Source of the DNA: Thalassospira lucentensis
GTDB taxonomy: Bacteria > Pseudomonadota > Alphaproteobacteria > Rhodospirillales > Thalassospiraceae
Length of the DNA stretch: 64,000 nt
Assembly (NCBI RefSeq): GCF_001613805.1
Contig: NZ_LPVY01000005.1
Span: 186,001-250,000, forward strand
Reading direction: 5' to 3'
Part shown: positions 1 to 64,000 of the stretch, in pieces
How positions within the stretch are numbered: the stretch's first letter is position 1
Layout: the number at the start of each line of letters is the position of its first letter
Made by a program: the position numbers and the translations under genes
Notes under the pieces: model-generated
The model's database searches: none
What the model saw: only the letters and a program-made list of their open reading frames with translations
What the model was told of the DNA's origin: nothing

Positions 1-27
1 CTGATGCGCATATTTCTGATCCGACAT

Positions 28-537
28 TCAATTTTTTTCCGATTTATCCATTGCCTCTTTGACAAGTGTCAGAGCGCGGACCATTCGGCTAAAGGCGGTT
101 TGCGTCGGAATCCCAAGTTGCTCGCCAATTTCACCATAGGTCTTACCTTCAAGTCGGGCGAGAATGAAAACGGTCCGAAGGTTTTTTGGCAAAGCATTCA
201 GCGATGCCTGCAACTGTCGTAATTCCTGTCGTGACCATGCGATCTGTTCAGGAGAAGGGGCGTCATCGGCAACGAATTCAAATGCTTTGTCAGGTTCCTG
301 AACGAAGGTCAGTATCCGTTCCCGCCGGAAATGATCAATCACCAGATTCTGCGCTGTCCTGAACAGATAGGACTGGGCAAATTGCGGATCAGGCAACGAT
401 GGCGTGGCTACAACCCGAAGGAACGTGTCCTGCACGATATCGTCGGCCATATGCCACGAAAGTTTCCGCCGCTGCACAAAATGCAGCAGTCGGGACCGAT
501 AGGTACGGAATAGCATGTTGACATCCCAGTGCGTCAC
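28..537 (-). CDS. ECF-type (FecI-like) RNA polymerase sigma factor
   Basis: This is a 169-residue ECF sigma factor. Region 2 is visible at the N-terminus (MLFRTYRSRLLHF, then DDIVQDTFLRV and AQNLVIDHFRRE) and region 4 at the C-terminus (LPKNLRTVFILARLEGKTYGEIGEQLGIP). FecI-like factors direct transcription of iron-siderophore uptake genes, usually with an adjacent FecR anti-sigma that would lie beyond the window edge here. I chose the GTG at 537 because AAAGG sits 8 bases upstream; a TTG at 591 and an ATG at 516 are alternatives. A Fur-box-like site overlaps the likely promoter, supporting an iron-starvation role. The iron assignment is inference from that site and from the family. Confidence 0.85.
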   Translation of the reverse strand: MTHWDVNMLFRTYRSRLLHFVQRRKLSWHMADDIVQDTFLRVVATPSLPDPQFAQSYLFRTAQNLVIDHFRRERILTFVQEPDKAFEFVADDAPSPEQIAWSRQELRQLQASLNALPKNLRTVFILARLEGKTYGEIGEQLGIPTQTAFSRMVRALTLVKEAMDKSEKN

Positions 538-626
538 GGCTCGGACCTTTGGAATTATCCGCGTAGAGCTTGATGCAGGTATTTGGCACAAACAGCTTGC
601 GGCGGCGTCATATCAGCGGAACAACA

Positions 627-657
627 TAAATATCGCACATGACAATCATTCTCAATT
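627..657 (-). promoter_or_regulatory. Promoter with overlapping Fur-box-like site for the ECF sigma gene
   Basis: On the minus strand a -35 TTGAGA (650-655) and a -10 TATTTA (627-632) are 17 bases apart. The same strand reads GAGAATGATTGTCATG over 638-653, close to the Fur core GATAATGATTATCATT. The site covers the -35 and the spacer, so iron-loaded Fur would be expected to block transcription. The match was judged by eye. The fur gene is in this window at 11281-11703. Confidence 0.6.
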
Positions 658-700
658 AAAATTTCAACTTATTGAAATTATGTGGTGATGTTGTTCACCC

Positions 701-738
701 AAAAGAAACCCGTGCAAAAGGAGAAACTTTTGCACGGG
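701..738 (-). terminator. Intrinsic terminator downstream of trmB
   Basis: A perfect 12-bp stem (709-720 with 727-738, arm CCCGTGCAAAAG) encloses a GAGAAA loop. On the minus strand it is followed by TTTCTTTT. It lies just past the trmB stop codon and separates it from the divergently controlled sigma-factor promoter. Confidence 0.85.
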
Positions 739-764
739 CTAGCCAGAACTTCTGCATCAGACGG

Positions 765-1481
765 TCAAGAGCGGTTTTTACGCCGGAACCGCAAATAATT
801 GCATTTTTTACCCTGGCGTAGCGCTTTTTGTTCATACCGGGTTTTAACCCAGTCGGCAGGCGGGTTGCGCCAGTCTTCCGGACTCTCGGCAAGCCACTCG
901 AAATCCCGATGATTGTGCATATGCTGCAGGGTCCAGGAAATATATTGCATGTCGTCACTGGCAACCCGGAACTCCGCGCCGTCTTTCAGGAGACGCGCCA
1001 GCAATGCAAGATTCTTGGGACCAATAAACCGGCGTTCCGCATGGCGTTTCTTCGGCCATGGATCCGGAAACAGCAAGAATGCACGGTCAAAGCAGGCGTC
1101 AACCAGCTTGTAAAGCAGGGGGCGGGAATCGTCCGCAATGATCCGGACATTGCTTAGACCACGCTCGTCGATATGACGCAGGAGGCTGCCAACCCCGTCC
1201 ATAAACGGCTCAGCCCCGATAATCCCGATCTGCGGGTTGGCCTGGGCCTGACCAGCCAAATGTTCGCCACCGCCAAAGCCAATCTCGAGCCAAAGCTGAT
1301 CATGCTTTTCCCCGAAATAGTCGTTCGGATCGACACCGGCCTGATCTGGATAGGTAATCCCGATTTTCGGAAGCAACTCGTCAACCAGTGCCCGGCGAGA
1401 ATCTTTGAGTGGGCGGCTGCCGCGACGGCCATAAAAATTCGGGCGGTCCGGGGTCGGTAACGGGCGATTGCTGTTGCGCAT
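765..1481 (-). CDS. trmB: tRNA (guanine-N7)-methyltransferase
   Basis: TrmB uses S-adenosylmethionine to make 7-methylguanosine at position 46 of tRNA. The 238-residue protein has the SAM-binding motif LEIGFGGGEH near residues 65-75 and the family signature DPWPKKRHAERR near 140-150. Length is normal for the family. It follows metK, the SAM synthetase gene, but a terminator-like hairpin lies between them, so it may depend on read-through or a weak promoter of its own. The Shine-Dalgarno before the ATG is weak. A strong terminator follows. Confidence 0.95.
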   Translation of the reverse strand: MRNSNRPLPTPDRPNFYGRRGSRPLKDSRRALVDELLPKIGITYPDQAGVDPNDYFGEKHDQLWLEIGFGGGEHLAGQAQANPQIGIIGAEPFMDGVGSLLRHIDERGLSNVRIIADDSRPLLYKLVDACFDRAFLLFPDPWPKKRHAERRFIGPKNLALLARLLKDGAEFRVASDDMQYISWTLQHMHNHRDFEWLAESPEDWRNPPADWVKTRYEQKALRQGKKCNYLRFRRKNRS

Positions 1482-1510
1482 TGTCTTATCTGTCAGGACG
1501 GGTTTGAAAA

Positions 1511-1559
1511 ATGGCTAAAAATCAAACGGGCGACCCCGGATTTGTATCGGGGCCGCCCG
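1511..1559 (-). terminator. Intrinsic terminator between metK and trmB
   Basis: Arms at 1527-1538 and 1548-1559 form a 12-position stem with one mismatch (CGGGCG-A-CCCCG against CGGGG-C-CGCCC) around a 9-base loop. On the minus strand the stem is followed by GTTTGATTTTTAG. It should end most metK transcripts. A second perfect hairpin (CACGATTT/AAATCGTG, 1575-1594) lies nearer the metK stop and lacks a T tract. Confidence 0.75.
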
Positions 1560-1612
1560 CCTCATATCACGTCACACGATTTTGGCAAATCGTGCTTTGT
1601 CTTTTCTGCCAA

Positions 1613-2785
1613 TCAGGCACCGAATGCCGATTTCAGTTCACCAACCAGATCGGTGCGCTCCCAAGAGAAACGACCGTCTTCTTCTGCCTGACGACCAAAG
1701 TGGCCATAGGCAGAGGTCGGGGTATAGATCGGACGGCAAAGCGAAAGATGTTCGCGAATGCCCCGCGGGCTGAGATCCATCAACTGGCGCAAAACACTAC
1801 CCAGTTTAATTTCGTCCACATTGCCGGTGCCATGGTTGTTGACATAAAGTGCCAGCGGCTTAGAAACACCGATCGCATAGGCAACCTGAATGGTGCAGCG
1901 TTCGGCAAGGCCGGCAGCAACCACGTTTTTCGCAAGGTAACGTGCGGCATAGGCTGCTGAACGGTCAACCTTGGTCGGGTCCTTACCCGAAAACGCACCG
2001 CCCCCATGAGGTGCCGCGCCACCATAGGTATCAACGATGATTTTGCGACCAGTCAGGCCAGCATCCCCATCGGGACCACCAATAACAAAACGGCCCGTCG
2101 GGTTAATATAAATCTCGTCTTCCGACGGCATCCAACCTTCCGGCAGGATCGTCTCGATATAGGGCATGACCAGCGAACGAACATCAGCCTGGCTCAGGCC
2201 ATCAGCATGCTGGGTCGAAACCACAACCGAGGTCGCACCAACCGGCTTGCCATCGACATAACGCAGGGTAACCTGACTTTTGGCGTCCGGACCGAACTGG
2301 GCAGATTTACCGGAATGACGATCTTCGGCCATTTTGCGCAGGATACGATGCGAGAACTGGATCGGTGCCGGCATCAGTTCGTCCGTTTCGTCACAGGCGT
2401 AACCGAACATAATGCCTTGGTCGCCGGCGCCAAGGTCTTTCTCACCAGCGGAATCAACACCTTGGGCAATATCGGCAGACTGTTCGTGGACGTGGCACTC
2501 GATTTCAGCCGTTTTCCAATGGAAACCTTCCTGCTCATAACCGATGGCACGGATAGCTTCGCGTGCCTTTTCGATCATGACTTCCTTGGAAACGCTTTCA
2601 GGGCCGCGAACTTCGCCAGCCAGAACGACACGATTGGTAGTTGCCAGAGTCTCTACGGCAACGCGCGAATCTTCATCGGCGGCCAGAAACGCATCAACGA
2701 TGGAATCGGAAATGCGGTCGCAAACCTTATCCGGGTGACCTTCGGAAACGGATTCGCTGGTAAAAAGATATTCGGAAAGAGACAT
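1613..2785 (-). CDS. metK: S-adenosylmethionine synthetase
   Basis: MetK makes S-adenosylmethionine from methionine and ATP. The 390-residue protein shows the family signatures [13 protein letters not shown] at the N-terminus, [12 protein letters not shown] near residue 120 and [16 protein letters not shown] near 265. The start at 2785 is supported by GGAGAAGG upstream and by the expected N-terminus [20 protein letters not shown]. The reading frame stays open 27 codons further upstream, but that stretch is the leader. A SAM-II-type riboswitch lies 76 bases before the ATG, predicting feedback by the enzyme's own product. Terminators on both sides make it look like an independent transcription unit. 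Confidence 0.97.
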
Positions 2786-2861
2786 ATAAACCTTCTCCGG
2801 TGAAAAAAGGAGTTCCATAAACTGGACCGGAGGGCATCGATACAGACCTGTACCAATTGCG

Positions 2862-2911
2862 CCCACTTAGCCTTTTTTTGCGTGGTGGCAAGCGGTCCAA
2901 ATCCGTCCACG
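2862..2911 (-). ncRNA. SAM-II (SAM-alpha) riboswitch in the metK leader
   Basis: The minus-strand leader matches the SAM-II layout. A first stem CGTGG/CCACG (2907-2911 with 2881-2885) encloses a 21-base loop containing GATTT, ACCG and TTGC in the usual order, followed by an A-rich linker and GCTAAG. CCGCTTG in the loop (2889-2895) can pair without a mismatch, counting two G-U pairs, with TAAGTGG in the tail (2863-2869). That gives the H-type pseudoknot that defines the class. SAM-II elements are known mainly from alphaproteobacteria upstream of methionine and SAM genes. How it acts over the remaining 76-base leader is not clear; no strong terminator is visible there. Confidence 0.8.
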
Positions 2912-3034
2912 TATTCGATTGGGCATATCGCCCGAACTGCGGTTTTGCCTCAATGACATTTTCAGGTCAAGAAAGATCGGTGCATAAGCGTAACGCGCCA
3001 ATTGCATTTCGAGGATCAAAATGGTCTTAACAAA

Positions 3035-3076
3035 GGCAAAAAAGCGCATCGGGCCGGAAGCCACAAATGCGCTTTT
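3035..3076 (-). terminator. Intrinsic terminator of the XRE regulator gene
   Basis: Arms AAAAGCGCAT (3040-3049) and ATGCGCTTTT (3067-3076) pair perfectly around a 17-base loop that contains a small inner hairpin. On the minus strand a run of six T follows. It lies 22 bases past the upstream gene's stop and before the metK riboswitch. In the rest of the 2786-3098 spacer I see only weak promoter-like hexamers (for example TTGAGG at 2948-2953). Confidence 0.8.
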
Positions 3077-3098
3077 CAAATTGATAGTTCCGGGTTTT

Positions 3099-3593
3099 CT
3101 ATTTTACGTTTTCGTTGTCAGCAACAAGAATGCCCATTGATTTGACCAGCTCGAAAACGCGTTTCCGCTGCGTCGGATCAGTAATCCGATAATATGCCCG
3201 CACCAGCTCAAGCGTTTCGCGACGGTTCATCGGATCGTTATCAAACGGATCCGGGCTTTCCGACATTTCGCGACGCTCGTGCACGGATTTCGACGAAATC
3301 TCGTCTGGCATGTCATCAAAGAAGAATGAAACCGGCACTTCGAGAACGCGTGACAGATCGTAAAGGCGCGACGCACCAACGCGGTTTGCACCGCGTTCAT
3401 ATTTCTGAACCTGCTGGAATGTCAGGCCGATAGCCTCACCAAGCTTCTCCTGGCTCATGCCAAGCAGCGTTCTGCGCAGTCGAACGCGCGCACCAACATG
3501 AATATCAACCGGGTTCGGCTTGCCACTTGCGGTCCGGCCCCGACCTCTGCCACGGGTGTTTTTGACCATCGTGTTTTCATCCTTAGGCGACAT
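3099..3593 (-). CDS. XRE-family helix-turn-helix transcriptional regulator
   Basis: This 164-residue DNA-binding protein has a basic, Gly/Arg-rich leader (residues 9-20), then a Cro/cI-type HTH (VGARVRLRRTLLGMSQEKLGEAIGL, FQQVQKYERGANRVGASRL). A C-terminal region resembles regulators found beside metK in many alphaproteobacteria. I chose the ATG at 3593 because GAGAAGGA is well placed upstream; an in-frame GTG at 3614 is an alternative. It lies 75 bases after lnt and ends in its own terminator. Its targets are unknown; the neighbourhood suggests a conserved partner of the lnt-metK region but does not show a function. Confidence 0.85.
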   Translation of the reverse strand: MSPKDENTMVKNTRGRGRGRTASGKPNPVDIHVGARVRLRRTLLGMSQEKLGEAIGLTFQQVQKYERGANRVGASRLYDLSRVLEVPVSFFFDDMPDEISSKSVHERREMSESPDPFDNDPMNRRETLELVRAYYRITDPTQRKRVFELVKSMGILVADNENVK

Positions 3594-3668
3594 TTTGTGT
3601 TGTCCTTCTCTCACTCCGACCTACCCGCTCTTATTTTTGGTGGGACAATCAGGGAGCGGTTCGGTGCT

Positions 3669-5249
3669 TCACACAGCCGCTTTAAGGGATTTGAAAAACC
3701 TACTATATCCCAAAACGAGAACGGCTAGAAAGGTTACAATACCGTAAAATAGAATATCGCGCCACAAATAATATACCGTGGTATGGTTATACACCCCCGA
3801 AAGGGGGTGAACCATGACTCCCTCTCCACTTAAGGGGAGTGTCACCAGTTCCCGTCCATATGCATCATACATTGCCGATACACCGGTATAGGCCGCCCGA
3901 ACCATCGGACGCCCTTCTTCGACACTGCGAAACCGTGCAGCTGCCAGATGCTGATAAGGGCCAGCACTTTTGCCAAACCAGCCATCGTTGGTCACATTTA
4001 GCAACCAGTCGGGCTGATTGGCATCGTCAATAACCGCACCCGGGAAGATCACCTCATAGCAAATCAGGGGCGAGAAACTCGGCAAACCTGCAATATCAAG
4101 TGTCTGCGGTCCCGGCCCAAAAGAGAAATCAGTGCGTCCTGCCGTCAGTTTCGGGATCGGTATCCAGTTGCGGAATGGCACGTACTCGCCAAATGGGACG
4201 AGGTGGAACTTGTCGAAACTCGCAACAATCTCTCCGGTACTGTCGAGAACCTGAACCGCGTTCCAAACTTTGAATTCATCCGTATCCCGCGGATAGGTTC
4301 GTGGAGCCCCAGTAACCAGAATATCACCAGGTCCGAGAACCGAGGCCATCTGCAACCTGCGTACCGGTTGGGCTTCGACAAAAAATGTCGCAGCCGTTTC
4401 GGGCCAGATCACGATACGTCTGCGGTCCGGCGCCATATCGGCCGGGCGACGCGACAGTCGCAGCAGTTTTGCAAAATGCTGATCCTGAAGTTCCGGTACC
4501 CACTTTTCACGCTGCGGGATATTGGGCTGCACGACCTGCACCACAGGCAAATCTTCAGAAACGGCAACCTCGGCATCCGCTGGTCCCACCAGAGCAAGGC
4601 GAAGCGCCCCCCCCCCCCACAACAGCACTGCAATCATGATGCCCGCAAAAGCTGTCAATCGCCCGGCACGTCCTGCAACGAAAGTCGCAGGCAAAGTCGC
4701 AAAGAGGCCCGTGATCACCGATAGTCCATAAACCCCGATGATTGAGGCAAATTGCATCGGAGCCGGATCGACCGCCCAGACATGAGCCAGCAGGTTCCAG
4801 GGGAAACCGGTCATCAGATGGCCGCGAAGGAATTCAGCAACCGCCCACAAAGCTGCCAGCATCACAGCACGCCCGATAATTTTGCGCGTCAGCCGCCAGC
4901 TCGCCCAAACGGCAACCATCGGAAAGATCGCAAGCCCGCCACCCAGTCCGAGCAAGACAAATGGGATCATCCAGCCATAGATTTCCGGCTCGACCAGAAA
5001 GGCATGACTGACCCAGTAAAAACCGGCGGCAAAATGTCCGGTTCCGAACCACCAACCCGCCGAAAGCGCGCCTTTGTTGCATTTAACGCCGTCGAGCGAC
5101 CAAAGCAGCACGGCAAAAGCTATCGGAAGGGCCGGTAAAAAGAAGAAAGGCGGCAACGCCAATACCGCAACCGCCCCGGACACCAGCCACAAAAAACGCC
5201 TGCGCCAACCCGAAAGGTTGGCCAGACGCGCCGCCAGTCTATCAATCAT
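3669..5249 (-). CDS. lnt: Apolipoprotein N-acyltransferase
   Basis: Lnt adds the third acyl chain to lipoproteins in the inner membrane. The 526-residue protein has several N-terminal membrane segments, then a nitrilase-type domain. The catalytic triad is visible as Glu in VIWPETA, Lys in KFHLVPFGEYVPF and Cys in LICYEVIFP. A C-terminal membrane segment follows. The ATG at 5249 overlaps the end of corC by 8 bases and has AGGGA upstream, indicating translational coupling. Twelve consecutive G (coding strand, 4607-4618) encode Trp-Gly-Gly-Gly near residue 210 at the end of the membrane domain. The frame is intact here, but slippage would truncate the enzyme before its active site. Confidence 0.95.
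   Translation of the reverse strand: MIDRLAARLANLSGWRRRFLWLVSGAVAVLALPPFFFLPALPIAFAVLLWSLDGVKCNKGALSAGWWFGTGHFAAGFYWVSHAFLVEPEIYGWMIPFVLLGLGGGLAIFPMVAVWASWRLTRKIIGRAVMLAALWAVAEFLRGHLMTGFPWNLLAHVWAVDPAPMQFASIIGVYGLSVITGLFATLPATFVAGRAGRLTAFAGIMIAVLLWGGGALRLALVGPADAEVAVSEDLPVVQVVQPNIPQREKWVPELQDQHFAKLLRLSRRPADMAPDRRRIVIWPETAATFFVEAQPVRRLQMASVLGPGDILVTGAPRTYPRDTDEFKVWNAVQVLDSTGEIVASFDKFHLVPFGEYVPFRNWIPIPKLTAGRTDFSFGPGPQTLDIAGLPSFSPLICYEVIFPGAVIDDANQPDWLLNVTNDGWFGKSAGPYQHLAAARFRSVEEGRPMVRAAYTGVSAMYDAYGRELVTLPLSGEGVMVHPLSGVYNHTTVYYLWRDILFYGIVTFLAVLVLGYSRFFKSLKAAV
4607..4618 (-). repeat. Homopolymer tract of 12 G inside lnt
   Basis: The coding strand carries 12 consecutive G, the longest homopolymer I noticed in the window. 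Tracts of this length are prone to slipped-strand changes and to sequencing error. The count given here keeps lnt in frame. See the matching finding. Confidence 0.9.
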
Positions 5250-6222
5250 TGGATGATCCCTGTTTGGAACTTTCGTCACTGATCGCTGCCGGTTCCGTGC
5301 GGATCAGGTGAATGCGCAAGCGCCGGATACGGCGTGGATCGGCATCAAGAACCTCGAACTGGATACCGGTCGGATGCTCGATCAGTTCGCCTCGCGCGGG
5401 AACACGCCCCGCCAGCGAAAAGACCAACCCACCCAGCGTATCGATATCTTCGTCCTCATCCTCGTCCAGCAGGCCAAAACCCAGCTTTTCCTCGAGGTCC
5501 TCGACCTCGTAACGCGCATCGGCAATATAGCAGCCATCCGAAAGGCGGATCAGCTTAGGTGTCTGGTCAATGTCGTGCTCGTCGTCAATTTCGCCGACAA
5601 TTTCCTCGACCAGATCCTCGATGGTGATCAGGCCATCGATACCGCCAAACTCGTCAACCACCAGCGCCATATGCGTCCGCGACAGACGCATTTCCGATAA
5701 CAGGTCGAGGACACGGATCGCTGGCGACACGAACAGCACCCGGCGCAACAGGGTCTGCAGCTGGAATTCCTTGCCCGCCGCAACGCAGCCCAAAACATCC
5801 TTGATATGGACCATACCAACGATTTCATCGATAGACTCGCCATAAACCGGCAGACGGGAATGTGCCTTTTTCACCATCACCTCGACCAGTTCGTCGAGGG
5901 TGATGCTTTTTTCGACCGCTACAATATCAGCGCGCGGGATCATCACATCTTCGGCGGTCATATCGCGAAGGGCGATGATATTTTCAAAAAGCGACCGTTC
6001 ATGAAGCGAGACGGGCTCATCATCTTCTTCACTACGTTCGGCAAGCTCTTCAAGCGTATCGGAAAGCGATGCTTCGCCGTTTCGCGCTTTGCCGCGCTTA
6101 AGGCCTAATGCCGATGCGACATTGCCCCATAAGGACCCGTTATCCGAATCCTGAGCATTATCCCCGCCTTGGCGAGGGCTCATACTGTCGTGGTCGTCGT
6201 CGCGCTGACTATTCTCGTTCAT
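5242..6222 (-). CDS. corC: CorC/HlyC-family CBS-pair protein
   Basis: The 326-residue protein has an acidic N-terminal linker, two CBS motifs (MTAEDVMIPRADIVAV near residue 95, and the DLLSEMRLSRTHMALVVDEFGGIDGLITIEDLVEEIVGEI region near 170-210) and a C-terminal transporter-associated CorC/HlyC domain. It lacks the membrane DUF21 domain of the longer homologues, like E. coli CorC (YbeX), which is linked to magnesium/cobalt efflux and ribosome-related phenotypes. The start overlaps the ybeY stop (ATGA) and the end overlaps lnt, so the gene sits inside a coupled miaB-phoH-ybeY-corC-lnt operon, the same order as in enterobacteria. Confidence 0.92.
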   Translation of the reverse strand: MNENSQRDDDHDSMSPRQGGDNAQDSDNGSLWGNVASALGLKRGKARNGEASLSDTLEELAERSEEDDEPVSLHERSLFENIIALRDMTAEDVMIPRADIVAVEKSITLDELVEVMVKKAHSRLPVYGESIDEIVGMVHIKDVLGCVAAGKEFQLQTLLRRVLFVSPAIRVLDLLSEMRLSRTHMALVVDEFGGIDGLITIEDLVEEIVGEIDDEHDIDQTPKLIRLSDGCYIADARYEVEDLEEKLGFGLLDEDEDEDIDTLGGLVFSLAGRVPARGELIEHPTGIQFEVLDADPRRIRRLRIHLIRTEPAAISDESSKQGSSND

Positions 6223-6821
6223 TGTCCTGTTTCGATATCTTGATCTTCGATCGGTTCATAGGGATCATCAATCCCCAGTGCGGCAAGAATTTGCCGTTCA
6301 AGTTCTTCCATCTCTTCGGCTTCATCATCAACCATATGATCATAGCCGACAAGATGCAGCGTGCCATGTACCGTCAGATGAACAAGATGATTTATCAGTG
6401 TCTTGTTCTGTTCAACGGCTTCACGTTCGCATGTTTCACGTGCAATGACGATATCACCCAGCATCAGGGGCATATCAGGTGACATCATGAAATCTGCCGC
6501 ATCATCCGCACTTTCAAGTGCTGCGAACGATAAAACATTGGTCGGGTTGTCCTTGCCGCGATAATCACGGTTCAATATCCGGACCGATGCATCGTCCGAT
6601 AGCCGAACACCAACTTCGACCACAGGTGCAATGCTCAGAAGTGATGCGCCATCTCCTTCGTCGGATGTTCCATCGGTTGGAACGGCATCTTCTTTCCAAA
6701 GCGCACCCTCACGCGCAGCGCCATCAAGTGCCGCACGCACAGCGTTTTCAATCGCATCAATCTCGGTCTTGGCCCAATTGCCGGCTTCAACATCAAGGTC
6801 CAGATCAAGCGGTGCGGTCAT
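6219..6821 (-). CDS. ybeY: Endoribonuclease YbeY (rRNA maturation factor)
   Basis: YbeY is a zinc-dependent endonuclease needed for 16S rRNA 3' end maturation and ribosome quality control. The metal-binding motif H-x3-H-x5-H appears as HGTLHLVGYDH near residue 155. At 200 residues it is longer than the roughly 155 of E. coli; the extra length is an acidic insertion in the first 80 residues, including EGDGASLL. The start lies 17 bases inside phoH and the stop overlaps corC, so translation is probably coupled. Confidence 0.94.
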   Translation of the reverse strand: MTAPLDLDLDVEAGNWAKTEIDAIENAVRAALDGAAREGALWKEDAVPTDGTSDEGDGASLLSIAPVVEVGVRLSDDASVRILNRDYRGKDNPTNVLSFAALESADDAADFMMSPDMPLMLGDIVIARETCEREAVEQNKTLINHLVHLTVHGTLHLVGYDHMVDDEAEEMEELERQILAALGIDDPYEPIEDQDIETGQ

Positions 6822-7899
6822 CGCCCTGATCCTCGTCCTTGATCCCGCGATAGCCTTTTTTCAGGCGGTCGCGCAAGGCATCTGCTGCGTCATAGGCCTG
6901 AACAATCTTGGTCACCAGTGCGTGACGAACCACATCGCGTTGATCAAACTTGATCGTCGCAACACCTTTGACATCCGCAATAGTTTCAAGCGCATCCCGC
7001 AAGCCGGATTTGGTACCATCGGGCAAATCGACCTGTGTCAGGTCACCTGTCACCACCATCCGCGATCCTTCGCCAAGGCGGGTCAGGAACATTTTCATCT
7101 GCATGGCTGTCGTGTTCTGCGCTTCGTCAAGAATAACAAAGGCATGTGCAAGCGTACGGCCTCGCATGAAGGCAAGCGGTGCGACTTCAATCTCGCCGCT
7201 TTCCATGCGCTTGATAACAACATCGCCCGGAAGAGTATCATGCAGCGCATCATAAAGTGGGCGCAGATAAGGATCGACCTTGTCCTTCAGATCGCCGGGC
7301 AGGAAGCCAAGCCGTTCGCCAGCCTCGACCGCCGGACGTGACAGAACGATACGGTCAACCTGCCCCTGAATAAGCGACTGAACCGCCATTGCGACCGCCA
7401 GATAGGTTTTCCCGGTACCGGCCGGACCAATACCAAAGACCAGCTCGTGATCAAGCATCGCCTCAACATAATCCTTCTGGCGTTTGGATCGCGGCGAAAT
7501 CCGGCGTTTCTTGGTCTGGATGGTCAGGCGCGATCCGCCAAACATATCCTTGGTCTGGCCGGTCCAAGGATCGGCTTCATCAGGTTCGGACAGTCGAATC
7601 GCGCCGTCGACCGTTTCAACGTCGACATGGTCAATTTCCTTGTCCCGAAGACGCGCGTAAAGCTGCCCCAGAACCTTTTTGGCCTGGGCTACTTTGGGAC
7701 CCTGCCCTGCAAGGGTTACCACCGACCCGCGACTGGAAACCTGAACACCGGTGCCTTCGGAAAGGCGGGTCAGGTTTTCGGCTTGTGGCCCGTATAAAAG
7801 CTGGGCAAGCGCATTATCTGCAAATTCGATCTGATCAGTATCTTTGGTCGAAGACTTGGCTTTTGCCGTGTTTTTTGCCTTTGCTGAGGTGGCAGTCAC
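6805..7899 (-). CDS. PhoH-like ATPase
   Basis: This 364-residue cytoplasmic P-loop ATPase has an N-terminal KH-like region ([20 protein letters not shown]), a Walker A motif GPAGTGKT near residue 160 and a Walker B region [11 protein letters not shown]. It belongs to the PhoH/YbeZ group that works with YbeY in RNA metabolism. The N-terminus is rich in Ala, Lys and Thr. The first four bases overlap the miaB stop (ATGA). The phosphate-starvation name of the family does not imply Pho control here; no Pho box is visible. Confidence 0.92.
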
Positions 7900-9287
7900 G
7901 CAATTTTCCTTTCAGAATCCCGGTTTTGAACCGGGGCATCGACCAGTTCACCGCCAAGGGAATTAGGCAGCGCTTCGGTGATTTTCAACCTTACTATTTG
8001 TCCCAATGAGGATTCCGGTAAACCGCTAACATGTACCGGCTGCATGTACGGGCTTTTTCCGACAAGCTGTCCCTCAAGTTTGCCATAACGTTCCAGCAGG
8101 ACATCCATTTCCCGGCCAAGGCAGTTTCGATTGAATTCCAGCTGCTGCTCGGCAAGAAGCGCCTGCAAACGCATGATCCGTTCGGTCTTTACCGGCTCGG
8201 GAACCTGCAATTCCATGGCCGATGCCGGGGTGCCGGGACGTGGGCTGTATTTAAAGCTGAACGCCTGAATGAAGGTGATATCGCGCACCATCTGCATCGT
8301 GTCCTCAAAATCCTTGTCGGATTCGCCTGGGAAACCCACGATGAAATCGGATGACAACGCAAGATCGGGGCAGGCGTCTTTTAGTTTAGCAACGATTTCG
8401 CGATAAGACGCGCCATCATGTTTGCGGTTCATCGCCTGCAACACACGATCCGATCCCGCCTGAATGGGAAGATGCAGGAACGGCATCAGTTTTGGCAGGT
8501 CACGATGAGCCGCAATCAAATCACCATCAACATCGCGCGGGTGCGAGGTGGTGTAACGGATGCGATCCAGTCCATCGATCTCGGATAATTCGCGTAACAA
8601 ACGGCCAAGCGTCCACTCACCACCATTCGGGGCTTCGCCGTGATAGGCATTTACGTTCTGCCCCAGAAGGGTGATTTCGCGCGTGCCCTTGCCAACAAGC
8701 TGTCGGGCTTCATTGACGACATCCATGCCCGGACGGGAATATTCCGCACCGCGGGTATAAGGCACAACACAGAAGGTACAGAATTTATCGCATCCTTCCT
8801 GAATAGCCAGAAAGGCTGAATAACCCTGCCTTGAAACCTGCTGGGGCAGATGATCGAACTTTTCCTCGGCCGGGAAATCGGTATCGATGATGCGATCACG
8901 CCCGATGGCACGATTGGCACGTGCCACCATTTCCGGCAAACGATGATAGGTTTGCGGCCCGAACACCATATCAACCATCGGCTCGCGACGCATCAATTCG
9001 GCACCTTCGGCCTGCGCAACACAACCGGCAACGGCGACAATCATCTTGTCTGTTCCGTTCGCTTCCTTGGCTTTTTTGTGTTTGCGGATACGACCCAGAT
9101 CGGAAAAGACCTTTTCAGCAGCCTTTTCGCGGATGTGGCAGGTATTGAGGATAACCATATCCGCACCTGCGGCGTCGTCGACCGGCTGGTAACCCAGCGG
9201 CGCCAATACATCCTGCATGCGCTGACTGTCATAAACATTCATCTGACAGCCATAGGTTTTTACAAAAAGCTTCTTCGTCACGCTCAC
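7896..9287 (-). CDS. miaB: tRNA-2-methylthio-N6-dimethylallyladenosine synthase
   Basis: MiaB is a radical-SAM methylthiotransferase that modifies A37 of tRNAs reading UNN codons. The 463-residue protein has the N-terminal UPF0004 cysteines (YGCQMN, NTCHIRE, AGCVAQ), the radical-SAM cluster CDKFCTFC near residue 165 and a C-terminal TRAM domain. It heads the overlapping operon miaB-phoH-ybeY-corC-lnt. A terminator-like hairpin just upstream suggests it starts its own transcription unit rather than continuing from olsA. Confidence 0.96.
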
Positions 9288-9321
9288 TTCTGGATCCGTT
9301 TTTGCTTTCCCGAATACGCCG

Positions 9322-9347
9322 AAAAGCGGTGTGAAAGCTCACACCGC
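9322..9347 (-). terminator. Terminator-like hairpin between olsA and miaB
   Basis: A perfect 9-bp stem (GCGGTGTGA at 9326-9334 with TCACACCGC at 9339-9347) has a 4-base loop and is followed on the minus strand by TTTTC. The short T tract makes termination probable but not certain. Confidence 0.6.
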
Positions 9348-9424
9348 AGAACGGACATCTTCGATATCTGAAATTCCGGTTACATGAAACCCAATTCACA
9401 CAACCCGATTATATGGCAAAACTG

Positions 9425-10327
9425 TCAGGAACCGAACTGACGATCAGGTCCGAACAAACGAAAGTCTTCGGAAACAATGGCCAGCGGCGAAAAACCGATC
9501 AGGTCACCCGAACGTCCATTATCAATCAGCGGAACCGGAACACCCTGATGCATGCCGGTCAGTGCTGCGTGATGTCCACGCGCAACAGCTGTTTCACACA
9601 TCCGGGCAAGTTCCTTGCGTGACCCGGCATCTGCCAGCGTCACAGGCGGATGAACAACCAGCTCAACCGTTACTTTGCCAAGCGCCAGAAACTGCCACAA
9701 ATGCGGCGCCAAGTCCATATCCCCGTACCAGGAATAGAATGCCCGTAAATCACGCCCGATCGGCGCACCGTCAAGACGGGTGGCGGCAATCGAAACCGGT
9801 TGGACTTTTACTGGCGATCCATCAGGCATGGTGCGTTCGGCAACACCAAACAGGGTCGATTTGAACGGCAGCACACGGTTGCCGTCGTTGCTGGTGCCTT
9901 CCGGGAACAGGATCAGCTTATGCCCGTCGGCAAGGCGCTGGGAAATCTGGTCATTCTGTTCGCGTGCACGAACCGGACGACGTTCGACAAAGGTGGATCG
10001 CTGCAACTTGGCAAGTGTTCCAAAAACCGGCCAGCTGGCGACCTCGGTCTTGGCAATGAAACTGCCACGAACCAAAGCCCCCAGCACCGGAATATCAAGG
10101 TAGGATGCGTGATTGGCCACAATCACACCCGGCCCATCCATCAACTCTACCCCGGAAACCCGAAGCTCGATATGCAGGATTTTGAGGCAAAGTGCATGAT
10201 AAACCCGCGGCAGGTCATCAGCCAATCGCAGTCGAAATGCAATCGCCATCACCTGAACCGGGATCAGGATCAAAGTCAGCAGAGCATAGGCCAACAGCCG
10301 GATGGCTGCACACGCATAACAGTTCAC
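9425..10327 (-). CDS. olsA: Lyso-ornithine lipid / 1-acylglycerol-3-phosphate O-acyltransferase
   Basis: This 300-residue membrane acyltransferase has an N-terminal hydrophobic segment (LLAYALLTLILIPVQVMAI), the catalytic NHASYLD (H-x4-D) motif near residue 75 and the second block FPEGTSNDGN near 140. The GTG start overlaps the olsB stop (GTGA). Because it is translationally coupled to an OlsB-family gene, the likely role is the second acylation of ornithine lipid (OlsA). A PlsC-type role in phosphatidic acid synthesis cannot be excluded from motifs alone. Confidence 0.82.
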   Translation of the reverse strand: MNCYACAAIRLLAYALLTLILIPVQVMAIAFRLRLADDLPRVYHALCLKILHIELRVSGVELMDGPGVIVANHASYLDIPVLGALVRGSFIAKTEVASWPVFGTLAKLQRSTFVERRPVRAREQNDQISQRLADGHKLILFPEGTSNDGNRVLPFKSTLFGVAERTMPDGSPVKVQPVSIAATRLDGAPIGRDLRAFYSWYGDMDLAPHLWQFLALGKVTVELVVHPPVTLADAGSRKELARMCETAVARGHHAALTGMHQGVPVPLIDNGRSGDLIGFSPLAIVSEDFRLFGPDRQFGS

Positions 10328-11115
10328 GATACCCTCGCGGTCCGCTCATAATGCTTGTAATAACGATCCGTTACCTTTTCCGTCGGTAACACAATGCAGA
10401 TATCAGTGGTATTGAACTGATGATCAATCACCGCACCGTCACCAACGAAACCACCCAGTCGCAGATAGCCCTTGATCAATGGCGGCAGATCGCGAAGCGC
10501 CTGGCGGGCGTCAATTGCGTCGATAGTCGTACGCGCCATTGGTTCGTACCGACCTTCGACCGCACGCGGGCGCATTTCTTCGGGTGCCAGATGGTTGTGA
10601 TGCAGATAGGTCAGAACATCACCAAACGCATCCGGATCGGTGCCATGGAACGATGCGCAGCCAAACATCAGTTTGATATCGTATTTGAATACATAGGCCG
10701 CAATTCCCTGCCAGAGGAGTTGCAGGGTCGGCATGGTGCGGTAGGCTTCCTCGACACAGGAACGACCAAGTTCCATGATCTCGCCATTGCCCTGTGCCGC
10801 ATCAAGCATCGACTGGATGTGATATTCATCTGCGCTGTAAAAGCCACCGTGCTGATTGGCAACCGACTGACGCAACAGGCGATAGGTTCCAACAACACCG
10901 TCAGGTCCCTGTCCGCGATTGTGATCGATTACCAGCAGGTGGTCGCACAAAGGATCGTAGTGGTCAAAGTCGCGCTCGGCCGCAACCATTTCTGCGCTGG
11001 GCTTTGCCCCACGCTCCTCATAGAACACCTTGTAGCGAAGTTTCTGGCTGGCGAGTATTTCGTCCTCGGTTTCGGCGAGGCGTACCTCTAGCCGCTGCTG
11101 TCGATCGTCGCTCAT
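10324..11115 (-). CDS. olsB: L-ornithine N(alpha)-acyltransferase
   Basis: OlsB transfers a 3-hydroxyacyl chain from ACP to ornithine, the first step of phosphorus-free ornithine lipid synthesis. The 263-residue protein matches the family by AETEDEILASQKLRYKVFYEE near the N-terminus, LMFGCASFHGTDP near residue 180 and KGYLRLGGFVGDGA near 220. The ATG at 11115 has AAGGGAG 5 bases upstream; an upstream in-frame start at 11163 lacks support. It forms an operon with olsA. Two TGCGCA hexamers one helical turn apart lie just before the ribosome site, and no Pho box is visible. Confidence 0.87.
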   Translation of the reverse strand: MSDDRQQRLEVRLAETEDEILASQKLRYKVFYEERGAKPSAEMVAAERDFDHYDPLCDHLLVIDHNRGQGPDGVVGTYRLLRQSVANQHGGFYSADEYHIQSMLDAAQGNGEIMELGRSCVEEAYRTMPTLQLLWQGIAAYVFKYDIKLMFGCASFHGTDPDAFGDVLTYLHHNHLAPEEMRPRAVEGRYEPMARTTIDAIDARQALRDLPPLIKGYLRLGGFVGDGAVIDHQFNTTDICIVLPTEKVTDRYYKHYERTARVS

Positions 11116-11207
11116 CGCAACTCCCTTTCGTTCATCTGCGCAGATTTTGCGCAAGTTTCGCATCAGGGGCGAGTGAAGGCTTTGTTAAGAACGCGTAACA
11201 GGAATAT

Positions 11208-11238
11208 GAAAAACCACCCGCTCTTGTCGAGCGGGTGG
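11208..11238 (-). terminator. Intrinsic terminator of fur
   Basis: A perfect 10-bp stem (CCACCCGCTC at 11214-11223 with GAGCGGGTGG at 11229-11238) with a 5-base loop is followed on the minus strand by TTTTTC. It ends the fur transcript before olsB. Confidence 0.88.
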
Positions 11239-11280
11239 CTTGAAATCTGCGATTTTAGCAACCGGTTTGTCAGAAATCGG

Positions 11281-11703
11281 TTACTTTTCGTCTTTCATCG
11301 GAACGCCGTAAAGTTCCAGACGATGACCAACAAGCTTGAAACCAAGCTCTTTGGCGATCTCTTCCTGAAGCTTTTCGATTTTTTCGTTCGAAAATTCGAT
11401 CACCTTACCCGACCGCATGTCGATCAGATGATCATGATGTTCCTCGGTCAGTTCCTCGTAACGCGCACGGCCATCGCCGAAATCGTGTTTTTCGAGAATA
11501 TCCGCCTCTTCAAAAAGGCGAACGGTCCGATAAACGGTCGCAATCGAAATCTTCGGGTCAATTTCCGTCGCCCGGCGATAAACGAGCTCCACATCGGGAT
11601 GATCTTCTGATTCCGATAGGACTCGGGCAATTACCCGGCGTTGGCCGGTCATTTTCAGACCCGCGTCGATGCACTTCTGCTCGATGGTTGATTCTGCAAG
11701 CAT
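11281..11703 (-). CDS. fur: Ferric uptake regulator family protein
   Basis: The 140-residue metal-responsive repressor has a winged-helix N-terminal domain (GLKMTGQRRVIARVLSE, ISIATVYRTVRLFEE) and the metal-site motif HHDHLID near residue 90. It lacks CxxC zinc motifs. The sequence fits the Fur/Mur branch of alphaproteobacteria, in which some members respond mainly to manganese, so the metal is not settled by sequence. It is monocistronic, with a strong terminator. A good Fur-box match lies before the ECF sigma gene at 638-657. Confidence 0.9.
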   Translation of the reverse strand: MLAESTIEQKCIDAGLKMTGQRRVIARVLSESEDHPDVELVYRRATEIDPKISIATVYRTVRLFEEADILEKHDFGDGRARYEELTEEHHDHLIDMRSGKVIEFSNEKIEKLQEEIAKELGFKLVGHRLELYGVPMKDEK

Positions 11704-11899
11704 AGTCTTGTTTCTCGTTTCCGGTTCCGCCTGTCCCCAAGCCAGGATGCTCCCAGGCTTTTGCTCTCATGTGGGCTAAATATCGAGAAAACTGTCACAT
11801 ATCGCAAGGTACAAATCGCGATATTTTGTTCTCTCCGGCTTGCCTCCTGTCCAATGAAACGCTACTTCACGTTTCCGGTGCCCGATCAGGAGACAGCAT

Positions 11900-12145
11900 A
11901 TGGACGACACCACGCCCGACCATAAGATCGACATCACAAACGATGTCTGCCCGATGACATTTGTTCGCACCCGGCTGAAACTCGAAACCATGACACAAGG
12001 CCAGATTCTGGAAGTCACACTGGGCGCAGGCGAACCATTAAAAAACGTTCCGCGTTCCGTCACCGAAATGGGCGACACAGTCATCGATATTGTCGAACTT
12101 GCCAACGCCCCGGAAACATATCGGGTAACCATCCGCAAGGGATGA
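11900..12145 (+). CDS. TusA-family sulfurtransferase-like protein
   Basis: The 81-residue protein has the SirA/TusA/YedF fold pattern, opening with ITNDVCPMTFVRTRLKLE, which contains the single conserved Cys, and ending ELANAPETYRVTIRKG. TusA proteins carry persulfide sulfur to tRNA thiolation and cofactor pathways. The usual CPxP motif reads CPMT here, so the second Pro is absent; this variant occurs in one subfamily. It is divergent from fur across a 196-base spacer. A sulfur-relay role is inferred from family only. Confidence 0.8.
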   Translation: MDDTTPDHKIDITNDVCPMTFVRTRLKLETMTQGQILEVTLGAGEPLKNVPRSVTEMGDTVIDIVELANAPETYRVTIRKG

Positions 12146-12249
12146 AACCGATCCGGTGCGCCGTCATCGGTGCTTAGACTATAACAGCTTGGCAGTCAAA
12201 ACCACACATTTGATGTGGATATATCAAAATAGAATGCATCCAGCTTGCA

Positions 12250-12789
12250 TCAAACATTCCAGCCCAAAACACAAGTTCCAAGATCACGTTCCATAACAAG
12301 TGCATCTACCTCGCGGCCGGACTTGCGGCGATAGTATTTTTTACGCCGCCCGATCTCGGTAAAGCCGCAATGACGATAAAGCGCAATCGCCGATGCGTTA
12401 TCCTCGGCAACCTCCAGCAGGACACGACCGACACCGGTTTCACGCAACCGCTCGAAGACCGCAAACAGCAGCTTTCTGGCCACACCGCGTTTACGGGCTT
12501 CTTTGGCAACAACGATGGTGTTGATTTCCGCCTCGTCCAGCACCGCCTGCATCTGAATAAAACCAAGCGGCGTATCAAGCCGGTTTTCCACCTCGTTTCC
12601 CGGGGCAAAGGCCAGAAATCCGAAAGCACCGGGAACATCAAGCAGCGCAACCATCTCGTCTGCCGACCAGTGATCGTGATCTTCGAACCCTTGGGCATGA
12701 AGCGCACTGGCAACAGGGCAAAACGCCGCCGTCAGGGGAACGATTTCAATCCTGTCCACAAGTTCCGTCTGACGGGAAGAATGACTCAT
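12250..12789 (-). CDS. rimI: Ribosomal protein S18 alanine N-acetyltransferase
   Basis: A GNAT acetyltransferase of 179 residues. The acetyl-CoA loop appears as VAKEARKRGVARKLL near residue 95, and the RimI-like end as EVAEDNASAIALYRHCGFTEIGRRKKYYRR. RimI modifies the N-terminus of S18 in E. coli. The ATGA overlap with tsaB and this gene order, common in bacteria, support the assignment. Confidence 0.88.
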   Translation of the reverse strand: MSHSSRQTELVDRIEIVPLTAAFCPVASALHAQGFEDHDHWSADEMVALLDVPGAFGFLAFAPGNEVENRLDTPLGFIQMQAVLDEAEINTIVVAKEARKRGVARKLLFAVFERLRETGVGRVLLEVAEDNASAIALYRHCGFTEIGRRKKYYRRKSGREVDALVMERDLGTCVLGWNV

Positions 12790-13604
12790 CCTTCGTCTGC
12801 CTGTCTGCTTTTTGCCGGTCCCTGATCCTCGATACGGCGCGCATCGGGCGCACGCAGATACATCGGCACCGGTGGAAGATTTTCATCCGTCCCCCAACGT
12901 GCCGCGGCAATCCGTGCCACATTTCCCGCCCGCGGAAGGCCGGGGGCGGTGCAATCATAAAACGCATCAGGCGCATGGGCAGCGGCGGTCAAAAGGCGCG
13001 GGGTCGCATCACCGGCCAGAAGCGTATCACCGGGTGGCGCCATCATCAGTGCCTGTCGCGGAGCAACACATTCCGGTGCACTTAGCGCACGTTTCTTGCC
13101 ATCAAAAGCCTGGGCGAAAATCTCGTTCCGCTTGCTGTCGAGAGCGACCAGAATATTGCGTCCCTGCTGATCGCGTTCGGAAACCCCATAAGCCACTGCC
13201 TCAAGCGAACTGACACCGACCACCGGAATTTTGCGCGCCAGTCCCAGTGCACGCGCGGTCGCAAGCCCGATCCGCATGCCGGTAAAGGCCCCGGGTCCAA
13301 CGGTCACGGCGATACCGTCAACCTCGTCGAACGTGATGCTTGCCTGGCTAAGGCTTTCGGTAATGAAGCCCATCAGGTTTTCGGCCTGACCGCGTTCCAT
13401 GTCTTCGTAAAGCTCGCCCTTGACCACGCCATTGATCAGAACGGCTGTTGAAAGCGATGTTGACGCAGTATCGATTGCCAAAAGCGTCGGGCCTGTTTTT
13501 TCAATGGCCCCGGATGGCGTTTGCGATGCGGTTTGATCTGCGCTATGGGAATTGCTGCGCAACTGACCGGTAAGCATCTTTTTGATGTAATCGGTAAACG
13601 ACAA
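12786..13604 (-). CDS. tsaB: tRNA threonylcarbamoyladenosine biosynthesis protein TsaB
   Basis: TsaB partners TsaD in making t6A37 of tRNA. The ASKHA-fold core begins at LLAIDTASTSLSTAVL (residue 41), followed by the ERGQAENLMGFI and VTVGPGAFTGMRIGLATARALGLA motifs. At 272 residues it has a roughly 40-residue polar N-terminal extension not found in typical TsaB. The open frame begins with TTG at 13604 with GGAGG about 10 bases upstream; an ATG at 13577 is an alternative. Only 19 bases separate it from the divergent dipeptidase gene, which makes the true start uncertain. It overlaps rimI by 4 bases. Confidence 0.92.
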   Translation of the reverse strand: MSFTDYIKKMLTGQLRSNSHSADQTASQTPSGAIEKTGPTLLAIDTASTSLSTAVLINGVVKGELYEDMERGQAENLMGFITESLSQASITFDEVDGIAVTVGPGAFTGMRIGLATARALGLARKIPVVGVSSLEAVAYGVSERDQQGRNILVALDSKRNEIFAQAFDGKKRALSAPECVAPRQALMMAPPGDTLLAGDATPRLLTAAAHAPDAFYDCTAPGLPRAGNVARIAAARWGTDENLPPVPMYLRAPDARRIEDQGPAKSRQADEG

Positions 13605-13623
13605 GAACAGGGGGCCTCCGGCA

Positions 13624-14181
13624 ATGGCGCTGGTCGAAATTACGCCACAAGAATATGATGTCGAAATCGATATTGTTTATGCCACGGATCGCAATTTTAC
13701 CGGGGCACCAATTTATTCACGGCCTGCCTGCTATCTTCATCGCGATGCGGCCGACTGCCTGAAAAAGGCTGTCGCCATGGCACGACGTCACGGGAAACGC
13801 ATTCGCATTCTGGATGCCTTCCGTCCACAGGAAGCCCAGAGGGCCCTTTGGAACCATACACCCAATCCCGATTTCATCGCCAATCCCGATATTGGATCGC
13901 CACATGGCCGTGGTGTTGCCATTGATCTAACTCTGTTGGACGAAAACGGCAAGGAACTGGATATGGGGGCAGGGTTTGATGAAATGCATATCCGGTCCTA
14001 CCACGGAGCGGACGGGCTTTCAAAAGACGCCGAAGCCAACCGTTTGCTACTGCTTGGCATTATGGTCAGCGCCGGGTTCGAATATTACGATCATGAATGG
14101 TGGCACTATCAGTTACCCAACGCGCGCAGCAAATACCCGCTGTTTTCGGACAGTTCCCTGCCGCAAAGCATGATGAAATAA
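13624..14181 (+). CDS. ddpX: D-alanyl-D-alanine dipeptidase (VanX/DdpX family)
   Basis: This zinc peptidase (M15D) has the metal-site motifs SPHGRGVAIDLTLLD near residue 98 and EWWHYQ near residue 160, with the substrate arginine in DAFRPQEAQRALW. The 185-residue length is normal. No signal peptide is visible, so it probably acts on cytoplasmic D-Ala-D-Ala, as DdpX does in E. coli for recycling. There are no vancomycin-resistance genes nearby, so a resistance role is unlikely. Confidence 0.88.
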   Translation: MALVEITPQEYDVEIDIVYATDRNFTGAPIYSRPACYLHRDAADCLKKAVAMARRHGKRIRILDAFRPQEAQRALWNHTPNPDFIANPDIGSPHGRGVAIDLTLLDENGKELDMGAGFDEMHIRSYHGADGLSKDAEANRLLLLGIMVSAGFEYYDHEWWHYQLPNARSKYPLFSDSSLPQSMMK

Positions 14182-14217
14182 TGTCGGATAGATTCCCCGA
14201 ATACGGAATTGGACAAC

Positions 14218-15291
14218 CTAAAGAATTGCGCGTCCGCTTTCAGGATCAAATAGCGACACACGTGCCCCGTCAATCATGATCCGCGCATCAGCGCCGGAAC
14301 TGAAATGCTGTTCGGGGCCGGTGCGCGCGGTGACTTCCGATCCGGCAACCGCAAGACGGACATACTGATCCGGTCCGGTCGGCTCAGCCAGAAGCACCCG
14401 TGCATTGGCCCCAAGATCATCAAACATCAGATGTTCGGGACGCGCGCCCAAGGTCAGGGGCTGCCCGATCAGATCACGTGAGCGGGTAGGCAAATTTGCC
14501 AAAGGCAACTGACCAGACCCACCGTCGAATGCAATACCGTCGCCATCCTGTACCAGCTTGCCATCGATGAAATTCATGGTCGGGGCCCCGACGAAGCTGG
14601 CGACAAATTTGTTGGCCGGCCGGCGATAGACATTTTCCGGTGTATCGGCCTGTTGAATGGCCCCCTTGTCCAGTACCACCACCTTGGTTGCCAGCGTCAT
14701 GGCTTCGATCTGGTCATGGGTAACATAGACAATTGTCCGGCCAAGCCGTTCATGTAGGCGTTTCAGTTCCACACGCATATCGGCACGCAATTTGGCATCA
14801 AGATTCGATAACGGTTCATCAAACAGGAAAACCGATGGTTCGCGCACCAGCGCACGGCCGATTGCCACACGCTGCTGCTGGCCACCGGACAATTGCGATG
14901 GTTTGCGATCCAGAAGTGGGGTGATTTGCAAAAGTTCACCGATTTCATCGACCCGTTTTTCGATATCGGCCTTGGGCATGCCGCGCATTTTAAGGCCAAA
15001 GCCGATATTCCTGCGAACCGACATGGTCGGATACAGCGCATAGGACTGAAACACCATCGCGATATCGCGTTCGTCGGGTTCCAGTTCTGTCACATCCCGC
15101 CCGGCGATGTGAATTGCCCCACCGGTAACGGGTTCCAGACCGGCAATCATATTCAGGATCGTCGATTTTCCACAACCCGATGGCCCCAGCAGAACCAGAA
15201 ACGCGCCATCCTCGATTTCGAGATTGATGTCCTTCATTACGGTCAGACCGGCATAGGCCTTGGTCACACCACGTAATTCAACGCCGTTCAT
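14218..15291 (-). CDS. Sugar ABC transporter ATP-binding protein (MalK/UgpC type)
   Basis: The 357-residue ATPase has Walker A GPSGCGKST near residue 37, signature LSGGQQQRVAIGRA near 135, Walker B FLFDEPLSNLDAKLR near 155 and a TOBE/OB regulatory C-terminus. It powers the importer encoded by the three genes upstream on the same strand. It starts 5 bases after the MalG-type permease gene, with AAAGGA as ribosome site. It is the last gene of the operon; no strong terminator is seen in the 36 bases before the convergent dipeptidase gene. Confidence 0.93.
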   Translation of the reverse strand: MNGVELRGVTKAYAGLTVMKDINLEIEDGAFLVLLGPSGCGKSTILNMIAGLEPVTGGAIHIAGRDVTELEPDERDIAMVFQSYALYPTMSVRRNIGFGLKMRGMPKADIEKRVDEIGELLQITPLLDRKPSQLSGGQQQRVAIGRALVREPSVFLFDEPLSNLDAKLRADMRVELKRLHERLGRTIVYVTHDQIEAMTLATKVVVLDKGAIQQADTPENVYRRPANKFVASFVGAPTMNFIDGKLVQDGDGIAFDGGSGQLPLANLPTRSRDLIGQPLTLGARPEHLMFDDLGANARVLLAEPTGPDQYVRLAVAGSEVTARTGPEQHFSSGADARIMIDGARVSLFDPESGRAIL

Positions 15292-15296
15292 GTCCG

Positions 15297-16157
15297 TTAT
15301 CCTTTCACTGCACCAGCCGCAATTCCGCGAACAAACAACCGCCCCGACAGCAGATAAACCGCCAGTGTCGGAAGCGCTGTCAGCATGGTGGCAGCCATAT
15401 CCACGTTATATTCCTTTTCGCCGAACTGCGATCCGACAAGGTTGTTAAGCGCAACCGTCATCGGCTGTCCGGATCGCCCGCCAAAGGTCAGGCCCAGCAG
15501 AAAATCGTTCCAGATGTATGTGAATTGCAAAATCATCGCGACACCCAGGATCGGCAACGACAGGGGCAACATCACATGCCAGAACAAGGGCCAGAATCCC
15601 GCCCCGTCAATCCGGGCAGCTTTCAGCAGATCCTGCGGAACGGTTTTGAAAAAGTTTCGAAACATCATGGTGGTAAAGGCGACACCCCAGATGACATGCA
15701 CCAGAACAAGTCCCGGAATTGAGCCAAATATCCCCAATTCACGCACCATGATGATCAGGGGATAAAGTGTGACCTGAGGCGGGATGAACATGCCGACCAG
15801 AAGGGCGGCAAACATCAGATTGGCGCCGCGCATCTTCCACGCTGCCAGGGCATACCCCGTCACCGCACCAAGCCCGACCGATAAAAACAGGGCCGGAATG
15901 ACGATTTTGACCGATGTCAGGAAAGACGATGACAAACCACCGCAATCCTCACCCACAGTCTGGGTACAATCGCCAAACCATGCCTCGCCCCATGCGTCAA
16001 AATTTGGTTCTGCCGGCAGAGTAAAGATACTGCCGTCGCGGATTTCATCCATCGATTTCAGCGACGTCGAAACCATGATGAAGACCGGCGCCAAAATCAT
16101 CAGGGCCGCGATCCCCAGCATCGCGTAAAGCGCAACACGGTTATATCGCATGGTCAA
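15297..16157 (-). CDS. Sugar ABC transporter permease (MalG type)
   Basis: This 286-residue inner-membrane protein has about six hydrophobic segments. The ATPase-coupling EAA-type loop reads LLKAARIDGAGFWPLFWHVMLPL near residue 195. It begins inside the last codons of the preceding permease gene (4-base overlap). Together with the MalF-type partner it forms the translocation channel for the sugar delivered by the binding protein. Confidence 0.93.
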   Translation of the reverse strand: MTMRYNRVALYAMLGIAALMILAPVFIMVSTSLKSMDEIRDGSIFTLPAEPNFDAWGEAWFGDCTQTVGEDCGGLSSSFLTSVKIVIPALFLSVGLGAVTGYALAAWKMRGANLMFAALLVGMFIPPQVTLYPLIIMVRELGIFGSIPGLVLVHVIWGVAFTTMMFRNFFKTVPQDLLKAARIDGAGFWPLFWHVMLPLSLPILGVAMILQFTYIWNDFLLGLTFGGRSGQPMTVALNNLVGSQFGEKEYNVDMAATMLTALPTLAVYLLSGRLFVRGIAAGAVKG

Positions 16158-17083
16158 TGCCCTCCGCCGTCGCGTGCTTTGCGCAATTCAAAATGGATAT
16201 AGGGCGAAATGACTGCGATCACGGTACAAAGCAAAACAAACGCACCTGCCGCGCCAAGGCCCAGTTCCTGCCGGTTCAGGATATGATCGACCACAAATTT
16301 CGCCGGCAAATCCGATGAAAAGCCCGGACCACCACCCGTCAGGGCGACAACAAGGTCAAAGGCTTTCATGACAATCGCGCTCATCAGGATAAAGACCGTA
16401 AAAAACACGGTCCGCATCATCGGCGTAATCACATGCAGATAGACCCGCCAGACCGGGATGCCATCCACCCGGGATGCTTTCCAGATATTGGGGTCGACAT
16501 TACGCAACCCCGCCAGAAACAGTGCCATGCACAGCCCGACCTGTTGCCAGATCCCAGCAATTGCCAGTGTATAAATCGACCGGTCCTGTCGCACAATCCA
16601 GTTGAATTCAAACGTGGTCCAGCCCAGTTCGCGCACTGCATCCTGAAGACCCAACCCCGGATTCATCACCCATTGCCAGATGACACCGGTAACGATGAAA
16701 GACATCGAAAGCGGCAGCATGAAAACCGTGCGAAACATGCCTTCGGCCTTGACCCCGCGATCAATCAGGATCGCCAGCAAATAGCCGAAAACAATACATC
16801 CACCGATAAACAGGAAGCCGTGGATGGCGATATTCTGCATCGCCGTCCACCAGCGTTCATTAGCAAACAGACGCACATATTGATCAAACCCGGTAAATTT
16901 ATAAACCGGCAACAGACGCGAACGCGTCAGCGAGATCACAAAGGTCCAGATGATAAAACCATAGAAACAGACGATGGTAATCGTCATGGCAGGAATCAGC
17001 GCCATTCTTGCCGTCCATTGCGGACGCCAGCGCCATCTGCCGTCGTGCGAAGTCTTCAACGCACCCTGTGCCGGTTCGGCCAT
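16154..17083 (-). CDS. Sugar ABC transporter permease (MalF type)
   Basis: The 309-residue inner-membrane permease has six predicted segments and an EAA-type loop IWKASRVDGIPVWRVYLHVITPM near residue 215. I chose the ATG at 17083 (MAEPAQGALK); the frame stays open to 17140, but the upstream part covers an intergenic hairpin. It couples to the MalG-type permease by a 4-base overlap. Confidence 0.92.
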   Translation of the reverse strand: MAEPAQGALKTSHDGRWRWRPQWTARMALIPAMTITIVCFYGFIIWTFVISLTRSRLLPVYKFTGFDQYVRLFANERWWTAMQNIAIHGFLFIGGCIVFGYLLAILIDRGVKAEGMFRTVFMLPLSMSFIVTGVIWQWVMNPGLGLQDAVRELGWTTFEFNWIVRQDRSIYTLAIAGIWQQVGLCMALFLAGLRNVDPNIWKASRVDGIPVWRVYLHVITPMMRTVFFTVFILMSAIVMKAFDLVVALTGGGPGFSSDLPAKFVVDHILNRQELGLGAAGAFVLLCTVIAVISPYIHFELRKARDGGGH

Positions 17084-17107
17084 GAATAATCTCGCTTCTT
17101 TGTAAAG

Positions 17108-17132
17108 GCGCCGCTGCATGAGGCAGCGGCGC
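17108..17132 (-). other. Intercistronic stem-loop after the binding-protein gene
   Basis: A perfect 10-bp GC-rich stem (GCGCCGCTGC at 17108-17117 with GCAGCGGCGC at 17123-17132) with a 5-base loop lies between the binding-protein stop and the permease start. No T tract follows, so it is not an obvious terminator. Such hairpins often protect the upstream message and give excess binding protein; that role is inference here. Confidence 0.7.
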
Positions 17133-17161
17133 ACCTGCAAAGTCGTGTCATTCCATCTGCC

Positions 17162-18406
17162 TTATTTGGCGTAGGAAATCGCCTGACGGAATTCTTCCTG
17201 TCCCTGTTCCGGGCTCATGTCAGCACTGTTCCAGAAATTGGAGATACTGTCATCAATTGCCCCGGAAACGGCACTGGGAACGCCAAACAGTCCGGTACTG
17301 ACCAGATGGGTTTTCTTGTCCTGCAATGTTGCCATGGCTTTTTGTGCACAGGCATCGAAACTGTCACCCGGCACGTCAAGAAGTGCGGGGATCGAGCCCT
17401 TTTTCTTGTTAAAGGCAATCTGAACATCGGGTTCAAGCATGACCTCGGCCATCTTTTGCTGGGCAGCCTGAGCTTCGTCACCGTCCATGGCGGAAAAGGC
17501 AAAGGCATCAACCGTCATGATATAGGCGGTATCAATAGCCGGGGCGAAGGCGCAGCCAACCGTTGTACCCGGTTCAACCCCGGCAGCAATGATTTCACCC
17601 TTGGCCCAGTCGCCCATGAACTGAAACGCCGCATCGCCGCGAATGACCATATTGGTCGCCTCGTTCCAGTTCCGGCCCGGGCTTGCTTCATCGACAAAAG
17701 GTTTAAGCGCTGCAAAGGTTTCAAACACCTTGCGCATGGTGTCGGATGCCAGAAGTTCATCATCCAGCGTGCTGTATAGCTGGGCGTAAAATTCACGTCC
17801 GCCAACACCCAGAAGGACACTGTTAAACAGGATACGTTCCTGCCACGGCTGCCCGCCGAGACCGATCGGGACAATACCTGCATCTTCAAGCTTTTTGGCT
17901 GCATCAATAAATTCCGGCCAGCTTTTTGGCACCTCGATCCCGGCTTTTTCAAGCGCTGCGGTATTGTAAAACATCCAGTTTTCACCGTGGATGTTGATCG
18001 GGGCCGCGATGTAATCGCCATCATATTTTGCCGCCTGAACGATCAATGGTGGCAGTTTTTCATCCCAGTTTTCTTCTTCGGCTACCGCATTCACATCGGC
18101 CAACAGTCCCTGATCGGCCAGTTCACGCAATTGTTGCCCAATGGAAAACTGGAAAACAGTCGCCGGATCGCCGCCCAGCATGCGGTTGACCGCAGCCGCA
18201 CGGGCATTGCCGCCACCGGCAATCGGTGTATCGACCCATTTGCCGCCCTGCGCCTCGAAAGCCGCACGGATTTCGCCCAAGGCAGCCTGCTCGCTGCCCG
18301 AGGTCCACCAGTGCAGAACTTCGGCTGTCTGGGCGTGAAGCGCACCGACAGAAACACCGGCGCTCAGAAATGTCGCGAGTGCTGCGACCTTTGAAAATTT
18401 CTTCAT
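17162..18406 (-). CDS. Sugar ABC transporter substrate-binding protein
   Basis: The 414-residue periplasmic protein has a signal peptide (MKKFSKVAALATFLSAGVSVGALHA). The mature region resembles the glucose/mannose binding proteins of the Pseudomonas GtsA type: LHWWTSGSE at the start, IAGGGNARA, APINIHGENWMFYN and GGQPWQE. The ATG at 18406 has GGGAGGAC upstream. It is the first gene of the importer operon and is driven by a strong promoter under two LacI-type operators. Glucose or a glucoside is the likely substrate, because a beta-glucosidase gene is divergent from it. Confidence 0.9.
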   Translation of the reverse strand: MKKFSKVAALATFLSAGVSVGALHAQTAEVLHWWTSGSEQAALGEIRAAFEAQGGKWVDTPIAGGGNARAAAVNRMLGGDPATVFQFSIGQQLRELADQGLLADVNAVAEEENWDEKLPPLIVQAAKYDGDYIAAPINIHGENWMFYNTAALEKAGIEVPKSWPEFIDAAKKLEDAGIVPIGLGGQPWQERILFNSVLLGVGGREFYAQLYSTLDDELLASDTMRKVFETFAALKPFVDEASPGRNWNEATNMVIRGDAAFQFMGDWAKGEIIAAGVEPGTTVGCAFAPAIDTAYIMTVDAFAFSAMDGDEAQAAQQKMAEVMLEPDVQIAFNKKKGSIPALLDVPGDSFDACAQKAMATLQDKKTHLVSTGLFGVPSAVSGAIDDSISNFWNSADMSPEQGQEEFRQAISYAK

Positions 18407-18463
18407 AACGGATGTCCTCCCTAATGGATACGTTCGCGCCCGACTTCTTGATGGTCGAAAATT

Positions 18464-18475
18464 CGTAACGTTTCG
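18464..18475. promoter_or_regulatory. LacI-family operator, importer side
   Basis: CGTAACGTTTCG is the exact reverse complement of the second site at 18573-18584 and nearly palindromic, with the central ACGT typical of LacI-family operators. It overlaps the predicted transcription start of the importer operon. Its presumed ligand is the LacI regulator encoded at 20020-21060. Confidence 0.75.
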
Positions 18476-18481
18476 ATTTTT

Positions 18482-18510
18482 TTGATAGGCGCTTTATTCA
18501 CTCTTGTCAA
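18482..18510 (-). promoter_or_regulatory. Sigma-70 promoter of the sugar importer operon
   Basis: On the minus strand a consensus -35 TTGACA (18505-18510) and a -10 TATCAA (18482-18487) are 17 bases apart. The predicted start falls at about 18475, inside the first LacI-type operator. Confidence 0.7.
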
Positions 18511-18531
18511 TCAACAAAACCCGGCCATAAT
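18504..18531 (+). promoter_or_regulatory. Sigma-70 promoter of the beta-glucosidase gene
   Basis: On the plus strand -35 TTGTCA (18504-18509) and -10 CATAAT (18526-18531) are 16 bases apart. The -35 occupies nearly the same base pairs as the -35 of the divergent importer promoter. The second operator lies about 35 bases downstream of the predicted start. Confidence 0.65.
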
Positions 18532-18572
18532 AAGGCGAATTCGATCCGGCATTATTTTTTTGCCGAAATTTC

Positions 18573-18584
18573 CGAAACGTTACG
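18573..18584. promoter_or_regulatory. LacI-family operator, beta-glucosidase side
   Basis: CGAAACGTTACG, identical to the first site on the opposite strand. The centres of the two sites are 109 bp apart, which would allow a DNA loop enclosing both promoters. Confidence 0.75.
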
Positions 18585-18634
18585 ATTTTGGATCTGCCAA
18601 CGAATGCGATCCGCGACAGGGCAAGGAAACAACC

Positions 18635-19966
18635 ATGACCAAACCTTTTCCCAACGGTTTCCGCTGGGGTGTCTCGACCTCAAGCTATCAGATTGAAGGC
18701 GGCGCGAGCGACGACGGGCGCGGCGACAGCATCTGGGACACCTACTGTGCAACACCCGGCCGGGTTGCCAATGGCGATAACGGCAGTGTCGCCTGCGACC
18801 ATTATCATCGCTGGGCCGAAGATCTTGACCTGATCAGGGGGCTTGGTGCCAAACATTATCGATTTTCGGTGATGTGGCCGCGTGTCATTCCGAACGGCAC
18901 GGGCAAAGTCAATGAAACCGGCATGGCATTTTACGACCGGTTAATTGACGGCATGTGCGAACGCGGGCTTGATCCCTGGTTATGCCTGTATCACTGGGAC
19001 CTGCCGCAGGCATTGCAGGACCGCGGCGGTTGGACCAATCGCGACATCGTCGACTGGTTTGGCGACTATACCGAGCTGCTGGTGACGCGATTTGGCGACC
19101 GGGTCAAATCATGGGTTACGTTTAACGAACCCAACGTTGTGGCGTGGGTTGGCCACGAAGAAGGCCGCCACGCACCGGGAATTACCGACCCGCGCGCGGC
19201 AATGCGGGCCGCCCACCATCTGAATATGTGCCATGCCCGTGCGACCCGCGTGATCAAGCATCACTCTTCGGATGCACCAGTCGGATTCGTTTTGCCGATG
19301 CACAAGGCCTATACGCTGCCGCATCGGCGCAAACAGGATGCCCACCTAATCGATCTGTTCGAGGCCAAATGGAACGGCATCTTTCTTGATCCGGTTTATT
19401 ACGGTCGATATCCCGAGCTGATCATTGATCGAATGGAACCGCACATTCAGGATGGTGACCTTGAAGCGATCAAGACCAAAGTCGATTTTCAGGGGCTGAA
19501 CCAGTATTTCCCGAGCTATATCGAAGCCGCCGAAGGGCGCGCATGGCCATTCAAACATGCCGAACCGCCGAGATATTTCCGCCGTACGGAAATGGGATGG
19601 GCGATTGACGGAGACTGCTTCTATCGCACCATGAAAATCCTGCAGGAAAACTATGGCAACCCGCCGGTTTTCGTGACCGAAAATGGCGGTGCCTTCACGG
19701 ACGTTCCCGGCCATAATGGTTATATCGACGATCAGGACCGCATTGCCTATTACCACGAGTATCTTTCGGCCCTTTTGCGGGCGGTGGACGAAGGCGCAAA
19801 TGTGCAGGGATACATGCCCTGGTCGTTGCTGGATAATTTCGAATGGGCCTATGGCTATGAAAAACGGTTCGGGTTGGTGCATGTCGATTACGACACGCTC
19901 AAGCGCACGCCAAAGGCATCCTATGCCTTCATGCGTCGTGTGATCGAAAGCAACGCATTGCCTTAA
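18635..19966 (+). CDS. Beta-glucosidase, glycoside hydrolase family 1
   Basis: The 443-residue GH1 enzyme starts MTKPFPNGFRWGVSTSSYQIEGG. The acid/base Glu is in TFNEPNV near residue 165 and the nucleophile Glu in VTENGGA near 350. No signal peptide is visible, so it should hydrolyse imported beta-glucosides such as cellobiose in the cytoplasm. The ATG at 18635 is preceded by AAGGAAA; the frame is open 51 codons upstream, but that stretch holds the promoter and operator. The divergent importer and the downstream LacI gene make this a compact sugar-utilisation locus. Confidence 0.93.
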   Translation: MTKPFPNGFRWGVSTSSYQIEGGASDDGRGDSIWDTYCATPGRVANGDNGSVACDHYHRWAEDLDLIRGLGAKHYRFSVMWPRVIPNGTGKVNETGMAFYDRLIDGMCERGLDPWLCLYHWDLPQALQDRGGWTNRDIVDWFGDYTELLVTRFGDRVKSWVTFNEPNVVAWVGHEEGRHAPGITDPRAAMRAAHHLNMCHARATRVIKHHSSDAPVGFVLPMHKAYTLPHRRKQDAHLIDLFEAKWNGIFLDPVYYGRYPELIIDRMEPHIQDGDLEAIKTKVDFQGLNQYFPSYIEAAEGRAWPFKHAEPPRYFRRTEMGWAIDGDCFYRTMKILQENYGNPPVFVTENGGAFTDVPGHNGYIDDQDRIAYYHEYLSALLRAVDEGANVQGYMPWSLLDNFEWAYGYEKRFGLVHVDYDTLKRTPKASYAFMRRVIESNALP

Positions 19967-20019
19967 CCGCAAACGGGCGATTAGATTGTCCGCCAAAGAA
20001 TAAATGAACGGACCTGTAT

Positions 20020-21060
20020 ATGTCAGCCACCCGCCCGAACCTTCGCACCATCGCCGATCGTCTTGGCCTGTCGGTCACGACGGTCTCGCGTGCATTGAAA
20101 GACGGGCCGGAGGTCAAACCCGATACGGTCGCCCGCGTCAAAGCCGCGGCGACCGAAATCGGCTACCATCCCGATGCCCGCGGCGTCATGCTGCGCACTG
20201 GCAAGACGATGCAGGTCTGTTCTATCTTGTATTCCCCGGAAGTCGGCGATTACGGCGACCCGGGTTTTCTGGCTCAGGTTGAAAGCCTCGCCAAGGGGCT
20301 GGAGGCCGATCATTACTCACTGGTCGTTCTTGCCCAGACCAGTAGTGAAGACCCGCTTGAACCCGTGCGCCGCGTTCATACGCAGCATATGGCCGACGCA
20401 GTTGTATTTTCGCGCACGACCCTGCAGGACAGCCGCGCCAAATACTGCCTGCAACATGACTTTCCCTTTGTCAGTTTTGGCCGGACGGAACTTTTAACCC
20501 CGCATGCCTTTGTCGATCATGACGATGAACAAGCGGCTTATGATGCGGTCAAACGCCTGATTGATGATGGCCATCGCAAAATCGGCATGATTGATCCGCC
20601 CGAAGATCTGACTTTTTTTGGCTATCGCAAACGCGGTGCGCGGCGCGCGATGATCGAGGCAGGACTTGATCCAGAAAGCCTGATCTGGATGACATCGGAC
20701 GTGTCCGTCCGTGCGGCGCGCGAAGCCACTATCCGCCTGTTTGCCAATCAGCGCGATGCAACCGCCGTGGTGTGCGCCAGCCAGATGACCATGATTGGTG
20801 CGCTGGAGGCATTGCTGGAACTGGGCATGGACACGATACGGGACGGGATCGGTATTGTCGGTTTTGGCGGCATGCCGTTTCGCATGCTGTCCAGACAGAA
20901 GCTCGCCTATTACTACCAGCCACAACGCAAGGTCGGTAAAGTGCTTTCGGAACATTTGCACGACCTGATGACCGGTACCCCGGCAGAAGAACTGCAAACG
21001 CTTTTACCCTATCGACGGATCGACGATCTTGCCGCCTTCCGCGAGGGAGAGGATTTCTGA
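20020..21060 (+). CDS. LacI-family transcriptional regulator
   Basis: The 346-residue protein has an N-terminal LacI HTH (LRTIADRLGLSVTTVSRALKDGPEVKPDTVARV) and a periplasmic-binding-type sensor domain resembling regulators of alpha- and beta-glucoside uptake (AglR group). It follows the beta-glucosidase gene by 53 bases, probably in the same transcript. It is the obvious candidate to bind the paired operators at 18464 and 18573 and to be released by the imported sugar or its product. Confidence 0.92.
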   Translation: MSATRPNLRTIADRLGLSVTTVSRALKDGPEVKPDTVARVKAAATEIGYHPDARGVMLRTGKTMQVCSILYSPEVGDYGDPGFLAQVESLAKGLEADHYSLVVLAQTSSEDPLEPVRRVHTQHMADAVVFSRTTLQDSRAKYCLQHDFPFVSFGRTELLTPHAFVDHDDEQAAYDAVKRLIDDGHRKIGMIDPPEDLTFFGYRKRGARRAMIEAGLDPESLIWMTSDVSVRAAREATIRLFANQRDATAVVCASQMTMIGALEALLELGMDTIRDGIGIVGFGGMPFRMLSRQKLAYYYQPQRKVGKVLSEHLHDLMTGTPAEELQTLLPYRRIDDLAAFREGEDF

Positions 21061-21070
21061 TCAAACCCGA

Positions 21071-21640
21071 CTATCCCTGTTTGTCTTCCTTGATATCCTC
21101 GACGGTTTGCTCGTTGCCCAGAAGGCGAACCAGCATAAGTTCGAACGGTTTCAAGGCGATCAGGACAATCAGCGTCAAGACCGTCGCAATCACCACCACA
21201 TGCCAAGCCGCCAGAGCACATGCGATACCAAGGGCAGCCGTGATCCAGACGGTGGCCGCCGTTGTCAGGCCGCTAACCGACATGTCTTTTGGCTGGCGCA
21301 GGATCACACCCGCCCCTATAAAGCCGATCCCGGTCAGAACGCCTTGCAAAATCCCCTGCACGACGCGCGATAACGCATCGGGATGATCGATCAGATCCTG
21401 AAAATGGACCGCAACAACCGACACCACCGCCGCACCAAGCGCAACCAGCGCCAATGTGCGCATGCCGGTCGGCTTGCCATTCACATCACGGTTCAAGCCG
21501 ATCACCATTCCGATCACGGTTGCCGCACACAGGCGCAAAACCATATCGATCACGCCGATATCGAAATATCGTTCAGCCGTTGCAAAATAGGGAAGATCCG
21601 TCATGCCCATATCCAGTTCGCGTTTCAATCTGTTTGACAT
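21071..21640 (-). CDS. MgtC/SapB-family membrane protein
   Basis: The 189-residue protein carries the MgtC signature RLCAATVIGMVIGLNRDVNGKPTGMRTLALVALGAA (shown here by its key blocks GLNRD and GMRT) near residues 35-75 and three to four further hydrophobic segments. MgtC proteins are tied to survival in low magnesium and inhibition of F-type ATPase in some pathogens; short homologues in free-living bacteria are less well understood. The gene is convergent with lacI, 10 bases apart. An AGGAGG lies 13 bases before the ATG, which is rather far, so the ATG at 21610 is possible. Confidence 0.87.
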   Translation of the reverse strand: MSNRLKRELDMGMTDLPYFATAERYFDIGVIDMVLRLCAATVIGMVIGLNRDVNGKPTGMRTLALVALGAAVVSVVAVHFQDLIDHPDALSRVVQGILQGVLTGIGFIGAGVILRQPKDMSVSGLTTAATVWITAALGIACALAAWHVVVIATVLTLIVLIALKPFELMLVRLLGNEQTVEDIKEDKQG

Positions 21641-21706
21641 ACAGACCGAAACGCCTCCTGTTCCCGCATTGTTCCGCCACCAGCAAATCGGGCACCGCGA
21701 TTTGAA

Positions 21707-22624
21707 TCAGCCTTTTGGCACGGCGCCATCTTCAATCCCTTTGGCTTCGGCCATCAACCAGTCAAAGAATCGTAAAATCCGCGGGTCGCGCCCCGGTCTA
21801 TCCAACGTGATCAGAACATAGTCATAGCCGGTAGGCGCCATACCATGCGGGGCGACAAGCCGCCCTGCAACCAGATCATCATAAACCAGAGGCAAGGGCC
21901 CGATTGCAGTCCCCAAACGATTGGCGGCTGCCTGAAGCGTAAAAAAGAAATGGTCAAAATATTGCTCGCTTGTCGGGCTGGCATTGCTTCCACTCGCCCG
22001 TTTCCAGACATCCCATGCATCAGGTCGCGTGCGACTGTGTAACCATCGGGCATTTGACAAATCACGAGCCAGAATGTTTTCCCAACAATCCGGGTCACAA
22101 ACCGGCCCGGCAAATTCCGGCCAAAGGCGCGTTACCTCGTAATCCCCGCCGATACCGAAATCAGCCCGCCGGATTGCCACATCGCATCCCTCAACCAGCA
22201 GATCAACCGGGCCACCAGCCAGCCGTAGATCGATATTCAAGTCAGGATTGGATTCGCGAAACGCGCCCAGCCTTGGCATTAACCAGCGCATGGCAAGGCT
22301 GGGCTCGCACGACACCGACAGGATCGGCGATGCACTATCATGGCGGTGAATTTCTTCGATAGCGCCATCAAGCCCGTCCAGTGCGGTTGCCACCGACTTC
22401 AAAAGCCTTTCGCCTGCCTGAGTTAACCAGACACGCCGATTACGACGAACAAACAGATCAATACCCAACCGTTCCTCGATCTGCGCCACGGCGCGACTGA
22501 TCGCCCCGTGCGTCAGGTGCAATTCCTCGGCAGCACGCGAAAAGCTTTGGTGTCGCGCTGCTGCCTCAAAGGCGGGCAAAGCGGCAAGGGGTGGCAGATT
22601 GCGTTTTCTGTGAATATTACTCAC
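21707..22624 (-). CDS. LysR-family transcriptional regulator (GcvA-like)
   Basis: The 305-residue regulator has an N-terminal HTH (LPPLAALPAFEAAARHQSFSRAAEELHLTHGAISRAVAQIEERLG, typical of the GcvA branch) and a LysR substrate domain. I prefer the GTG at 22624, which has AGGGA five bases upstream; the frame is open to 22666. It is divergent from a LysE/RhtB-type exporter gene that it probably controls. The spacer holds CTGA-N8-TCAG, a plausible LysR half-site pair. Confidence 0.87.
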   Translation of the reverse strand: MSNIHRKRNLPPLAALPAFEAAARHQSFSRAAEELHLTHGAISRAVAQIEERLGIDLFVRRNRRVWLTQAGERLLKSVATALDGLDGAIEEIHRHDSASPILSVSCEPSLAMRWLMPRLGAFRESNPDLNIDLRLAGGPVDLLVEGCDVAIRRADFGIGGDYEVTRLWPEFAGPVCDPDCWENILARDLSNARWLHSRTRPDAWDVWKRASGSNASPTSEQYFDHFFFTLQAAANRLGTAIGPLPLVYDDLVAGRLVAPHGMAPTGYDYVLITLDRPGRDPRILRFFDWLMAEAKGIEDGAVPKG

Positions 22625-22705
22625 GAAATTCCCTACGAATTTTCGTTTTTCTGGCGATCTTTTCAATTTGATACTGAATAATCTCTCAGATCAAGGACCA
22701 CGAAC

Positions 22706-23380
22706 ATGCCAGCCATTGCTCAGATCGAAGTCATTGCCGTCGCCATTATCACCATTCTTGCCGTTATCAGCCCCGGGCCGGATTTCGCCATGGTGACGCG
22801 TATTGCACTTGCACGTGGTCGTCGCGCTGGTGTGTTGTGCGCTATCGGGATCGGCAGCGGTGTTTCGGTACATCTTACCTATACGCTGATCGGGCTTGGC
22901 GTTGTGTTTGCCAGTAATGTCTGGGTTCTGACCAGCTTACGCTATCTGGGTGCTGCCTATCTGATATGGCTGGGAATATCGGCACTTTGGCCGGATATAC
23001 GGGCCTTATTGGCGAAAAATCCAACCGAAATTCAGACTCAAATGGCAAACAAAAACATCAACAAGCCGAAAGCGAATCATAAACGGAATGGATCCGCGTT
23101 CTGGGTCGGTTTTGTCTGCAATGCCCTGAACCCCAAGACGATGCTGTTCATCGTTTCGTTGTTCAGTCAGGTCATTTCTCCCGATACACCGGTTTTGATG
23201 GAGATCGGATACGGTTTTTATATCGCAGCATGCCACATGATCTGGTTTGCGCTGGTCGCGGTTGCGTTGACATTGCCTTCGGTGCAAGCGCGCATCGCAG
23301 CCATCAAAATCTGGATCGAACGTGGTGTGGGATTGTGCCTTGCCGGACTTGGCATCAAGCTACTAACAAGCACCAACTGA
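22706..23380 (+). CDS. LysE/RhtB-family amino-acid exporter
   Basis: The 224-residue inner-membrane protein has the family opening ITILAVISPGPDFAMVTRIALARGRRAG near residues 15-45 and about six hydrophobic segments. A short hydrophilic loop near residues 105-130 is rich in Asn and Lys (MANKNINKPKANHKRNG). Family members export amino acids such as threonine, homoserine or lysine; the substrate cannot be told from sequence. It is transcribed away from the LysR gene. Confidence 0.9.
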   Translation: MPAIAQIEVIAVAIITILAVISPGPDFAMVTRIALARGRRAGVLCAIGIGSGVSVHLTYTLIGLGVVFASNVWVLTSLRYLGAAYLIWLGISALWPDIRALLAKNPTEIQTQMANKNINKPKANHKRNGSAFWVGFVCNALNPKTMLFIVSLFSQVISPDTPVLMEIGYGFYIAACHMIWFALVAVALTLPSVQARIAAIKIWIERGVGLCLAGLGIKLLTSTN

Positions 23381-23395
23381 ATTCATCAATGTTTC

Positions 23396-23839
23396 TTAGA
23401 TAAAAAGCATTTCGCCCTGTTGACGGGCGTCATTAAGGAACGTTACCACGCCGCCCGTCTCGATTTTGAGCTCTTCACGCTTTGCTTCGTTTTCCAGACC
23501 AAGCGCGCGAAGGCCCATGTCGCAAACCATGAACTTACCATCCAGCGCCACACAGGCCGACAGCAGTTCCTCGAACGTGCCGATGCCGCGTGTGGAATAG
23601 CTGAGATCAATCGAGGTAGCCGTTGCCCCTTCGGCCTCGGTCCGCAAGTGACGCCAGCCCGAAGGGGCCAACACGGCGCGACTGGCTTCCATCGTAAAAA
23701 ACAGGGTTGCCTCGCGCCCGGATGCAAGTGCTGCCGATGCCATTACGAGTGCGTAATGAACCTTTTCAAAGCTGCCGGAAAACACCACCAGCGACAGTTT
23801 CTTCGGGCTTTCGGACTGGTTGGCGTTTTCAGTGCTCAT
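23396..23839 (-). CDS. DsrE-family sulfur-relay-like protein
   Basis: The 147-residue protein has the DsrE/F/H fold pattern (LSLVVFSGSFEKVHYALVMASAALASG, then ATLFFTMEA). A conserved Cys lies in FMVCDMGLRALGL near residue 105, the position used for persulfide transfer in this family. The ATG at 23839 overlaps the end of the MoeB-like gene by 11 bases, so the two are coupled. Functions in the family range from sulfur oxidation to tRNA thiolation; the exact partner is not evident. Confidence 0.8.
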   Translation of the reverse strand: MSTENANQSESPKKLSLVVFSGSFEKVHYALVMASAALASGREATLFFTMEASRAVLAPSGWRHLRTEAEGATATSIDLSYSTRGIGTFEELLSACVALDGKFMVCDMGLRALGLENEAKREELKIETGGVVTFLNDARQQGEMLFI

Positions 23840-24632
23840 GAATGGACAGGTCCTTGATGCTGGCATTTTCGGAACAAAGCTGGCAGCCCGGATCACGCGG
23901 GACTTTGATCTTTCGGAAGGATGCACCAAGTGCATCGACAATCACAAGCCTGCCGGACAGACCATCGCCAATCCCCATCAATTCCTTGAGGATTTCGGTT
24001 GCCTGAATCCCGCCAATCATTCCCACGACCGAGCCCAGGACACCGCCCTGGGCACAGGACGGAATGGCGTCTTCGGGCGGTGGACTGTGATAGATGCAGC
24101 GATAACAGGGATGCGGATCGCCCTGATGCGCCTTGAATGTCGCAACCTGGCCGTCAAACCGGAGGGCCGCACCCGATACCAGCGTTTTGCCCGCAAAATA
24201 GCACGCATCGTTTAGAAGGAATCGTGTTTCGAAATTGTCCGACCCATCGGCAATCACATCATAACCCGCAATCAGGTCCATAACATTGGACGCATCAAGC
24301 CGCACATTATGCGTCTGCACACTGATTTCCGGGTTCATATCAAGCATGGTCGACTTGGCACTTTCGACCTTGGGCGAGCCCAAGTCTTTCATACCATGCG
24401 CGATCTGACGCTGCAGATTGGAAAGTTCGACCGTATCGGCATCGACGATCCCGATGGTACCGACCCCGGCTGCCGCCAGATACATCGCCAAGGGCGATCC
24501 AAGTCCGCCTGCGCCCACAATCAAAACCCGCCCGCGCTTCAGCTTCATTTGGCCTGTGCCGCCAACATCCTTCAGGACGATATGCCGGGCATAACGCTGC
24601 ACTTCATTTTCGCTGAAATCAAAATCACTCAC
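23829..24632 (-). CDS. moeB: HesA/MoeB/ThiF-family adenylyltransferase
   Basis: This 267-residue E1-like enzyme adenylates the C-terminal glycine of a sulfur-carrier protein such as MoaD or ThiS. The nucleotide-binding motif is VLIVGAGGLGSPLAMYLAAAG near residue 32. The zinc cysteines are in CYRC and CQLC, and the catalytic-loop Cys is in PSCAQGGVLG. It lacks the rhodanese domain of longer MoeB versions. It starts with GTG and overlaps the DsrE-like gene. It could serve molybdopterin, thiamine or cysteine synthesis. Confidence 0.88.
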   Translation of the reverse strand: MSDFDFSENEVQRYARHIVLKDVGGTGQMKLKRGRVLIVGAGGLGSPLAMYLAAAGVGTIGIVDADTVELSNLQRQIAHGMKDLGSPKVESAKSTMLDMNPEISVQTHNVRLDASNVMDLIAGYDVIADGSDNFETRFLLNDACYFAGKTLVSGAALRFDGQVATFKAHQGDPHPCYRCIYHSPPPEDAIPSCAQGGVLGSVVGMIGGIQATEILKELMGIGDGLSGRLVIVDALGASFRKIKVPRDPGCQLCSENASIKDLSIHEH

Positions 24633-24697
24633 AGGCGGTTTCTTTCATTCGGTCCAAACGATCTGCCATTGCATATAGCGCGCATGCCACAGACAAG

Positions 24698-24726
24698 AAA
24701 GGCCCGGAAAATTCCGGGCCTTTTTT
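24698..24726 (-). terminator. Intrinsic terminator of cysK
   Basis: A perfect 9-bp stem (GGCCCGGAA at 24701-24709 with TTCCGGGCC at 24712-24720) has a 2-base spacer flanked by AAA on one side and six T on the other. It lies 27 bases past the cysK stop and could act in both directions. Confidence 0.85.
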
Positions 24727-24753
24727 ACAAGATACTCGGTCAGCAAAACCGAA

Positions 24754-25704
24754 TTACTGCAGACCTTCGAACAGCGGGGTCGACAGGTAACGCTCGGCAA
24801 AGCTCGGGATGATAACCACAATGCGCTTGCCTTCGTTTTCCGGCAACTGACCCAACTCGATACCAGCGGCAACAGCCGCGCCGGACGAAATGCCGGTCGG
24901 CAGGCCTTCGATGCTTGCGAGTTTGCGCGCAGTGGCAAAGGCTGTTTCGTTTCCGATCGTCATGACCTTGTCGATCACATCGGTATGAAGGTTGCCCGGA
25001 ATGAAACCGGCACCAATGCCCTGGATTTTATGCGGGCCCGGTGCACCACCGGAAATAACCGGGCTGTCTTCCGGTTCAACCGCAACAATCTGGATATTCG
25101 GGTTATGCTTTTTCAGGACTTCACCAACACCGGTCAATGTCCCGCCGGTACCGACACCGGCAACAAAGATATCGATCTTGCCGGCGGTATCCTTGATGAT
25201 TTCCTCGGCAGTGGTATTGCGATGAATTTCCGGGTTTGCCGGGTTTTCAAACTGCTGAAGCATGATCGCGCCATCAATCTCGGCAACCAGTTCCTCGGCA
25301 CGGGCAACCGCCCCCTTCATGCCCTTGGCAGCCGGGGTCAGGTCGATCTGCGCGCCCAGAAGCATCAGCATCTTGCGGCGTTCCAGCGACATGCTTTCAG
25401 GCATGGTCAGGATCAGTTTATAACCCTTGGCCGCCGCCACGAAAGCTAGCGCAATACCGGTATTACCTGAAGTCGGTTCAACCAGCGTCGCACCAGGTTT
25501 GATGCGTCCTGATTTTTCGGCATCCTCGATCATTGCGAGACCGATACGATCTTTGACCGAGGCCAGCGGGTTGAAGAATTCAAGCTTGCCAATCAGGTCG
25601 GCCTTCACACCCTCGGCCGCCGCCAGACGTGAAAGACGAACCAGCGGCGTCGCACCGATGGTGTCGATGATGCTGTCGTAAATCTTGCCGCGAAACTCAG
25701 TCAT
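24754..25704 (-). CDS. cysK: Cysteine synthase A
   Basis: CysK makes cysteine from O-acetylserine and sulfide using pyridoxal phosphate. The 316-residue protein has the PLP lysine in [11 protein letters not shown] near residue 45, the substrate loop [13 protein letters not shown] near 70 and the phosphate loop [12 protein letters not shown] near 180. The ATG at 25704 has GAGGAAA upstream. It lies just after a CymR-like Rrf2 regulator gene and before moeB/dsrE, forming a sulfur-metabolism neighbourhood. Confidence 0.95.
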
Positions 25705-25755
25705 GTTTTTCCTCGCAATTTCTTGTAATTTAAAACCAACCACATTCTGATTTTG

Positions 25756-25783
25756 TATTTATCCCGTTTAACACCCAAGTCAA
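25756..25783 (-). promoter_or_regulatory. Predicted cysK promoter
   Basis: On the minus strand TTGACT (25778-25783) and TAAATA (25756-25761) are 16 bases apart, placing the start about 45 bases before the cysK ATG. The palindrome GTTTAAAC lies just upstream and could be a regulator site. Confidence 0.5.
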
Positions 25784-25908
25784 TCGGGTTTAAACAGTTT
25801 TTACGTAAATCCCGGTTGGGCTGGTTTCCTGATGCCTGTGTATCAGATGTGAACCGCAGCGGATTCTTGTGGTTTAACGATACAACAATCCGCAGCCTGT
25901 TCCGACGA

Positions 25909-26376
25909 TTAAATGATGAAATCCGGGGATTCCTCGATCCCGCTTCGCAGACCAGCGTCACGTGCTCTATTACATAAATCTTCGACCGTGATCCGGGTCA
26001 GCGACACCATCATTTCGTCCTGTAATTCACGCCAAAGCGGGCGCACGACTTCCTTACCCAACGGAGATCCTGCCGGATCCTCGATCGGGTCATCGGATGT
26101 TTCCATCGACCGGATGACCGACACGATATCGGCAAGGGTGATACGACGACGTTCACGTGCCAGACGATAGCCGCCACGCGGACCACGCACACCGACAAGA
26201 ATGTCGGCACGCACCAGCTGCTGCAAAGTCTGTTCAAGATAGCGTTTCGGAATACCCTGGCGCGCGGTGATGTCACGGCTTTGCACTGGCTCACCTGCGG
26301 CGTTATAGGCAATGTCCACCACCGCCTCGATGGCAAACAGCATCTTCTTTGACAGTTTTAACATCGTTTCTTTCAT
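25909..26376 (-). CDS. Rrf2-family transcriptional regulator, CymR-like
   Basis: The 155-residue winged-helix protein has the Rrf2 pattern (KLSKKMLFAIEAVVDIAYN, RQGIPKRYLEQTLQQLVRADILVGVRGPRGGYRLAR). It has only one Cys, near the C-terminus, and lacks the three-cysteine iron-sulfur cluster of IscR and NsrR. That and its place directly upstream of cysK suggest a CymR-type role in sensing cysteine status, possibly with CysK. The start is one of two nearby ATGs (26376 or 26364). Confidence 0.82.
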   Translation of the reverse strand: MKETMLKLSKKMLFAIEAVVDIAYNAAGEPVQSRDITARQGIPKRYLEQTLQQLVRADILVGVRGPRGGYRLARERRRITLADIVSVIRSMETSDDPIEDPAGSPLGKEVVRPLWRELQDEMMVSLTRITVEDLCNRARDAGLRSGIEESPDFII

Positions 26377-26503
26377 ACTCCCCTTGCGGTCCCGTCGATC
26401 CCCCCGGAAGTACTGGGACCAGCCATTTTCAGAGTTCACAAGGCAGCAACATCACCAACCGACCCATATTCCTCGGTGATATTGCTGCTACCTTTAACGG
26501 TAA

Positions 26504-26977
26504 TCAGTCCGTTTTACCTGCCGGTGCGGCAACACCGGTAGATCCGAAACCACCGGCACCACGCGCCGTTTCATCCAGATCGGCAACCGCATTCCATGCC
26601 ACCTGCGTCACCGGCGCGACCACAAGCTGGGCAATGCGCATACCACGTTCGATGGTAAATGCCTCATCCCCGTGATTGATCAGGATCACTTTGATTTCCC
26701 CGCGGTAATCAGCGTCAATCGTTCCCGGGCTATTGAGAACCGTCACACCGTTCTTCGCCGCCAACCCCGAACGCGGACGAACCTGTGCTTCAAACCCGGC
26801 TGGCAGGGCAATCGCGACTCCGGTTTCGACCATGGCCCGTTTACCCGGCGCGATCACAAGCGTATCGTCAATCGCCGCCTGCAGATCGACGGCCGCCGAC
26901 TGTGCGGTGGCATAGTCAGGCAGCGGGAAATCTGCACCATGGGGCAACTGTTTCAGATCGACAGTCAAACGCGTCAT
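26504..26977 (-). CDS. dut: dUTP diphosphatase
   Basis: Dut hydrolyses dUTP to dUMP, keeping uracil out of DNA and feeding dTMP synthesis. The 157-residue protein has the trimeric dUTPase motifs: [13 protein letters not shown] near residue 70, [14 protein letters not shown] near 88 and the C-terminal glycine-rich arm [10 protein letters not shown]. It follows coaBC, a common pairing in this class. Confidence 0.95.
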
Positions 26978-27046
26978 AAAAGTTCCTTGTCTTCATATTT
27001 CTGGCTGCACGCCTTGGACATGCAGCGGGTTATCAAGCTATTCAAA

Positions 27047-28276
27047 TCAGGCAAAATGCCGGGAAATCCGTTGCACAAGCGCACGTGCGACACCGGCCTT
27101 GCCCTGCCGGGGCCAGACCTCGTCACTGGCACCATCCGCGCCGGAAATCAGGAAAACTTCATTGTGATCACCACCAAAGGTGCCCGTACCGGGCGCCACA
27201 TCATTGGCAAGAATCCAGTCGCATCCCTTGCGCGCCCGCTTGGCGCGGGCATGTTCGATAACATTTTCTGTTTCGGCTGCAAAACCAACAACCAGATCCG
27301 GGCGTTTTGGCCCTTTCTGGCTGATGGTCGCCAAAATATCCGGATTTTCCGAAAGCTTCAGGTCCGGAATCACACCCGACCCATCTTTTTTTAGTTTCTG
27401 ACCGGCTTCTGCGGCCACACGCCAATCGGCAACCGCGGCGGCACATACCGCAATATCGGCGGGCAAGGCAGCCTGCACAGCATCCAGCATCTGCCGGGCC
27501 GTTTCGATCCGTACAACCTTTACCCCCGTCGGATCAGGCAAGCTGACCGGTCCGCTCACCAGCGTCACATCGGCTCCAGCAACAGCAAGTGCCGCGGCTA
27601 TTGCATGACCCTGCTTGCCCGACGAGCGGTTGGCGATGTATCGCACCGGATCAATCGGTTCGTGTGTCGGACCGCTGGTCACAACTGCCTTTCTCCCAGC
27701 AAGCGGCTTTCCGGCTGGCTGGCCTTCCAGAAAATCAAAAACCGCCGCAATAATTTCGGCAGGTTCCGCCAGACGGCCCGATCCGGTTTCACCGCAAGCC
27801 AAATCACCCGCCGCCGGACCAATCCGTATTACACCACGTCCTTCAAGAGTCGCGATATTTGCCTGTGTCGCTGCGTGATTCCACATTTCGACATTCATCG
27901 CTGGTACAACCATCACCGGCTTGTTGGTCGCAAGCAGGGCCGTCGTCGCCAGATCGCCCGCCTGTCCAGTCGCCATTTTGGCAAGAATATCCGCACTTGC
28001 CGGGGCGACCAGCACAAGGTCAGCCTCACGCGACAGGCGGATATGGCCCATTTCGGCCTCATCGGTCAGGGAAAAAAGATCCTGATAAACCTTGTTCTCA
28101 GTCAGGGCGGCCACCGAAAGCGGGGTTACGAATTCCGCACCGCCTTTGGTCAGGATCGCACGGATATTGATCTTCCGGTCGCGCAAGCGTCGGATCACCT
28201 CAAGAACCTTATAGGCAGCAATGCCGCCCGAGATGATCAGAAGGATATTTTTTCCTGCCAGCACTGTGGTTACCAA
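27047..28276 (-). CDS. coaBC: Bifunctional phosphopantothenoylcysteine decarboxylase/synthetase
   Basis: CoaBC carries out two steps of coenzyme A synthesis. The N-terminal flavin decarboxylase half shows LLIISGGIAAYKVLEVIRRL and the PAMNVEMWNH motif near residue 125. The C-terminal CTP-dependent synthetase half begins near residue 195 (VTSGPTHEPIDPVRYIANRSSGKQG) and contains CDWILANDV. The 409-residue length is typical. The open frame starts with TTG at 28276; a GTG at 28264 is equally possible and neither has a strong ribosome site. Confidence 0.94.
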   Translation of the reverse strand: MVTTVLAGKNILLIISGGIAAYKVLEVIRRLRDRKINIRAILTKGGAEFVTPLSVAALTENKVYQDLFSLTDEAEMGHIRLSREADLVLVAPASADILAKMATGQAGDLATTALLATNKPVMVVPAMNVEMWNHAATQANIATLEGRGVIRIGPAAGDLACGETGSGRLAEPAEIIAAVFDFLEGQPAGKPLAGRKAVVTSGPTHEPIDPVRYIANRSSGKQGHAIAAALAVAGADVTLVSGPVSLPDPTGVKVVRIETARQMLDAVQAALPADIAVCAAAVADWRVAAEAGQKLKKDGSGVIPDLKLSENPDILATISQKGPKRPDLVVGFAAETENVIEHARAKRARKGCDWILANDVAPGTGTFGGDHNEVFLISGADGASDEVWPRQGKAGVARALVQRISRHFA

Positions 28277-28351
28277 CTATTTACGTTGAAGAAGTGTGGT
28301 TAACCTACCTTCTCCGTTGATCCCGTGCAAGCGTCCAAAATGATCAGAAAA

Positions 28352-28382
28352 AACGCCACAGGTTCGTAAAACCTATGGCGTT
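28352..28382 (-). terminator. Intrinsic terminator of the polysaccharide deacetylase gene
   Basis: Arms AACGCCACAGGTT (28352-28364) and AACCTATGGCGTT (28370-28382) form a 13-position stem with one mismatch and a 5-base loop. On the minus strand TTTTCTGA follows. It separates the deacetylase gene from coaBC. Confidence 0.85.
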
Positions 28383-28409
28383 GTTTTACTATTTATTTTC
28401 AACAATCTA

Positions 28410-29540
28410 TCACGGAACGGTATAAAGCATTCCGAACCAGCGCCACCGGCCATTCGGCCCCATCGAGGTGCAATTGATCCGCCACCGTCCTGACGAAACC
28501 GGGGCATCCAGCCGAATTTCAACCCGTTCTTCGCCCAGCCGGTTCATGGTCGGCTCACCCTCCGACGGGTAACAGGCGACATCACCTGTCTTTTCCTTCA
28601 ACGTGAATCCGAACGCTGGCGGGTTACGTTCAAGCGTATAATTTGGCGGAGTGACATCGCTGACCGGTAGTGGCAATGAATTGGCTGCCAGCGTAAAGCG
28701 GTCCATCTCGCCATAATTCTCGTTCATCGCAAAACGCGGCAGATACATTATATCCGATTCTGTGCTCATGGCACCGCTTTGCTGGCCAAATGCCGCCTTG
28801 TAACCAGCCTCCTTAACCGCCGCGATCACATCATCACTGGCTTCCCCGTAAGGATACGCAAAAATGTCCGGAACAAAGCCCAGTTCTTCCTTGAAGCGCC
28901 GGGCAGAATGCGCAAGTTCCGCTTTCACTTCCTCGATCGACAAGCTCGGCAAATGCGAATGATGCTGGCTGTGGCCGCCAATGGTAACCCCGTCTTTGAC
29001 CATCTCGCGCAACATATCCCAGGTCATGTAGTTCTCGTACCCGGCATCGACCTGCTCACTCGAAACAAATATTGTCATCGGCAGGTTGTGCTTTTTAAAC
29101 GCTGGCCACGCAACATCATACACAGACCGGTAGGCATCATCGACGGTGATACCGATAGCGTAATCAGGCAATCCTTTGCCGTTTTGCATGGCATCGATGA
29201 TTTCGGGGACACCCATCACCGTGTATTTTCCGTTTGTCAGCTCGCGAATATGTGCTTCAAATTGCGGCCCGCGAATATTGGTCGACGGGTAATCGGTTTC
29301 CGCAAACCGGTGATACATGAAGACAACGGCCGAGTTTGCATTACCTGACGGTGATTCTGCGGAGGTGGTTGCACCACTTGTGCTGGCTTCCTGCGCAATC
29401 CCCGGCGAAACTCCAGCCGTCAGGCCAATCGCAAAGGCCGCACCAAATACCATGCAACGAAACATATTCACGCCATTGGCGCACACAACAGCGTCAGAAT
29501 TTTGCTGCACATTGGTCTGTGATTGCATTGCCACATCCAT
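28410..29540 (-). CDS. Secreted polysaccharide deacetylase (carbohydrate esterase 4)
   Basis: The protein has an export signal ([21 protein letters not shown]) preceded by some 30 polar residues. A NodB-type domain follows: VVFMYHRF, the catalytic DD in ITVDDAYRS near residue 135 and the metal His pair in [10 protein letters not shown] near 195. A 120-residue C-terminal region of unknown type follows. Enzymes of this family remove acetyl groups from chitin, peptidoglycan or exopolysaccharide; the substrate is not evident. The start is uncertain: ATG at 29540, 29528 or 29465, the last giving the most typical signal peptide. Confidence 0.83.
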
Positions 29541-29741
29541 CTTTATTTGCGACCCCACTCATTGGTCACTGCAGCCCCCAAAACCACAGCCTTGATTTCA
29601 TGGTTTCCGGTAATTGTGTTTTTTGTGAACGTACCAGCGAACCAATTGTTTTTCCACAATTTCGTCACTGCGCTTGTGTATAGTCCTCCGCAGCCTAACT
29701 TCAGGATACCTGTTTCAACCGCAGCATTAACGGAGATTCGC

Positions 29742-30323
29742 ATGCTTGATTCCGACGCACTCGACATCCTTTTCAACAAAGCCCGAACCCACAATTGCTG
29801 GCAGGATCGTGACGTCGATACGGCTCTGCTAAAAAAGGCATGGGACCTTACCGTCATGGGTCCGACCAGTGCAAACTGCGAGCCGATGCGGATTAAGTTC
29901 GTCAAATCACCCGAAGCCAAAGAACGGCTGAAACCTGCACTTTCTGAAGGAAATCTTGAAAAAACCATGGCAGCACCCGTGACTGCCATTATCGCCCATG
30001 ACATGGAATTCTATGAAAAACTGCCGCAACTCTTCCCGCATACAGATGCGAGATCGTGGTTTGCCGGCAAGGATGATGCAATTGCCGCTACCGCATTTCG
30101 CAATGGTACGCTACAGGCCGGTTATTTCATTATTGCGTTGCGGGCTATGGGCCTTGATTGCGGCCCGATGTCAGGTTTTGACAATGCCAAGGTCGATGCC
30201 GAATTTTTTGCCGGTACCCCGGTCAAAAGCAATTTCCTGATCAATATCGGCTATGGTGATGCGTCAAAACTGTTTGCCCGCAGCCCACGTCTTGCGTTTG
30301 ACGAAGGAGCCGAAATTCTCTGA
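29742..30323 (+). CDS. rutE: Malonic semialdehyde reductase (nitroreductase family)
   Basis: The 193-residue flavoprotein is strikingly like E. coli RutE across its length: [54 protein letters not shown] and the C-terminal [17 protein letters not shown]. RutE reduces malonic semialdehyde to 3-hydroxypropionate during pyrimidine breakdown. No other rut genes are present, so it may detoxify the aldehyde from another route. The ATG at 29742 has CGGAG eight bases upstream. Confidence 0.88.
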
Positions 30324-30460
30324 TTTGCTATCGGAGGTCATAACCGGCGCGGGACAACGGCGTTAACGCATTTGCATATTTATTGGCAAACCCGGCTTAT
30401 ACGCATGTATGATCACGGTTCAGACGACGTATTTTTTCAAGCTTTTCCGATGCTTGAAAA

Positions 30461-30478
30461 CTGTCATCTAACTTTTAT
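30461..30478 (+). promoter_or_regulatory. Pho-box-like site upstream of phoR
   Basis: CTGTCAT-CTAA-CTTTTAT: the first half matches the PhoB box repeat CTGTCAT exactly, the second matches 5 of 7, with the standard 4-base A/T spacer. It lies about 90 bases before the likely phoR start, which would allow PhoB autoregulation of its kinase gene. Confidence 0.5.
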
Positions 30479-30569
30479 TTGATCTTTACTGGCGCATAAT
30501 CATTTTAGTCCAAATTTTTTGCATGCGTTAACGCGTACCGGCACAGATCCCCAACATCAGGAGCATCCG

Positions 30570-31979
30570 TTGGGCTTTCGCCAATTGTTAATGACCGCGT
30601 TTGCGGTTGGATTCCCGACTGCCACGATATTTATCATTCTGGCGGCGATGGAGTTGCTTGGCTGGGGCACGGCGATCCTGTGTGCAACGCTGGCATGGCT
30701 GGGGATTGCCGGGGTCCTGCGCATCTATTTTGGCGATTTGCGCCGTGTAGCACGCTACGCCATGGCTTTGCGTGACAAGTTCCGTGGCACACCGCCACAG
30801 CATCTCTCTTTCGGTGCCGCGTCCGAACTATCGTCTCTTTATACCCAGATCGCCAGCACGTTTCGCGAACGCATCGCCCATCTCGAAGCGCAAACCAGTA
30901 CGGATGCCGAAATTCTCGACCACCTGCCAAACCCGGTAGTGATGGTGAACCGGCAACGCGTTGTTACCGGCTTTAACCAGGCGGCGCGTGGCCTGTTCCA
31001 CAATTTGGAAATCGGTCGTGATCTGACACGCTATATCCGCGATCCGATCCTGCTGGACGCCTTTGATGATGTCGCGGGCGAACGCGAGCAGATGAAACAT
31101 GCCGAATTTGTACTGGCAAGTGATGCCCATCGTCATTTCGATGTGCTAACCGCACGGTTGCCCGCCGCAACCGGCGATCGGAACTTTGTTCTGTCCTTCT
31201 CGGACCTGACCGAACTTCGCAAGCTTGAACAAATGCGTGCCGATTTCGCAACCGATGCCGGGCATGAATTGCGCACACCACTTTCAGTGTTGCTGGGCTT
31301 TATCGAAACGCTTGAAGGCCCGGCCAAGGATGATCCCGATGCCCTGAACCAGTTCCTGCCGGTCATGCGTGATCAGGGACAGCGCATGCAGCATCTGATC
31401 GAAGATTTGCTGTCACTCGCCCGGATTGAGTTGAACGAACATACTCCGCCATCCGATGACTGCGATATCGGCAGGATCATCGACAAAGTCGCACAAACTC
31501 TCGCCATGAAAGCCGAAGCGAAAGGCATGGAAATCAAGGTTTCCTGCGAACTCGACAACACGGAAATTGTTGGCGAGGAAAAGGAAATGACGCAGGTTTT
31601 CGTCAATCTGGTCGAAAACGCCATCAAATACGGTCACCCCAAAACCAGTATTGATGTCTCGATCACATTGGCCAAAAACACCCCCGGTGCATTAGCCCGT
31701 TACCGGCATGACCGTGTTCTGGCCGTCGCCATTCGGGATCATTCAGACGGGATCGCACGCGAACACCTGCCACGCCTGACCGAACGGTTTTACCGAGTGG
31801 ATACGGCGCGGTCGCGGGCCGTTGGCGGCACTGGTCTTGGTCTTGCCATCGTTAAACATCTGGTGCAGCGCCACCGCGGCACAATGACTATCGACAGCGA
31901 ACAGGGCGTCGGATCGGTCTTTACGGTCTATCTGCCTGCCAAGGCCAGCGATAATATCCGGACCTTGCATCGAGCCTGA
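30570..31979 (+). CDS. phoR: Phosphate-regulon-type sensor histidine kinase
   Basis: The protein has two N-terminal membrane segments (about residues 10-50), a PAS domain (LDHLPNPVVMVNRQRVVTGFNQAARGLF), a dimerisation/His box ATDAGHELRTPLSVLLGF and an ATP-binding domain with N-box VNLVENAIKYG, RFYRVDTARS and GGTGLGLAIVKHL. The arrangement is that of PhoR. The frame opens with TTG at 30519, but a TTG at 30570 has AGGAG six bases upstream and is preferred (469 residues). No response regulator or pst genes are adjacent. A Pho-box-like site lies upstream. Confidence 0.87.
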   Translation: MGFRQLLMTAFAVGFPTATIFIILAAMELLGWGTAILCATLAWLGIAGVLRIYFGDLRRVARYAMALRDKFRGTPPQHLSFGAASELSSLYTQIASTFRERIAHLEAQTSTDAEILDHLPNPVVMVNRQRVVTGFNQAARGLFHNLEIGRDLTRYIRDPILLDAFDDVAGEREQMKHAEFVLASDAHRHFDVLTARLPAATGDRNFVLSFSDLTELRKLEQMRADFATDAGHELRTPLSVLLGFIETLEGPAKDDPDALNQFLPVMRDQGQRMQHLIEDLLSLARIELNEHTPPSDDCDIGRIIDKVAQTLAMKAEAKGMEIKVSCELDNTEIVGEEKEMTQVFVNLVENAIKYGHPKTSIDVSITLAKNTPGALARYRHDRVLAVAIRDHSDGIAREHLPRLTERFYRVDTARSRAVGGTGLGLAIVKHLVQRHRGTMTIDSEQGVGSVFTVYLPAKASDNIRTLHRA

Positions 31980-32012
31980 TTCAGGGAAGACCTGAATATC
32001 TCGCATGAAATA

Positions 32013-32042
32013 AAAAGACCGGCATTTTTATGCCGGTCTTTT
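32013..32042. terminator. Bidirectional terminator between phoR and hslU
   Basis: A perfect 13-bp stem (AAAAGACCGGCAT at 32013-32025 with ATGCCGGTCTTTT at 32030-32042) with a TTTT loop, T-rich on both strands. It lies between two convergent genes and can end both transcripts. Confidence 0.9.
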
Positions 32043-32063
32043 GTTTTTCGCTATCGCCAAGGA

Positions 32064-33374
32064 TCAAAGAATGAATTTCGAAAGGTCTGCATCCTTGGCA
32101 AGCCCATCGACCTGTTCGCGGACGTAATTCGCATCAATCTTGACCGTCTCACCACCCCGGTCGGTCGCGGTAAAGCTGATGTCATCCAAAAGCTTTTCCA
32201 ACACCGTATGCAGTCGACGTGCGCCGATATTTTCCACGGTTTCATTGACGCTGGCCGAAATGCGGGCAAGTTCATCAACTGCATCGTCGGTAAATTCCAG
32301 CGTAACATCCTCGGTTTTCAACAGTGCGACATACTGTTTGATCAGGGACGCTTCCGGTTCCATCAGAATACGGCGGAAATCTTCCTCGGTCAGGGCTTTC
32401 AGCTCGACTCGGATCGGCAACCGGCCTTGCAATTCCGGCAGCAGGTCAGAAGGCTTTGCCAGATGGAATGCGCCCGAACAGATGAATAGGATATGATCGG
32501 TCTTGACCGTGCCATGCTTGGTCGAAACGCTTGTACCTTCGATCAGCGGCAGCAAATCACGCTGGACACCTTCGCGCGATACATCGCCGCCACGTTCGGA
32601 TCGTGCAGTGATCTTGTCGATCTCGTCAAGGAACACTATGCCATTCTGCTCGACATTCTCGATCGCCTCGGCAGTGACCTTGTCCATATCCAGAAGCTTG
32701 TCGCCTTCTTCGTCGATCAGGCGTTCAAACGCTTCCTCGACGGTCATGCGTTTTGGTTTGGTCTGACCGCCGAATGCCTTGCCAAACACGTCCGACAGGT
32801 TAAGCATCCCCATCTGTGCCCCCGGCATCCCCGGAATATCGATGGTCGGCATCGAGGATGAACTGCTTTCCTGGACATGGATTTCAATCTCCTTGTCCTG
32901 CAATTCGCCTTCGCGCAGCATCTTGCGGAATTTCTGGCGGGTATCGGCCGATGCATTTTCACCAACCAGACCATCCAGAATGCGTTCTTCGGCTTGCATT
33001 TCAGCCTTGGCACGGACTTTCTTGCGCATGCTTTCGCGCGTAAGGTCCAACGACACTTCCAGCAGGTCGCGAACAATCTGTTCGACATCACGGCCGACAT
33101 AACCGACTTCGGTGAATTTGGTGGCTTCGATCTTGATGAACGGGGCTTCTGCCAGTTTGGCAAGACGGCGTGCAATTTCGGTTTTACCGACGCCGGTCGG
33201 ACCGATCATCAGAATGTTTTTGGGCAGCACTTCATTGCGCATATTGTCGTCAAGTTGTTGACGCCGCCAGCGGTTGCGCAAGGCAATGGCGACCGCGCGC
33301 TTGGCATCTTTCTGGCCGATAATATGGCGATCAAGTTCGGATACGATCTCGCGCGGGCTGAAATGTTGGGTCAT
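32064..33374 (-). CDS. hslU: ATP-dependent protease ATPase subunit HslU
   Basis: HslU is the AAA+ unfoldase of the HslUV protease. The 436-residue protein has Walker [17 protein letters not shown] near residue 60, Walker [12 protein letters not shown] near 250, an intermediate domain near 110-240 and sensor motifs with the C-terminal DLSKFIL tail that docks into HslV. It follows hslV by 58 bases on the same strand. Confidence 0.97.
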
Positions 33375-33432
33375 TAAATTTATCCGTTAGTTCTTGCGAC
33401 GGAAATGCGATGTCAGGCCCGAAACGGCACCC

Positions 33433-33993
33433 TTATTTCGCATCCTCGATCTTTTCCAGCGTAACGCTGTCATTGGTGTAAACACAGATATCGCCGGCAA
33501 TCGCCATGGCTTTGCGGGCAATTTCCTCGGCACTCAGGTCCAGATCAATCAGAGCCCGCGCGGCAGCAAGCGCATAGTTCCCGCCCGATCCGATGGCAAT
33601 AATGCCGTCTTCGGGTTCAAGCACATCACCCATCCCGGTCAGCACCAGCGAAACATCCTTGTCGGCCACCGCCATCATTGCTTCAAGCTTGCGCAGATAA
33701 CGATCCGTGCGCCAATCCTTGGCCAGCTCAACACAGGCGCGCATGGTCTGGCCCGGATGACGATCCAGCTTGGCTTCAAGACGTTCCAAAAGGGTAAAGG
33801 CATCCGCCGTCGCCCCGGCAAATCCGACGATGATCTCGCCTTTCTGGCCGATGCGGCGCACTTTGCGGGCGTTACCCTTGATCACGGTCTGGCCCAAAGA
33901 AACCTGACCATCACCGGCAACCACCACTTCATTGCCCTTGCGCACCGACAGGATCGTCGTGCCATGCCAGCTCGGCTGCGATTTTTCGCTCAT
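33433..33993 (-). CDS. hslV: ATP-dependent protease catalytic subunit HslV
   Basis: HslV is the threonine-type peptidase core of HslUV. The 186-residue precursor carries the active-site Thr in [11 protein letters not shown]; maturation would remove about ten leading residues. AGGGAT lies before the ATG. It is transcribed with hslU. In many relatives hslVU sits next to hisB; here two unrelated genes lie between and hslVU points away. Confidence 0.97.
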
Positions 33994-34200
33994 AAATAAT
34001 CCCTAGATTTTCATCCAATGCATTCGATCAAGAGTTAGCACGCACAACCGCCCGGTCAAGGGCCAAGCCCCGCGAACCACAATTGCCGATTCACAAACAC
34101 TGTTTCAAAGCGAAAGAGGTTAAAAAATTCAGGGCGTATCGCCGCCACATGCTTTACCCTTGGTCGATAAAAGAATTTCAAAGAATGAAGGACGATAGTC

Positions 34201-35931
34201 ATGAGCAATCCCGACCTTGCCCACACCCATCTTGGCAAATGCGTTCTGGCCGGTCAGGGCAGAATCAAGGCCGATCTGGTCCTGCGCAATATCGGATTGC
34301 TTGATGTCATCACCGGCAAAGTAACTGAAACCGACATTGCCATTGTCGGCGACCGGATTGTCGGCACCCACGCCAAATACGAAGGTGATCGCGAAATTGA
34401 CTGTACCGGCAAATTCGCCGTTCCGGGCTTCATCGACACGCATCTGCATATCGAAAGCTCGCTCGTCACACCGCTTGAATTTGATCGCTGCGTCTTACCG
34501 CATGGTGTGACCACGGTCCTGTGTGATCCCCATGAAATTGCCAATGTTCTGGGCGCAGACGGAATCAGATACTTTCTGGATTGCGCCGAACGGTCCGTGA
34601 TGGATATCCGCGTCAATCTGTCATCCTGCGTTCCTGCTACCGGCTTTGAAACATCGGGTGCGCAGCTTGAAATCGATGATCTTCTGTCATTCCGAAACCA
34701 CCCCAAAGTCATCGGGCTGGCAGAAATGATGAATTATCCCGGTGTGCTGAACCTTGATCCCGGCATCATGGCAAAACTTGAAGCCTTTCAGGATGGTCAC
34801 ATTGACGGTCACGCACCACTGGTTCTGGGCACTGCACTGAACGGCTATATGGCTGCGGGCATTCGCACCGATCACGAGGCAACATCCGCCGCCGAAGCGC
34901 GCGAAAAGCTTGCCAAAGGCATGGCGATCCTGATCCGCGAAGGATCGGTTTCCAAGGATCTTGAGGCACTGGCCGAAATCCTTGATGAAAACACTTCAAG
35001 CTTCGTTGCACTGTGCACGGACGACCGCAATCCGCTTGATATCGGCGAAGAAGGTCATATTGATAGCCTTATTGAAAGATTAATCGGTCATTTAAAGGCA
35101 CGTAATTGCCCAATCCATCATGTCTATCGCGCGGCATCGCATTCGGCGGCCCGTATTTTCGGGCTACGTGACCGCGGCCTGATCGGGCCCGGTTGGCGGG
35201 CCGATATCGCGATCCTTGATGATCTGGAAACCTGTGCGGTCAGCGACGTGATTGCCGGTGGACGACTGGTCACCAACGGTCTGTTTGACGCCCGCGAAAT
35301 CGTTGCGCCAATTGGTTTAACATCAATGAAGGCCAAACCGGTCAACGTCGAGGCCTTCATGACTAAGCCCAAACCGGGCCAGAATCAGACCCCGGTGATC
35401 AAGGTCAAACCCGGTCTGATCCTGAGCTTCCGGGATGAAGCCACCCTCGAAATTGGTGAAAACGGCCTGACGCCCGATCTTGAAAACGATGTGATCAAGG
35501 TGGCCGTCATCGAACGCCATGGCAAGAACGGAAATATCGGGCGCAGTTTCGTCCGTGGTTTTGGTCTGAAACGCGGGGCAATTGCATCTTCGATCGGCCA
35601 TGACAGCCACAATATCACCGTGGTCGGTGCCAATGACGCGGATATGGCCGCCGCCGTCAATCGCCTGATCGAATTGGGTGGCGGCTTTGCCGTTGCAGAT
35701 GGCGGCAGGATCACGGCCGAACTGGCGTTACCGGTCGCCGGACTGATGAGCATGGAACCGTTCGAGGTCGTCGAAAACGACCTGATCACACTGCGCGCTG
35801 CGGCCAAGGATCTTGGCTGTGTTTTGCCCGAACCGTTCCTTCAAGTCGCCTTCCTGGCCTTGCCGGTAATCCCGCATCTGAAAATGACCGACAAAGGCCT
35901 GTTTGACGTCGACAAGTTTGACTTTGTCTGA
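34201..35931 (+). CDS. ade: Adenine deaminase
   Basis: Ade converts adenine to hypoxanthine in purine salvage. The 576-residue amidohydrolase has the metal-binding motif [15 protein letters not shown] near residue 75, [15 protein letters not shown] near 105, LCTDDRNP near 280 and a C-terminal domain with [16 protein letters not shown] near 460. The length matches bacterial Ade enzymes. It is divergent from hslV, with a 207-base spacer in which I see no clear regulatory site. Confidence 0.94.
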
Positions 35932-36053
35932 CCTTTTGGCACCTTTAGCCTGTTCTAATGGATGGGTTTTCATCCTAACGCGCAATACCACATACCAATC
36001 TTCAACCCGGAAAAGAAATATCTGATCCCGGGAATTGACGATGGGGTGAACAT

Positions 36054-38186
36054 GTGAAGATCAGACTGCAAATAGGTGTGACCACCGCGTTCACAGCAAT
36101 CGCGGTATTCATGATCGGGATCACTGTTGCCATTCTTTACCAAAGTAATCACCGGCTTGCATTGGAAACAGCGCGATCCGAGATGACCTCCGCGCGGGAA
36201 AATACGGTTGAAAACCTGATAAATGTGATCGTCCCGGTCGGGCAAGTGGTTGAAACAACCGTTGATTTTATCAAAACCTTCCCAGAAGCCATAACCGAAC
36301 CGCGTAGCGGGGCTGTCATGGCAAGCCAGATCAAACCCTATTCCTATATTTACGGCTTGTTCTTTGGCCTTGAGGATCAAGGGCAATTTTATCAGGTCGT
36401 ACAAGTCCCTGTCGGCGTTGCGGAATTTGGTCCGAACAAGAGCCCGTTACCCGCAAATACCAAAATCATCTATCGCACAATCGACGGCCCGATCAATGAT
36501 ATGATCGAAACGTTCCTGTATCAGTCATCTTGGGGAACGGTTACAGGGCGCGAAAAGATCAACGTTGAATATGATCCCAGAACCCGCCCTTGGTACGAAG
36601 GTGCACGTAAGCAAGACGAGATTTTCGTAAGTAGCTTCTACATTTTTAATAGCACCGGAAAACCTGGGGTTACCTTTGCCAAACGGGTGACAGATACCGA
36701 CGGAAAACTCTTGGGTGTTGTCGGCGCGGACCTGACAATGGACAAGATTACAAACATCCTGAACGACATCCGGATAGGCAACGAAGGCCGCGTCTTTCTT
36801 CTTGATAGGGAGGATGGTGTCATCGCTTATAGCGGGACACGTGACGATGCCACCGATCTGAAATTTACCGAAGCCGGTAATCGTAAAATTGATGATTCCA
36901 TTGTCGAAACGGCGATTACGCAATGGATAAAAAGTCGCGAGACTTTCTTCAACTTCACAGGAACCAAAGATGGGCGTAGATACCTGGCATCCGCAGCGCC
37001 CATTCCCGAATTATTTGGTATTTCCCCAACACTTGGCTTCATCGTACCCGAAGATGAATTTGTCGGTGCCATCAAGGAAACCACCCGAAACGTTTTGCAG
37101 ATTGCGGCAATCATCATCGTTGTTACCGTTATTCTGATCGTTATCATATCGCGCATGCTAAGCCGCCAGCTTAATGCCGTAGCGTTGGAGGCCGAGAAAG
37201 TCGGCCATTTCGATCTTGAAGGCGACTTTCAGATGTCGTCCCATATTTACGAAGTCAGTGCGCTGGCCAATGCGGTATCGAATATGAAAGTAAGTCTGAA
37301 GAACTTTGGCTCTTACGTACCTGTTGATCTGGTGAAGTCGATTGTTGCCTCTGGCCACCCCGTCGAAATCGGAGGTACATCGCGCGAATTGTCGATCATG
37401 TTTACCGATATTGAGGGCTTTACCGGCAAGACCGAAAGCTATGCGCCAACGGCATTGATGCTTGAACTGTCAAACTACTTTGCGGCCATGGAAAAGGAAA
37501 TCACCGCCAATGGCAACGGCACGATCGACAAATATATTGGCGATGCGATCATGGCTTTCTGGAACGCCCCGACAACGGACCCGGATCATGCCGTTCATGC
37601 CTGCCGGGCTGCATTGGCCTGCCGACATGCCGGACGGCAATTGAATTCGATTTCCAGCCAGTCGGAACTGTTTCCCCTACGTACACGGTTCGGTCTGCAT
37701 TGCGATCAGGTCGTGGTTGGCAATGTTGGGTCGAAAAGTCGCATTCAATATACCGCATTGGGTGCAGCGGTTAATCTTGCCTCCCGGATAGAGGGGCTGA
37801 ACAAAATTTATGGCACCCGCATTCTCGCCAGCGGCACCATCGCCCGAAAAGCACAGGAAAACTTCCTGTTTCGTTTTGTGGACCGCGTTTCCCCGGTTGG
37901 CACAACCCTTCCAGTCGATATTTTTGAGCTGTTGGGCGAAAAGGACGAAGCAAATAGTGACCTCTCTGCCACCAAAGAACAATATGACGAGGTCTCCAAG
38001 TGGAACGCATGCATGACGCTTTATCGAAACCGCAACTGGCAAGAGTCTTTGGAAGCCTTTAATGCCCTGAAAACGCACGCGAGCGTGGACAAACTTGTTT
38101 CGATCTATATCAAACGTTGCCGACAATTCATAAAGTCACCACCACCTAGCGACTGGGGTGGCGTTTCCCATATCGAAACCAAATAA
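36054..38186 (+). CDS. Membrane adenylate cyclase with extracytoplasmic Cache sensor
   Basis: The 710-residue protein has a membrane segment (residues 9-28), an extracytoplasmic Cache-type sensor (about 35-340), a second membrane segment (about 345-366), a HAMP-like linker and a class III cyclase domain. Key residues are visible: metal Asp in FTDIEGF near 450 and in GDAIMAFW near 497, the base-selecting Lys in KYIGD near 493 and Thr in QYTALG near 567, and the Asn/Arg pair in VNLASR. Lys plus Thr indicates ATP rather than GTP as substrate. The GTG at 36054 has GGGG upstream. Such proteins make cAMP in response to a small extracellular ligand, unknown here. Confidence 0.9.
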
Positions 38187-38334
38187 ACCTCCCGCTAAGC
38201 AACCCGACCCGGCCAACTGCAGGCTCCGGACATATTTGCGGCCAATGCGTAGCCGGTTAAACTGGCTTTTCGCTGCTGTTATTGCTAAATACGACCCAAC
38301 AGATGCATCGATACCTGCAGGAAAGGAGCTTTGC

Positions 38335-38934
38335 ATGCGCAAGGCCCGCGTAGAGCGCAATACCAACGAAACACAGATCACGGTCGAGCTTAATCTTGAC
38401 GGAACCGGCATCTATGATGTCGAGACCGGGGTTGGCTTCCTTGATCACATGCTCGAACAGCTTTCACGCCATAGCCTGATGGACCTTAAAGTCCGGGCCA
38501 AGGGCGACCTGCATATCGATTTCCATCACACCACCGAAGATACCGGTATCGCAATTGGTCAGGCCTTCTCTCAGGCACTGGGCGACAAAAAGGGCATCAA
38601 TCGTTACGGCAGCTGCCTGCTTCCGATGGACGAGGCGCTGACCTGCGTCGCGCTGGATTGTTCAAACCGCCCCTATCTGATCTGGAATGTCGAATTTACC
38701 CGCGACAAACTTGGCGATATGGACACCGAACTGTTCCGCGAATGGTTCCAGGGCTTTGCCCAGGCAGCAGGTCTGACGCTGCATGTCAAAAACCTGTATG
38801 GCGATAACAACCATCATATCGTCGAAAGTGCCTTTAAGGCGCTGGCGAGGTCCCTGCGCAGTGCGATCGAAATCGATCCGCGCAAATCCGATGCCATTCC
38901 CTCGACCAAGGGTGTTCTGGGTGGGTCGCTTTAA
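38335..38934 (+). CDS. hisB: Imidazoleglycerol-phosphate dehydratase
   Basis: HisB catalyses the sixth step of histidine synthesis. The 199-residue single-function enzyme has metal-site motifs [14 protein letters not shown] near residue 45, [18 protein letters not shown] near 65 and [14 protein letters not shown] near 165. The ATG at 38335 has AAAGGAG upstream; the open frame extends 59 codons earlier without support. It starts the his cluster on this strand. Confidence 0.97.
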
Positions 38935-39005
38935 CCCGCCAAATGCCCCTGATCAGATCCGAATGACCGGGTGACGCATCACCCGGAACAGGAAGTCGGT
39001 TTTCG

Positions 39006-39446
39006 ATGAAGGTTTACACAGTTCATACCCATCCCGGCGATGCCGATCCGATGGAAAATGCGATCCTGATCCGCGAAGGTTTCAATTTCTGGGCCTTTAT
39101 TTTTAGCGGTATATGGGCGCTTTATCACCGTTTGTGGGCCGCTTTTTTTGGCCTGCTTGGCGTATCGCTGATTTGCAATCTGCTGATCTATGTGTTTGAC
39201 GGCGGACCGGAAATGGATTTTGCCCTCGCCCTTGCGACCGGCATCGGTTTTGGCCTGATTGCCAATGACTTGCGCCGCAAGAAGCTGACGGCCCGCGGCT
39301 GGAAGCTTGTCGAAATTGTCGCTGGCCCCAACGAAAACGCCGCCGAACATCGCTTCTTTGATCGTCTGCGTGGCGGTCAGGCGTCTTACAATAACCTGCA
39401 AATTGCTGCACCCACCCCCTTATCCGGGAGCACCCAATACCCATGA
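39006..39446 (+). CDS. DUF2628 membrane protein
   Basis: The 146-residue protein has the DUF2628 pattern: [43 protein letters not shown] (key blocks [10 protein letters not shown]-like and ALYHRLW), then two to three hydrophobic segments. Its function is unknown. In alphaproteobacteria it is commonly found between hisB and hisH, as here. The last four bases overlap the hisH start. Confidence 0.87.
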
Positions 39447-40093
39447 GTGTTGCGATTATCGATTACGGTTCAGGCAACCTGCGTTCTGCTGCTAAGGCGT
39501 TTGAACGCGCCGCCCGCGAAAACGGCATTTCCGCCGATATCATTGTCACCGATGATCCGGAAAAGGTCCGCAATGCCAGCCATATCGTCCTGCCCGGTGT
39601 TGGTGCCTATGCTGATTGCCGGGCCGGACTTGATGCCGTTACCGGTATGGTCGAAGTTCTGAATGAACAGGTCATCAAGGGCGGCAAGCCATTCTTTGGC
39701 ATTTGTGTCGGCATGCAGTTGATGTCATCCGTCGGGCGTGAATTTGCCGATACCCGGGGTCTTGACTGGATCAAGGGCGAAGTGGTTGCGATTGAACCCG
39801 CCGACCCGTCGCTTAAAATCCCGCATATGGGCTGGAACGAGCTGGTGCTTGATCCGTCGGGCAGGAAACATGCCGTGCTGTCGGATGTTTCGGATGGCGA
39901 TCACGCCTATTTTGTACACAGCTATCACATGCATGTGCAAAACCCGGGCGAGCGTCTGGCATCGGTCGAATATGGCGGGGCGCTGACCGCAATGATCGGG
40001 CGTGACAACATGATCGGCACGCAATTCCACCCGGAAAAAAGCCAGAAAACGGGACTTACCATCATTGGTAACTTCCTGGGATGGAAACCATGA
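39443..40093 (+). CDS. hisH: Imidazole glycerol phosphate synthase, glutaminase subunit
   Basis: HisH releases ammonia from glutamine for HisF. The 216-residue class I amidotransferase has the nucleophile Cys in [11 protein letters not shown] near residue 85 and the His/Glu pair in TQFHPEKSQ near 195. It overlaps both neighbours (DUF2628 before, GNAT after). Confidence 0.97.
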
Positions 40094-40644
40094 CCGCACC
40101 CAGCAATACGATCGAACCCGGTGTTACCGCCGAACGCGTTACGGAACTTAGTGCGGGTGACCTGTCTGACATCGTTGATGCCTGTACCCAGGCAATCATC
40201 GAAGGCGGTGGTTTTGGCTGGCTCACCCCGCCGGATCGTCCGGATATGGAAAAATACTGGCGCGGCGTTTTGCTGATGCCGGGACGTCATCTGTTTGTAT
40301 CGCGTGTAGACGGCGTGATTTCCGGGGCCGCACAGCTTCTTGAAACGCCTTCCAACCTTGAAGCACAGCGCCATTCGGCCCAGATCACCGGCCATTTCGT
40401 GGCACCGTGGGCGCGCGGGCGCGGCAATGGAAAGGCCATCGTGCGCAGCATCGAATTTTATGCGCGCGAACGCGGTTACTCTGTTTTGAAACTTGATCTT
40501 CGTGAAACCCAGACTGCTGCCATCGCACTTTATAATGGGCTGGGTTATGTCCGTTGGGGTATCAATCCTTATTATGCGATGGTCGACGGCAAAATGGTCG
40601 AAGGTTACTACTACACCAAGAAAATACAGGACACTGACCAGTGA
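40090..40644 (+). CDS. GNAT-family N-acetyltransferase in the his operon
   Basis: The 184-residue protein has the acetyl-CoA loop [30 protein letters not shown] near residues 100-130 and the ending [23 protein letters not shown]. It starts in the hisH stop codon (ATGA) and overlaps hisA by four bases, so it is translated with the his genes. The substrate is unknown; a link with histidine metabolism rests on position only. An in-frame ATG at 40081 is possible. Confidence 0.85.
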
Positions 40645-41369
40645 ATCTCTATCCGGCAATCGACCTTAAAGATGGTGCCTGCGTTCGCCTGCTGCGCGGT
40701 GATATGGACAAGGCTACCGTATTCAACAACGATCCGGGCGCGCAGGCTGGTGAATTTGTCGCTGCTGGTTGCCATTGGGTCCATATCGTTGATCTGAACG
40801 GTGCCTTTGCCGGGGAACCGGTTAATGGGGCGGCAGTCGACAGCATCCTTGCCGCCGTTTCGGGCAAGGCTAAAACACAGCTTGGCGGCGGTATTCGCAC
40901 GATGGAAACGGTTGATTACTGGCTTAACAAGGGTATTACCCGTGTGATCCTTGGCACTGTGGCCCTGCGTAATCCCGATTTCGTCAAGGAAGCCTGTGTA
41001 AAATGGCCGGGCCGGATTGCGGTTGGTATTGATGCCCGCAATGGCTATGTCGCGGTCGAAGGCTGGGCCGAAACATCCGAAGTCACCGCCCTTGAACTGG
41101 CGCAAAAGTTCGAGGATTGCGGTGTCACCGCAATCATCTTTACCGATATTGACCGCGATGGTGCAATGGGCGGCCCCAATATCGAAAGCACAGTGGCCCT
41201 TGCCAGTGCGATTTCGACCCCGGTCATCGTATCAGGCGGTGTTTCATCGCTGGATGATCTGATAGCGGTTGCCAAACATACCGATGCCGGGATTGACGGC
41301 GCGATTTCCGGGCGTGCGCTTTATGACGGCCGTATTGATCTGGCAGATGCCATCAGGGCATTGTCCTGA
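40641..41369 (+). CDS. hisA: Phosphoribosylformimino-5-aminoimidazole carboxamide ribotide isomerase
   Basis: HisA is the fourth-step isomerase of histidine synthesis, a TIM barrel. The 242-residue protein shows the two catalytic Asp regions YPAIDLKDG at the N-terminus and [13 protein letters not shown] near residue 168, and the phosphate-binding GGIRT and SGGVSS motifs. It is coupled to the GNAT gene by overlap and followed by hisF after 25 bases. Confidence 0.97.
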
Positions 41370-41394
41370 ACGGACCCAAACAGGATAACCGATC

Positions 41395-42156
41395 ATGTTG
41401 AAAACCCGTGTCATTCCCTGTCTCGACGTTAAGGACGGTCGTGTCGTCAAAGGGGTCAATTTCGTTGATCTGATCGATGCTGGCGATCCGGTAGAACAGG
41501 CGCGCATCTATGACGCCGAAGGCGCTGACGAGCTTTGCTTCCTTGATATCACCGCATCAAGCGACAATCGCGATACAATTTTCGACGTCGTCGCTCGCAC
41601 GGCAGAAGCCTGCTTTATGCCCGTCACCGTCGGCGGTGGCGTACGCACGCTTGAAGACATTCGCAAGCTGCTTCTGGCCGGTGCGGATAAGGTTTCGATC
41701 AACACGGCTGCGGTCAATAACCCCGATTTCGTGCGCGAAGCAGCACGCAAGTTCGGGTCACAGTGCATTGTGGTTTCGATTGACGCCAAATCGACCGGCC
41801 CGGACAAGTTTGAAATCTTCACCCATGGCGGCCGAAAACCAACCGGGATTGATGCTGTTTCGTTTGCAAAACAAATGACCGAATATGGTGCCGGGGAACT
41901 TCTGGTCACCTCGATGGATCGGGATGGCACCAAGTCGGGCTTTAACCTGCCGCTGACGCGATCAATTGCAGATGCCGTACATGTGCCGGTGATTGCATCG
42001 GGCGGTGTCGGGACGCTGGACCATATGGTCGAAGGTGTGACCGAAGGCCATGCCTCGGCGGTTCTGGCTGCCTCGATCTTCCATTTCGGGACCTATCGTA
42101 TCCGCGAGGTCAAGGACCACATGAAAGCAGCCGGCATCCCGGTCCGCGAGGGGTGA
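41395..42156 (+). CDS. hisF: Imidazole glycerol phosphate synthase, cyclase subunit
   Basis: HisF works with HisH to form imidazole glycerol phosphate and AICAR. The 253-residue TIM barrel has catalytic Asp in [18 protein letters not shown] and in [12 protein letters not shown], and the phosphate sites GGGVRT and SGGVGT. The stop overlaps the start region of hisE. Confidence 0.97.
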
Positions 42157-42158
42157 TT

Positions 42159-42485
42159 ATGACTAATAAACATATTCTTGATCAGCTTTACACTGTGGTT
42201 GCCGCCCGCAAGGGTGCCGATCCCGAAACCAGCTATACCGCCAGACTTTTTGCCAAAGGCACGGCAAAAATCGCCCAGAAAGTTGGCGAGGAAGGCGTTG
42301 AAACCGTGATCGCGGCCCTTGCCGAAACCCCGGAAAAAGTCGCATCGGAAAGTGCCGATCTGCTTTATCACCTGACCGTGCTTTGGGCCGATCAGGGAAT
42401 AAATCCGGAAGACGTGTGGAACATTCTGGCCGAACGCCAGGGTATTTCCGGCATTGCCGAAAAGGCATCCCGCACAGATAAGTAG
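42159..42485 (+). CDS. hisE: Phosphoribosyl-ATP pyrophosphatase
   Basis: HisE removes pyrophosphate from phosphoribosyl-ATP in the second step of histidine synthesis. The 108-residue protein has the family motifs SYTARLFAKGTAKIAQKVGEEGVETV and ESADLLYHLTVLW. A GTG two codons upstream (42153) would overlap the hisF stop; the ATG at 42159 is equally likely. Confidence 0.95.
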   Translation: MTNKHILDQLYTVVAARKGADPETSYTARLFAKGTAKIAQKVGEEGVETVIAALAETPEKVASESADLLYHLTVLWADQGINPEDVWNILAERQGISGIAEKASRTDK

Positions 42486-42517
42486 GGTCATATCCCGTCA
42501 AGACCAGGAGCATCCCC

Positions 42518-42889
42518 ATGGCCGTCTCTGCCTATGATCCACAAAACATCTTTGCCAAAATTCTTCGTGGTGAAATCCCGTGTAACAAGGTTTTTGAGGA
42601 CGATCACGTCCTTGCCTTTCACGATATCGCCCCGCAGGCCCCGACCCATATCCTTGTGATCCCAAAGGGTACCTATACCAGCTATGACGACTTTGCGACC
42701 AATGCGTCGGATGCGGAAATCATCGCCTATACCCGCGCAATCGGCAAAATTGCCGCCGCGGCAGGCGTGGTTGAGGACGGTTACCGTCTGATCGCCAATA
42801 CCCGCGACCATGGCCGCCAGGACGTCCCGCATCTGCATGTTCATATCATTGGCGGCAAGAAGCTGGGCCTGATGTTGCCAAAAGACTAA
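42518..42889 (+). CDS. hinT: Histidine triad (HIT) nucleotide-binding protein
   Basis: The 123-residue HIT protein has the triad HLHVHII near the C-terminus and the N-terminal IFAKILRGEIPCNKVFEDD. HinT hydrolases act on purine phosphoramidates and mischarged aminoacyl-AMP. It closes the his cluster, as in many alphaproteobacteria, and is followed by an intrinsic terminator. Confidence 0.94.
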   Translation: MAVSAYDPQNIFAKILRGEIPCNKVFEDDHVLAFHDIAPQAPTHILVIPKGTYTSYDDFATNASDAEIIAYTRAIGKIAAAAGVVEDGYRLIANTRDHGRQDVPHLHVHIIGGKKLGLMLPKD

Positions 42890-42917
42890 GGTTAACGCCC
42901 GCGAAACCAGAATTCAG

Positions 42918-42948
42918 GGCAGGGCAACCAAGGCGTCCCTGCCTTTTT
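42918..42948 (+). terminator. Intrinsic terminator of the his-hinT operon
   Basis: A 7-bp GC-rich stem (GGCAGGG at 42918-42924 with CCCTGCC at 42937-42943) with a 12-base loop, followed by five T. Confidence 0.8.
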
Positions 42949-42964
42949 GCTTTATTGGAATGTC

Positions 42965-43444
42965 ATGATCCAACCTGTCCCATCCACCGCAAAGATTTTC
43001 CAAAACCTCCCGGGTCACTGGACGCTTGAGCGCGACCTTGGTCCCACAGGAAAGTTCAGCGGCAATGTGACCTTCCACATGGCAGAACCGGAAAAGGCAG
43101 GTTTTCTGCGCTATCGAGAGGAAGGGATTCTTGAACGTGGCGATGGCAAACGCTTTGACGGTTACCGCGAATATGACTTCGTCCTGCATGAAAAACCGCC
43201 CGCGATCGAGATGCTGTTTCGTGATCCATTAAGCTTTGGCAATCGCTATGTGCTGCTGCAATTCGGTGAGGATACTGCCGACGAAGGGTACAGCGCGCGC
43301 GACATTCACCCCTGTGGGGAGGATTTTTATCATCATTGCATGATCTGGTATGATAAAAATCATTTCGAAACAAAAATAAAAATAATAGGCCCAAAGAAAG
43401 ATCATTTGTTGCACAGCATTTATCGTCGAAAACCAAATACCTAG
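42965..43444 (+). CDS. DUF6314-family protein
   Basis: This 159-residue protein has the pattern of DUF6314: LPGHWTLERDLGPTGKFSGNVTF at the start, a central LRYREEGILE block and YHHCMIWYDKNHFETKIKI near the end. Its function is unknown; the shape suggests a small beta-barrel. GGAA lies just before the ATG. It stands alone behind the his terminator, with a VOC gene 35 bases downstream. Confidence 0.72.
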   Translation: MIQPVPSTAKIFQNLPGHWTLERDLGPTGKFSGNVTFHMAEPEKAGFLRYREEGILERGDGKRFDGYREYDFVLHEKPPAIEMLFRDPLSFGNRYVLLQFGEDTADEGYSARDIHPCGEDFYHHCMIWYDKNHFETKIKIIGPKKDHLLHSIYRRKPNT

Positions 43445-43479
43445 GTCGCAGAAATTTTCCTTTACGTTATGAGGTTCCC

Positions 43480-43899
43480 ATGTCGCTACCCCCGTTCCAT
43501 CTGGCATTTCCGATTAAATCGATTGCCGATACCCGCGCGTTTTACATCGACATCCTTGGTTGTGACGAAGGCCGTTCAACCGAAGCGTGGATTGATTTCG
43601 ATTTCTTTGGTCATCAGCTTTCCGCACATGTTCGCCCCGAAGCAGGGCAAAATGCCGGTGCCGGAAATGTCGATGGTGACGCGGTACCCATCCCGCATTT
43701 CGGCGCAGTTCTGGAATGGGAGAAATGGCATGATCTGGCAGATCGCCTGAAAGCTTCCGGAGCCAAATTCCTGCTGGAACCGAAAATCCGATTTAAAGAT
43801 GAACCGGGCGAACAGGGAACTTTTTTTGTCGAAGATCCGGCTGGCAATGGTCTTGAATTCAAGACATTCCGCGATCCGGCGATGATTTTTGCACACTGA
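43480..43899 (+). CDS. VOC-family (glyoxalase-like) protein
   Basis: The 139-residue protein has the vicinal-oxygen-chelate fold pattern: FHLAFPIKSIADTRAFYIDILGCDEGRST at the start and TFFVEDPAGNGLEFKTFRDP at the end, each with a possible metal ligand (His, Glu). Family members include glyoxalases, dioxygenases and resistance proteins. No substrate can be inferred. It is probably co-transcribed with the DUF6314 gene. Confidence 0.85.
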   Translation: MSLPPFHLAFPIKSIADTRAFYIDILGCDEGRSTEAWIDFDFFGHQLSAHVRPEAGQNAGAGNVDGDAVPIPHFGAVLEWEKWHDLADRLKASGAKFLLEPKIRFKDEPGEQGTFFVEDPAGNGLEFKTFRDPAMIFAH

Positions 43900-44077
43900 T
43901 TTGCCTTATCATGCCGCCTTTGGGCGAGCTGCCAACCGACTTTGATCACAGTGCCGGAACGCTTTGCTCTGCAATGCGTTATATGATCAGGTAATATTAG
44001 CGATACCGGTCCCGACCGATATCCGCGACACCCCAAAATCATCGACCCATTTCATCCGCCCGTCAGGAGAATTACCC

Positions 44078-45037
44078 ATGTCTGCCGCCAGCTCCACCGC
44101 CAATGCCAACCCGAAAATCCTGATTGCCGCAGCGGGCGTGGACGAAAAATGGAAAGAGGCAATGGTTTCCAGACTGCCGGATGCAAATATCGTCACCCAA
44201 CATGAAAATTACGATCCCGCAACGATTGACTTTACCCTGTTGTGGAAACAGCCGCAGGGGCTGCTTAAAAGTCTGACGGGGCTTCAGGCTATCTTCTCGC
44301 TTGGCGCGGGCGTGGATCATGTGCTTTCGGCCCCCAGTCTTCCGACGGATGTGCCGGTCATTCGTCTTGAAGATGCCGGTATGGCCGATCAGATGGTGCA
44401 ATATCATCTATATGCTGCCCTGCATTTTATGCGTGATTTCGATATTTACGCCCGCCAGCAAGCCAAGGCCGACTGGACCCAGCATGATGTTACCCGTATT
44501 TCCAAATGCCGGGTTGGCGTGATGGGGCTGGGGGCACTTGGTGCTGCGGTTGCCAGCGCATTGACGCAGCTTGGCTTTGCCGTATCAGGCTGGAGCCGCA
44601 CGATAAAGGCGATTGACGGCATTACGACCTATGCCGGGTCCGAAACCCTGAGCGAGTTCCTGTCACAGTCTGACATCCTGATTTGCATGTTGCCGCGCAC
44701 CGCCGAAACCGAAGGTGTTTTGAATGGCAAGACCCTATCACACCTGCCAAAGGATGCCGCTGTCATCAATGCCGCACGTGGCGCGATGATTGTCGAAGCT
44801 GATTTGCTACGCCTGCTTGACACCGGTCATCTGCGCGGCGCGTTCCTTGATGTTGCGGTCACCGAACCGCTACCCGAAAGCCATCCGTTCTGGGACCATC
44901 CAAAAATCCGCATCACGCCGCATATCGCGGCCGCGACCCGGATTGAGGAATCGGTCGATCAGATCGCCGAAAATATTGATCGCATCACCCGCGGCGAAAC
45001 CCCGCGCGGCCTTGTTGATCGTAAAATCGGATACTAA
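44078..45037 (+). CDS. ghrA: Glyoxylate/hydroxypyruvate reductase A-like dehydrogenase
   Basis: The 319-residue D-2-hydroxyacid dehydrogenase has the NAD(P) motif VGVMGLGALGAAVASAL near residue 145, catalytic Arg in NAARGAMIVEADLL near 232, Glu in VAVTEPLPESHPFW and His in ITPHIAAATR near 283. The GhrA branch reduces glyoxylate and hydroxypyruvate. The ATG at 44078 has AGGAGA eight bases upstream. No carbon-metabolism partner is adjacent. Confidence 0.85.
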   Translation: MSAASSTANANPKILIAAAGVDEKWKEAMVSRLPDANIVTQHENYDPATIDFTLLWKQPQGLLKSLTGLQAIFSLGAGVDHVLSAPSLPTDVPVIRLEDAGMADQMVQYHLYAALHFMRDFDIYARQQAKADWTQHDVTRISKCRVGVMGLGALGAAVASALTQLGFAVSGWSRTIKAIDGITTYAGSETLSEFLSQSDILICMLPRTAETEGVLNGKTLSHLPKDAAVINAARGAMIVEADLLRLLDTGHLRGAFLDVAVTEPLPESHPFWDHPKIRITPHIAAATRIEESVDQIAENIDRITRGETPRGLVDRKIGY

Positions 45038-45116
45038 GCCGTAACGACAACACGGAAGGGATGAGATGGTATCGCTAGCCATCCTGGAGGCCAGTGTTAT
45101 TCACGGCAAATCTCAA

Positions 45117-46034
45117 TCAGCCTGCCATTAGCCCTTCGACCCCATTGGCAAAAAGCTGCCCCAACCAGTCGGTAAACACACGAACGCGCGGTGAAAGTTG
45201 CCTGTTCTGTGGATAAAGCACCGATACAGGCATCGGTTCCGGTGGATATTGCGGCAGGATTTCGACCAGCCGACCGGCCTTCAGATCGGCCACCGCACGG
45301 TAATGCGGGACCTGAATGATTCCAAGTCCGGCAATAGCTGCCGCCATATACAGATCCGCACCGGTCACGGAAATATTGGCCGGAATCTCCACCTGCCGCA
45401 CAAGACCGTTAATTGTGAAATCAAGTGGCATCGGCTTGGCATCCGCCCCGGAAAGAAAGGAAACAACCCGGTGCCCCTGTCGTTCAAAATCCTCGATCTG
45501 TTCGGGCATGCCATATTTTTCAAGATAGCCGGGGCTTGCAACCGTCACCTCGGGCATTGTTGCCAAACGACGACCGATCATGGATGAATCGACCAACTCC
45601 CCACTGCGCAACACACAATCATATCCTTCATGAACCAGATCGACATAGCGGTCACCATCCGCCACCACAAGCGTGATATCGGGATATTCATCCATGAATG
45701 CGGGCAGGGCAGGAATGACAAACATCCGGGCTAGTGTCCCCTGAAGATTGACGCGCAAAAGCCCTTTGGGCGCACACGGTCGAAAAAGGCCATCGGCTTC
45801 CTCCAGTTCGCCCAGTATCCGGATACAGCGCTTGTAATAGGCTTCACCATCCAGGGTTGGCCGAACCTGTCGGGTGGTCCGGTTCAGAAGCCGCGTGCCC
45901 AACCGTTCTTCAAGGCGCTGAATGGTATTGGTCATGGTGGCACGCGGGATCTGAAGATCCGTCGCGGCCTTGGTAAAGCTGCTGCGCTCGACAATGCGAA
46001 CGAAGTTCCGCATCTCCTCGAACCGGTCCATCAT
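45117..46034 (-). CDS. LysR-family transcriptional regulator
   Basis: The 305-residue regulator has an N-terminal HTH (FEEMRNFVRIVERSSFTKAATDLQIPRATMTNTIQRLEERLGTRLL) and a LysR sensor domain. It belongs to the branch typically divergent from oxidoreductases. It is transcribed away from an SDR gene across 120 bases that hold a clear inverted repeat (46052-46076). Confidence 0.9.
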   Translation of the reverse strand: MMDRFEEMRNFVRIVERSSFTKAATDLQIPRATMTNTIQRLEERLGTRLLNRTTRQVRPTLDGEAYYKRCIRILGELEEADGLFRPCAPKGLLRVNLQGTLARMFVIPALPAFMDEYPDITLVVADGDRYVDLVHEGYDCVLRSGELVDSSMIGRRLATMPEVTVASPGYLEKYGMPEQIEDFERQGHRVVSFLSGADAKPMPLDFTINGLVRQVEIPANISVTGADLYMAAAIAGLGIIQVPHYRAVADLKAGRLVEILPQYPPEPMPVSVLYPQNRQLSPRVRVFTDWLGQLFANGVEGLMAG

Positions 46035-46051
46035 ATTTCCAATTGTTGTAG

Positions 46052-46076
46052 ATAATCGAACAGTATTGTCGATTAT
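46052..46076. promoter_or_regulatory. Inverted-repeat operator between LysR and SDR genes
   Basis: ATAATCGA (46052-46059) and TCGATTAT (46069-46076) are perfect inverted repeats 9 bases apart. The spacing suits a LysR-type site containing the T-N11-A motif. It begins 17 bases before the LysR start codon, so binding would control both directions. Confidence 0.65.
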
Positions 46077-46154
46077 GGCGTAATTATCCCAAATGTCATC
46101 CGGTTCATACTCCGCCTATCGAAATTGGTTCATCACCAAACAGGAGAACCCGAC

Positions 46155-46898
46155 ATGACAAACGCAAATGAAACCAGAACCGCCATCATCACCGGTGCCG
46201 CACGCGGCATTGGTGTCGCCCTTGCCAAACGCCTGGCACAGGATGGCTTTGCGGTTGTTATCAACTACGCCAACAGCGCTACCAGCGCGGACGCCCTTGT
46301 CGAAGAACTGACAGCAAGCGGCCATCAGGCGATGGCAATCAAGGCCGACATCACCAATGCAGATGCCGTCAAACAGATGTTTGATCACGCCGAAACCCGC
46401 TTTGGCGGGGTTGACGTCATTGTCAATAATGCCGGTATCATGACAACACAGCCAATCTCGGAAATGAGTGACGCGGTCTATGACGCGATGATGGATACCA
46501 ATGTGCGCGGCACCTTCAACATGCTGCGCGAGGGGGCCAAGCGCCTGCGTAACGACGGACGTGTCATCAATTTTTCGACTACCGCCCTACATCTGAAATT
46601 GCCGGGTTATGCTGTTTACAACGCAACCAAGGCAGCGGTTGAAGCGATGACAGGTGTTTATGCCAAGGAACTGCGTGGTCGTAACATTACGGTAAATGCC
46701 GTCGCCCCCGGCCCGGTTGCAACCGAACTGTTCCTGAACGGCAAGACAGATGAACAAATCGCACAGTTTTCGAAAATGCCGCCGATTGAACGTCTTGGTC
46801 AGCCCGAAGACATCTCTGGCGTCGTTTCCTTCCTGGCCGGACCGGATTCCGGTTGGGTCAACGGACAGACGCTACGCGCCAATGGCGGGCTTGCCTGA
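46155..46898 (+). CDS. Short-chain dehydrogenase/reductase
   Basis: The 247-residue classical SDR has the cofactor motif IITGAARGIGVALAKRL at the N-terminus, NNAGI near residue 90, the catalytic YxxxK in GYAVYNATKAAVEAM near 155 and PGPVATELF. FabG-like enzymes of this type reduce varied ketones and aldehydes. The ATG at 46155 has CAGGAGA upstream. The divergent LysR regulator probably controls it. Confidence 0.9.
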   Translation: MTNANETRTAIITGAARGIGVALAKRLAQDGFAVVINYANSATSADALVEELTASGHQAMAIKADITNADAVKQMFDHAETRFGGVDVIVNNAGIMTTQPISEMSDAVYDAMMDTNVRGTFNMLREGAKRLRNDGRVINFSTTALHLKLPGYAVYNATKAAVEAMTGVYAKELRGRNITVNAVAPGPVATELFLNGKTDEQIAQFSKMPPIERLGQPEDISGVVSFLAGPDSGWVNGQTLRANGGLA

Positions 46899-47119
46899 TC
46901 CAAATGCCAAATTGATTGCCTTGCCGCCTTTCCACCGATCCCGCGCGTCAAGGAAATTTAACATGGGTGTCGTCCTGAATAAGGACGGCACCTTTGCCGT
47001 ATCACGAAAACCCTATTGCCAAAACAGGGACGAGGAACTCGCAAAAACACCGGCATGCAAATTGGCAAGCATCCGATTTTGCCCCATGATGGCGCCAAGC
47101 CCCAAGCAAGGATGCCTTT

Positions 47120-47590
47120 ATGACCAATATTACCTTCCGCTATGCCACCCGCGAAGATTTGCCTGCCATCGTTACCCTTCTCGCCGATGACGAAAAGGGT
47201 AAAACCCGCGAAGAACTGCGCGATCCGCTACCCGATGTCTATTATGCCGCGTTTGATGCCATGCAAAGTCAAAGCACCGAAGCCCTTCCAAACAAATACC
47301 TTTTAGCATGTCAGGGGAATGACATTGTCGGTTGTCTGCAACTGACCCTGATTGCCGGACTTTCGCGCAAAGGCCGTCTGCGTGCACAGATCGAAGGTGT
47401 ACGGGTATCGTCGAAATGCCGGGGTCAGAAAGTAGGCGAAAAATTGATCATCGAATCCATTTCGATTTCGAAATCACTAGGCGCATCGCTTGTGCAGTTC
47501 ACCACCGACAAAACCCGCAAGGATGCCCATCGCTTCTACGAACGGCTTGGTTTTGTTGCCAGCCACGAAGGTATGAAAAAGGACATCTGA
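47120..47590 (+). CDS. GNAT-family N-acetyltransferase
   Basis: The 156-residue protein has the pattern of small GNAT enzymes: ITFRYATREDLPAIVTLLADD at the start, acetyl-CoA loop EGVRVSSKCRGQKVGEKLIIES near residue 95 and the ending DAHRFYERLGFVASHEGMKK. The substrate is unknown. The 221-base spacer before it holds no feature I can support beyond a short open frame that overlaps it. Confidence 0.87.
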   Translation: MTNITFRYATREDLPAIVTLLADDEKGKTREELRDPLPDVYYAAFDAMQSQSTEALPNKYLLACQGNDIVGCLQLTLIAGLSRKGRLRAQIEGVRVSSKCRGQKVGEKLIIESISISKSLGASLVQFTTDKTRKDAHRFYERLGFVASHEGMKKDI

Positions 47591-47678
47591 GGTTTTCTGC
47601 CATAGTGATGGCAATATTTCCCAGCCCTATAGTGCTATGATCGAGATCCCGGAAACACCAGCAAACGGAGCTTAAGCC

Positions 47679-47972
47679 ATGAACCTCTCCGAACTGCAGG
47701 AAATTGCCACACTAAAGGGCTTCACCCACCATTTCAGTGCGACCGGAAATCATGTCACCTGCGATGGCAAGGAAGTCAGCTATTCCGCGAATGATCTGAC
47801 CATTATCGATAGTCGATCCGTCGATAGCGGCACCGATCCTGGGGATGACGCCACGCTTTATATGATTGAAGCCCGCGACGGTACACGTGGCACCCTGATC
47901 GTGCCCAGCAGCTTTTACACCGAGCACGACAAGGCGGAACTGATCGATCATCTGCGCAGTCAGTCCCGATAA
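47679..47972 (+). CDS. Small conserved protein, first of a tandem pair
   Basis: This 97-residue soluble protein shares the block TDPGDDATLYMIEARDGT with its downstream neighbour and aligns with it end to end. It resembles a family of about 100 residues often mislabelled as phosphoribosylpyrophosphate synthetase; no PRPP-binding motif is present, so that name should not be used. One Cys is shared (VTCDG/VRCDG). Function unknown. Confidence 0.8.
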   Translation: MNLSELQEIATLKGFTHHFSATGNHVTCDGKEVSYSANDLTIIDSRSVDSGTDPGDDATLYMIEARDGTRGTLIVPSSFYTEHDKAELIDHLRSQSR

Positions 47973-48040
47973 AATCGGAACAGTCGCATCGCTTCCGCGT
48001 TTCAGGAACAAGTATCCCGTAACCAGCAGGAGAGACGACA

Positions 48041-48334
48041 ATGACTTTGGCCGAACTTCAGGAAAATGCCATCCGTCATGGCTTTTCACATCATTTTGTC
48101 TACGAGGCAGGCGGCGTACGCTGCGACGGCAGCGGTCCGGTTTATGCTGCTGCCGATCTAAAAATCGTTCATAGCAACAGTGTCGATGCCGGCACCGATC
48201 CGGGGGATGACGCCACCCTTTACATGATAGAGGCCCGTGATGGCACGAAGGGTATGATGATCATTCCGTCAAGTTTCCATGCCGACCCCGACAAGGCACA
48301 GCTGATCGACGAGCTGCGCAAGAACACCCACTGA
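48041..48334 (+). CDS. Small conserved protein, second of a tandem pair
   Basis: A 97-residue paralogue of the preceding gene, clearly from a local duplication. Identity is strongest in the C-terminal half (SVDAGTDPGDDATLYMIEA, then IPSSF). The N-terminal half differs more, so the copies have probably diverged in partner or timing. AGGAGAG precedes the ATG. Function unknown. Confidence 0.8.
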   Translation: MTLAELQENAIRHGFSHHFVYEAGGVRCDGSGPVYAAADLKIVHSNSVDAGTDPGDDATLYMIEARDGTKGMMIIPSSFHADPDKAQLIDELRKNTH

Positions 48335-48485
48335 ACCACACAAAAAGAACACAAACCCGCACCTGTAACGACATGATGAGGATCGATATTTCGTGACAAT
48401 ACGTTGCACTGCACATCTTCCCATCCCCATATAGTGCACCAGTCGGGGAAAATATCGTCATTCGTGGTCAGTACAGGGAACCGCT

Positions 48486-49049
48486 ATGTCAGATCTTTTG
48501 CCGTTCTTCCGGGCCTGGGTAGCCGACCCCAGACGCGTTTCGGCCATATCGCCTTCCAGCCCGGCTCTGGCAGAAATGATTACGTCTGAAATTTCCCCCA
48601 CGACCGGATCGGTATTGGAGCTTGGACCGGGAACCGGTGTTTTTACCCGGGCTCTGATTGCGCGCGGTCTTGATGAAGGTGATCTGACCCTGATTGAAGC
48701 CGGGGCGGAATTCGCGCGCCTGTTGGCAGATCGCTATCCGCGCGCCCGTGTTTTTCACACAGATGCCACCCGGCTTGCCCGTAGTGATTTGTATCCTGCG
48801 CACTGCCTTGGTGCCGCCATCAGCGGACTTCCTTTGCTGTCAATGCGACCGCGTCAGGTGATGGGGGTATTGAACGGTGCATTCCGTTATCTCGGACCCG
48901 ATGGGGCATTTTATCAGTTTACCTATGGCCCGCGCTGCCCGGTACCCTCCGCCATTCTGGAACGGATGGGTCTTAAATCCGTACGAATTGGCACCATTGT
49001 TCGCAATGTGCCACCATCGTCGGTTTATCGTATTTCACGCATGTCCTGA
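48486..49049 (+). CDS. PmtA-like SAM-dependent methyltransferase
   Basis: The 187-residue methyltransferase resembles the short rhizobial phospholipid N-methyltransferase group: FFRAWVADPRRVSAISPSSPALAEMI at the start, SAM motif VLELGPGTGVFTRALI near residue 42, and AISGLPLLSMRP near 115. Such enzymes methylate phosphatidylethanolamine toward phosphatidylcholine. That activity is inferred and needs testing. The stop codon abuts that of the convergent comM gene with no spacer. A -10-like TATAGT lies 50 bases upstream. Confidence 0.78.
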   Translation: MSDLLPFFRAWVADPRRVSAISPSSPALAEMITSEISPTTGSVLELGPGTGVFTRALIARGLDEGDLTLIEAGAEFARLLADRYPRARVFHTDATRLARSDLYPAHCLGAAISGLPLLSMRPRQVMGVLNGAFRYLGPDGAFYQFTYGPRCPVPSAILERMGLKSVRIGTIVRNVPPSSVYRISRMS

Positions 49050-50561
49050 TTATCGCCGATACACCATATGCCGATAGCCAAGAGCTTCGGCAACATGGCT
49101 ACGCTTGACGCCATCCATGCCTGCCAAGTCGGCAATTGTGCGCGCAACGCGCAAAACACGATGATACCCGCGTGCCGACAGCCTCATCTGACGCGCGGCA
49201 TCCTGCAAAAGACCGCGGCCATCAGTATCAAGTGCCGCAGCAGTCTGCAGCACTTCACCATCTGCCTCGGCATTGGTTGAAATATGATCATTTTTATATC
49301 GTAATGACTGAACGGTACGCGCGGCCAGAACCCGGTCCCGCACGGTTTGCGTCGTCTCGCCACCTGAGGGAAGGTCAAGCTCTTCAGGACGGACGGCCGG
49401 AACGTCGATCTGAATGTCAAAACGATCCAGCAGGGGCCCTGATATTCGGGCCTGATAATCCTCTCCGCAACGCGGCGCCCGCGTACAGGCAAGGTCATTG
49501 TCGCCCAAGTATCCGCACCGGCAAGGGTTCATCGCGGCGACCAGTTGGACGCGCGCGGGGTAAGTCACATGGGCATTGGCGCGTGCCACAGATACCTGCC
49601 CAGTTTCAAGCGGCTGGCGTAACGCATCAAGGACATTGCGCTGAAATTCCGGTAATTCATCCAAAAACAGCACACCATTATGCGCCAGCGAAATCTCGCC
49701 CGGGCGCACCCTGTGTCCCCCACCAACAAGTGCTGGCATGGATGCTGAATGGTGCGGCGAACGAAAGGGACGGGTACGAATAAGCCCGCCTTCAGGCAAC
49801 ATACCGGAAACCGAATGGATTACTGTGGTTTCAAGTGCCTGTCTGGCATCCAGTTCTGGCAAAAGCCCCGGCAACCTTGCCGCCAGCATCGATTTCCCCG
49901 AACCGGGAGGACCGCTCATCAGTAAATTATGCCCTCCGGCCGCGGCAATCTCAAGCGCGCGTTTGGCGCTTTCCTGCCCTTTGATATCGCGAAGATCGGG
50001 TAGGGAGATGGGCGATGGTTCAGTCTTGGGCATCTTTGGTCGCGGGAGGATTTGCGTACCCTTGAAATGATTGATCAAGGTGGTCAGGCGTGATGGTGCG
50101 AGAATTTCAAGCTCCCCCGCCCAAAGGGCCTCCGCACCATTGTCAACGGGGCAGATAATTCCCCTTTCCATGCTGTTCGCCTGCATGGCTGCTGGCAAAA
50201 CCCCACCAACACCTGTAACGCTGCCATCAAGTCCCAGCTCACCCAGCACGACAAAACTGGCGATATCCTCGTGCCCTATCACATCCATTTCGGCCAAAAG
50301 GCCAAGTGCAATCGGCAGATCGAAATGCGATCCTTCTTTCAGCAAATCAGCCGGGGCCAGATTAATCGTTATGCGTTTGGGCGGCAATGCCAGCCCCATC
50401 GCCGAAAGTGCCGACCGTACACGTTCGCGTGCCTCGGAAACTGCCTTGTCAGGCAGACCAACCACAGTAAAGGCTGGTAAACCGCTTGCCATCTGGACCT
50501 GCACATCGACCGGAATTGTATCAATCCCGGCAAAGGCGACGGTCGTAACCCGTGCTGTCAT
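49050..50561 (-). CDS. comM: YifB/ComM-family Mg chelatase-like AAA ATPase
   Basis: The 503-residue protein has an N-terminal LonC-like domain (VDVQVQMASGLPAFTVVGLPDKAVSEARERVRSAL), Walker A MSGPPGSGKSMLAARLPG near residue 205, FRSPHHSASMPALVGGG and Walker B LFLDELPEF. ComM is a branch-migration helicase that aids integration of DNA taken up by natural transformation. The ATG at 50561 is preferred (MTARVTTVAFAGID); the frame is open to 50600. Confidence 0.93.
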   Translation of the reverse strand: MTARVTTVAFAGIDTIPVDVQVQMASGLPAFTVVGLPDKAVSEARERVRSALSAMGLALPPKRITINLAPADLLKEGSHFDLPIALGLLAEMDVIGHEDIASFVVLGELGLDGSVTGVGGVLPAAMQANSMERGIICPVDNGAEALWAGELEILAPSRLTTLINHFKGTQILPRPKMPKTEPSPISLPDLRDIKGQESAKRALEIAAAGGHNLLMSGPPGSGKSMLAARLPGLLPELDARQALETTVIHSVSGMLPEGGLIRTRPFRSPHHSASMPALVGGGHRVRPGEISLAHNGVLFLDELPEFQRNVLDALRQPLETGQVSVARANAHVTYPARVQLVAAMNPCRCGYLGDNDLACTRAPRCGEDYQARISGPLLDRFDIQIDVPAVRPEELDLPSGGETTQTVRDRVLAARTVQSLRYKNDHISTNAEADGEVLQTAAALDTDGRGLLQDAARQMRLSARGYHRVLRVARTIADLAGMDGVKRSHVAEALGYRHMVYRR

Positions 50562-50649
50562 ATGGTGCTGATCCCCGTAACCCCAAGTTCTATATACCAC
50601 TTTGGCGGGAAACGGGAATCAAGGCAACAAGTCGTTTATCCGCGACAGA

Positions 50650-51075
50650 TCAGGCGCATCCAGCGCCGTCTTCCGGCGACATATCAGTATTGATCATCCA
50701 GGGTGTACCGAACTTATCGGTAAACATGCCATAGCCCGGCGACCAGAAGGTTTCTTCGAACGGCATGGTCACCTGGCCGTCTTTGGAAAGGGCATCGAAT
50801 ATCTTTCTGGCATCGGTCGTATTTTCAAAATGCAGGGATGCAGTCATACCCTGCATTTTGGTGAAATATTCCGGTGGGCAGTCGGATGCCATTAAATGCC
50901 AGCCATCGCCCATCAGGCATGCATGGGCAATTTTGTCATTATGCTCAGGCGAGTCAGCAGCCATCGGTGTATCGCCGAACGGCATCATAATCAGTTCACC
51001 ACCCAGGATGGATTGATAGAATTCAAATGCCTGGCGGCAGTTCCCATCGAAATTCAGATAGGTGATCAGTTTCAT
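50650..51075 (-). CDS. PhnB-like VOC protein
   Basis: The 141-residue protein belongs to the PhnB-like VOC group: LITYLNFDGNCRQAFEFYQSILGGELIMMPFGD, HACLMGDGWHLMASD, and WSPGYGMFTDKFGTPWMIN. The domain is often named after 3-demethylubiquinone methyltransferase without evidence of that activity. It is the third gene of a minus-strand set facing marR, with a related VOC gene and a SnoaL-like gene upstream. Confidence 0.87.
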   Translation of the reverse strand: MKLITYLNFDGNCRQAFEFYQSILGGELIMMPFGDTPMAADSPEHNDKIAHACLMGDGWHLMASDCPPEYFTKMQGMTASLHFENTTDARKIFDALSKDGQVTMPFEETFWSPGYGMFTDKFGTPWMINTDMSPEDGAGCA

Positions 51076-51118
51076 CGGAGCGTTCCTTTATGTGTAAAAA
51101 TCTGGTTGGTTTGGAGAT

Positions 51119-51556
51119 TTACGGCTGCAGCCCGAACTGGGCGGCACCGTTTTCAAAATCAAAGGGCACGGAAAAATGTTCATGCGCGATGCGCCATTCA
51201 CCACCCTGCTTTTCAAGGTGATAGCTTGACCGCATCCAGCTTGCCTGCTCGGTTCCGTCTTCCTTGCGCATACCGCACCGGATCAGGAACCGTGCAACCG
51301 CCAGATGACCAGAAACACGAATAGTCGGTTCCTGCGGTTCCATGATGAATTCATCATCAAATGCCATGCAGCGGTCCCAATGGGCACGGTAGTCTTCCCG
51401 GCCACTGAATTGCAGCGGACCGACTGCGTCATAGGAGCAGATATCATCGCTATATAACGCCATGATACCGTCGAGATCCTTGTTGCGCGCCGCCTTTGAC
51501 CAACGGGTGAAAATCTCACGAATGGCCGCTTGATCTTTAATTTGTTTATCAGTCAT
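51119..51556 (-). CDS. SnoaL-like (NTF2-fold) protein
   Basis: The 145-residue protein has the small alpha/beta barrel pattern of SnoaL/DUF4440 proteins: IREIFTRWSKAARNKDLDGIMALYSDDICSYDAV at the start and GEWRIAHEHFSVPFD near the end. The ATG at 51556 has AAGGAAA seven bases upstream. It lies between two PhnB-like genes. No catalytic function can be assigned. Confidence 0.83.
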   Translation of the reverse strand: MTDKQIKDQAAIREIFTRWSKAARNKDLDGIMALYSDDICSYDAVGPLQFSGREDYRAHWDRCMAFDDEFIMEPQEPTIRVSGHLAVARFLIRCGMRKEDGTEQASWMRSSYHLEKQGGEWRIAHEHFSVPFDFENGAAQFGLQP

Positions 51557-51614
51557 GGGGGAATTTCCTTGCCTTGGTGGTGCGAGGGACTGGCTAAAGT
51601 TTTGTGTGGAGTTT

Positions 51615-52088
51615 TCAGATGCCTTTGGCGGCACGTTCAATCCCGGCGATGTCGAATTTGTCCATCGACATCATGGTTGTTGCGACCCGGGCGGCTATGT
51701 CGGGATCTGGATCGTTCATTAGTTCGATAAGGCGGACCGGGGTGATCTGCCAGAAAAGGCCAAATCTGTCTTTTACCCATCCACACTGTCTGGGTTCCCC
51801 GTCTTCGGAAAGGCAGTCCCAGTAATAATCAACTTCTGCCTGGTCATTGCAGGATACGGTGAAGGAAACAGCTTCGGTAAACCTGAACTGCGACCCGCCA
51901 TTAAGAGCCGTGAACTGCAGACCTCCCAACTCGAAACTTACGGTTAAAACATTGCCTTCCGGTCCGGGTCCTGCCTTGCTGCTGCGCAGGATTTTGCCGA
52001 TCTTGGCATTTGGAAAAACGGACACATAAAAATTGACGGCCTCTTCGGCGTTGCCGTCAAACCACAAAAAGGGGCTTATCTTCTGCAT
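51615..52088 (-). CDS. PhnB-like VOC protein
   Basis: A 157-residue VOC protein: ISPFLWFDGNAEEAVNFYVSVFPNAKIGKI at the start, a central FELGGLQFTALNGG and CGWVKDRFGLFWQITP near residue 110. The final region (RVATTMMSMDKFDIAGIERA) is typical of this subfamily. It is the first gene of the minus-strand set and starts 133 bases from the divergent marR. Confidence 0.88.
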   Translation of the reverse strand: MQKISPFLWFDGNAEEAVNFYVSVFPNAKIGKILRSSKAGPGPEGNVLTVSFELGGLQFTALNGGSQFRFTEAVSFTVSCNDQAEVDYYWDCLSEDGEPRQCGWVKDRFGLFWQITPVRLIELMNDPDPDIAARVATTMMSMDKFDIAGIERAAKGI

Positions 52089-52187
52089 CGGGCTTCCTCC
52101 TTGCCTCTCAGAAGGTTGTCGTAAAGATCAAAGGCGTGGTGGCGCTTTTGAACCAAAGGATTGATCAGTTTTTTCTTATTTTCCCGT

Positions 52188-52216
52188 TTGACAAATACGT
52201 TGATATCAACATAATT
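52188..52216 (+). promoter_or_regulatory. marR promoter with operator in the spacer
   Basis: A consensus -35 TTGACA (52188-52193) and a -10 CATAAT (52210-52215) are 16 bases apart. The perfect palindrome GTTGATATCAAC (52199-52210) fills the spacer, a standard place for autorepression. The predicted start falls at or within a base or two of the ATG at 52222, and no Shine-Dalgarno is present, so the message is probably leaderless. Confidence 0.7.
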
Positions 52217-52221
52217 AATTC

Positions 52222-52698
52222 ATGTCAAAGAAAGATTTCAACCAGAACGATAAAGTTCCGTTTTCATCGACATTGATGGTGCGTGACAGTTGCCTATGCC
52301 TGCATGTCCGCCGGGCCGCGCGCACGATTGCGCGACGGTTTGACGATGCATTTCGTTCACTTGATCTGACCAGCGGGCAATTTTCCCTGCTGATGTCACT
52401 TAACCGACCCGAACCACCGCATATGCAGGATGTCGCCAATTTGCTGGCAATGGATCGCACGACACTGACGGCCAATCTCAAACCGCTAGAACGACGCGGG
52501 CTGGTTAATATTCAGCCCGACCCGAAGGACAAACGCGGTCGCCTTCTGACCCTGACCGACCCGGGCATGGCGCTTCTGATGCGCGCCTTTCCGATCTGGC
52601 AAAAAACCCAGGCTGAACTTGAAAGCATGGTTGCCGGTCCGGATTCGTCACAGCTTCTGGCTGATCTGGTCAGGTTGTCACGGGAACATGCCGGCTAA
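52222..52698 (+). CDS. MarR-family transcriptional regulator
   Basis: The 158-residue protein has a MarR winged helix: FRSLDLTSGQFSLLMSLNRPEPPHMQDVANLLAMDRTTLTANLKPLERRGLVNIQPDPKDKRGRLLTLT spans residues 47-115, with the recognition helix in DRTTLTANLK and the wing in DKRGR. It is divergent from a VOC/SnoaL/VOC gene set. A palindrome in its own promoter suggests autorepression and perhaps control of that set. No ribosome site precedes the ATG. Confidence 0.92.
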   Translation: MSKKDFNQNDKVPFSSTLMVRDSCLCLHVRRAARTIARRFDDAFRSLDLTSGQFSLLMSLNRPEPPHMQDVANLLAMDRTTLTANLKPLERRGLVNIQPDPKDKRGRLLTLTDPGMALLMRAFPIWQKTQAELESMVAGPDSSQLLADLVRLSREHAG

Positions 52699-52728
52699 TC
52701 CGGTAAAGTGCCTCAAGCCAGCCAAAGC

Positions 52729-52992
52729 TTAATCTTCGGATGCTGCCTTATCTTCATCAGGATTTTCGCCAACATCCACGTTTTCATCGCGTGGTGGCAG
52801 GAATTCCTTGCGGCACGGGACGGCAACGCCATCGACCACGGTCCAGCCAAAATTGCGGAACTTGCCAAAGCTTTCCTTTTTCATCGTGATGCCGCTCGCA
52901 CGGTGCTTGCGCACTTCGGCGGAATCCTCGCCCTGGATTTTACCGGCCCTGGCCCAGGCCCGTTCACGCATGGATTTGGTAATTTCGGTCAT
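52729..52992 (-). CDS. Small protein with a possible degenerate HNH-like N-terminus
   Basis: This 87-residue charged protein reads RERAWARAGKIQGEDSAEVRKHRASG near residues 9-34, then SFGKFRNFGWTVVDG. The order resembles the first part of small HNH endonucleases, but the catalytic His residues are missing. The likeness is from memory of the family and is weak. The ATG at 52992 is preferred over the frame opening at 53031. The C-terminal 20 residues are acidic. Function unknown. Confidence 0.6.
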   Translation of the reverse strand: MTEITKSMRERAWARAGKIQGEDSAEVRKHRASGITMKKESFGKFRNFGWTVVDGVAVPCRKEFLPPRDENVDVGENPDEDKAASED

Positions 52993-53109
52993 GAAACCCG
53001 TTTCATCTGAAAAGTTGCTGCCCGACATCATAGCACATTTGGCAGCCCGACCACGCTATAGCCGGTATAAACTGCACGGGCAATATCGCATCCATGCAGG
53101 CCAGGTCTG

Positions 53110-53741
53110 TCAAGCCGGCAAAAGATGATACCGCGTGGCGATCATTGATGGACGATCTGCTAGTGTCGCCATCCAGTGACGCAGATCATCCGAAAGGGCA
53201 AAGCGCCCGTCTGGCCAGCGGAAATCGACATATTCAAGGGCGGCTACGACGGACAGAGTGCCGATATCGGCCGGCCTGCTGCAAGACTGAGGATGCCGCC
53301 TTCTATGGCGTCAATGCTTCTTTGGACTGCCGCATGCTGTCGATCCATTACGGAATCGGAACGTTCATTTTCTGGTCGTTTGCTGTCGGCAAAAAGTCGA
53401 CCGGTTGCCGCCATCATGCCGTCAGATAATCCCTGCCACTGCAGGGCATTAAGCCGTTCGGAGCCTTCCTGCGGAATGATGCCTGTCCCATCACTATTCG
53501 CACGGGCAACTTCATCAAGGTAATCACAAATCACCGCAGACTCGAACACCGCCATCCCGTTTTCAAGTACCAGAGTCGGTACCTTGGCCAGCGGATTGTG
53601 TTCGCGTAACGCCGCATCGGTCCAAGGATCGATCATGATTTCGGCGATCTTGCCTTCAAGACCCAATTCACGCGCAATAATCCGGACCTTGCGCGAAAAT
53701 GGCGAAGTCGGTGCGTAATAAAGCTGCATGGTGGGTGCCAT
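53110..53741 (-). pseudogene. Glutathione S-transferase gene with a single-base frameshift
   Basis: The first part (53741 to about 53276) encodes a GST thioredoxin-fold domain (LYYAPTSPFSRKVRIIARELG, PLAKVPTLVLENG, FESAVICDYLDE) and the start of the helical domain. It then reaches a TAG after RPISALCPS, at 165 residues. In the next frame, from the GGCCGGCC at 53269-53276, translation continues as DIGTLSVVAALEYVDFRWPDGRF to a stop at 53110, the expected GST C-terminus. Adding one base would give about 210 residues, a normal length. Either a recent mutation or a sequencing error. GGGAGGA precedes the ATG; it follows the PhoD-like gene by 10 bases. Confidence 0.8.
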
Positions 53742-53751
53742 GCGATCCTCC

Positions 53752-55209
53752 CTAAATCTTTAAATCAGGCGTCCAGCCGATATTTTCCAGATGCCAGTTG
53801 GCCCGCCAGTTTTCATCCTCGCGATCCAGTGTCAGGTAATTGCGCGCCGCGCAGTAGGTGCCAAATCGCCCCGGAAGCGGTTTAAGCTTCGTCGGGCGAC
53901 CAGGCAGGGGATTGTCACCAATCCACGCCAGAAGACCAAGTGCCCGTGCGAATGCGACCGGAGGTGCGGTATGTGAAATCCCCGATGCCACCAGTTGATG
54001 GATGGTTTTTCCACCTGTTTCAAACGTGCCTCGCGTCGCCACATGAATTTCCCCCGAAAGCAGGGTGATATCGTGATTGCGATCATTGGCAACTTCTTCA
54101 AGCGTTTCCAGAAAACGGCACCATTCCTTGCGATGCCAGCGACTTTGCCACTGATCGCGCAGGTCATCTTCGTATTTCTGGGCACTGGGCATCAGGTGCA
54201 AAATCGCCTCGACCAGCGACAGGCGCGGGCCAATTACCGGCACACTCGACATCAACAAAATACGATTATGTTCCGGAACAGTATCGAGTGTCGCAATTAT
54301 GTCCCGCCAGCCATGTTCGCCCATGATCGCATGCGGGGTCCGTTCCGACCGGAGGTCGGGCGCAATCACCGAAAATCGCGGAAAATCCGTCCGCCAGCCA
54401 AGACTTTCCCCACTGCGATCAATAATCTTACCAGCCAGATCGTCGGGTGCCGTGCAAAGCTGCATCAAACAGAATGCCTCGCGCGCACAGTCAAACATGC
54501 CCTTGGCAACCATACTGTCATGGAACCATTTCTTGTGGCTGCCCCAACCATCGAAAATATCGTGATCATCCCACATCATTAAAGACGGCACGCGCGCCAG
54601 CATATGGCTGATCTGCGGCTGGCCATAAATTTCAAGATAATGTTCAAGATAGAACTTCAGAACGCCGTCATGCATGTCCGGCGTGAAATCTGTCGCCAGT
54701 TTCTGGCGTTTTTGCACCTTTTGCCACGCGACAATATCTGGATGGCATTCCCAAACACCATCGGCATAAATCTGGTCCCCGCCATGCAAAAGCAGCGAAA
54801 AGGGCCGTTTCTCATGCTCGTGACCAAGATCAATCCAAAGCGCGTTGCGATCCGTCAAAGGCCGGTCCAAATCGCCGTCTTCCTGCCCGTTGCACGAAAC
54901 AAACCCGATCCGAAGGTCATGGGTCATATCGGTATTCACATGATATGTTTCGGTATCGAAACTGTAACGCGCATCCGATGCAACCGGCAGCTCGAAATCA
55001 TAGCGCCAGTAATCGCGTCCAAACCGGGTCGCGAGCTTTGCCGGGGTCACAATATCCTGATCCATGATGCGAAACTCGGCCGGATCGTCCCCTTCCTGCG
55101 TCACCACAAGGGCGGCCAGACGGGCTGTTTTATCGTCGCTGCCACGCGCAAACAGAAACGGACCAAAGGTGCCATTCGTTGAAATTGCGCTGTTTTGCTT
55201 ATCCGCCAT
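53752..55209 (-). CDS. PhoD-like phosphodiesterase/alkaline phosphatase
   Basis: The 485-residue metallophosphatase has PhoD-type metal-site motifs: LLHGGDQIYADGVW near residue 140, MWDDHDIFDGWGSHKKW near 212 and LLSGEIHVATRG near 385. It has no signal peptide or Tat motif, unlike secreted PhoD, so it probably acts in the cytoplasm on an unknown phosphodiester. No Pho box is visible upstream. It is followed at 10 bases by the broken GST gene. Confidence 0.83.
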   Translation of the reverse strand: MADKQNSAISTNGTFGPFLFARGSDDKTARLAALVVTQEGDDPAEFRIMDQDIVTPAKLATRFGRDYWRYDFELPVASDARYSFDTETYHVNTDMTHDLRIGFVSCNGQEDGDLDRPLTDRNALWIDLGHEHEKRPFSLLLHGGDQIYADGVWECHPDIVAWQKVQKRQKLATDFTPDMHDGVLKFYLEHYLEIYGQPQISHMLARVPSLMMWDDHDIFDGWGSHKKWFHDSMVAKGMFDCAREAFCLMQLCTAPDDLAGKIIDRSGESLGWRTDFPRFSVIAPDLRSERTPHAIMGEHGWRDIIATLDTVPEHNRILLMSSVPVIGPRLSLVEAILHLMPSAQKYEDDLRDQWQSRWHRKEWCRFLETLEEVANDRNHDITLLSGEIHVATRGTFETGGKTIHQLVASGISHTAPPVAFARALGLLAWIGDNPLPGRPTKLKPLPGRFGTYCAARNYLTLDREDENWRANWHLENIGWTPDLKI

Positions 55210-55390
55210 GCAATCGGATTCCGCTTTGTTGATAATTGATCCCCAGAATCATACGCAGAAACAGGCATTTGGTTCCAGCCTGCGGGCATGAATTCGGTCA
55301 CATCAACCGATATGGGCAGCAAACTGGTGCAGAATTGATGATAAAATCCGGCCATTTCACGGCCATCTGTTTCAACCAGACCGAAAAACC

Positions 55391-55423
55391 AAAAAAAAGG
55401 CCAAGTGGTTATACCACTTGGCC
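55391..55423 (-). terminator. Intrinsic terminator of gshB
   Basis: A perfect 11-bp stem (GGCCAAGTGGT at 55399-55409 with ACCACTTGGCC at 55413-55423) with a 3-base loop is followed on the minus strand by eight T. It lies 27 bases past the gshB stop. Confidence 0.92.
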
Positions 55424-55450
55424 CCAAAATCGTACCGTCCTGAAATCCGC

Positions 55451-56395
55451 TCAGGATATGCGGGTTTCAATCGCATCCCAGATCAGGGATTCCAGTTTCG
55501 ATCCATCAAACCGGTTCACTTCCTGGAGTCCGGTAGGAGAGGTAACGTTGATTTCCGTCATATAGTCACCAATCACATCAATCCCGACAAAGATCAGATC
55601 GCGCTTTTTCAGTTCCGGCCCGATGCGTTCACAAATCTCAATCTCACGCGGGGTCAGCATGGATTTTTCGGCAACCCCGCCGACATGCATGTTCGACCGT
55701 GCCTCGCCCTCTGCCGGAACGCGATTGATCGCACCGACCGGTTTGCCATCAACCAGTATGATGCGCTTGTCGCCTTTGCGCACGTCCGGCAAATAGGCTT
55801 GGACCATCAGCGGTTCGCGCGACTGGACGGCAAACAGTTCCAACAGCGAATTAAGGTTCTCATCCCCCGGTTTCAGGTGAAACACGCCAGCCCCGCCGTT
55901 GCCAAACAGCGGCTTGACAATGATATCCTTGAATTCCTCGCGGAAATCGCGAATGCGCGCAGCTGACCGGGTAATCAGGGTCGGCGGCATCAGGTCGGGG
56001 AACTCGGTGACAAAAATCTTTTCCGGTGCATTGCGCACATGGCCGGGATGGTTAACCACGAAACTTTCCGGATGAACAGCTTCAAGCAGATGGGTTGCCG
56101 TTATGTAATTCATGTCAAACGGCGGGTCCTGACGCATCAGGATCACATCGGTTTCCTTCGCGAGGTCGATGATCTTTGCATCACCAAGATCGTAATGGTT
56201 GCCCTTTTCGTAGCGAAGCTTCATCGGGCGGACTTCGGCCTTGATCCGGCCACGGTCATAAAACATGTCATCAGGATGATAATGCAAAAGGTCATAACCG
56301 CGTGCTTGGGCTTCGAGCCCCATGACAAAGGTTGAATCCCCTTTGATATCGATTGATGCGATCGGATCCATCTGAATGGCGACGGTGCGACTCAT
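55451..56395 (-). CDS. gshB: Glutathione synthetase
   Basis: GshB joins glycine to gamma-glutamylcysteine using ATP. The 314-residue ATP-grasp enzyme has the N-terminal [25 protein letters not shown], the [20 protein letters not shown] motif near residue 90, the glycine-rich loop FGNGGAGVF near 175 and the metal-binding EINVTSPTG near 283. The ATG at 56395 has AGGAGA upstream. It is transcribed alone. Confidence 0.96.
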
Positions 56396-56627
56396 GAAAC
56401 GCTTTCTCCTGTTGCCGGAAAGCCGGTCACTGCTGCAAATGCGGCCAAACCCGGCCAATTGTGATCATTTGCGGGCGCGACTTGACCCGGCTGGCCTTCC
56501 CGGCCAAATGATGCGATATGTTGTACATATTGTGGTTGGTTACAATTTGGCTGAATTTTTATCATTCGCCATTCGGGTTTCGCAATCGCGATCACAGAAT
56601 TTCTTAAACGGGTAAACAGGCTGTCAA

Positions 56628-57323
56628 ATGGCGTTCTTCAGCAAATTCGGCAAATTCCGCATCAAACAGATGGGCGCGCGTTTCCGCACCATGACGGCAG
56701 CATCGGTCTTTGCGACCGCATTTGCGATTGCCGCACCAGCTTCAATCAGCCTGACCCCGGCAAATGCACTTGCACAATCGGGTGCGGTTGATCAGGCAAC
56801 CATTGACAAGATCGAAAACTATCTCGAAGACATCACCACGCTGAAAGCCGATTTTGTCCAGATTTCGTCGGATGGTGGTGCTGCCGAGGGGAAGCTTTAT
56901 ATGGAGCGCCCCGGCAAGATGCGGTTTGAATATAATCCGCCGGCCCAGATTCTGCTGGTCTCGACCGGATCCGATTTCATCTATTATGACAAGGAAATCA
57001 ACGCTCCAACCTATTTTGACATCGACGAAACCCCAGCCGGAATCATTCTGGCAAAAGACGTCTCGCTAACGCGCGAGGTCAAGGTTGTCGATTTCAAACG
57101 GACTGCGGAAACCATGCGCGTCGAAATGGTCCGCAAATCCGATCCGGGTGCTGGCAGTGTCACGCTTGTATTCCAAGAAAACCCGATGCAGTTGCGCCAG
57201 TGGATTGTCACCGACCCCGCCGGGATCGAGACTACAGTGACCCTGTTCAATACCGAAGAAGGTGTCACGCTCGACCCGGAATTATTCAAGTTCGAACGTA
57301 TCTGGCCCAACCAGCGCGGCTGA
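56628..57323 (+). CDS. lolA: LolA-family outer-membrane lipoprotein carrier
   Basis: The 231-residue periplasmic protein has a long signal region ending near ANALAQ (residue 48). The LolA fold follows: YLEDITTLKADFVQISSDGGAAEGKLYMERPGKMRFEYNPP near residues 62-105, DFIYYDKE and LTLVFQENPMQLRQW-like blocks. LolA carries lipoproteins across the periplasm; lnt in this window is in the same pathway. It is divergent from gshB. The 232-base spacer contains an ATATGT-N3-ACATAT palindrome of unknown role. Confidence 0.9.
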   Translation: MAFFSKFGKFRIKQMGARFRTMTAASVFATAFAIAAPASISLTPANALAQSGAVDQATIDKIENYLEDITTLKADFVQISSDGGAAEGKLYMERPGKMRFEYNPPAQILLVSTGSDFIYYDKEINAPTYFDIDETPAGIILAKDVSLTREVKVVDFKRTAETMRVEMVRKSDPGAGSVTLVFQENPMQLRQWIVTDPAGIETTVTLFNTEEGVTLDPELFKFERIWPNQRG

Positions 57324-57527
57324 TTTCAAGATTTCCCATCGACTTCACGAAATTGTCAAAACCGTCTGACAGAACGGTTAAGCATTCCGATTCAAGCTCT
57401 TGCAAATATTGTCGTTTCGCAACGATCAATCAGATTGTAATTTTTCACCTGCATGCATGAAATTTATGGCCGATATGCGGCTCTGATCTATGGCAGACGC
57501 GGCTTTCAGTCCCCATATAAAAATCTG

Positions 57528-57653
57528 TCACAAGGTTCCCGAATTTTGATGTGGGAGCCAAGTGTGAGGAACAGGTCTCCCCTACCTTTCCTCACGCTCC
57601 AGATCATCGGAGCGCTGGCGTCCGGTTCTCCCCCCTGGCCGGACGCCTTTTTT
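57528..57653 (+). ncRNA. Candidate small regulatory RNA with anti-Shine-Dalgarno loops
   Basis: A chain of four hairpins fills part of the 481-base gap between lolA and the next gene. H1: GGTTCCC/GGGAGCC (57534-57559). H2: GTGAGGAA/TTCCTCAC (57564-57595), extended by AGGT/ACCT, with loop CTCCCCT. H3: CGCTCC/GGAGCG (57595-57614). H4: GGCGTCCGG/CCGGACGCC (57617-57647), with CTCCCCCC in its loop, followed by six T. A -10-like TATAAA lies at 57516-57521, giving a start near 57528 and about 125 nt. Alphaproteobacterial trans-acting sRNAs often expose CUCCC loops that pair with ribosome-binding sites. The remainder of the gap holds no gene I can support. The 5' end is approximate. Confidence 0.7.
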
Positions 57654-57804
57654 CTGCCTAAAGCGTAAGTTATCCGACGCTTCGGGCTAAAAATCTGTCA
57701 AATTCTCCTCTGATTTCACGGCCTGTTAATTTTGATTGCCTAGTAATGTTTGACATGATTCCCTTGTGCGCAATCGTGACCGTGCCAGCAGGATAAAACC
57801 GCCA

Positions 57805-58485
57805 ATGATCAATGATTTTCTGAAATCCGTTTCCCAGTTTTCCGACCCGCGATTTCGCAAGGTTGTGTTGATCGGTGTTGCCGGCGCCCTGGCGATAATA
57901 GTCGGGCTTTGGATGCTGATCGGATTCGGGTTGAACTCGATCACCTTCTTTGCCGATGGTGGCTGGATGGAAACAGCGGCTGACTGGCTGCTTGGCGTGG
58001 GTCTTGCGTTTCTGGTGCTGCTAATGTTTCCGGCTACCACTGTCCTGATCTCGAGCCTGCTGCTTGATCAGATCGCCGATGCGGTCGAAGACAAATATTA
58101 CCCAACCCTGCCTGAAACACGCCCGCAACCGATTTCCGAGGCCCTGATCAGTGGCCTTAAATTTGCGCTGACGGCGCTGGCCCTTAACATCCTGATCCTG
58201 CCGCTTCTTTTAGCAGGTCCAGTATATGTTATCGCGTTTTATGCGATGAATGGCTATCTGCTGTCGCGCGAATATTTTGAACTGGTCGCCGCACGTCGTT
58301 ATGATGTTCGCACGGTGAATGCCATTCGCAAAAGTTGCCAGACGAAACTTTGGTTTGCCGGAATCGGACTGACATTCCTGATGACCGTGCCGCTGGTCAA
58401 CCTTGTGGTGCCGATTATCGCGACTGCCTTTATGGTGCATTACTCCGTCCGTCTGGGTGCATTCGAAAACCGGATCACCGTCTGA
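57805..58485 (+). CDS. EI24/CysZ-like membrane protein
   Basis: The 226-residue protein has about four to five hydrophobic segments and the pattern of the EI24 domain family, which includes CysZ: GLKFALTALALNILILPLLLAGPVYVIAFYAMNGYLLSREYFELVAARR, with the YLLSREYFELVAARR block being characteristic. CysZ is linked to sulfate uptake in enterobacteria; related proteins elsewhere are uncharacterised. The ATG at 57805 has CAGGA upstream. No sulfate genes are adjacent. Confidence 0.78.
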   Translation: MINDFLKSVSQFSDPRFRKVVLIGVAGALAIIVGLWMLIGFGLNSITFFADGGWMETAADWLLGVGLAFLVLLMFPATTVLISSLLLDQIADAVEDKYYPTLPETRPQPISEALISGLKFALTALALNILILPLLLAGPVYVIAFYAMNGYLLSREYFELVAARRYDVRTVNAIRKSCQTKLWFAGIGLTFLMTVPLVNLVVPIIATAFMVHYSVRLGAFENRITV

Positions 58486-58560
58486 CGCCATTCCCGTGGG
58501 CATCAGATAAAATGGCGGAAACCTGAAACGAAACTGCAAGACAAGGATTTGGTCATCCCC

Positions 58561-59286
58561 ATGTTCGGAAAGAAAAAATCCAACAAAACAGTCGACAGCA
58601 GCCCGGCTTCGTCAGATACATCTTCTTCCAGATTGAATTCCGGCGGTCTTTCCGACAGCGCAGCTTCCTCGCCGATCAAACCGGCTTCGAGCGAAAGTGC
58701 GAGTGCCAGCAACGATACCGCCACAAAAACAGAAAAACGTAGTGAGCCGCAGCTGTTTACTCAGCCGCGCACAAAGGAAGAACCGAAAATGTCCAGCAAA
58801 CCGCATTCCACCAGCTTCCGTCCGGAAATCCCGAAGCGCCCGCTTGAAATTCCGACCCGCGGCAGTGCTGGTCGTCCAAGTGCCACCCCAAGCCACACCG
58901 AGGGCAAAAAACTGACGGTTGGCCGCGATATTCGTCTGGCTGGTGAAATCGGTTCCTGCGACGTCCTCGTCGTTGAGGGCCATGTCGAAGCCCAGATCAA
59001 GGAATGCACCCGTCTTGAAGTTTCCCAAGGCGGCACCTTCGTTGGTACCGCGCAGGTCGACGAAGCCGAAATCAGCGGCACTTTCGAAGGCGACCTGACG
59101 GCACGTCGTGTCATTGTCATCGGCTCGGCAGATATCAATGGCAAGATCACCTATGGTGCGCTTCAGATTGAAAACGGTGCCCGCATCAAGGGCTCGCTGG
59201 AATATGTTGAAGGCAGCGACGACGGTACCAGCCGTACCGGCCATTCGGCTGCAATCACCATTCCACGCAAAAGCGACGATATCTGA
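58561..59286 (+). CDS. Bactofilin (polymer-forming cytoskeletal protein)
   Basis: The 241-residue protein has a Ser/Lys-rich disordered N-terminal tail (about 110 residues) beginning MFGKKKS, then a bactofilin beta-helix core: LTVGRDIRLAGEIGSCDVLVVEGHVEAQIKECTRLEVSQGGTF and repeated short strands (VDEAEISGTFEGDLTARRVIVIGSADINGKITYGALQIENGARIKG). Bactofilins polymerise without nucleotide and organise cell-wall enzymes and cell shape. A lipoprotein gene starts 3 bases after the stop. Confidence 0.92.
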   Translation: MFGKKKSNKTVDSSPASSDTSSSRLNSGGLSDSAASSPIKPASSESASASNDTATKTEKRSEPQLFTQPRTKEEPKMSSKPHSTSFRPEIPKRPLEIPTRGSAGRPSATPSHTEGKKLTVGRDIRLAGEIGSCDVLVVEGHVEAQIKECTRLEVSQGGTFVGTAQVDEAEISGTFEGDLTARRVIVIGSADINGKITYGALQIENGARIKGSLEYVEGSDDGTSRTGHSAAITIPRKSDDI

Positions 59287-59289
59287 TCC

Positions 59290-59925
59290 GTGACCGGCAT
59301 AAACCGCTCACTGACCCAAACAACCCCGATACAGCCCCGGCGCGGTAAACACCCCGCCGGGCTTCTCTGCGCGATGATACTGATCGCGACGTCGCTGGTG
59401 GCATGTGGTGGGAATGCTGTCCCGCCTGGCAGCACAAATCAGAACTATGGCAAGGCCAAGTCAACCAGTTCACCACGCGTGACCCAAGATATCCCGAAAA
59501 AATCCGGGAATTCTGTTTCTGGCGGTACAGGGACCGCAACAACGAAACCGACCAACACTTCAACTAAATCTGCTGTAAACCCGACCGGCACTGCCAAATC
59601 GCAATCCCCCCGCATAACGGTTGCCATTCCGCCCGTTCCCTTTAAGTCGATCAGGGCTGAAACCCTGATGGGTCTCTCGGAGGATGCGGTAGAGCAAAAA
59701 ATCGGCGAACCCGAAATGACCCGCGGCGAGGGTCCTGCACGGGTCTGGCAATACCGTTCCGAGGAATGTTCTTTTGATGCGTTCTTTTTCCCGGCAGCAG
59801 AAGGGGAAACACGCAAGATGACCCATATGCTGGCCCGCAAACGCAAAAGTGCCGATAAAATCTCTGTCCAGGATTGCCTTGATCAGGTGGTTAAGGCCCG
59901 AATTGCCGCGGACAACAAAGGTTAA
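59290..59925 (+). CDS. Lipoprotein with a BamE/SmpA-like C-terminal domain
   Basis: The 211-residue protein has a lipobox LVAC with Cys near residue 39, preceded by a hydrophobic segment. A Thr/Ser/Pro-rich linker follows (residues 40-115), then a domain reading LMGLSEDAVEQKIGEPEMTRGEGPARVWQYRS, which recalls BamE/SmpA proteins. The GTG start lies 3 bases after the bactofilin stop, so the two are co-transcribed. It may be an envelope partner of the bactofilin; that is inference from position. Confidence 0.8.
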   Translation: MTGINRSLTQTTPIQPRRGKHPAGLLCAMILIATSLVACGGNAVPPGSTNQNYGKAKSTSSPRVTQDIPKKSGNSVSGGTGTATTKPTNTSTKSAVNPTGTAKSQSPRITVAIPPVPFKSIRAETLMGLSEDAVEQKIGEPEMTRGEGPARVWQYRSEECSFDAFFFPAAEGETRKMTHMLARKRKSADKISVQDCLDQVVKARIAADNKG

Positions 59926-59959
59926 AACCCCAGAAGGAACAGCTATTTGCACCATTTTC

Positions 59960-59997
59960 CCATATCGCTGTCGATTTTTTCAAGTTTCGCGATATGG
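59960..59997. repeat. Inverted repeat upstream of the IalB-like gene
   Basis: CCATATCGC (59960-59968) and GCGATATGG (59989-59997) are perfect inverted repeats separated by 20 bases. A second stem, AAATCCGCC/GGCGGGTTT (60058-60081), lies nearer the next gene. Neither has a terminator-type T tract. They may be regulatory; no regulator is suggested. Confidence 0.5.
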
Positions 59998-60122
59998 CGT
60001 GATTTCCTTGGTCGAATATTTACCTTTTACCGGCACTCTCGGGTGAAAGTTCCTCATAAATCCGCCACATCGGGCGGGTTTAAAGTCATCGTTCCGAAAC
60101 TTCAGACACGATACGCGAGCCC

Positions 60123-60671
60123 ATGAAAAAACACGCCCATCGTCTTGTCAGGAATTCGCTGGCAGGTGCAGCTGCCGCCCTCGTCGCTTTGGTCTCTCAG
60201 GCTGCGATTGCGCAAAATGCGCCGCAACTAATTGATGTATATGGAAAATGGGAAGCTTATAGCTATTCCGAAAAAGGCAAGAAAGTTTGCTATATCGGTA
60301 GCCAGCCGACCTCCGCCAAAGGCGATTATACCCAGCGCGGCAAAATCTATGTCATGGTTACGCACCGCCCGGCGCTAAAACTGTTCAACGAAGTCAGCTT
60401 CATTACCGGCTATACCTATGAAAAGGATAGCGATGTTGACCTTCGAATCGATTCCAAAAGCTTCAAGCTGTTTACCTACGAGGACTCAGCCTGGGCCGTG
60501 AATGGCGAGGAAGATCGCAAACTGGTTAGCGCCATGAAGGCCGGAAGCAATATGGTTGTCGTCGGCAATTCATCGCGAGGGACGAAAACTACCGATACTT
60601 ATTCACTTTCCGGGTTTACCGCAGCCTATAACGCGATTTCAAAGGCTTGCGACGCCAAACCGGTTAGCTGA
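60123..60671 (+). CDS. IalB-like exported protein
   Basis: The 182-residue protein has a signal peptide ending near AAIAQ (residue 31). Its mature part resembles the invasion-associated locus B family: WEAYSYSEKGKKVCYIGSQPTS near residue 45, then VMVTHRPALKLFNEVSFITGYTY. One Cys pair (VCYIG and KACDAKPVS) may form a disulfide. In free-living alphaproteobacteria the role is unknown; the name comes from Bartonella invasion studies and does not imply pathogenicity. Confidence 0.82.
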   Translation: MKKHAHRLVRNSLAGAAAALVALVSQAAIAQNAPQLIDVYGKWEAYSYSEKGKKVCYIGSQPTSAKGDYTQRGKIYVMVTHRPALKLFNEVSFITGYTYEKDSDVDLRIDSKSFKLFTYEDSAWAVNGEEDRKLVSAMKAGSNMVVVGNSSRGTKTTDTYSLSGFTAAYNAISKACDAKPVS

Positions 60672-60775
60672 GCGAACGACGAACCGGTAAATCCCTGCGG
60701 TTTGAGGCGCTTGTAAACCTGCATCGCGTCCGACAAATAGCTGCAATGTGAATTTTATCGTTTGTAAATTGCCCC

Positions 60776-60796
60776 GGCCCCGCTATATGCGGGGCC
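60776..60796. repeat. Strong hairpin between the IalB-like gene and rlmN
   Basis: GGCCCCGC (60776-60783) and GCGGGGCC (60789-60796) form a perfect 8-bp GC stem with loop TATAT. There is no T tract, so simple termination is unlikely. Downstream, TGTTATAGT (60833-60841) looks like an extended -10 for rlmN. The rest of the 60672-60960 spacer shows nothing else I can support. Confidence 0.55.
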
Positions 60797-60960
60797 ATGG
60801 TTTATGCGCCAAAAGCATTTCGCGGGAAAATCTGTTATAGTCCCGCCCCGTTGCAAATCCGGCGCGCATCGGATGCACAAAGCCGGAAACGGTGCTGATG
60901 CCGCCCGATGACCAAGAACAAACGCCGATAAAACTGCCAGAACCAAAGAGAGAGCCCGGG

Positions 60961-62205
60961 ATGACCGACGTCCTGACCGAGAACGCGACCACAAATGCCG
61001 CAGCCGCCACCAGCCAGAGCGGCCCGACGTTGACCGAATTCGTAACGCGCGCCGCAAACGGGCAGGCTGCCGACGGACGTCGTGATCTCGTGGGATTGTC
61101 TCGTGATCAGCTGACCGAACTGCTTGGCGAAATGGGCGAAAGCAAGTTTCGCGTCAAACAGATGTGGAACTGGATCTACAACCGCGGTGTCAAAGACATC
61201 GAGGATATGACCAACATTTCCAAAAAGCTGCGCGATCGCCTTTCACAGGACTTCTATATCGGCCGACCGGTTCTGACAGCCGATCAGAAAAGCTCGGACG
61301 ATACCCATAAATGGCTGATGAAGTTCCATGATGGCAACGAAGCTGAGACGGTCTATATCCCGGATCGCAATGAAGATCGCGGGGCTGTCTGCATTTCCTC
61401 GCAGGTCGGCTGTACGCTAACCTGCAAGTTTTGCCATACCGGTACCCAGCTTCTGGTTCGTAACCTGACAGCCGGCGAAATCATCAGCCAGTTCATGGTT
61501 GCCCGTGACAGTTACGGCGAATGGCCGACCCCGGCAAACGGCATCCGTCGCCTGTCGAACATCGTCATGATGGGCATGGGTGAGCCGCTGTTTAACTATG
61601 AAAATGTCCGCGAAGCGCTGAAAATCGCCATGGATGGCGAAGGTATTTCAATCTCGCGCCGTCGCGTCACCCTGTCCACATCGGGTGTGGTGCCGGAAAT
61701 CGTACGTTGCGGCGAGGAACTTGGTGTTGGTCTGGCAATTTCGCTGCATGCGCCCGATGATGATCTGCGCAACGAAATCATGCCGATCAACAAGAAATAT
61801 CCTCTCAAGGAACTGATGGATGCCTGCCGTCATTATCCCGGCATGTCCAATTCGCGCCCGATCACAATGGAATATGTGATGCTTAAAGGTGTGAATGACA
61901 AACCGGAACATGCGCGTGCGCTGGCAAAGCTGGTCAAGGGCGTCCATTGCAAATTCAATCTGATCCCGTTCAACAAATGGCCAGGGTCGGATTATGAATG
62001 CACGCCGACCAACGATATCAAGAAATTCGCCCATACGCTGCTTGAACTTGGCTACGAAGCACCGATCCGCTGGCCGCGTGGCCGCGATATTCTGGCTGCC
62101 TGCGGCCAGTTGAAATCCGAAAGCCAGCGCCAGCGTAAATCGCGTGTCGGCGGCTGTGGCAATGCTTCGGGCAACGAAAGTACCAATGTGGTTGCCGCGC
62201 AGTAA
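60961..62205 (+). CDS. rlmN: Dual-specificity 23S rRNA A2503 / tRNA A37 methyltransferase
   Basis: RlmN is a radical-SAM enzyme that makes 2-methyladenosine in 23S rRNA and some tRNAs. The 414-residue protein has the cluster motif GCTLTCKFC near residue 155, the upstream conserved Cys in AVCISSQVG and the methyl-carrying Cys in [11 protein letters not shown] near the C-terminus. The [13 protein letters not shown] and [12 protein letters not shown] motifs are present. I chose the ATG at 60961 with GAGAGAG upstream; an in-frame GTG at 60892 would add 23 residues. Confidence 0.96.
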
Positions 62206-62240
62206 CTACCGCGCAGAACACGGTAAACATCTGGAATTAC

Positions 62241-62272
62241 AAACGGGCAGGTTCATCCTGCCCGTTTTCTTT
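62241..62272 (+). terminator. Intrinsic terminator of rlmN
   Basis: A perfect 11-bp stem (AAACGGGCAGG at 62241-62251 with CCTGCCCGTTT at 62257-62267) with a 5-base loop runs into TTTTCTTTTTT, whose first T residues form the end of the stem. Confidence 0.92.
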
Positions 62273-62359
62273 TTTGGTGGAAAAATATCCACCTTTGTTA
62301 CTGCCAAGAAGAAACATATTTTATAAATATAAAATCAATCATTTATTTCTGATTGATAA

Positions 62360-62725
62360 TTATACCCATTTCGCCTGAAGTTTCTTCGGAGGTAAGTCGT
62401 CAGGCGTTTTCATATCCGAAATATCAAGATTGATTGCCAGGACTCCGCCCAGTCCACCGACCGTCATTTCTGAAATACGGCGACCGACCCCGTCCTTGTC
62501 CAGACCGGAAAGATACGCATCACGGGCCGCCCCATCGACGAAATCAATGGTCAATACATGGGTGAAACCCTGACTAAGCCCGCTTCCCAATGTTTTGGGA
62601 CCCGCAGCAAAGGCCAGAATTCCCGGCGTTTCAAGGGCAACTTGCGATAATTCTTCAAGAAGGTCCGTGATCTGTGCTGCCAAAACACCGTCTCCGATCT
62701 GTAACAGCACGATGTGACGCAACAT
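62360..62725 (-). CDS. Dabb-family (stress-responsive A/B barrel) protein
   Basis: The 121-residue protein has the Dabb pattern: MLRHIVLLQIGDG at the start, then GLSQGFTHVLTIDFVDGAARDAYLSG. These small dimeric barrels occur in plants and bacteria and mostly lack defined functions. The ATG shares one base with the mltA stop, so they are translationally coupled. Confidence 0.82.
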   Translation of the reverse strand: MLRHIVLLQIGDGVLAAQITDLLEELSQVALETPGILAFAAGPKTLGSGLSQGFTHVLTIDFVDGAARDAYLSGLDKDGVGRRISEMTVGGLGGVLAINLDISDMKTPDDLPPKKLQAKWV

Positions 62726-63996
62726 CAGGGTTTGGCCTCCGCCAGTTTGGCCGGATCAACAGACGCCGGCAGCAAAACAAATTTACGTCCCATGCGGTTC
62801 ATATGACCGGCATGCAGGGCGGCATCTTCGCCTGGACCAAAGAAGATATCCCCGCGTACCGGGCCACGAATGGCGCCGCCCGTATCTTGCGCAACCATCA
62901 GACGATGAAATCTGGCATCGGCATTCATCGCATCATCGGTTTCAAGCCAGATCGGAACTCCCATGGCATGGAAACGCCGATCAACAGCCAATGACCGCCC
63001 TGGTTCCAGCGGTACGCCCTGCGATCCAAGCGGCCCGGCATCGGGGTCATCCGGATCGGTTTTCAGCGGATTGAAAAACACAAAGGATGCGTTGGTATTC
63101 ATCACATCATCGGCCTGATCCGGATGGGTGGATAACCATTGCCGAATGGTTTGCAGCGATACGGTTTCGCGCGTCAGTTCACCCCGTTCAATCAATTCCC
63201 GACCAATGGCGAAATAGGGATGGCCATTGGTGGCGGCATATCCGATGCGCAATACACTGCCATCTGGCAACACAACCCGGCCTGATCCCTGGATTTGAAG
63301 GAAAAATGCATCCACCGCGTCATCAACCCAGACAAGTTCAAGATCACGCCCGGCAAGAGCACCATTTTCAATCGCTTCTCGGTCATAATACGGCTTAACG
63401 CTTTTACCCTCGATCCGGCCAACCAGCGTTGTGCCCTTAAGGTCCTCGCGAAACGCACCAAGATCAATGGAAACCATATCTTCGGGTTTCAGGTAGATCG
63501 CCGTCTGAAATGGTCCTTCGCGCGTCAGGTTACCACGCAGTTCCGGTTCGAAATAACCGGTAAACAATCCTTCGGGATCATTGTTATTTCCGACCAGATA
63601 TGGCTTGAACCCACTTTGGAAAAAAGTTCGTGCATCTTCCTTGCGGATAGTATCGGGCTCCAGCGCCAATGCGGTTTCACATAATCTGCGCCAGTCGCCA
63701 ACCGTTCCCATCCGCGGGTCCGGGCCGATATCGCGTTCATCTCCTCGCTTGATCATTGCCGCACAGGACCGCTGAAACGCTTTCAGGCTGCCACGCATAT
63801 CGTCTGTCTGCCAACCATCAAGCTGGCTGAAATCGGTTGCGTTAAGCGTCAGCGTATTAGCAGGTTTTTCAACCACGTCGCCCAGTCCGAGAAGACCGGC
63901 GATATCGGTCCAAAACAGCCAGACAAGGGCACCAGCCGCCCCGATAAAAACCGCAAAAAATGAAAGAAGGCGCGACAAAACCAGACGTCTTTTCAA
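62725..63996 (-). CDS. mltA: Membrane-bound lytic murein transglycosylase A
   Basis: MltA cleaves peptidoglycan glycan strands to 1,6-anhydromuropeptides. The 423-residue protein has an N-terminal hydrophobic segment (LLSFFAVFIGAAGALVWLFW) instead of a lipobox, then the MltA domain (FTGYFEPELRGN, FFLQIQGSGRVVLPDGSVLRIGYAATNGHPY) and the 3D domain with the catalytic Asp in VAQDTGGAIRGPVRGDIFFG near residue 375. The gene is complete; its start lies 4 bases from the window end. Confidence 0.94.
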   Translation of the reverse strand: MKRRLVLSRLLSFFAVFIGAAGALVWLFWTDIAGLLGLGDVVEKPANTLTLNATDFSQLDGWQTDDMRGSLKAFQRSCAAMIKRGDERDIGPDPRMGTVGDWRRLCETALALEPDTIRKEDARTFFQSGFKPYLVGNNNDPEGLFTGYFEPELRGNLTREGPFQTAIYLKPEDMVSIDLGAFREDLKGTTLVGRIEGKSVKPYYDREAIENGALAGRDLELVWVDDAVDAFFLQIQGSGRVVLPDGSVLRIGYAATNGHPYFAIGRELIERGELTRETVSLQTIRQWLSTHPDQADDVMNTNASFVFFNPLKTDPDDPDAGPLGSQGVPLEPGRSLAVDRRFHAMGVPIWLETDDAMNADARFHRLMVAQDTGGAIRGPVRGDIFFGPGEDAALHAGHMNRMGRKFVLLPASVDPAKLAEAKP

Positions 63997-64000
63997 GGCA

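Follow-up and report, generated by a model that had tools for sequence, protein, structure and literature searches.

A structured RNA with a conserved C-rich loop downstream of lolA in Thalassospira, probably a counterpart of the Caulobacter small RNA RusT

What occupies the gap between lolA and the next gene in Thalassospira, where no protein is annotated by domain searches? The window analysed here, the whole stretch of 64,000 nucleotides from Thalassospira lucentensis, carries lolA at 56628-57323 (plus strand; Pfam PF03548 LolA, E 5.3e-27) and, downstream on the same strand, a gene of the EI24/CysZ family at 57766-58485 (PF07264 EI24, E 3e-25; its start is possibly further in). A sequence-only reading of this gap had proposed a structured small RNA that displays C-rich loops, and this proposal is now backed by a promoter footprint, by compensatory base changes, by loops predicted to be unpaired throughout the genus and by conservation beyond the genus.

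On the plus strand, 57526-57653 is predicted to fold into four hairpins in series with a U run at the end; the series of four and its terminator had been claimed before, and sequence, fold and shuffles all agree with the claim. The stretch 57528-57653 has a predicted folding energy of -57.8 kcal/mol, compared with -37.85 kcal/mol (standard deviation 3.64) for 200 dinucleotide shuffles (z -5.48), none of which is as stable. The 5' edge of the unit was moved to 57526 by comparison, as this is the first base of a conserved block, TGTYACAARG, and the full unit 57526-57653 likewise is more stable than all of its 200 shuffles (z -4.70). The conserved block and the fold thus delimit a candidate sRNA of 128 nt from its predicted start to the end of the U run, with both ends being predictions.

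Hairpin 1 (SL1, 57529-57564) is closed by outer CAC/GUG pairs in the predicted fold. Hairpin 2 (SL2, 57565-57594) is probably the targeting hairpin and has the loop CUCCCCU (57577-57583). It is followed by hairpin 3 (SL3, 57595-57614) and by hairpin 4 (SL4, 57617-57647), the terminator, with the loop UCUCCCCCCU; the terminal U run is at 57648-57653. Both loops are as the sequence-only reading had described them. The motif TCCCCTNCC is by itself ordinary in the window (3 matches versus 1.86 expected, and at least 3 in 26 of 100 shuffles): what gives it weight is that it is invariant and located in a conserved loop. A pattern scan of 57324-57810, the rule of which demands a loop of 3-8, did not flag the terminator.

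It is extremely improbable that the stretch is a small protein gene. Two plus-strand open reading frames, of 71 and 36 codons, do overlap the RNA, but neither has a Pfam match, the length of the RNA modulo 3 takes all three residues (in 18, 7 and 3 of 28 Thalassospira genomes) and no reading frame of the six stays open across the RNA in every one of these genomes. The earlier statement that no gene explains the stretch agrees with the missing Pfam matches and the varying length.

The 28 genomes share a putative promoter footprint (57490-57518, plus strand) upstream of TGTYACAARG, while most of the sequence between and before its elements varies. The putative -10 element is CCATAT at 57513-57518 (CYATAT in 28 of 28 genomes), separated by a spacer of 17 nt from a putative -35 element, ATGGCA at 57490-57495, of which TGG is present ungapped at the same place in all 28 genomes and TGGC in 25. 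The alphaproteobacterial housekeeping promoter consensus is CTTGAC-N17-CTATAT: the -10 element fits, the -35 element fits only partly. The putative promoter was not listed by a scan of 57324-57810, which uses the E. coli consensus. A promoter of the heat-shock type (CCCATNT at -10) does not suit the -35 region, which reads TGGCA where that type has the consensus CTTGAA, and this reading was dropped. As the footprint is shared by 28 of 28 genomes, the RNA looks like a free-standing sRNA gene, and judged from these sequences its own transcription is likely.

A DNA search of 80 related genomes found the RNA in 34, including all 28 of the genus Thalassospira (source genome counted); Thalassospira xianhensis MCCC 1A02616 has 98% identity to the window over 57460-57700. 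Of 31 contigs with an EI24 relative, 23 match at the DNA level (22 of Thalassospira and one Rhodospirillales MAG); the remaining eight, which are more distant, have no DNA-level match. In a MAFFT alignment of the 21 distinct full-length sequences of the genus, 96.9% of the cells are in standard pairs; shuffled columns give 94.3%, and sliding the partner gives no more than 50.4%. Both sides are changed in 21 cells (6.6 in shuffles), and six of the 37 pairs show compensatory changes (3.9 expected; reached by 4 of 500 shuffles); there are also 22 further pair types, and as many occur in 83 of 500 shuffles. The changes on both sides are confined to SL1 (four pairs) and SL2 (two pairs). SL3 and SL4 are nearly invariant, with all 10 SL4 pairs kept in 21 of 21 distinct sequences, and say little on pairing within the genus because there is hardly any variation. 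UCCCCU of the SL2 loop is invariant in the genus and the loop is predicted to be unpaired in 28 of 28 genomes, when counted by the flanked motif; in some genomes, the first TCCCCT falls within hairpin 1. The fold is under selection: compensatory stem changes and conserved loops among relatives, proposed as a check by the sequence-only reading, are found in SL1 and SL2 and in the invariant UCCCCU, respectively.

Does the RNA exist outside Thalassospira? For this, a covariance model of SL2-SL4 (R1) was built from 21 sequences, of which two are not from Thalassospira; it has 94 positions, and its E-values are rough. At E<=0.1, R1 matches 141 of the 199 order genomes, 23 of which belong to the same genus, and 51 of the 289 class genomes, three of which belong to the same order; 238 class genomes have no match at this threshold. 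Chance matches to strong terminators are expected, and the matches were therefore checked for linkage to lolA. Among 28 order loci outside the genus, consisting of the best matches and a choice of others, lolA is upstream on the same strand in 24 and within 325 nt in 23. In the class outside the order, 26 places reach E<=1e-3; 19 of these, from 15 families, follow lolA on its strand at a distance of at most 2.5 kb, and the other seven have no lolA linkage by this rule.

This linkage invites the reading that the RNA is the 3' end of the lolA transcript, either a strong terminator with protective hairpins that does nothing in trans, or an RNA that arises from the 3'UTR by processing alone. The RNA is on the strand of lolA, usually close downstream, and it ends with a terminator-like hairpin. 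However, ten of the 19 lolA-linked class places are more than 900 nt away from lolA, the invariant loop is unneeded for termination, and the promoter footprint is present ungapped upstream in every genome of the genus. We regard a mere lolA 3' end as unlikely.

Searches directed at individual loci gave a patchy picture. In 67 further class loci around lolA, R1 has 14 matches at E<=1, and one locus contributes two of these, one on each strand. A selection of 42 loci yields 16 matches at E<=2, and 29 lolA loci of one family yield 11 at E<=1. A Sinorhizobium meliloti record and Shinella both have lolA with no significant R1 match there; the S. meliloti record as a whole has one weak match elsewhere (E 0.036). 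In Methylobacterium bullatum, the match directly after lolA scores no more than 10.5 bits (E 0.19), and eight more distant EI24-linked loci (L054-L061), at which lolA was not sought, have one weak match of 12.9 bits. In summary, the RNA is common in the order and scattered in the rest of the class, and it is not universal.

Several genomes have additional features at or near these places. Second or third R1 places are present in five genomes of the order (G118, G057, G073, G074 and G153) and may be sibling copies. Three genomes of one family (L096, L098 and L099, at about 1501-1591) have a clear R1 match of 43-51 bits on a contig other than that of lolA, possibly a moved copy. A 3.7-Mb record labelled as S. 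meliloti plasmid pSymB contains ftsK and lolA (CP090106.1, 3538167-3544643) and is probably a mislabelled chromosome.

Pairing was also analysed across this wider range, with a diverse MAFFT alignment of 39 chosen sequences (A6). Here, 79.3% of the cells pair, compared with at most 49.4% when the partner is slid, 22 of the 27 pairs have changes on both sides, and covariation is 0.272 versus 0.161 in shuffled alignments, with none of 500 shuffles reaching the observed value. All eleven SL2 pairs have both-side changes and 65.5% of SL2 cells pair; the corresponding range for SL3 is 62-71%, and the nine-pair stem of SL4 is paired in 100% of cells. RNAalifold recovered only the terminator hairpin from A6. 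Among 64 R1 matches, TCCCCT is present within the first 40 nt in 50, a run of CCCCT or CCCCC in 62, and the terminator loop region has four or more C in 59; all three counts lean upward, as the model prefers such sequences.

To which known RNA, if any, does this element belong? At the gathering score, Rfam returned no family match over the window and 20 distant loci. The sequence-only reading had pointed to ar7, ar9 and ar14, which we take to be families in Rfam; this suggestion is unsupported, and a permissive Rfam scan of 57300-57900 gave four matches that include no member of this trio either. The lowest E-value of that scan (0.33, tied with anti-hemB) is that of ftsZ-DE (RF02985), matched by SL2-SL4; with 19.3 bits versus a cut-off of 72.2, membership was rejected. 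The 6C RNA (RF01066), which is actinobacterial, has a similar terminator-like hairpin with a loop of six C and is matched by SL3-SL4 with 24.8 bits, but this is below the cut-off of 47 (E 0.45). Another Rfam family, RF01867 (CC2171), also looks more widespread than its name implies: at E<=1e-3 it has matches in 60 of the 289 class genomes, nine of them above the cut-off, and of 14 control genomes only Caulobacter vibrioides is matched.

The aR8 family (SisA-D and MmgR), as characterised in PMC12559287, resembles the Thalassospira RNA in that it consists of alphaproteobacterial sRNAs with a C-rich, anti-Shine-Dalgarno-like motif and a terminator. Its core UUUCCUCCCU is single-stranded, though, and usually adjoins a gene for N-formylglutamate amidohydrolase (FGase), whereas the Thalassospira RNA presents UCCCCU in a hairpin loop. 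UUUCCUCCCU is absent from its sequence, and its neighbours are lolA and EI24 with no FGase. The shared C-rich single-stranded motif would be the reason to place the RNA in one of the known anti-Shine-Dalgarno groups of Alphaproteobacteria (ar7/ar9/ar14, aR8/SisA-MmgR or the cuckoo RNAs); given the absence of an Rfam match at gathering score and, for aR8, the other motif and the other neighbour gene, we consider such a membership very unlikely.

Of the described RNAs found, the nearest is RusT (CCNA_R0199) from Caulobacter crescentus; no other sRNA at lolA was met among the literature matches listed. According to PMC11005374, RusT is an Hfq-bound sRNA of 118 nt encoded between lolA and xth, folding into four stem-loops of which the last is the terminator. 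Its conserved SL2 (nt 45-57, with C53 in the loop) pairs with mRNAs of outer-membrane transporters, the effect of Hfq maps to SL3 (nt 72-87), and TonB-dependent receptors and OmpW are repressed in an Hfq-dependent manner. The RusT promoter is bound by NtrX, and the RNA, which receives NtrYX input, is induced by shortage of iron and also by zinc. Homologues at this locus are reported there from Caulobacteraceae close to C. crescentus.

We think it likely that the element in the lolA-EI24 gap is an independently transcribed, trans-acting base-pairing sRNA that is about 128 nt long and probably represents RusT in Thalassospira. Transcription may answer an envelope or metal signal, by analogy with NtrYX and iron shortage in Caulobacter; Hfq may be bound around hairpin 3; the SL2 loop would reduce the translation of mRNAs that encode envelope or transport proteins, by pairing with G-rich sequence close to their starts.

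Targets were predicted in 842 kb of the source genome, window included, with 657 crude gene calls. Nine genes for predicted TonB receptors ranked between 100 and 341, in a prediction with an unreliable accessibility term, zero for most of the genes listed; their mean rank of 240.8 is no better than the 236.7 +/- 30.0 of shuffled loops, 39 of 60 of which did as well or better, and the ranking was rejected as evidence. AGGGGA, the exact complement of the SL2 loop, is found upstream of 11 of the 657 crudely called genes, versus 6.6 in shuffles. Neither result bears out the suggestion of the sequence-only reading that the RNA masks many ribosome-binding sites, which stays unproven; with the TonB-receptor test failed and AGGGGA uncommon, selective targets are more likely than general masking of ribosome-binding sites.

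The unspecific target prediction would also suit an RNA that is mainly a C-rich sponge or a protein-binding RNA, in which the SL2 and SL4 loops would capture a protein or a G-rich sRNA and not the start sites of mRNAs, and so would the joint retention of two C-rich displays, with the terminator loop region being C-rich in most R1 matches. RusT, in contrast, acts on mRNAs via its second loop (PMC11005374), and we give the sponge a low probability compared to an sRNA that pairs with mRNAs.

How close, then, is this RNA to RusT? All comparisons are with the published description in PMC11005374. The Thalassospira RNA is, like RusT, directly downstream of lolA on the same strand (lolA at 56628-57323, RNA from 57526), it has four predicted stem-loops in the same order with the last followed by a U run, and it has a similar length (about 128 nt predicted versus 118 nt). 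Its SL2 loop corresponds to nt 52-58, with the invariant UCCCCU, and RusT has C53 in the SL2 loop, a correspondence of descriptions and not of letters; its SL3 comprises nt 70-89 of the predicted RNA, close to the RusT nucleotides 72-87 with the Hfq effect, and hairpin 3 is thus the presumed equivalent of that site. Two differences stand out: the downstream gene is EI24 in Thalassospira and xth in Caulobacter, and the RNA is found in 28 Thalassospira genomes, whereas the paper reports RusT from Caulobacteraceae. We take the xth neighbour as a flank that is not strictly defining for RusT. The order lolA, RNA, xth-like gene is present in five GTDB families with R1 matches at E<0.01 (L161, L193, L217, L254 and kin, L265); by Pfam, the xth-like genes of these loci are Exo_endo_phos, which fits exonuclease III and is not specific for it. 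In L104, a gene of about 200 codons with no Pfam match (1742-2362) lies between the RNA and the xth-like gene, and similar stretches are seen by eye in L103 and L177.

Based on locus, anatomy and synteny, we are quite confident that the Thalassospira RNA and RusT, the latter known here by its published description, belong to one family. The new point is that a RusT-like RNA apparently reaches beyond the Caulobacteraceae of the published report, a statement that is absent from the literature matches listed. If true, the sRNA is older than its description from one genus and near relatives suggests and is shared by many families of the class, with no Rfam match here, and it may connect lipoprotein transport with outer-membrane composition and metal supply. 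The evolution of a bacterial sRNA regulon would then also be open to direct tests, with a pairing loop that is nearly fixed while hairpin 1, the flanking genes and perhaps the targets change. A wider proposal, which we put forward tentatively and with somewhat less than even confidence, is that RusT represents a single branch of a family of sRNAs with deep roots in the Alphaproteobacteria, linked to lolA in many lineages among those that have retained it, with two co-conserved C-rich displays, the SL2 loop and the terminator loop, that would both pair, and with inputs and targets that are specific to the lineage.
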